Below, in pieces: positions 1 through 25,172 of a stretch of 25,172 nucleotides of DNA; position 1 is the stretch's first letter; every line of letters starts with the position of its first letter. The notes beneath the pieces are model-generated. The model saw nothing but the letters and a program-made list of their open reading frames with translations, was not told where the DNA came from and did no database searches. Made by a program: the position numbers and the translations under genes. The DNA comes from a virus: positions 1 to 25,172 of IMG/VR virus record IMGVR_UViG_3300027822_000035; one strand, 5' to 3'.

Positions 1-266
1 ATCAATATGTTATATTTCCTTTGTCATTTCATTATTTAAGGCCATGTAACATATGTGTAACAATTCATCGCCTCTTCTATTCCCGCCCTTCTTTTTAGGT
101 ATGGGGAGGCAGACTATCTCAGAAATATGATTTAGGGGGTTTGATGGACTTTTTGTGGCACTTTTGTGAACCGTGTATGAAACGTGATTGGGCTATCGGT
201 GTGGGTTTGATGGTGGTGCATGGATTGTATGACACTCGCGTTCAGGATCAATTTCGAATGTTTTTT

Positions 267-334
267 TAAAATCAGAAATTTGAGCGTTTTTGGCCTGATC
301 TTACGCAAGATTTGCAGATAAAATCAGAAATTTG
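267..334. repeat. Pair of 16-bp direct repeats near the left edge
   Basis: The 16-mer TAAAATCAGAAATTTG occurs perfectly at 267-282 and 319-334, 52 bp apart. A diverged copy of its core, TCAGAAATATGA, lies at 119-130. All are in the same orientation in AT-rich noncoding DNA outside the last leftward gene. Repeated elements at uneven spacing near one end are what transposase end-binding sites look like in Mu-like phages, so these are candidate left-end sites for the transposase at 5727. I could not identify the exact terminus or a target-site duplication. The rest of 1-379 shows no gene that I can support. Confidence 0.45.
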
Positions 335-338
335 TAAT

Positions 339-361
339 GCTTTTTTTTATTTGAAAAAAGC
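339..361 (-). terminator. AT-rich hairpin beyond the RelA/SpoT-like gene
   Basis: GCTTTTTT at 339-346 and AAAAAAGC at 354-361 form an 8-bp hairpin with a 7-nt loop, 19 bp beyond the stop codon of the leftward RelA/SpoT-like gene. Read leftward, the stem ends in a run of T. It could be a weak intrinsic terminator, but the stem has only two G-C pairs. Confidence 0.35.
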
Positions 362-379
362 GTGACTTTAAATATCTTT

Positions 380-1363
380 TTATACATCCGAAATATTAAT
401 TCCAAGATCACCTGCTAATAGTTCAAGAATTCCTCTTGGTAATGGCCAATCTTCAAGTAATCTTCTTTTCCGATTTTTTAACATCCAATAAACAAAGAAA
501 ACCGTGCTCTGTTGATACAATACACTATCATTATACCGTTTTTTGATTGTTTCAGATAAAAAAGCATATTCGGAAAGCATGGCTTGAATATTGTCCACTA
601 GATGCTCATCGATAAATTGCTCAAATTCATCCCAAATTATAATAGATGCTTTTTGAGTATGAGATTCTATTTCTGTATTACGGGAATAGATCCCATTTAA
701 TTTTTCAAGGATTTTGTGCTCTTCGAGTGGCCCGTAGTTAAGCAAATTAGTTACATCTCTAAAAAAATCATCGGTTGTTTCAATAAGAGCCATGCTTTTT
801 GCAACTGTTCGATGCACTTTTGGCTGAACAGCTCTTTTGCTTTTATAAATAGCATCATGAGTTAATTCTGCGTGGGCGTGTTGCAGAAGTGTTCTGATTT
901 GGACTTCACAGGGAGTTGATCTATGAATATTAATACCTTCATAAACGATGTCTTTGTTCGGGCGCAGGATGCAATGAACTGATTGGTATGTAAAAAGAAG
1001 AGGGTCGCGTTTTCTATCTTCCTCGAAATGTTTACAGGTGGTGAAATCCCAATCCTCATGATCTTCAATTATTTTATAAATTTCATGAATGTCGTCTATT
1101 AATAGTACAATGAACCGAATACCAACCTTGTCCTCTATTTCATTGTAAGGATCAGAATATTTCTTTCCATCCCGGTAAAATGCTTTATCAATAAGGGACT
1201 TGTCGTCCTTAAGACGGCATTTCGCAGGAACCTTAAGAAAAACATCAAGGTCCTTCCCTCTTTTTTCTAATGCTTCAGTTACAGTCTTTAAAATATAATG
1301 GCCCCAGGCATCATAGACAGGCTTGTCTGATTCCCATATTTCCTTAAATTCAGCTTCATTCAT
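380..1363 (-). CDS. RelA/SpoT-domain (p)ppGpp synthetase-like protein
   Basis: The 327-residue protein has the nucleotidyltransferase core of the RelA/SpoT family at about residues 40-175. Visible family landmarks are DKVGIRF (79-84), TYQSVH (125-130, the equivalent of the GYQSIH loop that stacks the acceptor nucleotide) and CEVQIRT (152-158, the EIQIRT motif). There is no HD hydrolase domain and no TGS/ACT regulatory part, so it is a small alarmone synthetase-like enzyme with an extra helical C-terminal half of about 150 residues. The expected reaction is pyrophosphate transfer from ATP to GDP/GTP, or to tRNA as in some toxSAS toxins; sequence alone does not decide. Its ATG overlaps the stop of the upstream NA37 gene by 4 nt (ATGA), so the two are translationally coupled. 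The gene is clearly more AT-rich than the phage genes to the right, suggesting separate acquisition. Confidence 0.85.
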   Translation of the reverse strand: MNEAEFKEIWESDKPVYDAWGHYILKTVTEALEKRGKDLDVFLKVPAKCRLKDDKSLIDKAFYRDGKKYSDPYNEIEDKVGIRFIVLLIDDIHEIYKIIEDHEDWDFTTCKHFEEDRKRDPLLFTYQSVHCILRPNKDIVYEGINIHRSTPCEVQIRTLLQHAHAELTHDAIYKSKRAVQPKVHRTVAKSMALIETTDDFFRDVTNLLNYGPLEEHKILEKLNGIYSRNTEIESHTQKASIIIWDEFEQFIDEHLVDNIQAMLSEYAFLSETIKKRYNDSVLYQQSTVFFVYWMLKNRKRRLLEDWPLPRGILELLAGDLGINISDV

Positions 1364-2454
1364 TCTTGATCAATTATCCTGTCCTTGATTATTACATTTG
1401 TCCATTCTACTGGGGTTCCTGACTCATCAGGATCGCCTTCCATTGTCTGAATGGTAACCAATTCTTCAAATGTATCTGATGGCGCAATAATTTTTATTTT
1501 ACTTTGAAATTGTACCTTTCTAAGTTTAAGTTTGCTCTCAATATGCTCAATATCTTTGGTGAACGCGGTACTCGGTAAACCTGATTCTTCAATGTGGCTG
1601 GTGAATAGGTCCTGGGTATCTATATTGAAGTACCTTTCTGCAAACTCTGACGCACTGATTGTCGAAGATGTCTCGACCTTAAGATATGTGGTCAAGGCAT
1701 TAAAAAGATGAATCTTCTGTGTTGATGAGATTTCAAGGCTCGCTATAAACGATTTTGCAGATTCATAAAACTGTTTGGTTGTTCTCGCACTCGTTTGAGG
1801 GTATCCGCAACCAAGAAAATCAGAATAAAAATATTTAGCTGCTGCTTTTCCTTCCGCTTTGCTTATTTGGTAATCTGATACCATCACAATCCACTTATCA
1901 TTCAGACCAGAAATAGGTACATTGTAGCCATTTTTCTCAAAAAAGCCTGCTGTTTTGTAGAGACGTGTTCCTGGTGTAAGTAACAATTCTTCAACAAATT
2001 TTAGCGATATCTCTTTCGTTGCAGGGTTAACCTCTTTTTCATACCCACTATGAACCTCTGCTTTAATAATTCCAAGGTATTTTTTTTGCGAAATTCCATA
2101 CATGCCGTCAAAAACAACTATTATGCCGCCTGGTATAGATCTGGAATGTTGTGCATCAGTAAGTTTCTTTGCGATATCATGAGATGATATTGCGAATGAG
2201 TCATTGTTCTGATCAACTATCGTATCAACGATAGAGGGGATGTAATCAGGTTCTTGATTAACTATTTCCATTTGAACTGCTTTGGATTCATTGCCAAGAG
2301 CATTAACTATACGAGTTTTAAATGTTTGCATGGCGTCATGCGCAAAAATTGTATACTCATGGCTTTGCAACGGGGGGAGCTTTGTGCCATCTTGATCTCG
2401 TTGATATACTTGATGGATGATTATTCGATCAATAGAAAGATTTGGTAATAACAT
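1360..2454 (-). CDS. NA37/YejK-like nucleoid-associated protein
   Basis: The 364-residue protein resembles the 37-kDa nucleoid-associated family (NA37, YejK/NdpA). The most recognisable stretch is residues 186-230, containing WIVMVSDYQISKAEGKAAA and then a YFYSDFLGCG segment, as in family members; the length is near the family norm of 330-350. Family members bind DNA nonspecifically and are cytoplasmic; their role is poorly defined. A good Shine-Dalgarno (GGAGG, 7 nt before ATG) supports the start at 2454. It is first in a leftward two-gene operon with the RelA/SpoT-like gene, and both are AT-rich. The pairing suggests that the NA37 protein could sense or guard DNA and control the synthetase, but this is inference. 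Confidence 0.75.
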   Translation of the reverse strand: MLLPNLSIDRIIIHQVYQRDQDGTKLPPLQSHEYTIFAHDAMQTFKTRIVNALGNESKAVQMEIVNQEPDYIPSIVDTIVDQNNDSFAISSHDIAKKLTDAQHSRSIPGGIIVVFDGMYGISQKKYLGIIKAEVHSGYEKEVNPATKEISLKFVEELLLTPGTRLYKTAGFFEKNGYNVPISGLNDKWIVMVSDYQISKAEGKAAAKYFYSDFLGCGYPQTSARTTKQFYESAKSFIASLEISSTQKIHLFNALTTYLKVETSSTISASEFAERYFNIDTQDLFTSHIEESGLPSTAFTKDIEHIESKLKLRKVQFQSKIKIIAPSDTFEELVTIQTMEGDPDESGTPVEWTNVIIKDRIIDQE

Positions 2455-2541
2455 TTATCAGCCTCCACTATAATTTCACTATTTGTATACATCCAGCAAG
2501 GTTAGGGACTGTCCGCTAAGTGGCTCAAAAATCAACAATAT

Positions 2542-2715
2542 ATGTTTATCCTTGGATGTTTGAACGATCACGTATCTATTGTTGATCGGGATGGTCATGC
2601 CAACCCGAAGATCACCGTTAAAAAAAGTCGCTCAGAACTTGCCTATAAAAGTAACGCAGGGCTGAGGCAGATCAGGAAAATACAGGGCAGATGGAACTCA
2701 GATGAAGATAAGTGA
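2542..2715 (+). CDS. Orphan small ORF or gene remnant between cargo and repressor
   Basis: A 57-residue open frame runs rightward from ATG 2542 to TGA 2713-2715; the frame is open further upstream from about 2512 without a start. The product is basic and hydrophilic (contains KITVKKSRSELAYKSNAGLR). I do not recognise it. There is no clear ribosome-binding site and both neighbours are leftward, so it may be the 3' remnant of a lost gene at the junction where the NA37/RelA cassette was acquired. Apart from this ORF and the hairpin at 2744-2780, the 2455-2796 gap shows nothing else. Confidence 0.25.
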   Translation: MFILGCLNDHVSIVDRDGHANPKITVKKSRSELAYKSNAGLRQIRKIQGRWNSDEDK

Positions 2716-2743
2716 TTTTTCCGCGGTGTTTGCGAGGCATGTG

Positions 2744-2780
2744 CGGCCCGTTATTATGTGTAGCTTGGTTGGACGGGCCG
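2744..2780 (-). terminator. GC-rich hairpin downstream of the repressor gene
   Basis: CGGCCCGT at 2744-2751 pairs with ACGGGCCG at 2773-2780 (8 bp, 21-nt loop), just beyond the stop of the leftward repressor gene. The position fits a transcription stop, but there is no T-run on either side, so it is only a candidate. Confidence 0.3.
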
Positions 2781-2796
2781 TCACTCCAAACAAGCC

Positions 2797-3327
2797 TTAT
2801 TCCCCCACAGCCTTTCTCCTCTCTCCACCCATCCTACGTTCATCGCCAGTATAAGGTTTGGTGCCTTGGCGGCGATCATCCGCATTATTGCGACGATCCG
2901 TACTGTGTCTCGCCTTTTGTTCCGCCTGTGCCTGTATGTAGCCTCCTATCCGGTAAAACTCTTTTATCGATGCTCTTTCCAAGGCCACCAGGGCCTGGTT
3001 GATCTCTATGGCAAACTCTTTGTCATCGAAATTCTTAATTATAGACTCATGTTTCATATCCAAGGCGTTGCTATTTAACGAATTTTTTGTGTTGAGGAAG
3101 GGCTCGCCTACCCCTGATATCAACCAATCAATGCTGACTTGAGGGTAATGAGATTTTAGCCCGCGATAAAATTTTGTTCCAGGTTCCTGATCTCTTTTTA
3201 GATAATTGTATATCTGGTTTTCACTAATACCGCATTGCTTTGCGAATATCTTTTTATCAACTCCGGACATGCTAATTATGTAGCCAAGCCGGCTTCTAAA
3301 ATCACTAAATCTTGTTTCGTTTGTCAT
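2797..3327 (-). CDS. CI-like phage repressor (HTH)
   Basis: The 176-residue protein has an N-terminal lambda-repressor-type helix-turn-helix at about residues 12-50 (KIFAKQCGISENQIYNYLKR), followed by a segment containing SIDWLISGVGEPF that is typical of CI-type repressors of temperate phages. The C-terminal 35 residues are extremely Arg/Asp-rich, with repeated DRR, DERR and GERR motifs, and no peptidase-like LexA domain is visible. It is leftward and divergent from the early operon, as the Mu c repressor is. Its start lies next to an array of CGACTAACGAA half-sites (3332-3424), with an imperfect copy overlapping the start codon (3316-3325), so it probably binds these and controls itself and the early promoter. 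No Shine-Dalgarno is evident. Confidence 0.8.
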   Translation of the reverse strand: MTNETRFSDFRSRLGYIISMSGVDKKIFAKQCGISENQIYNYLKRDQEPGTKFYRGLKSHYPQVSIDWLISGVGEPFLNTKNSLNSNALDMKHESIIKNFDDKEFAIEINQALVALERASIKEFYRIGGYIQAQAEQKARHSTDRRNNADDRRQGTKPYTGDERRMGGERRKAVGE

Positions 3328-3331
3328 GGCC

Positions 3332-3424
3332 CGACTAACGAACGACTAACGAAACGCTTTCGTTAGTCGTTATATGATAATATATTAGTAGTTTATAGAA
3401 TTATATGGATTTTTGACTAACGAA
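3332..3424. promoter_or_regulatory. Operator array in the repressor/early divergent promoter region
   Basis: The 11-mer CGACTAACGAA occurs at 3332-3342 and 3343-3353 in direct tandem, and its inverse TTCGTTAGTCG at 3359-3369, giving a perfect 11-bp-arm palindrome with a 5-nt centre at 3343-3369. A further copy with one mismatch (TGACTAACGAA) lies at 3414-3424, and an inverted 9-of-10 match (TTCGTTTGTC) at 3316-3325 touches the repressor start codon. The array lies between divergent genes and overlaps the predicted leftward promoter, so it is the likely operator set of the adjacent repressor and/or of the Ner-like protein at 4009. Confidence 0.8.
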
Positions 3425-3427
3425 CAA
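3400..3427 (-). promoter_or_regulatory. Predicted leftward promoter for the repressor
   Basis: On the minus strand, TTGTTC (3422-3427) and a perfect TATAAT (3400-3405) are separated by 16 bp. Transcription would begin near 3393 and give a leader of about 65 nt before the repressor ATG. The -35 overlaps the operator half-site at 3414-3424, and the other half-sites lie downstream, an arrangement suited to autorepression. Confidence 0.5.
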
Positions 3428-3447
3428 CATATTTATACGAAAAACAG

Positions 3448-3476
3448 TTGACGACCACATAATTCTTGTGTACCCT
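3448..3476 (+). promoter_or_regulatory. Possible rightward early promoter
   Basis: TTGACG (3448-3453) is followed after 17 bp by TACCCT (3471-3476). The -35 is good and the -10 is poor, so an activator or another start is possible. It is the best candidate I see for the early operon beginning at 3580. The sequence between it and 3580 has no further gene. Confidence 0.35.
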
Positions 3477-3579
3477 GCTTTACAAGTTAACGCGCAAAAT
3501 CACCTTATCCCGACAGGGTGAAAACTGTCAACGTCCGAGTGGCCTCTAAAACCGGACAGCTCATCACGAGACGACGGAC

Positions 3580-4008
3580 ATGATGAACAAACCCATCCAA
3601 CTCGAACTCTTCAACCAACCCACCTTGAACGTTGTCAAGCCTGTCAAGGAGGCTCTGAACAACGATGTCCGCACCTGCGGACTTTCCCGCGAGCAGATCG
3701 TGGATCGGATGAACGACCTGGCTGCCAGTTACGGTGTCGGCCTGGTCAGCGGTAACGGAAAACGTTTGACCATCGATACGTTTGAAAAATGGCTGAACCC
3801 AAATGACATGAACCGGCAGATCCCGCTTAAGGCCCTGCCTGTTTTTTGCGCTGCGGTCGGCAAGTGCTCCGCCATCGATGTGATGGTCCAGCCGATGGGC
3901 CTGCGCGTCATCGGCGATCGTGAGCAAAAACTCCTCTCCTGGGCGGAAGCCAAGATGGCGATCAAGGAAAAGAACAAAATTGTACGCAAACTGGAGTCGT
4001 ATTTTTAG
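3580..4008 (+). CDS. Early phage protein, likely regulator
   Basis: This 142-residue hydrophilic protein is the first gene of the rightward operon. Residues 30-70 (GLSREQIVDRMNDLAASYGV and the following LTIDTFEKWL) look like a DNA-binding helical domain in which a target helix is followed by a WLNP turn. The C-terminal 30 residues are a charged helix. It contains no catalytic motif that I recognise. Start may be 3580 or the adjacent ATG at 3583; the Shine-Dalgarno is weak. It abuts the next gene directly (TAG then ATG). The position right after the operator array is that of ner-like regulators in Mu-like phages. Function is inferred from position and fold style only. Confidence 0.65.
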   Translation: MMNKPIQLELFNQPTLNVVKPVKEALNNDVRTCGLSREQIVDRMNDLAASYGVGLVSGNGKRLTIDTFEKWLNPNDMNRQIPLKALPVFCAAVGKCSAIDVMVQPMGLRVIGDREQKLLSWAEAKMAIKEKNKIVRKLESYF

Positions 4009-4272
4009 ATGAGACGAAAACAAAAAGTGACTTTCACCTTTTATGTGGATGAAAGCGACGATGACAGATCGATCAGCCGCAAGGTGATTGCAAGGCGTAT
4101 CCGGTCGATCGCCCTTAGGAAAGGCGAGCTGATGTCTGCATGGGCAAACGAGCTTGGGGTGACACGGGCTTTTGTTTCCCAGGTGGTTGCCGGTCGGCGC
4201 GGCACGCAATATGTCAGGAATTTTATCGAGACGCGGTTGAATGAAACATTTTGGAAACAACCCAACCAATAG
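4009..4272 (+). CDS. Ner-like HTH DNA-binding protein
   Basis: The 87-residue basic protein carries a helix-turn-helix at about residues 40-66 (LMSAWANELGVTRAFVSQVV, then an AGRRG turn), the pattern of lambda-repressor-fold regulators such as Mu Ner. Its size and place, second in the early operon and upstream of the transposase, fit a Ner/Cro-type repressor of early transcription that limits transposase expression. It starts immediately after the stop of the 142-residue gene. The last codons and the following AAAGG form one copy of a 16-bp direct repeat (4263-4278) that recurs at 5096-5111. Confidence 0.65.
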   Translation: MRRKQKVTFTFYVDESDDDRSISRKVIARRIRSIALRKGELMSAWANELGVTRAFVSQVVAGRRGTQYVRNFIETRLNETFWKQPNQ

Positions 4273-4278
4273 AAAAGG
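4263..4278 (+). repeat. 16-bp direct repeat, left copy (right copy 5096-5111)
   Basis: CAACCAATAGAAAAGG at 4263-4278 matches CAACCAATAGCAAAGG at 5096-5111 at 15 of 16 bases. Each copy spans a TAG stop codon and the start of a Shine-Dalgarno stretch. The pair bounds an 830-bp segment with ambiguous coding, suggesting that the segment was added by recombination at, or duplication of, a gene boundary. Confidence 0.5.
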
Positions 4279-4287
4279 AGAATCATC

Positions 4288-4593
4288 GTGAAAGATTGCA
4301 TGAAAGAAGAGACTTGGCTGGAATTGACGGACCGGAGGGTGGCGTAGGGAAAACTAAAACGCCAATGGTTTTGCCCCGTTTGGCTGACCGAAAATATCGG
4401 CTGCCAACGAAAGCGAATCCACGAAATCGATAGGGAAGATCAACCAGCCAATATCGAAAAGAAGCTTCACGGACTCGTTATAAAAAGATGCAGCAGACGA
4501 AATGATTTCGATTTGATCCAAATTAAGCCCGCCAATATCGGCACACGATGCGAATCGTATCGTACTAAAATCAAGGAGATTAAAATCAAATGA
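4288..4593 (+). pseudogene. Early gene interrupted by an in-frame amber codon
   Basis: A strong Shine-Dalgarno (AAGGAG, 7 nt spacing) precedes GTG 4288, but the frame meets TAG at 4345-4347 after 19 codons. Beyond the TAG the same frame stays open for 81 more codons to TGA 4591-4593, where it overlaps the ATG of the next rightward ORF by an ATGA junction. The distal part is basic (KKLHGLVIKRCSRRNDF) with no family that I recognise. It may be a gene broken by a nonsense mutation, or a 19-codon leader followed by inserted DNA. Amber readthrough is unlikely because many phage genes here end in TAG. The region also lies antisense to a leftward ORF (4354-5001), and only one reading is likely to be real. 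Confidence 0.35.
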
Positions 4594-5001
4594 ATAGGCA
4601 AGAATGCGATTGTTGGTGTCATGAAAACAAAACCCATCCGCCGTGCAAGGGGATTGAGCCCCATCATCCAACCACATTTCCCCCTGATAATACGTTGTCT
4701 CTTCGTCCGGAAACTCAATTTCCGGCCTGTATATCACGAAGGCCCGATGAAATAAGCCCGGAAGATTTTTTGAGATATGTGAAAGCTGTTTCTCCATCAG
4801 CGTATGAGCCACTTTTAGCGGTTGTAACAGATCGTGAAGCATGGGCCAACTTTCGCCGAACGGTAGCCGAGGATTTTTATACGGGGGCATCATCGAGTTT
4901 TTTAGAACGCATGCCATTGTACCCGCTCTGCTTCGGAGAACCAAGGGGGATGCCGCGCCAAACTTCGGTTGTTTATTCAAAGACTCATCGGTTGATTTCA
5001 T
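4354..5001 (-). CDS. Possible leftward cargo gene, unknown (alternative to 4590-5105)
   Basis: A 215-residue leftward frame with GAGG 7 nt before its ATG. The C-terminal half reads like a folded acidic-aromatic protein (GFCFHDTNNRILAYSFDFNL; SVKLLFDIGWLIF). No family is recognised and no catalytic motif is visible. Counting bases by codon position over the part shared with the rightward ORF, GC is lowest at the second position in this reading (about 51/40/47 percent), the usual pattern of real genes; the opposing rightward reading gives about 51/47/40. It would be a single gene opposed to the early operon, inside a segment bounded by a 16-bp direct repeat, as expected of an inserted moron. 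It is mutually exclusive with the rightward ORFs at 4288 and 4590. Confidence 0.4.
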   Translation of the reverse strand: MKSTDESLNKQPKFGAASPLVLRSRAGTMACVLKNSMMPPYKNPRLPFGESWPMLHDLLQPLKVAHTLMEKQLSHISKNLPGLFHRAFVIYRPEIEFPDEETTYYQGEMWLDDGAQSPCTADGFCFHDTNNRILAYSFDFNLLDFSTIRFASCADIGGLNLDQIEIISSAASFYNESVKLLFDIGWLIFPIDFVDSLSLAADIFGQPNGAKPLAF

Positions 5002-5105
5002 TTGAAGACCTCGCTGAAATTGCTCTTACGGTTTTAAAACAAAGGGAAATCATTAAACGGATTCGATGGAGTGTCTATCGGCCTATCAGAAAAAACAACC
5101 AATAG
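4590..5105 (+). CDS. Possible early-operon protein, unknown (alternative to 4354-5001)
   Basis: A 171-residue rightward frame with AAGGAG 11 nt before ATG. It overlaps the preceding interrupted frame by ATGA and ends 13 bp before the next gene, so it tiles neatly into the operon. The N-terminus is rich in Cys/His/Pro (CDCWCHENK); the C-terminal 100 residues look like ordinary amphipathic protein (SFEDLAEIALTVLKQREIIK). I recognise no family. Against it, GC at the second codon position is higher than at the third, which is atypical, and a 215-residue leftward ORF covers most of the same DNA. Operon tiling supports it; base composition supports its rival. Confidence 0.4.
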   Translation: MNRQECDCWCHENKTHPPCKGIEPHHPTTFPPDNTLSLRPETQFPACISRRPDEISPEDFLRYVKAVSPSAYEPLLAVVTDREAWANFRRTVAEDFYTGASSSFLERMPLYPLCFGEPRGMPRQTSVVYSKTHRLISFEDLAEIALTVLKQREIIKRIRWSVYRPIRKNNQ

Positions 5106-5118
5106 CAAAGGTGGAGAG

Positions 5119-5724
5119 ATGGAAATCGCTCAAATGACAGACGTGGAATGTCAGGACCTGGAACACCTGGAAAAGGTTGTTGAAGACAATATGGTTTCGT
5201 GGATGAAGGTAGGGTTTGCCTTGAAGGAGATCCGGGACCGGAAATTGTACCGGACAAAGTATTCAACCTTCGAGCAATACACGAAAGACCGTTTCGATTG
5301 CGCCCGCTCGACAGCGTATCAGTACCTGTCCGGCATTTCGGTAATCGAAAATGTCCGCAATGCGGACAAAAGTTTTCCCGTGCTGCCTGAAAAAGAGGCG
5401 TTGGTTCGTCCGTTGACCCGGTTGGAGCCGAATGAACAACCCAGGGCATGGGGGATGGCTATCAAGCGAGCCCTTGACACCGGTTCCGAAGGTATTCTCA
5501 CCAAACACGTTGTATGGGCCGTCGAGTGTTTGCGCGGTGAACCAATCGAGAAGGTCAAGACTCGTATCTCAACGAGTACGGGAGATCTTCCAGATGAATT
5601 CCGTGACGCATTTCGATCGATCACAGAAAGTATTTTTGCAGCCAGAACAAACCGATTCAAGGGTATTGACCGAAAAAAGATGGTTGAAATCCTGGATGGT
5701 CTGAAGCGGTTACTTGAGGGGTGA
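5119..5724 (+). CDS. HTH early protein upstream of transposase
   Basis: A 201-residue protein starting at ATG 5119 behind a GGTGGAG ribosome site; the longer frame upstream would overlap the previous ORF and lacks a better site. Residues 30-75 (SWMKVGFALKEIRDRKLYRT; then a RFDCARSTAYQYLSG helix-turn-helix) resemble the DUF3102/ParB-like DNA-binding proteins that often accompany phage and plasmid replication genes. The C-terminus has further helices but no catalytic motif. It ends 2 nt before the transposase ATG. A role in regulating or aiding transposition is inferred from position. Confidence 0.6.
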   Translation: MEIAQMTDVECQDLEHLEKVVEDNMVSWMKVGFALKEIRDRKLYRTKYSTFEQYTKDRFDCARSTAYQYLSGISVIENVRNADKSFPVLPEKEALVRPLTRLEPNEQPRAWGMAIKRALDTGSEGILTKHVVWAVECLRGEPIEKVKTRISTSTGDLPDEFRDAFRSITESIFAARTNRFKGIDRKKMVEILDGLKRLLEG

Positions 5725-5726
5725 TC

Positions 5727-7868
5727 ATGAAGACTGGGGAGACACTTTCCATACAAGAAATCAACCGGGTTTCCGGCGTCAGTGTGCGGGTGTTACAGCT
5801 TCGCGCATCAAAGGAAAAATGGTCATGTGTCGATCTGCCAGGCAGGGGCCGTGGCGGAAGAATCCGGTGTTACAATATAGACCATCTGCCGGAAGACATC
5901 CGTCTCCTTTATAATAAAGAGGTGGTTTGTAACCTACCTACCGAATCTAACACCCATCTCCTTGCAACATCACCGGTAAAAACACCGGTCATGGCAATGA
6001 GCGTGCCCCAAAAGATTAAATTCGCCGCCAAGACCGATTTATTGCTGCATTACACCAGCGCCGTGGCCGGTGCCGGCCACGGCAAAAAGACAACGGCGCG
6101 GGACAACTTCATGCTGGCCTACAACAACGGCCTGATCTACCGGGAAATTTTTGCCATCGTCGGTGAGGTTTCCTGGAAGACCATCGAAGGTTGGAAACGC
6201 ACCGTGCGTGCCGGCGGGAACCTGGCCGACCGGCGCGGGAAAGCGCGCAAGGGGAAACGGATTATTACCGCCCAACAGGCGACCATTCTGATGCAGGTGG
6301 CCCTACATCCCAATGCATTGCTGATATCGGAGGCAACCCGTGAGGCAAAGCGCCGGATGGCCGCCGCAGGAATCGATAACGGCCACAACCCGTCGACGTA
6401 CCGGCGCTGGCTGACTGATTTCAAGGAACACAATTATGATATCTGGTGCTTTCAGCGCGGCGGGAAGAAACGCTGGAATGATGAGTGCTGCCTTTCCATC
6501 GACCGCAACCCGGAGTTGATCAATGTCGGCGACGTGCTGGTGGCTGACGGCCACACACTGAATTTCAATACGCTTAACCCGTGGACCGGCAAGCCTCAGC
6601 GCATGACGCTGATCACATTTTTTGACATGCGGTCGAACATGCCGTGCGGATGGGAGATCATGCCAACGGAGAACACGGCTGCGATATCATCTGCGCTTCG
6701 CCGGGCGATTCTGTTTCTTGGTAAAATTCCACGCGTCGTCTACCTGGATAACGGGCGGGCGTTCAAGGGCAACTATTTCACCGGCACCGATCTCGAGCAG
6801 GCAGGCCTGTCAGGCATTTACGAGCAACTTGGCATCCAGACCGTATTCGCATGGGCCTATCATGGCCAGTCAAAAACAGTGGAACGTTTTTTTGGGACAC
6901 TTGCGGAGCTTGAGAGAAAGGCACCGACCTACACCGGAACCAGCATTGTGAAAAAACCGCCGCGCATGAACCGCGGAGAGAAATTGCACCGCAAGGTCTT
7001 CGACAAAGTCGTCGGCGGAGAATACCTGACCTTGGAAATGACCCATCAGGTGATCGCCGGCTGGTTCGATGAGTATGCCCATCGGCCTCAGGAACGCAGT
7101 AAATATCTGAAGGGATGGGCTCCTATGGATCTGTTTTCGCCAGGGCGCGGCCAGGGGATTGATCCTGTAGAACTGACCGCGTTGATGTGGGCCAGGAAAG
7201 GCGCGGTTATTCGTGCCAGCCGGATATCCCACATGGGCCGCTATTACTATCACAATAATTTATACGGCCGGCATCACCAGGTGGAGGTGCGTTACGACCT
7301 GCAAGACCCAAGCTATATCGCCGTTTACGAAAATGGCGAGTTCGTCTGTATCGCTACGGAACAAGACCAGATCCACCCGATGGCCACTCATTTGGGCACG
7401 GATAAGGATCGCGCCAAATTGTCCGAATACTGTGAAATAAAGGGGCATCAATTTAAGATAGCCAGTGGGTTGTCTCAGCAATTATTGGAAAAAGAGGTGC
7501 TCCCGGCCCATCAACAGCAATTGGCAAGGGACGGTGTCTCTCCGACAGGACCCTCCCCTACCCCGTTAGAACCGGAACCCAAGCAGCTCACAGCCGCCGA
7601 TGAGAAACGGATTGAAGCGGAAGCGGCCGAGTATTTTGAGCAAAATGAGAAGGAAGAGACCAACGTATTTACCGAACTGGAAGGGATGGAGGATCTGGAT
7701 AAATACGAGCAGCTCCTCAAGCTGGATGCCCGCCAGGTGATGATTCCGAAACAGTGGCTGGCCTTCATGCGTTATTTCGAGCAGACGCCGCAATATAAGA
7801 GCCTGGAAAAGAGCGATTATTGGGAAGAGATCCGGGCTGCAGAAGCTGCGATGGCAAGGGCAATATAA
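5727..7868 (+). CDS. MuA-type DDE transposase
   Basis: The 713-residue protein has an N-terminal Mu-type winged-helix DNA-binding domain (about 5-65, SIQEINRVSGVSVRVLQLRA), a helical end-binding region to about residue 240, an integrase-like core and a C-terminal Mu transposase domain. The catalytic triad is D274 (in VADGHTL), D341 (YLDNGRAF) and E386 (KTVERFFG), closely matching D269/D336/E392 of MuA. It should bind phage ends, nick the 3' ends and join them to target DNA during integration and replicative transposition. ATG 5727 follows GAGGGG at the right distance; GTG 5721 is an alternative. The last 120 residues are acidic and may contact the MuB-like ATPase encoded 30 bp downstream and the ClpX unfoldase, as in Mu. 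Confidence 0.95.
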   Translation: MKTGETLSIQEINRVSGVSVRVLQLRASKEKWSCVDLPGRGRGGRIRCYNIDHLPEDIRLLYNKEVVCNLPTESNTHLLATSPVKTPVMAMSVPQKIKFAAKTDLLLHYTSAVAGAGHGKKTTARDNFMLAYNNGLIYREIFAIVGEVSWKTIEGWKRTVRAGGNLADRRGKARKGKRIITAQQATILMQVALHPNALLISEATREAKRRMAAAGIDNGHNPSTYRRWLTDFKEHNYDIWCFQRGGKKRWNDECCLSIDRNPELINVGDVLVADGHTLNFNTLNPWTGKPQRMTLITFFDMRSNMPCGWEIMPTENTAAISSALRRAILFLGKIPRVVYLDNGRAFKGNYFTGTDLEQAGLSGIYEQLGIQTVFAWAYHGQSKTVERFFGTLAELERKAPTYTGTSIVKKPPRMNRGEKLHRKVFDKVVGGEYLTLEMTHQVIAGWFDEYAHRPQERSKYLKGWAPMDLFSPGRGQGIDPVELTALMWARKGAVIRASRISHMGRYYYHNNLYGRHHQVEVRYDLQDPSYIAVYENGEFVCIATEQDQIHPMATHLGTDKDRAKLSEYCEIKGHQFKIASGLSQQLLEKEVLPAHQQQLARDGVSPTGPSPTPLEPEPKQLTAADEKRIEAEAAEYFEQNEKEETNVFTELEGMEDLDKYEQLLKLDARQVMIPKQWLAFMRYFEQTPQYKSLEKSDYWEEIRAAEAAMARAI

Positions 7869-7898
7869 GTTTTCCTACTGGAAAAAAAAGGAGAGATG

Positions 7899-8645
7899 AT
7901 GGCACTTACAATGTCAAAGACGGAATTTATTCAAACGCAGAACGTGCGGAACGTTGTACTGATGATGGACGATATCCGAATGGACATCGACGAGGGTCGG
8001 TTCGGCGTGGTGTGCGGCGGCGCCGGTCTCGGCAAGTCCAGGACCATCAAGTGGTTTCACTCCAACAACACCGACACGGTTTATATTGAATCAACCGCTA
8101 TTTGGTATTCCAGCGAGCTTGAGTTCCTACGGGATTTTTGCCGGGAACTTGGGATCGAGGATGTTGCCAAGCGCAAGGGCCGTTGTTTCCGTGACATCGT
8201 CGACCATCTTTTTGAAAATCCGGACACCATCATTCTCATCGACGAGGTGGACCGGTTGAAAAACATGCATCTGGAGTTGATGAGAGACATCACCCGAATG
8301 ACCCTTTGTCCCATCGTATTGATCGGGGAACGGAAACTCCTTCCTTTTATGCAGCGAAACGAGCGGGTTTGGACGCGGACATTCGAGCCGGTGATGTTCA
8401 AGCCGATGAAACAGAGCGACGTGATCATCTACGCCAAGGACGCCGTTGGTGTGCAGATCAGCGCCGATATCGCCAACATCCTCCATAAGACCAGTACCAA
8501 GAATACATCAGACGGCAACTTCCGCCTGGTAAAACGCGCATTGCAATACTGCGTTCAGTACGCCAATGCCAAAAACACCGATGAAGTCACGCCCGACATC
8601 GCCACCGCTTCCATCAAATCAGCCATCAGATGGGCCAAGAATTAG
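7899..8645 (+). CDS. MuB-type AAA+ ATPase, transposition target activator
   Basis: The 248-residue protein has a Walker A motif (GGAGLGKS, residues 40-47), Walker B (IILIDEVD, D115/E116) and a sensor-like IVLIGER segment, the layout of MuB and related transposition ATPases (PF13401-like). It would bind DNA in an ATP-dependent way, choose target DNA and stimulate the transposase. MuB itself is about 310 residues with an N-terminal HTH; this protein lacks that HTH and resembles the shorter MuB versions of many Mu-like phages. Two adjacent ATGs are possible (7896, 7899); GGAG spacing favours 7899. Confidence 0.93.
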   Translation: MALTMSKTEFIQTQNVRNVVLMMDDIRMDIDEGRFGVVCGGAGLGKSRTIKWFHSNNTDTVYIESTAIWYSSELEFLRDFCRELGIEDVAKRKGRCFRDIVDHLFENPDTIILIDEVDRLKNMHLELMRDITRMTLCPIVLIGERKLLPFMQRNERVWTRTFEPVMFKPMKQSDVIIYAKDAVGVQISADIANILHKTSTKNTSDGNFRLVKRALQYCVQYANAKNTDEVTPDIATASIKSAIRWAKN

Positions 8646-8654
8646 GGGGTTGCC

Positions 8655-9251
8655 ATGCAAAAGTCTTTTGCTCAGCGCATGCGGGATGTGATGCGGATCG
8701 ACCTGAAGGGCCGGGATGAGGTCTCCTATCAGGACATCGCCCTTCGTTTGGATCTTGTATCAAATAAGGAGAAACAGCCGATATACCGGTCCATGCGCGA
8801 TTTCATGAAGCGCAATGAAGTTGTCCGCCTTCGGCCGGGCGTTTTCAGGTACGACGGCAAGAAATACGATCCACGCCCGGCCACGAAAACACACTGCATG
8901 TATCGCCTGATCCGTGCCAACCGCCGCGGCACCATTGGGGTAGACGACCTGATGGCCAACTGCCAGGTCGAGAAAAGTACGGCCCAGGAATATCTCAGGT
9001 TGCTTGTCCGCCGAGGGATGATGAGACGGATTCCCATGCCGAAAAACCGGCCGCCAAAATACCAGATGATCGATGATCCGGGCCCAAATCTGGTTAAAAA
9101 CGACGAGAACGCGGAGAAGCTTCGGCGGATCCGAGGATTAAAGACCCTGGCCAGGGAGGCTATGGACGCCATCCAGGAGGGCCTGGATGTTGCCGTGGCG
9201 GCGGTTGAATCGATTGAGGGCGAGCTTTCGGAGGAAATGTCAGATGAATGA
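8655..9251 (+). CDS. Winged-helix early protein
   Basis: A 198-residue basic protein. Residues 5-60 and 80-125 each look like winged-helix units: the first ends in RLRPGVFRYDG, and the second (GVDDLMANCQVEKSTAQEYL, then RRGMMRRI) is a typical wHTH with a turn at VEKST. The C-terminus is a charged helix. It follows the MuB-like gene after 9 bp, and its last 8 nt overlap the next gene. Related genes of unknown role occur after MuB in several Mu-like phages. A DNA-binding function is inferred from fold style. Confidence 0.6.
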   Translation: MQKSFAQRMRDVMRIDLKGRDEVSYQDIALRLDLVSNKEKQPIYRSMRDFMKRNEVVRLRPGVFRYDGKKYDPRPATKTHCMYRLIRANRRGTIGVDDLMANCQVEKSTAQEYLRLLVRRGMMRRIPMPKNRPPKYQMIDDPGPNLVKNDENAEKLRRIRGLKTLAREAMDAIQEGLDVAVAAVESIEGELSEEMSDE

Positions 9252-9657
9252 TGCGCAATGGGATGCCGTAGAAGAACGGCTCTGTAGCTTTTACGGCCAT
9301 GTCTGCCTGGACTGCGACGGATATCGATTGAAGTTGAGATTGAGCCGGATATCAACATTTAAAAACGCCATCACCTTTTATGTGAACGGCGTACTGGAAG
9401 GGGGATGGTTTCTATCTGATTGTGAGGAACGGCGGCGGTTTTTCAGGCCGGCCGCCACATATCTATGGAGTACAAAAAACCGCTGCGTGTTCAACAAGAT
9501 GTCTAAGAAAACGCTGAAAGCAATGAATATTGATCCCAACAAAAAGAGCACGTTTTTCTATTCCTCTTGGTGCAACTTCAAGAGCATGCGCCGTCACCTT
9601 GAGAAAAACAACTCATCCATAACCCTCATTGAAGAGGAACAAAAGGAGGCCGTATGA
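9244..9657 (+). CDS. Conserved-looking small phage protein, unknown
   Basis: A 137-residue protein starting at ATG 9244, preceded by GAGGAA and overlapping the upstream gene by 8 nt. It is rich in Phe, Arg and Cys (DCDGYRLKLRL; YLWSTKNRCVFNK) with a soluble alpha/beta look. I recognise no family and no signal peptide. The longer frame from 9187 is rejected because it overlaps the previous gene heavily. It ends in an ATGA overlap with the zinc-ribbon gene at 9654, so it is part of the same translational chain. Confidence 0.55.
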   Translation: MNDAQWDAVEERLCSFYGHVCLDCDGYRLKLRLSRISTFKNAITFYVNGVLEGGWFLSDCEERRRFFRPAATYLWSTKNRCVFNKMSKKTLKAMNIDPNKKSTFFYSSWCNFKSMRRHLEKNNSSITLIEEEQKEAV

Positions 9658-9875
9658 AATCATTTCTTGGCAAATCCGCTATGTTTTCGAGATCTCCAGG
9701 GCCCGGGATCCAGTTGGAGCGGGCGATCCTGTGCTTCAACTGTGAAACCGTATCCGAACAGTACAAAGATGGGAACTGCCGTCACTGCGGATCGTCATCC
9801 ACGGTGAACCTTTCCAGGATTATCCCCAGGCCTTCCCTGCCGGTCGATATCATAGATCCCGCAAGGAGGGCATGA
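9654..9875 (+). CDS. Small zinc-ribbon protein
   Basis: A 73-residue protein with two knuckles, CFNC (residues 28-31) and CRHC (42-45), that should bind one zinc ion. It has no other domain. It overlaps both neighbours by 4 nt, which implies coupled translation within the early operon. Similar stand-alone zinc ribbons are frequent in phage early regions and may bind nucleic acid; the exact role is not known. Confidence 0.6.
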   Translation: MKSFLGKSAMFSRSPGPGIQLERAILCFNCETVSEQYKDGNCRHCGSSSTVNLSRIIPRPSLPVDIIDPARRA

Positions 9876-10288
9876 TGCCGATTAATAAAAAACAGATTTC
9901 CATGTTTCATACGGCCAAGGCCCAGGTAGGGATGACGGCCGACGAGAAAGAGGCTCTGCTGAGCGGCCTTGGTGTCACATCAACCAAGGAACTGACCCAG
10001 GATATGTTCGACCAGGCCATATTGCACTTTGAGCGCATGGGTTTTACGCATACGAATAAATTTTATCGACCGGCAGGCAGTAAAAAACGATTGATATCAA
10101 AGATCGTCGCCATCCGCGAAGACATCGGCGTCAAGGATTCATACATCGACGCCATCGCTCAGAACATGTTTAAAAACAAGAAAGGCACACCGATCGGATC
10201 TTATCGGTGGTGCACCGCTCAGCAACTGCATAAACTCGTTGCAGCACTATCCTATCACCAGAATCGCCAGAAAAAGGCATCCAGATGA
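9872..10288 (+). CDS. GemA-like (Mu gp16 family, DUF1018) protein
   Basis: The 138-residue protein matches the GemA/DUF1018 family of Mu-like phages. The C-terminal signature runs through YIDAIAQNMFKNK and RWCTAQQLHKLVAALSYH (about 93-133), and the N-terminus has the usual short lead (ISMFHTAKAQVGMTADE) found in this family. In Mu, gemA affects host gene expression and DNA supercoiling; its molecular action is unclear. A strong GGAGG precedes the tandem ATGs at 9872/9875. It overlaps the zinc-ribbon gene upstream and the next gene by 4 nt. Confidence 0.8.
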   Translation: MMPINKKQISMFHTAKAQVGMTADEKEALLSGLGVTSTKELTQDMFDQAILHFERMGFTHTNKFYRPAGSKKRLISKIVAIREDIGVKDSYIDAIAQNMFKNKKGTPIGSYRWCTAQQLHKLVAALSYHQNRQKKASR

Positions 10289-10656
10289 TCCGGCTGTCGT
10301 TGCATTTTTGCGACAACTGGCTGATCCGGGTCGGGAACTGGCCCACTGAGGCGTTGATTCAAAAGGTGTTGCGCGAGTCTGTGCCTGTGCATCCGTGCCG
10401 GAACCTTTTCGATCGGGACGGAAACAGTTACCGGGTTTTTGCCATATATTGGCACCCCGACCTGGACGTGGTGATCAAGGTCGATGAATACGCCGGCAGA
10501 GCCATTACCGTGCTCAGCCGCGAGAATTACAACCAGCGGAACGGGCAGACCGGAGGTAAAATAAATCATGGAAAAAAGAAAAAACCAAAAGGCCGACGAT
10601 CGGCTTTTTTACATCGGCGTGCTTACAAGCGAGCAATGCCAGTGCGAACGGATTAA
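10285..10656 (+). CDS. Small early protein with basic tail, unknown
   Basis: A 123-residue protein starting at an ATGA overlap with the GemA-like gene. Residues 1-85 look like a small alpha/beta domain (VFAIYWHPDLDVVIKVDEY). The last 30 residues are very basic (HGKKKKPKGRRS) and are read through the start of the next gene in another frame for 89 nt. That tail may be an accident of the overlap. No family recognised. Confidence 0.5.
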   Translation: MIRLSLHFCDNWLIRVGNWPTEALIQKVLRESVPVHPCRNLFDRDGNSYRVFAIYWHPDLDVVIKVDEYAGRAITVLSRENYNQRNGQTGGKINHGKKKKPKGRRSAFLHRRAYKRAMPVRTD

Positions 10657-10789
10657 AAAACAGGGCCGGGCCCTGTGTTTCGGGTGCTTTATCAAGTTGC
10701 CCGGGGACCTTGCACGTGCACTGTACCGGCCCATCGGCGCCGGGTTCGAGGCAGCTTACGACGACTGCTGTCGCTATCTGAACGAATAA
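10568..10789 (+). CDS. Small Cys-rich phage protein
   Basis: A 73-residue protein with a CQCERIKK...CFGC pattern (residues 24-43) that probably binds zinc, followed by LARALYRPIGAGFEAAY and a CC pair. Proteins with this layout are common in early regions of transposable and lambdoid phages. GGAGG lies 11 nt before ATG. The first 90 nt overlap the preceding gene, and codons 7-14 form a perfect terminator-like hairpin (see 10587-10609). Function unknown. Confidence 0.6.
   Translation: MEKRKNQKADDRLFYIGVLTSEQCQCERIKKQGRALCFGCFIKLPGDLARALYRPIGAGFEAAYDDCCRYLNE
10587..10609 (+). terminator. Intragenic intrinsic-terminator-like hairpin
   Basis: AAAAGGCCGA (10587-10596) pairs with TCGGCTTTTT (10600-10609) around a CGA triloop: ten base pairs with a single G-U, ending in six T. 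This is a textbook intrinsic terminator, yet it lies inside two overlapping genes early in 10568-10789. It could attenuate transcription into the distal early genes until antitermination, or simply be a coding accident. Confidence 0.45.
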
Positions 10790-10803
10790 CAAGGAGAAAC
10801 GGG

Positions 10804-11202
10804 ATGAGTATCAATCGGATGACCCCGGAGGATGTTGAAAAGGCAAGGACGCGCCTGTTGCTTGTGATGACACGGCATGCCGGACCCAACAAGAAAATCG
10901 GCATGGGTGAATTATACGAACAGGTGTTCGATCGCCAGTATCATCATCGCATCAACGACACCAGGCAGCTGCGCTATATCATCACCAATCTGCGTAATGA
11001 CGGGGTCCCCATCGTCAGCAACTCATCCGCTACCAATGGCGGGTACTGGCTTGCCGCCAGTGCAAGTGAGATCACGCTGTATTGCGCGAAGGGCCAACGA
11101 CAGGCCATCGGAATGTTGGCCAGAATAGCTAAAATGAAAGATGTTTCCCTGCCGGAGTATCTCGGTCAGATGCGTCTGGAACTGGAGTCAAACGATGCGT
11201 AA
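10804..11202 (+). CDS. Winged-helix-like early protein
   Basis: A 132-residue protein with a good AAGGAG site upstream of ATG 10804. Residues 30-80 (IGMGELYEQVFDRQYHHRIN, then TRQLRYIITNLRNDGVPIVS and a NGGYWLA wing) form a likely winged helix of the type found in phage proteins that choose between two DNA-binding states. The C-terminal half is helical. It overlaps the Gam-like gene by 8 nt. A nucleic-acid-binding role is inferred. Confidence 0.6.
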   Translation: MSINRMTPEDVEKARTRLLLVMTRHAGPNKKIGMGELYEQVFDRQYHHRINDTRQLRYIITNLRNDGVPIVSNSSATNGGYWLAASASEITLYCAKGQRQAIGMLARIAKMKDVSLPEYLGQMRLELESNDA

Positions 11203-11656
11203 GCCACAAAACGAACACCTTATGCGTGCCGAACAACTGCTTACCGATATTTCCTCTGCGATTGTTGCCAGGGATGATGCCGTAAAGAAGGCGAACGCTG
11301 AAATCGATGTCGTTAAAAGCCGCTACGCCGACGGTATCGACCGTGAGAAAAAGAAGATCATCGCCTTCGAAAAGCAGCTGGACCGGTTGGTGCGATCAAG
11401 CCGATCTGAAATTCTCGGCGACGGGGACCGGGCCGATCTGCCCGGCGGTTCGGTTATGCTCAAGGAAGAGCGGCGGGTCAAGCGGATCAAGGGGATGCTG
11501 GATCGGTTGAAGGCCGCCGGCATGCAGTCCGCCATTAAAACGGCCAAGGAATACGTGAACTGGGACCGCGTAGAGATGTTCAATGACGGGATGCTTGAAC
11601 GTCTTGGCACCGAACGGGTGTCGAAGACGATTTTCTCTTATGAGTTGAAGGGGTAG
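11195..11656 (+). CDS. gam: Gam-like host-nuclease inhibitor
   Basis: The 153-residue protein has the Mu Gam layout: a long N-terminal coiled coil (about 5-75, with VVKSRYADGIDREKKKIIAF), a beta-hairpin marked by LPGGSVMLKEERRVK, and a C-terminal helix bearing YVNWDRVEMFNDGMLERLG. Mu Gam is a Ku homologue that binds duplex ends and protects linear DNA from RecBCD-type exonucleases. Start ATG 11195 has GGAG 8 nt upstream. It is the last gene of the early block, before a structured 288-bp gap. Confidence 0.85.
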   Translation: MRKPQNEHLMRAEQLLTDISSAIVARDDAVKKANAEIDVVKSRYADGIDREKKKIIAFEKQLDRLVRSSRSEILGDGDRADLPGGSVMLKEERRVKRIKGMLDRLKAAGMQSAIKTAKEYVNWDRVEMFNDGMLERLGTERVSKTIFSYELKG

Positions 11657-11710
11657 ATGAATCCTGGGAGGTGCGGGTCGTTGAGACTCATGAACGATAA
11701 TGAAATGCGC

Positions 11711-11760
11711 TTGACAAACCCATATGTTTTTGCGCACACTGGGTGCGTCAAAATTATGGT
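11711..11760 (+). promoter_or_regulatory. Promoter-like unit upstream of the C4-like RNA
   Basis: A perfect TTGACA (11711-11716) is followed by TTTTTGCGC (11727-11735), GTCAAA (11747-11752) and AAATTATGG (11751-11759). The same four words in the same order recur at 11874-11934. It probably drives the structured RNA and antirepressor locus, but no convincing -10 is visible (best CACACT at 18 bp spacing). Confidence 0.35.
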
Positions 11761-11763
11761 GCG

Positions 11764-11810
11764 CCCCCGTCCCTCGATGCAATCCGGCATCGAAAGGGGG
11801 TTTGTTGTTT
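11764..11810 (+). terminator. Terminator-like hairpin after the Gam gene
   Basis: TCGATGC (11774-11780) and GCATCGA (11787-11793) form a 7-bp stem with a 6-nt loop, extendable by CCC and GGG across a two-base bulge, followed by the T-rich TTTGTTGTTT. It could end the early transcript ahead of the antirepressor control region. Confidence 0.45.
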
Positions 11811-11823
11811 TTGGGCATTTTTG

Positions 11824-11902
11824 CGCGCCCGAGATGCCACGTATCGTGAGGTACGTGGGCGCTTCCATAAGCGTTGACACATCTCGGGCGCGTTCTTTTT
11901 TT
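11824..11902 (+). ncRNA. C4-type antisense RNA candidate
   Basis: CGCGCCCGAGATG (11824-11836) pairs perfectly with CATCTCGGGCGCG (11880-11892). Inside are two hairpins: CCACGTA/TACGTGG (11837-11843 with 11852-11858, 8-nt loop) and CGCTT/AAGCG (11860-11864 with 11869-11873, 4-nt loop), a three-way junction ending in TTCTTTTTTT. Bases 11860-11870 are antiparallel-complementary to 11929-11939 over 11 pairs (two G-U), covering the GGAGG of the next ORF; GGTAC at 11850-11854 pairs with GTACC at 11939-11943. Together they cover the ribosome-binding site up to the ATG at 11945. This is how C4 RNA of P1/P7 blocks icd-ant translation, and an antirepressor-like gene follows here as well. Not checked against the Rfam model. 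Confidence 0.7.
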
Positions 11903-11944
11903 GCGCCTCCGCTGTCAAACCGTCTAAATTATGGAGGTGTACCA

Positions 11945-12181
11945 ATGGCAGACCTGCCGACTTCTCAAGCACCAACCGACCTTCTCGAGACCAACATTTG
12001 CCGCATGTGGATGCTGCGTGATTTTTTAAACGGGATCGATCACGAACAGTTCCAATTTAGCGAGTCCGGAAACTGCGGGCTCATTCAACTCATGGATCAA
12101 ACCATCGAAGAGATGGAGCTGGCGATGGAACAGGTTTGTGAACTTTGGAGGAACAACAAAAAGGAGGTGGCTAATGGGTGA
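11945..12181 (+). CDS. Small ORF in icd-like position, coupled to antirepressor
   Basis: A 78-residue acidic helical protein (contains LIQLMDQTIEEMELAMEQVC) with GGAGG 7 nt before ATG 11945; the longer open frame from 11657 is only the structured gap read through. Its stop overlaps the start of the Bro-N gene by 8 nt. In P1, icd sits in the same place: its translation is blocked by C4 RNA and is needed for ant expression. Sequence similarity to P1 Icd is not claimed; the analogy rests on the arrangement and on the complementarity of the ribosome site to the upstream RNA. Confidence 0.65.
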   Translation: MADLPTSQAPTDLLETNICRMWMLRDFLNGIDHEQFQFSESGNCGLIQLMDQTIEEMELAMEQVCELWRNNKKEVANG

Positions 12182-12836
12182 TGTCGTTAAATTTAAAGCA
12201 CAGCAAAAAGAGTATCCCATTTCCATCCAGGATATCGACGGTGAAAAGTGGGTTACTGCTCAACAATTTGGTGAAGCGATTGGCGTCAAGGGTATACGCA
12301 GGCTGATTAGAAGTTTGAAAGAAGTAGGCGAAATCAAAGAAGAAAAACACTGCCGTACGGTTAGCGTACACCGTCAAACAGATGGGAAAATGTCACCACA
12401 AGTAGTTCTCTCCTATCGTGGTGTCATCAGGATTGCCATGCGCGCACAGAGCCAACGCGCCAGGGCTTTCCGTGACTGGGCCGAGGATGTTCTGCTCGAT
12501 GTGATGGTCACCGGCCAATTCGGCGGTCCTGAAAACACGGAGTCCATTCGGGAACTCGGTGTTTGCCTGGGGATCGAATTCGCCGGCCACTGCCAGGCGC
12601 ATGGGGTAACGATCAACCAGGCCGGCCGTTTGTTGTGGATGCGTCGGCAGGGGTTGACTCAGGAAGAGGCCGGGGCCGCCATCGGAATCGGCCGCAACCG
12701 AGCATTCCACGTCGAATCAGCAATGAAAAAGCTTGGGATTGATATCCCGAAAGTTGATCGTAACAAACGGATCGACAGCCTGGACCTGCAAATTTTATTC
12801 GGTCTATCCGACAAAAAAGCAATTGCACGTCTGTGA
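12174..12836 (+). CDS. Bro-N domain antirepressor-like protein
   Basis: The 220-residue protein has a Bro-N/antirepressor domain at about 14-120: YPISIQDIDGEKWVTAQQFG, AIGVKGIRRLIRSL and a LSYRGVIRIAMRAQSQRARA helix ending in FRDWAEDVLLDVMVTG, the typical order in phage antirepressors. The C-terminal part holds a second HTH (LTQEEAGAAIGIGRNRAFHV). It would antagonise the repressor or bind phage DNA. A very strong AGGAGG lies 7 nt before ATG 12174, inside the preceding ORF, so expression depends on that ORF being translated. A terminator follows the stop at once. Confidence 0.8.
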   Translation: MGDVVKFKAQQKEYPISIQDIDGEKWVTAQQFGEAIGVKGIRRLIRSLKEVGEIKEEKHCRTVSVHRQTDGKMSPQVVLSYRGVIRIAMRAQSQRARAFRDWAEDVLLDVMVTGQFGGPENTESIRELGVCLGIEFAGHCQAHGVTINQAGRLLWMRRQGLTQEEAGAAIGIGRNRAFHVESAMKKLGIDIPKVDRNKRIDSLDLQILFGLSDKKAIARL

Positions 12837-12843
12837 TATCTTG

Positions 12844-12873
12844 CCGGGCGGGTGTTTATCACCTGCCCGGTTT
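12844..12873 (+). terminator. Intrinsic terminator after the antirepressor gene
   Basis: CCGGGCGGGTG (12844-12854) and CACCTGCCCGG (12860-12870) form an 11-bp stem (one G-U) with a TTTAT loop, followed by TTTC, 8 bp after the stop codon. The T-run is short but the stem is strong. Confidence 0.65.
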
Positions 12874-12895
12874 CACCAGTCGCGAGGATAAAATC

Positions 12896-13141
12896 ATGAT
12901 TCGGTTGGAAAAGGCATGTTTGTCCATGCTCGAATTCGTTGGCCGAAGATGGCATCTCCCTCTTTATTATTGGGCTTGTAAGCGGGGTTATCCGTTGCGG
13001 TGCATACATGTCATGCCGCGTTGGTACTACTATGCTTTGTATCGATTCGCGATGTGGCTCGTTGAGAAAAAACGATTTATCAAAGCGGCTGGTTGGATCG
13101 CGCACCGGGTGCCTCTTGATCTGCGATGCCTGCTTGCGTGA
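12896..13141 (+). CDS. Small basic aromatic protein, unknown
   Basis: An 81-residue protein starting at ATG 12896, rich in Trp, Tyr, Arg and Leu (HLPLYYWACKRGYPLRCIHV; YYYALYRFAMWLVEK). It may associate with membranes through amphipathic helices, but no clean transmembrane segment is seen. The ribosome site is weak (GAGG 9 nt upstream). Its 3' end carries one copy of an 18-bp repeat found again at 14623. No family recognised. Confidence 0.4.
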   Translation: MIRLEKACLSMLEFVGRRWHLPLYYWACKRGYPLRCIHVMPRWYYYALYRFAMWLVEKKRFIKAAGWIAHRVPLDLRCLLA

Positions 13142-13142
13142 T
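13125..13142 (+). repeat. 18-bp direct repeat, first copy (second 14623-14640)
   Basis: GATGCCTGCTTGCGTGAT occurs perfectly at 13125-13142, where it encodes the end of an 81-residue ORF, and at 14623-14640 in noncoding DNA. In both places it is followed within about 70 bp by a new small gene. It looks like a shuffling scar among the accessory genes. Confidence 0.6.
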
Positions 13143-13188
13143 AGGAAACAGGTGCTCGGATTTGGCAGGTAATCCAGGGGGGTCAGAA

Positions 13189-13641
13189 ATGTCTAAAAAA
13201 TATAAATGTTGTCGATGCATATGGACCGGAACCGACGATGAAAAAGAGGAAATTAACAGCTGCCGATTCCCAGGCATAAATGCATGGGATCTTGTTTGCC
13301 CGTCGTGCGGCTGCGCTGATTTTTACATGGTGTCCAAGATGAAGCCGTTATTTATTCCCTTGCGCAATGAGTATTTTAAAGCGTTTCAATCCGGCAATAA
13401 AACCGACGAATTAAGGAAGTATGGACCTAGATGGAATGAGGGGACGTGCATCGTTGGCAGGGGTGTCACACTGTCGAATGGATATGGCAAAAACGGACGG
13501 ATGAAGGGGTGTGTTTGGAGGTTTAAAAAACAGCGGGGGTCTTTGTTCAGGCGTATTTACAAAGAGGAGATCCAGGCTGTTTTTGGGACGCTGAATATTG
13601 ATATCGCCTGTATCTCTATCACCGGCATTCAACCTGCGTAA
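13189..13641 (+). CDS. Zinc-ribbon plus ASCH-like domain protein
   Basis: A 150-residue protein whose N-terminus has CCRC and CPSCGC knuckles (residues 7-41), joined to a C-terminal part matching phage ASCH-type (PUA-like) domains: MKPLFIPLRNEYFKAFQSGN, ELRKYGPRWNEGTC and a VTLSNGYGK turn. ASCH domains usually bind RNA or modified nucleotides. Fusion of the ribbon to this domain is less usual; the ASCH part commonly stands alone. Start ATG 13189 follows GGGGGG. A role in RNA binding or in control of phage translation is inferred from the fold. Confidence 0.65.
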   Translation: MSKKYKCCRCIWTGTDDEKEEINSCRFPGINAWDLVCPSCGCADFYMVSKMKPLFIPLRNEYFKAFQSGNKTDELRKYGPRWNEGTCIVGRGVTLSNGYGKNGRMKGCVWRFKKQRGSLFRRIYKEEIQAVFGTLNIDIACISITGIQPA

Positions 13642-13678
13642 TTACGGAGAGTCCCCAAGTGGGGAGTTAGGAGCCAGT

Positions 13679-13861
13679 ATGACAGTATGGGGCACAAAAG
13701 TTTTTCCACTGATGTGTATCGCGATTTTCATTGCGGTTTTTTGGCAGGGGTTCAAACATGATTCGACCTTGGTTGTCGTCGTGCCTTTCGTGGGCGCCAT
13801 TTGTTTAGGTGGGTGGGCGCTTGGTTGGGTGGTCAAACTCTGGCTGGATCATTTTTTTTAG
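13679..13861 (+). CDS. Small two-helix membrane protein
   Basis: A 60-residue protein with two probable transmembrane helices (FPLMCIAIFIAVFW, about 9-22, and LVVVVPFVGAICLGGWALGW, about 31-50) separated by a short polar loop. AGGAG precedes ATG 13679. It could be a holin-like or superinfection-related membrane protein; its distance from the lysis genes at 17111 makes a holin role uncertain. Confidence 0.5.
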   Translation: MTVWGTKVFPLMCIAIFIAVFWQGFKHDSTLVVVVPFVGAICLGGWALGWVVKLWLDHFF

Positions 13862-13893
13862 ACACAGTACCTGTATTCCGAAAGAGAGGGGAT

Positions 13894-14100
13894 GTGACGA
13901 ATTCTGCAGATAAATTTACTCCCAAAATGCCGCCTAATCGGATTGAATCGGTTAATGAACCAATGTCAGTTGAGAAGTTAGCAGAGGATCATGTTGATTG
14001 GTTCTTAGAGATTGTCCGACCGCTTATGATCACTGAATTTATGCATGGATATAAACATGGCCGGATGGATCGCGCTCCGGGTGCCGAAACCAAAAATTAA
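13894..14100 (+). CDS. Small phage protein, unknown
   Basis: A 68-residue protein starting at GTG 13894 behind AGAGGGG. The C-terminal segment (HVDWFLEIVRPLMITEFMHG, then YKHGR) resembles a short helix plus HG.KHGR ending that I have seen in small phage proteins of unknown function. The longer frame from 13801 overlaps the previous gene and has no ribosome site. Confidence 0.5.
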   Translation: MTNSADKFTPKMPPNRIESVNEPMSVEKLAEDHVDWFLEIVRPLMITEFMHGYKHGRMDRAPGAETKN

Positions 14101-14182
14101 TGTGGTGGCCATTTTAGTGCCAATGATTGGCTACTTTTTCGGCTCTGGCCTTCGTGGAATCATCGATTATTTTATTTGGTAA
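14057..14182 (+). CDS. Possible 41-residue membrane peptide
   Basis: An ORF of 42 codons beginning inside the previous gene (44-nt overlap). The product has a basic N-terminus (LRVPKPK) and one hydrophobic helix (INVVAILVPMIGYFFGSGLR, about 14-33), then IIDYFIW. The layout is that of small single-pass phage membrane peptides. Only a weak GGA lies upstream, so expression is uncertain. Confidence 0.4.
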   Translation: MAGWIALRVPKPKINVVAILVPMIGYFFGSGLRGIIDYFIW

Positions 14183-14201
14183 CCCAGGGGAGTTTGAAAC
14201 A

Positions 14202-14384
14202 ATGCACGAGTGTGAAAAAACAGGACTGTCCCAATGGTGCGATGGAAAGAACGTAAAACTTGTCCAGCTAAGGAGTCAGGCCGCAGGAGCTTACGGAACA
14301 AACATATATGATGGCGAAAAGGTTTATATGTGCGCCGAATGCAGGCGGGCAAACAATGGCGGCTTTAAAATCTTAAACAAATAA
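14202..14384 (+). CDS. Small zinc-binding protein
   Basis: A 60-residue protein starting at ATG 14202 (GGGGAG upstream), with Cys/His near the N-terminus (MHECEKTG...WC) and a CAEC knuckle at 49-52. One zinc site is likely. No family recognised. It lies among several other small Cys-rich ORFs. Confidence 0.5.
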   Translation: MHECEKTGLSQWCDGKNVKLVQLRSQAAGAYGTNIYDGEKVYMCAECRRANNGGFKILNK

Positions 14385-14395
14385 CGGAGGGGATC

Positions 14396-14596
14396 ATGGC
14401 GTCCGCAAAAAGTGACAAACTATTTATCACCGAAGTTTTGAACGACCTGCACCGGAATGGATATGTGCCAACCGGCAAGGCCGACACGATGCTCCGTGAT
14501 TGGGCCGCAGAATTAAGAGAGGGGGCGCGTACTGAAATGGCATCATCTCGGTTACGGCAAACATTCAACTCCGAAGTTGGCGCTCAAAATTGGTAG
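14396..14596 (+). CDS. Small helical phage protein, unknown
   Basis: A 66-residue charged protein (FITEVLNDLHRNGYVPTGKA; LRDWAAELREGAR) behind a clear GGAGG 7 nt before ATG. Probably all-helical and soluble. No family recognised. It ends just before the intergenic repeats at 14598-14640. Confidence 0.5.
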   Translation: MASAKSDKLFITEVLNDLHRNGYVPTGKADTMLRDWAAELREGARTEMASSRLRQTFNSEVGAQNW

Positions 14597-14597
14597 G

Positions 14598-14622
14598 TAG
14601 CTACATGTGATTCGAACCTTAG
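14598..14622 (+). repeat. 25-bp imperfect repeat, first copy (second 15809-15833)
   Basis: TAGCTACATGTGATTCGAAC continuing to CTTAG (14598-14622) is closely similar to the stretch at 15809-15833 that begins TAGTTACATGTGGATTGAAC. Both follow a stop codon and precede a new small gene, so they may be remnants of one duplicated intergenic unit. Confidence 0.45.
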
Positions 14623-14659
14623 GATGCCTGCTTGCGTGATTAGAAATGGGAGAACTATT

Positions 14660-14776
14660 ATGAAACCATCGGACGCACGTCTTGTTGCTGCCTTTTTAAC
14701 GAAGGCGCGGCATGGTTTTGCCGAGTATATTGACAATCAAGGGCTCGACCCTTTGGAGTTCGAAAGGAATATGTAA
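14660..14776 (+). CDS. 38-residue small ORF
   Basis: ATG 14660 is preceded by GGGAGA at good spacing and followed by 38 codons to TAA 14774-14776. The product is soluble (ARLVAAFLTKARHGFAEYID). Its stop overlaps the start of the next gene (TAATG), as elsewhere in this operon, which supports it as a real gene although it is short. Confidence 0.5.
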   Translation: MKPSDARLVAAFLTKARHGFAEYIDNQGLDPLEFERNM

Positions 14777-15015
14777 TGAAGAATAAATTGATCGATCTGA
14801 ACAACCATTTGTTTGCTCAGATGGAGCGGCTGTCGGACGAAGAGTTGAACGGGGACGCGCTTGCCGAAGAGATCCAGCGATCCAAGGCCGTCGGGTCGCT
14901 GGCCGGCCAGATAATCGGCAATGCCCGATTGGCCCTGGATTCCCAGGTGGCCATCAACAACAATCTCCTCAAAAAACCACCTTTGATGCTTGGAGCTGAA
15001 GGTTATGAAGATTAG
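14776..15015 (+). CDS. Conserved-type small phage protein
   Basis: A 79-residue protein of the type found in many tailed phages: KLIDLNNHLFAQMERLSDEE near the N-terminus, then KAVGSLAGQIIGNARLALDS. Its function is not known in the family. AAAGGA precedes the ATG. It overlaps the HNH gene by 11 nt. Confidence 0.6.
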   Translation: MKNKLIDLNNHLFAQMERLSDEELNGDALAEEIQRSKAVGSLAGQIIGNARLALDSQVAINNNLLKKPPLMLGAEGYED

Positions 15016-15811
15016 ATACACTGCCGAACAATTGGAATTCTTACGGATCGCGTATCGATATCTGACCGTTCGTGACCTGACGACGGCCTTTAATGCTGTG
15101 TTCGCTGCCGATAAAACCGATGTGCAAATCCGGTCGACACTCAAAAGAAATGGCATCAAGTCCGGGCACGTGCCAAAGCTTTTCGCCGAATTCCGGTTGC
15201 TGCGGGTTTACACATCAGACCAGGCGCAATTTCTTCTGGACAACTACGCAGGCCGGAGCGTTGCGGAATTAACGGCTATTTTCAATGATAATTTCAGGGC
15301 CGACATGACCGAGCAACAGATCAAATCGTTTGTGCACAATCGGGGGATCACATGTGGCCGGTCAGGACGTTTTGAAAAAGGGCATCAGCCGTGGAATGCC
15401 GGCACAAAGGGCAAGGGGCTGACGGGGGCGAATGCCCGGAGTTTTAGGAAGGGGTCCATCCCCGCCAACCGAAAGCCGCTCGGATCTGAGCGTATCGATT
15501 CCAAGAATGGCTATATCTACATCAAAGTGGCCGAGCCGGACCCACATACCGGATTCCCGACCCGGTATAAACAGAAACACGTGTATGTATGGGAACAGGC
15601 CCACGGGCCGGTGCCTGACGAGATGGTCGTTTCATTTCTGGATGGCGACAAGCGCAACATCGAGCCAGAGAATTTAATGCTGATTTCGCGAGCTGAGCTG
15701 CTCCGGCTGAACCAACGTGGGTATAAAAATGCGCCGGCCGATCTAAAACCGAGCGTTTTGGCGCTGGCAAAACTCGAAGTGAAAACATTTTCGAAGCAGA
15801 AGGATGTTTAG
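15005..15811 (+). CDS. HNH endonuclease (phage type)
   Basis: The 268-residue protein has two N-terminal repeats resembling small HTH units (YTAEQLEFLRIAYRYLTVRD and YTSDQAQFLLDNYAGRSVAE, each followed by a FN..F segment), then an HNH_3-type nuclease core at about 155-235 with KHVYVWEQAHGPVP and LDGDKRNIEPENLMLISR, which supply the His and Asn of the motif. Such proteins occur as free-standing homing-type or packaging-related endonucleases in phages. Start ATG 15005 overlaps the previous gene. It could be self-mobile or assist packaging; the distance from the terminase makes the former at least as likely. Confidence 0.75.
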   Translation: MKIRYTAEQLEFLRIAYRYLTVRDLTTAFNAVFAADKTDVQIRSTLKRNGIKSGHVPKLFAEFRLLRVYTSDQAQFLLDNYAGRSVAELTAIFNDNFRADMTEQQIKSFVHNRGITCGRSGRFEKGHQPWNAGTKGKGLTGANARSFRKGSIPANRKPLGSERIDSKNGYIYIKVAEPDPHTGFPTRYKQKHVYVWEQAHGPVPDEMVVSFLDGDKRNIEPENLMLISRAELLRLNQRGYKNAPADLKPSVLALAKLEVKTFSKQKDV

Positions 15812-15849
15812 TTACATGTGGATTGAACCGTAGAAGGAAGGGGAACACC

Positions 15850-16062
15850 ATGTCTTGCAACAATATACACCTTGAAAACGATTTGTGCACCATCGCCGAA
15901 AATATAGTCGAGCGGGCGCGGTGGTATGAACTACTTCCCGGTCGATGTGAATTTTTTGAACCAGTCTTTGATCTTGATCGGCATGCCTTAGCCGAAGAGT
16001 TCGCGAAAGAGGCGATGTCGAAGATTAAGGAATCCGCTCCGCATCGTGTTGCTTATGTCTGA
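15850..16062 (+). CDS. Small phage protein, unknown
   Basis: A 70-residue protein starting at ATG 15850 behind GGAAGGGG. It is helical and charged (LCTIAENIVERARWYELLPG; LAEEFAKEAMSKIKES). No family recognised. It overlaps the next zinc-binding ORF by 8 nt. Confidence 0.5.
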   Translation: MSCNNIHLENDLCTIAENIVERARWYELLPGRCEFFEPVFDLDRHALAEEFAKEAMSKIKESAPHRVAYV

Positions 16063-16243
16063 TATTCCAAGAAAGATTGAGAAAGAAATCTGCCGGTTTT
16101 GCGGCGGGTATGAATTCAGGCGCAGGCCTGTTGGGCTATTGGCGTATTGTTCGGTTTGGCAGAGATGGGCAGACGATGATCCAAAGAAGCCTCCAATCGG
16201 CGAACGGACGTGCGATCGGTTTTTTGTGAAAGGAACGAAATGA
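16055..16243 (+). CDS. Small Cys-containing phage protein
   Basis: A 62-residue protein with CRFCG (13-17) and two later Cys residues in WQRWADDDPKKPPIGERTC, suggesting a single zinc site. Short proteins of this kind occur in phages. It overlaps the next gene by 4 nt (ATGA). Function unknown. Confidence 0.5.
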   Translation: MSDIPRKIEKEICRFCGGYEFRRRPVGLLAYCSVWQRWADDDPKKPPIGERTCDRFFVKGTK

Positions 16244-16797
16244 GATTGAAATGCCCAGCCTGTCGGACCCTGGCCGGCGCGGATTCGTGGGCCGCGGAAG
16301 TCGATGTGGAAGCCGTGATGAAGATCGGGTTTGACCTGCCGAGCGAGGTCAGCCGTCGGATGCTGGCCTATCTTGCCCTGTTTCGACCTGTGTCCGGGCG
16401 CCCGATGGCCTGGTCGACCACGCGAACCCATGCTGAAGTACTACAAGAGTTGGTTGGTTATGGCATCATCGAATGGGATAAGCGTGCTCCCAGGCCGAAC
16501 AATATAACGGCTTGGGCCAATGCGATGGAAAAAATGATTCAAAACCCGCCAAGACATCTCCCTTTAAAAAACCACAATTATCTAAGAAAAATGGCTTACG
16601 AAATTGCCGATGATATGGATCGAACGGTTGAGGTTGCACATAATCGGGCCGAAAGAAACGGAACGTTGCGGCGACAGAAGCGCGAGGAGCGCAATACGAA
16701 GGAAAATGGACGCGGAACACGGAAGGACCTGGAGAAAATACCCATCCCTACACGGGAAGAAGTGGCAGCGCTGCGAAAAAGGAAAAAGAGGGTATGA
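16240..16797 (+). CDS. Phage protein with zinc knuckle and basic C-terminus, unknown
   Basis: A 185-residue protein starting at ATG 16240. It begins with CPAC and has an R-rich middle and tail (RRQKREERNTKENGRGTRKD). Residues 40-85 (RMLAYLALFRPVSGRPMAWS, later LVGYGIIEWDKRAPRPNN) recall phage proteins of unknown function that sit before the lysis genes in Mu-like phages. DNA or RNA binding is plausible from the charge. It overlaps the Com-like gene by 4 nt. Confidence 0.5.
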   Translation: MRLKCPACRTLAGADSWAAEVDVEAVMKIGFDLPSEVSRRMLAYLALFRPVSGRPMAWSTTRTHAEVLQELVGYGIIEWDKRAPRPNNITAWANAMEKMIQNPPRHLPLKNHNYLRKMAYEIADDMDRTVEVAHNRAERNGTLRRQKREERNTKENGRGTRKDLEKIPIPTREEVAALRKRKKRV

Positions 16798-16991
16798 TCA
16801 ATCCAGGATATGAGTACCAGATCGGAGAACGTGTAAAGGCTATCCCTTCCGGGCCGGTGATCAGTTGCCCACATTGTAAACGGCCGTTAATGGAAGCGGT
16901 GGCAGAGAGAGTAAAGACGCGGTGCAAACATTGCGGAAAGTGGGTTTTGATTTATAAAACCAGGCTTGACATTGCTCATATAAAAAAGTAA
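16794..16991 (+). CDS. Com-like zinc-finger protein
   Basis: The 65-residue protein has two CxxC knuckles (CPHC at 25-28 and CKHC at 44-47) in the order of Mu Com, which binds RNA and activates translation of the mom DNA-modification gene. No mom-like gene follows; instead a strong terminator does. It may act on another transcript or be a general nucleic-acid-binding ribbon. Confidence is for the family, not for the mom connection. Confidence 0.55.
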   Translation: MINPGYEYQIGERVKAIPSGPVISCPHCKRPLMEAVAERVKTRCKHCGKWVLIYKTRLDIAHIKK

Positions 16992-17048
16992 TAAATAATA
17001 AGAATACTTTGTGCGGCTTTGTCCGCCATCGCTCATAGCGGCTCTCGC

Positions 17049-17093
17049 AGCCCGATCCACCGAACTTCCGGTGGGCCGGGCTTTTTGTTTTTT
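17049..17093 (+). terminator. Strong intrinsic terminator ending the early/middle region
   Basis: AGCCCGATCCACCG (17049-17062) pairs with CGGTGGGCCGGGCT (17069-17082): 14 positions with one mismatch and one G-U, a 6-nt loop, then TTTTTGTTTTTT. It separates the small-gene region from the lysis and head genes. Confidence 0.9.
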
Positions 17094-17110
17094 CGGGGAA
17101 GCGAAATCTC

Positions 17111-17590
17111 ATGAAAGCTGAACACACAATCCTGTTTGACCCTTCCCATGAAACGATGGATTGGTCCAGAATCGACCATTTCGTCCCAGATGAATTCGAC
17201 GATCCAGGACATCCCGACAGTCATCGTTTCATGGATCCCTTAACCATCATCCGGCTTAATCTGCTACGCAAAACAACCGGCTGGCCAATTGTTACCCACA
17301 ATAAACATGGCTTGCGCGGGTGCGTCTGCGTTGAAAAAACCGGCCACTGCACATCATCTTTGCACTATGCTCCAAACTGCAGCGCGGTCGACTTCCATTT
17401 TCGAACCCACGTCGATGCCCGTGCACAAGCCATGAAAGTGTTTCGCTCCGGGTTTACGGGGATTGGGCTCTACTATGATTGGGAATGGCGTGATGGAGAG
17501 CCATTGGCAATCGGGTTTCATGTGGACAACCGGAAACGCCCCCAAGTCTGGCGCCGCCGGACGGGCCAATATATTTACTTCCTCAGATAA
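17111..17590 (+). CDS. Peptidase M15-type endolysin
   Basis: The 159-residue protein looks like an M15_3-type D-Ala-D-Ala/L,D-endopeptidase. Probable zinc ligands are H85 and D94 (in LHYAPNCSAVDFH) and H137 (GFHVD). The H-D spacing is two residues longer than the usual SxHxxGxAxD motif. There is no signal peptide, so release would need the holin-like protein encoded next. It is the first gene after the terminator at 17093 and probably the first late gene. It would cleave peptide cross-links in peptidoglycan for lysis. GAAG is the only upstream purine stretch, so the start is moderately sure. Confidence 0.75.
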   Translation: MKAEHTILFDPSHETMDWSRIDHFVPDEFDDPGHPDSHRFMDPLTIIRLNLLRKTTGWPIVTHNKHGLRGCVCVEKTGHCTSSLHYAPNCSAVDFHFRTHVDARAQAMKVFRSGFTGIGLYYDWEWRDGEPLAIGFHVDNRKRPQVWRRRTGQYIYFLR

Positions 17591-17601
17591 GGAGCCGATC
17601 A

Positions 17602-18303
17602 ATGGACGCGAAGCCAATTTTCAAATCAAAAACTTTCAATGTAAATGCGGTTCTGGTGGGTATTGTCGGCATATTGTCCGCATTTGGAATAGATCTCCCT
17701 TCCGGACTTTATGAGTCGATGCTGGCCGTCATCCCGTTGACAAATATCGTTTTGCGGCTGATGACAAAATCTGCGGTTACCTTGACCGGTGCACCAAACA
17801 ACCGAGGAAGCGTCCATCCTGTTGTTTTGTTCCTGTTGTTTTCGGCAACCACCCTGATGGCCGGATGCGGGCTGTTCGATAAAATGCAGACCCGGGCCGA
17901 CACCTCAAACGCAGAATTGAGAGAGCAATATTGTGATGGCGGGGCGAGTATTATTCTGGATTACATCCCCAACGCGAAACAGGCCGACCTGCTGCTTCAG
18001 GTGGCCGATTACGAGATGTTGCGCAATAACCAGAAACTGGTTCCGGAGGTAACGGCGTTTTTAGCAAACGCCCGCGAGAATCTGCAAAACGGAGCGTTGA
18101 TCATCACCGGCCACGATGCCGTCGTGTACATGACAGAGCATATTCAATGGCTGAAAGATGATGATGGGCAGCGTCTTTTCTACATCAGCCAATTGGCGGA
18201 AGAAATCAACCTGCCTGATCCATTCAGTGCGTGTGATCGCAAATTATTACTGATGCATATCGACAATGTAGAGCGCAAAGTACTCCCCTATGTTGTTCAG
18301 TAG
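17602..18303 (+). CDS. Holin-like N-terminus fused to lipoprotein-like domain
   Basis: The 233-residue protein has a phage holin-like N-terminus: KSKTFNVNAVLVGIVGILSA, a short loop at GIDLPS, and a second helix to MTKSAVTLT at about 62. A third hydrophobic segment with a perfect lipobox follows (VVLFLLFSATTLMAGC, C89), then a soluble 140-residue domain. Normally these are two genes: a holin-like membrane protein and a small lipoprotein (o-spanin or similar). An internal ATG (17761, residue 54) would give a lipoprotein with its own signal peptide but has no clear ribosome site. GGAG lies 7 nt before ATG 17602. Confidence 0.6.
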   Translation: MDAKPIFKSKTFNVNAVLVGIVGILSAFGIDLPSGLYESMLAVIPLTNIVLRLMTKSAVTLTGAPNNRGSVHPVVLFLLFSATTLMAGCGLFDKMQTRADTSNAELREQYCDGGASIILDYIPNAKQADLLLQVADYEMLRNNQKLVPEVTAFLANARENLQNGALIITGHDAVVYMTEHIQWLKDDDGQRLFYISQLAEEINLPDPFSACDRKLLLMHIDNVERKVLPYVVQ

Positions 18304-18345
18304 CCTGCTCACGGCCGTCAACCGCGAGCGACGAAGGAGGGAAAA

Positions 18346-18744
18346 ATGACGCGGCAGAGCATGAAGAAAATTAAAAAGTTGAAATATGCGGTCTTGGCCT
18401 ATCTTGGCACCAATGGCCGCCACTATGGCGACCTGTCGCGTCTGGAACAGTCCGTTGAAGATTTGGCTCAGGCCCTGAATACCCGGCTTGATCAACTCTT
18501 GATTGTCGCGGAAAACGGCGAACGAACGTCAGCTGAAGAAACACCCAGAGACAGGCTTGCCGACCGCTTTATGTCGACGGCATCGCGACTGATGGGCGGT
18601 GGACAGGTAGACATCGACACGGCCAACGAATTCGAGCGCACCCTGGACCTGTTCGATACCGCCGCTGATTTGAAACGGCAAAGCCAGACGGTCAAGGACG
18701 CTGCAGAAACCAGCGCTATCCGCAGGAAAATGGGCCGTTCGTGA
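18346..18744 (+). CDS. Late-region phage protein, unknown
   Basis: A 132-residue soluble helical protein (KLKYAVLAYLGTNGRHYGDL; LADRFMSTASRLMGGGQV) behind GGAGGG. The place between lysis and terminase genes is like that of Mu gp25-27-type proteins, but similarity is not certain. Overlaps the next gene by a GTGA junction. Confidence 0.5.
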   Translation: MTRQSMKKIKKLKYAVLAYLGTNGRHYGDLSRLEQSVEDLAQALNTRLDQLLIVAENGERTSAEETPRDRLADRFMSTASRLMGGGQVDIDTANEFERTLDLFDTAADLKRQSQTVKDAAETSAIRRKMGRS

Positions 18745-18950
18745 ATTGGCACTGGGTAAAAGATGTGGCCGGCAGCAAGGACGCCGCCTTGCTGTTGAGC
18801 TTAACGGTGAATGCCGTGGCGTTTTATGCCATATGGCGATTGTGGCAAGGATACCGCAGCCTGCAAGACCGTGTGACCGGTATGCTTGTCGATCTGGTCC
18901 GGGAACTGGGCGTGATCGCCACCACGCTATCGGAGCGCATGAATGGCTAA
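18741..18950 (+). CDS. Small single-pass membrane protein
   Basis: A 69-residue protein starting at GTG 18741, with one transmembrane helix (LLLSLTVNAVAFYAIWRLW, about 18-36) followed by a charged helix. The size and place in the lysis-terminase gap fit a small phage membrane protein (possible i-spanin or holin partner). It overlaps the following ORF by 8 nt. Confidence 0.55.
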   Translation: MNWHWVKDVAGSKDAALLLSLTVNAVAFYAIWRLWQGYRSLQDRVTGMLVDLVRELGVIATTLSERMNG

Positions 18951-19056
18951 ATACCTACTCAAATATCGGTTGCGCAGGTTGTCGCTGACCATGAGTCTCA
19001 AGGCTCTGGCGCGAACGCTGGAACGAATCCGGGATATCAATGGCACAGGAAATTGA
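18943..19056 (+). CDS. 37-residue basic small ORF
   Basis: ATG 18943 is preceded by GGAG at 7 nt and opens a 38-codon frame (KYLLKYRLRRLSLTM...) ending at TGA 19054-19056. It overlaps the gene on each side (8 and 17 nt), as in a translationally coupled chain. The product is very basic. No family recognised. Confidence 0.4.
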   Translation: MAKYLLKYRLRRLSLTMSLKALARTLERIRDINGTGN

Positions 19057-19510
19057 TCTGCAAATCCGGTTCGAGGCAGAGGATCTTTATGTCGAGGCCA
19101 GGAAGCCCTACGAGCGGGTATCCGAGGCCACCGGCGTATCAGTATCCCAACTCAAGCGGTGGGCCCGGGAGGGTAGCTGGCGGGAAAAGCGTGTCGCGCA
19201 TCTGGAGAACAAACGTTCCCTGAAGCAGCAGTTGGTCAAGCTGCGCGACACCATGCTTAAAAAAGCCGTGGATTCCAATGACCCCAATACGGCATACGCG
19301 GCACTGAAGATCGTCAAGCTCCAAATGGACAGCGACAAGGATCAATCGATGGAGGCGGTGGAAGTCGACCGGCCAAAACTTTTCCTGGAAGATATGGAAT
19401 TCGTAGCGGAAACATTAAAGGAAATTGATCCCCAGGGACTGAAAGTCCTGCTTCAGAATTTTGACGTTATTGTTAATCGGTTCAAGGAACAACATGCGCA
19501 AGCGTCCTAA
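19040..19510 (+). CDS. Small-terminase-like HTH protein
   Basis: The 156-residue protein has an N-terminal HTH (VSEATGVSVSQLKRWAREGS, about 28-47) followed by charged helices, the layout of small terminase or DUF1804-type proteins that sit immediately upstream of the large terminase. It would recognise phage DNA for packaging and assemble with the large subunit. It overlaps the terminase gene by 17 nt. Its ribosome site is weak (GGGA). Confidence 0.65.
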   Translation: MAQEIDLQIRFEAEDLYVEARKPYERVSEATGVSVSQLKRWAREGSWREKRVAHLENKRSLKQQLVKLRDTMLKKAVDSNDPNTAYAALKIVKLQMDSDKDQSMEAVEVDRPKLFLEDMEFVAETLKEIDPQGLKVLLQNFDVIVNRFKEQHAQAS

Positions 19511-21035
19511 ACTGACAGAACTGAGTTTTGACCGGTGGGCGGATGATCTGAAAGCCTGGATCGCCGAGTCCGTGTCTCCGTTCGAAAACGACACGCCGGA
19601 AAAGCAGAAACGACGGAAAGACCGCGCAGAGTATGATCTCCTTTACTTTTTCGAAACCTATCTGCCCCATTATTTCCCTTCCGAATTCGCCGAATGTCAC
19701 AACGAATGGGGAGATCTGACCGAGGTCCGGGACGCCCTGGTGTTGTTGGGCGCCCCTCGCGAGCATGCCAAATCGACTTTTTTCACATTGGGGCTGCCGA
19801 TCCACGACATCGCCTACCAGTTGCGCCGGTTCATTATGATCGTCTCGGACAGCAACGACCAGGCGTCCGGGTTCACGCTGCCGATCCGGTTGGAGCTCGA
19901 GGACAACCCTCGCCTTCGTCATGATTTCGGGGTTTTCTTCGGCCAGGTGTGGAAGAAAAACGATTTCACCACGGCCAACGGCGTCCGTGTACTGGCGAGG
20001 GGACGCGGGGAGAAGATTCGCGGGCTAAAGAACCGGCAGCACCGTCCTGACCGTGCCATTATCGATGATTTTGAAAATGACGAGAATGTAGAAAATCCAA
20101 AGCAGGTGGAAAAAGGGAGACGATGGCTGATCCGCGCCGTGATCGGCAGCATGGGAACGGGTTATACGGCGAACATGGTCGGGAACCTTTTTCATCCAAA
20201 GAGTGTCATTTCCCAACTCATCGCAGCCAAAGACGAGGATGGCAACAAGCTGTATGTTTCCAAGGTTTACGACTGCTGGCTCGATTACGGCAAGCCCACC
20301 CAGCGACCGTTGTGGCCGGCATTGTGGCCGGCCGAACGGTTGGAGAAAAAACAGCGACAGATGGGCACCGTGGACTTCAACGCAGAGATGCGGAATTTAA
20401 CCGGCGCCGAAAACTCACCGTTTCCTGAGACATGGTTCAAATATTACGAGGTCGAAGAGATCGCCGGTATCGATCTGAGAACTGCCAGCTTTACCGATCC
20501 GAGCGCCAAGAGCGGTGAAAACAATGATTATAAGGCGTGCATCACTGTCGGACTCGACCGCACAGCAATGATATTTTACGTGCTTCATGCCTGGATCCGC
20601 CACGCCAGTCCATCCGAGATGTTTGCCGCCGCCTACCGTCAGCATGACGAGTACCACGGCCCGGTGGGTATCGAGGAGAACATGTTTCATGATTTCCTCC
20701 ATGAGGCGATCCAAAATTATGCCAAGCGGGTCGGGCGCTATCTTCCTTGGCGACCGCAACTCCACAGCACCAACAAGGAAGCACGGATCATCGGAACGCT
20801 TTCTTACCTGGTAGAGTTCGGGAAACTTCGCTTTCGTCAAGGACATAGCGACCAAGACCGCCTGACAGAGCAACTGATTTACCTGCTGAATAAAAACGTC
20901 AATGATGATGGGCCGGACGGGCTGGAAGGAGCCGTTTCACTGTTGCAGCAAGGAGGCTCTTCTGTTGCCGATGCGCTTAAGAAACGCGGCGCGCGCGGTG
21001 TATTCGGCAAAATGATGCAAAGGATGGTGGCATGA
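19494..21035 (+). CDS. terL: Terminase large subunit
   Basis: The 513-residue packaging motor has an N-terminal ATPase with a variant Walker A (GAPREHAKST, residues 86-95), Walker B and catalytic acidic residues (RAIIDDFEND, D191, D192 and E194), and a C-terminal RNase H-like nuclease whose first acidic residue is D335 (TASFTDPSAKSG) with E394/E395 in VGIEENMF. It cuts and pumps DNA into the prohead. Start ATG 19494 follows AAGGAA; the longer frame from 19461 lies within the previous gene. It overlaps the portal gene by 4 nt. This is not a Mu gp28-type protein in its neighbourhood, pointing to a transferred head module. Confidence 0.9.
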   Translation: MRKRPKLTELSFDRWADDLKAWIAESVSPFENDTPEKQKRRKDRAEYDLLYFFETYLPHYFPSEFAECHNEWGDLTEVRDALVLLGAPREHAKSTFFTLGLPIHDIAYQLRRFIMIVSDSNDQASGFTLPIRLELEDNPRLRHDFGVFFGQVWKKNDFTTANGVRVLARGRGEKIRGLKNRQHRPDRAIIDDFENDENVENPKQVEKGRRWLIRAVIGSMGTGYTANMVGNLFHPKSVISQLIAAKDEDGNKLYVSKVYDCWLDYGKPTQRPLWPALWPAERLEKKQRQMGTVDFNAEMRNLTGAENSPFPETWFKYYEVEEIAGIDLRTASFTDPSAKSGENNDYKACITVGLDRTAMIFYVLHAWIRHASPSEMFAAAYRQHDEYHGPVGIEENMFHDFLHEAIQNYAKRVGRYLPWRPQLHSTNKEARIIGTLSYLVEFGKLRFRQGHSDQDRLTEQLIYLLNKNVNDDGPDGLEGAVSLLQQGGSSVADALKKRGARGVFGKMMQRMVA

Positions 21036-22390
21036 CTGACCTTGAACATCAGCTGGCCGCCTTCGAGGCCCGCAGCGGCCAACCGACTCACGCCCGCATG
21101 GATGTTTACGTCAATGCATTCTCCGGTTTCGGCGGTTCTCGCGATCCGTTGCAACGCACGCGTTTTACCGGCGGGCTGGTATTGTCACTGGCCGAGCTGG
21201 AAGAGATGTACCGCTTCTTCTGGCTGCCACGGCGGATCGTCAACGCCCTGCCTGAGGACGCATGCAGACAGCGTGTCCATCTTTCCATCGACGACCCTGA
21301 TGAAGGCGCCCGGATCAACCGGCGCATGGAGGAACTGTCGGCATGGCCGATCCTGGAAGAGGCCCTGCGCCTGTCACGGCTTTACGGCGGATCGGTAATC
21401 CTTTTGGGGGCCACTGACGGGCAGCCGCCCGACCAGGAGCTTAACAACAAAGGCGTCAACCGCCTGGGCTCTTTGACCGTGCTGGACCGCTGGCAACTGA
21501 CTCCGGCCGATCGTTACGACGATCCGCTGGCGCCGAATTTCTCAAAACCAAAAACCTACCGGCTGAACCCGGCCAATGCCGTGCCGGTCGCCTCCGGGGC
21601 CGTCATCCACGAATCGCGGCTGATCCGCTTTGACGGATCATGGCTGCCCGACCGATTGCGCATGCAGAACAACGGCTGGCACGATTCGGTATTCATCCCG
21701 ATCAACGAGCAGTTAAAGCAGTTCGGTACCAGCATCCAGGCCGGGGCGGTTCTGTTCCAGGACTTTATCACCAAGACCTTGAAGATACCCAACCTGGCGG
21801 AGCTGATAGCCAATGGCGAGGAAGCCACGTTGCAGGCGCGCATCCAGTACGCGGTATCGAACATGTCTTCCCTGGGCGTTTCGCTGATCGGCCAGGATGA
21901 AGAGTTCGCCAAGGTGCAGACGCCCATCACCGGGCTGGTCGAGCTGCTGGACAAATACATGGACCTGGTGTCCGCAGCTGCGGACATTCCGAAAACCCGT
22001 CTTTTTGGTCAGCAGTTGGGTACCCTTTCCGGCGCGGATGAGACCACCCGCAATTACTACGACCGGGTCAAGGCCTTCCAGCAAAAACATTTGCGCGGAC
22101 CGGTGACCCGGCTGATCGAGCTGCTGTCGGCCGAGAAGGGCGGCGACGGCGGGGACTGGTCGTTTGCCTTCGCGTCGCTGTGGCAGCCGACGGAAAAGGA
22201 GACCGCCGATACGCGAAAGACCGTGGCCGAGACCGATCAGGTGTATATCGCCAACCAGGTGATCACGCCCGAAGAGGTTGCCGTAAACCGCTTCGGACCG
22301 GACGGGTACAGCATGGAAACGGTCATCAACGTAGACAGCCGGGAGACGCCGGATCGTATTGCGCCTGAGGACCCGGGGGCCGACGAATGA
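21032..22390 (+). CDS. Portal protein (DUF1073 type)
   Basis: The 452-residue protein has the DUF1073 portal layout: a RFTGGLVLSLAELEEMYRF start region, WLPRRIVNALPEDACRQRV, an SRLYGGSVILLGATDGQ strand-loop, and the later GSWLPDRLRMQNNGWHDSVF and LGTLSGADETTRNYYDRV segments typical of this family. Twelve copies should form the ring through which DNA enters the head. It overlaps the terminase and the next gene by 4 nt each. Confidence 0.85.
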   Translation: MTDLEHQLAAFEARSGQPTHARMDVYVNAFSGFGGSRDPLQRTRFTGGLVLSLAELEEMYRFFWLPRRIVNALPEDACRQRVHLSIDDPDEGARINRRMEELSAWPILEEALRLSRLYGGSVILLGATDGQPPDQELNNKGVNRLGSLTVLDRWQLTPADRYDDPLAPNFSKPKTYRLNPANAVPVASGAVIHESRLIRFDGSWLPDRLRMQNNGWHDSVFIPINEQLKQFGTSIQAGAVLFQDFITKTLKIPNLAELIANGEEATLQARIQYAVSNMSSLGVSLIGQDEEFAKVQTPITGLVELLDKYMDLVSAAADIPKTRLFGQQLGTLSGADETTRNYYDRVKAFQQKHLRGPVTRLIELLSAEKGGDGGDWSFAFASLWQPTEKETADTRKTVAETDQVYIANQVITPEEVAVNRFGPDGYSMETVINVDSRETPDRIAPEDPGADE

Positions 22391-23283
22391 CGCCAACACA
22401 AAAACAGGCCGCCATACGGTCCCGGCGCAAGATGATGCAGCTTTCCGGCAAACGCATGCCCCGGAAGCGGCGACCACCCGTGCAGCTTCATCCGAGTGCC
22501 ATCGAGCGGTCCTATACGGCCGCGATTCTGGGCGTGACGGCCCCGTTTTTTAACGAAGTCCGGGATCGCCTCATCCAGACACTGCCCGGCATCATCGCGA
22601 CCCGTGACGTCGACCTGAGAGTAGACGGTCAATCTGTCCGCCATGACGTCGGGTACGCAGATCTGATCGGCGAGGTGTTCGACGGCATTCGCGTGAACGT
22701 GGCCCGAACGGTGACGGTTGCGGCTGTCAGCGGTGTTGCCACACAGTTCGCCGCGCGTACCGACGATTTCAACCGGGGCCAGGTGGATCGTCAGTTCACG
22801 TCGGTGTTGGGTATCCCCGTGCTGCGCCAGGAACGCTGGCTTATGCCCAAGCTGGAGGCGTTCGTGCTCGACAATGTCAGCTTCATTAAGGACATCACCG
22901 AAAAGGGCACCAAGGACCTGCAATCGTTGTTGATGCGACGCGTGGAGGCTGGCGACAGCCTGCGCACGATCGAAAAAGCGATCATGGAGAAGATGGAAGC
23001 CACCCGCCGCCGGGCCCGCTTCATTGCCCGCGACCAGGTGAGCAAGCTAAACGGCAAGTTGACCGAACTGCGCCAGACCGAGGCCGGGGTAGAGGCGTAC
23101 GTCTGGCGTTCTACCAAAGACGGCGCGGACCGGCCGTCGCATCTGCACAACGACGGCAAGACTTTTCGATGGGACGATGCGCCGGACACCGGGCACCCGG
23201 GCGATGATTTTCAATGCCGGTGCACCGCTGAGCCGGTGTTGGAGATGTTTACCGAGTACGGGGCCAAGAAGGAGGCCGCATGA
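22387..23283 (+). CDS. SPP1 gp7-family head morphogenesis protein
   Basis: The 298-residue protein ends with the gp7/Mu F-like C-terminal signature: RFIARDQVSKLNGKLTELRQ, VEAYVWRST, RPSHLHNDGKTFRWDD and HPGDDFQCRCTAEP. Members are minor head proteins bound to the portal and thought to act in head assembly and DNA entry. The N-terminal half is helical. Overlaps both neighbours by 4 nt. Confidence 0.85.
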   Translation: MTPTQKQAAIRSRRKMMQLSGKRMPRKRRPPVQLHPSAIERSYTAAILGVTAPFFNEVRDRLIQTLPGIIATRDVDLRVDGQSVRHDVGYADLIGEVFDGIRVNVARTVTVAAVSGVATQFAARTDDFNRGQVDRQFTSVLGIPVLRQERWLMPKLEAFVLDNVSFIKDITEKGTKDLQSLLMRRVEAGDSLRTIEKAIMEKMEATRRRARFIARDQVSKLNGKLTELRQTEAGVEAYVWRSTKDGADRPSHLHNDGKTFRWDDAPDTGHPGDDFQCRCTAEPVLEMFTEYGAKKEAA

Positions 23284-24452
23284 AAATCAATCGCACGTTC
23301 ACCATCCGGTTGGACCGGCAAGGCCGGGGGGCTTTTGAGATCACTCCGGAGGGGTACCTGGTTTGCGAGGCGTTTGCCACGCGTACCGGCGTTTTCGATT
23401 ACCACGATGACAACGGCAACCTGATTCGCGTGTTACGGCCGCCGGAAGAGGTTTTTTCCGATGAATCCCTGGCCAGCCTGGCCATGCAGCCGGTTACGTT
23501 TCTGCACCCGAATGAAGAGATCGTAACCACGGCGAATATCCGTGGCCTGCAGGTCGGTGTTACCGGAGAGAAGATCACCCACGACGATGAAGTGGTCAAA
23601 TGCCGGGTAAAGATCACCGATCGCGCCATTATCGAATATGTCCAGGCCCTGCGTGCCCGGGGTGAGGGTGTTGAGTTGTCATGCGGGTACCGGGCGGATG
23701 AGGAGCCGATCTCCGGGGATCATCCCACGGAAGGGCACTACGACGCCGTGCAAAAGAACATCCGTTACAACCATTTGGCCATCGTGGCCAAAGGGCGTGC
23801 GGGTGAAAAAGTCAAACTGCAACTCGATCAAAAGGGAGGTTCTCACATGTTTACATTTATCCGAAACGCACTGAAACTCGACGGTTTTACGATGGACGCC
23901 ATCGAAGCTGAGGTGCCCAACGAGGCCCAGGGCGTACTGTCCCGAATGTCGGCCAAATTGGATGAGGCGGTGGATGTGATCCAAATCCAGGCCGCCAAAA
24001 TCGCAGGAATGGTGAAAAAAGGCGACGAGGCCCAGGCAAAGATCGACACCCTCACCGCAGACAACACAAAGATCAATTCCGACATGGCCGCGCTTTCCGA
24101 CCCTTCCGGCGAGAAAATCCAGGCCATCATCGCCGAACGCAAGGCGCTGGAGGATGTGGCCGGCACGCTGGATATCAAGACCGACGGTCTTGCCGATAAG
24201 GCCTTGAAGGTGGCTGTGATCCAGAAACAGACACCGGATTTCAAGGCTGATGAAAAATCCGATGATTACATCAACGCCCGCTTCGATGCGGTTGTTGACC
24301 TGCTCGATGCGGCCCAAAAAGACGGCGCCGACCAGGGTCTGTCCCGGTTGATCGCCGATGCCAAACAGGCGGGCAGTAAACCCAAAACCGATCATCGGGG
24401 TGATTTCATCAAGAGATCACAAGCACTGGCCAACGGCGAGTCGGCCACCTAA
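23280..24452 (+). CDS. DUF2213 prohead protease-scaffold protein
   Basis: The 390-residue protein has a DUF2213 N-terminal domain to about residue 185 (GYLVCEAFATRTGVFDY, AMQPVTFLHPNEE, VELSCGYRADEEP, NIRYNHLAIVAKGRAGEKVK), as expected of a capsid maturation protease. The C-terminal 200 residues are charged helices, as in a scaffold. Catalytic residues likely include His in VTFLHP and Ser in VELSCGY. A strong internal Shine-Dalgarno and ATG at 23847 should give the scaffold alone (separate entry). Followed by the cement and capsid genes. Confidence 0.8.
   Translation: MKINRTFTIRLDRQGRGAFEITPEGYLVCEAFATRTGVFDYHDDNGNLIRVLRPPEEVFSDESLASLAMQPVTFLHPNEEIVTTANIRGLQVGVTGEKITHDDEVVKCRVKITDRAIIEYVQALRARGEGVELSCGYRADEEPISGDHPTEGHYDAVQKNIRYNHLAIVAKGRAGEKVKLQLDQKGGSHMFTFIRNALKLDGFTMDAIEAEVPNEAQGVLSRMSAKLDEAVDVIQIQAAKIAGMVKKGDEAQAKIDTLTADNTKINSDMAALSDPSGEKIQAIIAERKALEDVAGTLDIKTDGLADKALKVAVIQKQTPDFKADEKSDDYINARFDAVVDLLDAAQKDGADQGLSRLIADAKQAGSKPKTDHRGDFIKRSQALANGESAT
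23847..24452 (+). CDS. Nested scaffold protein from internal start
   Basis: AGGGAGG (23833-23839) lies 7 nt before an in-frame ATG at 23847 (residue 190 of the DUF2213 protein). The shorter product, 201 residues beginning MFTFIRNALKLDG, is the helical C-terminal part. Separate expression of a scaffold from within a protease gene is known in lambda (C/Nu3) and similar phages. Expression is predicted, not shown. Confidence 0.6.
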   Translation: MFTFIRNALKLDGFTMDAIEAEVPNEAQGVLSRMSAKLDEAVDVIQIQAAKIAGMVKKGDEAQAKIDTLTADNTKINSDMAALSDPSGEKIQAIIAERKALEDVAGTLDIKTDGLADKALKVAVIQKQTPDFKADEKSDDYINARFDAVVDLLDAAQKDGADQGLSRLIADAKQAGSKPKTDHRGDFIKRSQALANGESAT

Positions 24453-24486
24453 ATCCAATAACCAAAGATGACCAAGGAGAAAGATC

Positions 24487-24963
24487 ATGCAGACTGAAGT
24501 CAGAGAGAATATGGCCGCCGGCCTGGCCGGGCAAATCGCCGATATCGGCCCGACCGATATCATGACCCACATTAACGAACACGGCGGGGTTATTCCCTTC
24601 GGTGCGTTCGTCACCAAAGGAAGCGGTGAGGGCCTCGCCGTCTTGCCCGACGCCACGGGTGAGGTAACCGGCCTGGCGGGCCTGGGCGTCACCGTGCGCA
24701 GCCACACCCAGCCCCAGGATGCAGGGTATGCCGATGAGGACGTAATGCCGGTGATGAAAAAAGGCCGGGTATGGGTGCCGGTAGAAGATGCCGTGGTGGC
24801 CGAGAGTGCCGCCTTCGTTCGGTTCGTAGCCGGTGAAGGCGAGGCGCTGGGAGCCTTTCGCTCCGATGCGGACGGCACCGACGCCGTGGCCCTGCCAAAC
24901 GCCAAATTCGTCACCGACGCGGCTGCGGGGGAACTGGCGATGCTGGACTTGAACCTCACCTAA
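24487..24963 (+). CDS. Head cement/decoration-like protein
   Basis: The 158-residue protein is beta-rich and acidic, with VIPFGAFVTKGSGEG, AGLGVTVRSHTQ and KKGRVWVPVEDAV strands, as in phage structural cement proteins (P22 gp24-like/DUF2190-like) encoded just before the major capsid gene. GGAG lies 7 nt upstream of the ATG. It would stabilise the capsid surface. The exact family needs profile comparison. Confidence 0.65.
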   Translation: MQTEVRENMAAGLAGQIADIGPTDIMTHINEHGGVIPFGAFVTKGSGEGLAVLPDATGEVTGLAGLGVTVRSHTQPQDAGYADEDVMPVMKKGRVWVPVEDAVVAESAAFVRFVAGEGEALGAFRSDADGTDAVALPNAKFVTDAAAGELAMLDLNLT

Positions 24964-24991
24964 AAGCCGAAACTCAAAGAGGAGAAAAACT

Positions 24992-25172
24992 ATGATTCGC
25001 ATCGACGCTGTGAGAACCTTTCTCGACGCCATCGACCCGAACGCTGCGCTGTTCACGGCGCGACAGCTTGAGGCGGTGGAGGCAGAAATTTACCGCTTCA
25101 AGGAGCGGGAGCTCAAATATCGTTCGCTTATTCCGGTTTCCAATCGGGACAACCCCGGCGCGGAAACCATCA
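24992..25172 (+). CDS. Major capsid protein, N-terminal part (DUF2184-like)
   Basis: The gene is cut by the window edge after 60 codons. The visible part has the leader of DUF2184-type capsid proteins that accompany DUF1073 portals: RQLEAVEAEIYRFKERELKY followed by SLIPVSN and PGAET. AGAGGAG precedes ATG 24992. It would form the HK97-fold shell with the cement protein. Confidence 0.7.
   Translation, partial: MIRIDAVRTFLDAIDPNAALFTARQLEAVEAEIYRFKERELKYRSLIPVSNRDNPGAETI

Follow-up and report, generated by a model that had tools for sequence, protein, structure and literature searches.

The present analysis identified a structured RNA element that appears to work like the C4 antisense RNAs of immI-type operons, yet belongs, judged by the sequence models tested here, to a separate RNA family. 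The element lies in a 25,172-nucleotide stretch of viral DNA (IMG/VR record IMGVR_UViG_3300027822_000035; hereafter the window), and we consider it likely that it is an antisense RNA, encoded in the leader of the operon that it targets, that blocks the translation of a 78-aa ORF and of the Bro-N antirepressor gene behind it. At the level of sequence, the central observation of the initial annotation was confirmed; the mechanism it proposed gained support but needed correction, and the element is now assigned to a different family.

The perfect 13-bp stem enclosing two hairpins that had been described at the outset (11824-11836/11880-11892) is present and gains a fourteenth pair from a G-U at 11823/11893 (Table 1). 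The fold of the element as a whole has a z-score of -7.2, which none of 200 shuffles equalled. Scanned with a descriptor, 1.4 Mb of strand-bases, half of them shuffled, gave as the three best hits the C4 RNA of P1, a canonical C4 from a different Mu-like contig and the window element, the background of this ranking consisting of loci and shuffles only.

Table 1. Features of the candidate antisense element, its leader and targets, and the surrounding prophage genes (window coordinates)
Feature	Position	Strand	Basis or remarks
TTGACA, putative -35 of leader promoter	11711-11716	+	sequence; most homologues have it or a close variant 5' of a1
Leader hairpin holding a1-b1	11741-11766	+	-13.3 kcal/mol, z -2.5
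a1 target, GUCAA	11747-11751	+	complementary to linker a'
b1 target, UUAUGG	11754-11759	+	complementary to hairpin-2 loop; b'/b1 co-vary in 12 loci
Terminator-like hairpin (CCCCC..GGGGG) with T-rich tail	11763-11812	+	z -3.25; between b1 and element
C4-like element, candidate antisense RNA	11823-11893	+	71 nt; fold, family covariance, homologues
Closing stem	11823-11836/11880-11893	+	14 bp
Hairpin 1	11837-11858	+	9 bp, GUGA loop
Hairpin 2	11859-11874	+	carries CUUCCAUAA
b' antisense segment (hairpin 2)	11859-11870	+	12 pairs with 11929-11940
a' antisense segment, UUGACA (linker)	11874-11879	+	6 pairs with 11913-11918
Single-stranded linker	11875-11879	+	3' of hairpin 2, inside closing stem
T-run, likely RNA 3' end	11894-11902	+	sequence; T-runs also 3' of element in homologues
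a2 target, UGUCAA	11913-11918	+	6 Watson-Crick pairs with UUGACA
b2 target over Shine-Dalgarno sequence	11929-11940	+	pairs with b'; co-varying
78-aa ORF in icd position	11945-12181	+	no family match
Bro-N antirepressor gene, 220 aa	12174-12836	+	Pfam Bro-N 4.7e-9; PHROG anti-repressor Ant 7.8e-9
Repressor-like HTH protein gene, divergent	2797-3327	-	PHROG transcriptional regulator/repressor 4e-8 to 1e-6
MuA-type transposase	5721-7868	+	Pfam Mu-transpos_C 2.7e-11; PHROG transposase 1.5e-83
MuB-type ATPase	7896-8645	+	PHROG DNA transposition protein 6e-35
Mu Gam-like protein	11141-11656	+	Pfam Phage_Mu_Gam 3.6e-14

Two segments of the element can pair with the region ahead of the 78-aa ORF. The proposed pairing between hairpin 2 and the ribosome-binding site (RBS) over 11 positions (11860-11870/11929-11939, two G-U pairs included) is exact and extends to 12 pairs; besides, the linker is complementary to a2. 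Jointly, a2+b2 score 15.6, a value that none of 1500 shuffles and no mismatched locus attained. Upstream of the element, a1+b1 score 11, which 111 of 1500 shuffles reach, so that this pair is weak on its own. When the same scoring was applied to P1 and 31 Rfam-C4 loci, it recovered a-b pairs on both sides nearly everywhere, which validates the pairing test. A second contact in the initial annotation, from the loop of hairpin 1 to the RBS (11850-11854/11939-11943; seven pairs with G-U), can be found in the sequence but is unsupported by 12 homologues, where hairpin-1/RBS pairing is at the level of mismatched loci (3006/10,000 permutations); it is therefore most likely due to chance. The segment that acts as a' is the linker and not the loop of hairpin 1, with a' and a2 placed as in P1.

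The element has relatives. In a search of 390 genomes of the order, R1, a covariance model built only from the window element, scored the window at 105 bits and detected homologues in seven further Desulfobacterota genomes at 72-34 bits (L070 at 72, L071 at 54, L072 at 52 and L073 at 42, with L074, L075/L077 and L076 weaker at 38-34). Pattern scans combined with model checks added the viral contigs L078 (69 bits), L080 (70), L141 (71) and L139 (55), while the family model R3 retrieved L127, L128, L130 and L131 from a set of 395 genomes of the phylum. The family occurs at a dozen or so loci besides the window. The L070 element recurs as L089; the genome is that of Desulfobacteraceae bacterium UBA5616, and the window genome falls into the same order. 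A further match, L129 (52.7 bits), has none of the layout and looks like a GC-rich false hit; most of 39 pattern matches in genome_contigs failed the covariance model, and a search in another class, which included no positive control, returned 0 matches out of 210. In one 3336-base contig (L125, G090:C137) there are two copies of the element in inverted orientation, which may stem from misassembly. Our literature search did not retrieve a description of this RNA, and the family apparently is undescribed, although a prior description is possible since subscription papers mostly fell outside the scope of the search.

The covariance in homologues to which the initial annotation had pointed as a check was found, both in the fold and in the b' contacts. 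In an alignment of seven members, which was fitted to the window structure and is to that extent biased towards it, 94.6% of cells are paired and 10 pairs have changed on both sides; none of 500 shuffles reached the covariation score, and sliding the partners abolished the signal. Across 12 members, with loop and linker boundaries set by hand ahead of scoring, b'/b1, b'/b2, a1+b1 and a2+b2 each paired better with a member's own flanks than with those of other loci (0/10,000 permutations each, which ignore the relatedness of the members). The loops differ greatly between members, which makes shared inheritance an unlikely cause of the match: L070 combines CUCCUGU with ACAGGAG, L078 CCUAGAA with TTCTAGG, L080 CUCUUGG with CCAAGAG, L139 CUUGUGA with TCACAAG, L071 CUCUGUGG with CCACAGAG and L128 CUCCUCGGAA with TTCCGAGGGG. 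The linker contact alone was not significant in these 12 members (1688 and 725/10,000 permutations), because a' hardly varies among family members; a' and a1 do change in step in L127 (AGACA/TGTCT), L128 (UAGCA/TGCTA) and L130. Pairing to b2 is poor in L073, L127 and L130, and pairing to b1 is absent in L072.

As to family membership, the designation as a C4-type antisense RNA holds for the layout over a small ORF and an antirepressor gene but not for Rfam C4. With the Rfam 15 models, the scan that had been proposed initially gave no match of the window to C4 (RF01695), neither at gathering nor at E<=10, and none to c4-a1b1 (RF03163) even at E<=10, while the P1 control scored 68.8 and 51 bits, respectively; the other family members do not match Rfam C4 at gathering. 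Conversely, R1 and R3 match neither P1 nor any of the 31 canonical loci, which were collected across the order and in a single Mu-like contig. A third model, R2 (built from A3), does not match the window, but this is weak evidence because R2 kept only 16 pairs and is a poor model; MAFFT misaligned the window with the C4s. Conserved sequences differ as well: the window family has a GNRA-type hairpin 1 of 9 bp and a five-nucleotide linker of the UGACA type (UUGACAC), whereas canonical C4s read CCGGU...NNNNCAACC, and their CCGG-type hairpin-2 stem and NNNNCAA linker are absent from the window.

These differences bear on the question of whether the element might be a true, highly diverged member of the P1/P7 C4 family for which the Rfam model is too narrow, a reading that concerns ancestry and leaves the mechanism as it is. 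We regard it as a serious contender, if somewhat short of even. The order of the parts, the three-stem fold, linker a', loop b' and the upstream hairpin are all alike, and there are canonical C4s both within the same genus and in one Mu-like contig (L022/L038); the failure of the models to match in either direction and the divergent conserved sequences speak against it. In that contig, a canonical Rfam C4 (55 bits; L022 11702-11773, L038) has an antirepressor-looking gene directly 3' without an icd-like ORF, and transposable phages hence use canonical C4 too.

The genes around the element bear out the operon order expected from C4-icd-ant, that is, a small ORF and a Bro-N gene overlapping it by 8 nt with matches in both Pfam and PHROG. 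Likewise, the claim of a transposable phage with its own repressor was supported by MuA, MuB, GemA and Gam homologues in the window and by a divergent repressor-like gene. Homologues of the repressor-like protein are encoded near MuA in related contigs, and this protein likely is the object of the antirepressor; a second immunity circuit may be layered on the Mu-type one, as had been suggested. The host of the prophage is a Desulfobacterota-type bacterium. Queries with the Bro-N protein, the 78-aa ORF and DNA retrieved no close homologue of the window locus, and its nearest Mu-like relatives (L011 and L012, MuA ~70%) have neither an Rfam C4 nor a Bro-N match. Besides, the middle region of the prophage encodes an HNH endonuclease (14990-15811, PHROG 1e-75).

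In other members, the element precedes antirepressors of different types: a small ORF followed by Bro-N in L141, as in the window, an 87-aa ORF followed by ORF6N in L080, and pRha directly in L078, which makes three types in all. Mu-type genes accompany it in the window, L080, L120/L136 (the L070 locus) and L141, with weaker MuA/GemA matches in L078. The first genes of L120, L071 and L127 have no recognised family match, and the surroundings of the remaining members are of other kinds or unrecognised. The window Bro-N protein shares a C-terminal HTH region (30% over 67 aa) with the ORF6N protein of L080 (3909-4109), a sequence likeness behind different N-terminal domains that points to domain swapping. 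Two type-II hammerhead ribozymes (L078 4687-4751 and 10207-10272; Rfam 62.5 and 74.1 bits) are found in the Mu-like L078 contig. Long structured leaders upstream of other Bro-N genes of the order (L030 and L032; e.g. CCTGAACCTGACA in L030 versus GTCAGGTTC upstream) are perhaps further antisense classes. Finally, in L124 (G282), L126 (G161) and L131 (G678) the element lies upstream of genes that by sequence encode tyrosine integrases, directly 5' of the integrase in L126 and with a small overlapping ORF between in L131. Pairing here is mainly with the upstream a1-b1 (9 pairs in L126), suggestive of an integrase-linked subgroup with mainly upstream contacts.

From the fold and its covariation, the b' contacts that co-vary with two targets and the gene order, all seen in sequence comparison, we infer transcription, RNA release, repression, coupling, immunity and the action of Bro-N on the repressor as follows. 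A transcript would start near 11711 and pass the a1-b1 leader hairpin and the terminator-like hairpin, after which the element would be freed as a stable RNA by termination at the T-run or by processing. Its b' loop and a' linker would then bind b2 and a2 on read-through mRNA and hide the Shine-Dalgarno sequence of the 78-aa ORF. Translation of this ORF would be blocked and that of Bro-N would stop with it, because the two are presumed to be coupled through their overlap. With the antirepressor off, the prophage repressor would stay undisturbed for as long as the RNA is present. Pairing of the element with a1-b1 in the leader may favour the terminator-like hairpin, which would amount to autoregulation; alternatively, the leader RNA may serve as a sponge. 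The leader promoter is uncertain: a strict sigma-70 scan of the window found none, and the -10 hexamer is poor.

It is conceivable, though unlikely in our estimation, that the RNA acts mainly by premature transcription termination, as does the P4 CI RNA, with a1-b1 as the main target, or that the leader RNA is a trans-activator as is IsrK in Gifsy-1; both have precedents (PMC4825925). In the window, L070, L141 and L080, the 3' arm of the a1-b1 hairpin shares bases with the C-run of the terminator-like hairpin. This suggests a step of attenuation like that described for P4 CI RNA and discussed for IsrK. The terminator-like hairpin has similar counterparts in L070, L071, L072 and L141, and a hairpin likewise separates b1 from C4 in P1 and the canonical loci. 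However, in most members b2 and the Shine-Dalgarno region overlap, the predicted pairing of b2 in the window is stronger than that of b1 (-14.5 versus -9.6 kcal/mol), and the window fold did not switch to the full terminator when a1-b1 were held unpaired in silico. Either way, termination or trans-activation and the translational block that we favour are not mutually exclusive. An intrinsic terminator or attenuator combined with sequestration of the RBS in cis, the loop-RBS complementarity being incidental, would fit the stem followed by TTCTTTTTTT and the predicted ability of the window RBS to pair with 11902-11911 without any antisense RNA, but is very improbable given that b' co-varies with b1 and b2 both, that the 11902-11911/RBS pairing is not apparent downstream of the homologues' elements and that a terminator needs no two conserved internal hairpins.

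The lysogeny of Mu-like phages is usually described via protein repressors, and here a distinct RNA family that no Rfam 15 model matches sits in their early region. This suggests that C4-style antirepressor control is a recurrent design rather than a single lineage. With more doubt than confidence, we propose that a scaffold unrelated by descent to C4, yet of the same double-contact design, has been reused with reprogrammed loops on antirepressors of three kinds, both in transposable and in other prophages, and also beside tyrosine integrase genes in a subgroup whose contacts are confined to the upstream side. Since the loops co-vary with their targets, immunity differences between such phages should be predictable from sequence and are testable.

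Among known systems, the P4 CI immunity RNA resembles the window element, going by its published description (PMC4825925), in being a processed RNA flanked on either side by sites complementary to it (seqA, seqC), but it acts on the transcription termination of replication genes. The isrK/orf45/anrP locus of Gifsy-1 shares a terminator-ended leader RNA, read-through and a small ORF translationally coupled to the antirepressor (PMC4825925); it differs in that short IsrK is reported to be an activator that refolds its target, and the isrK Rfam model has no match in the window. The closest parallel is C4 itself, listed in Proteobacteria and phages (Weinberg 2010, PMC2864571), whose processing and the roles of its a' and b' are summarised in PMC5320573. 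The C4 precursor is cut by RNase P at a 5' end with GG(W) (PMC5320573), which is absent in the window, where the stem starts with GCGCGCC. On the other hand, the window shares with C4 of P1/P7 the long closing stem, which encloses two hairpins and, 3' of them, an unpaired linker; in both, the hairpin-2 loop (b') can pair with the RBS of the ORF that follows, and the linker (a') with a2 upstream of that RBS; in P1, too, the sequence and the Rfam alignment place b' in the hairpin-2 loop and a' in the single-stranded linker behind. Upstream a1/b1 copies as in c4-a1b1 are weak in the window alone but strong in the family (0/10,000), and the small ORF overlapping the antirepressor gene is that of an immI-type operon. 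The annotated order of P1 immI, a1, b1, C4, a2, b2, icd and ant1, is thus reproduced in the window.
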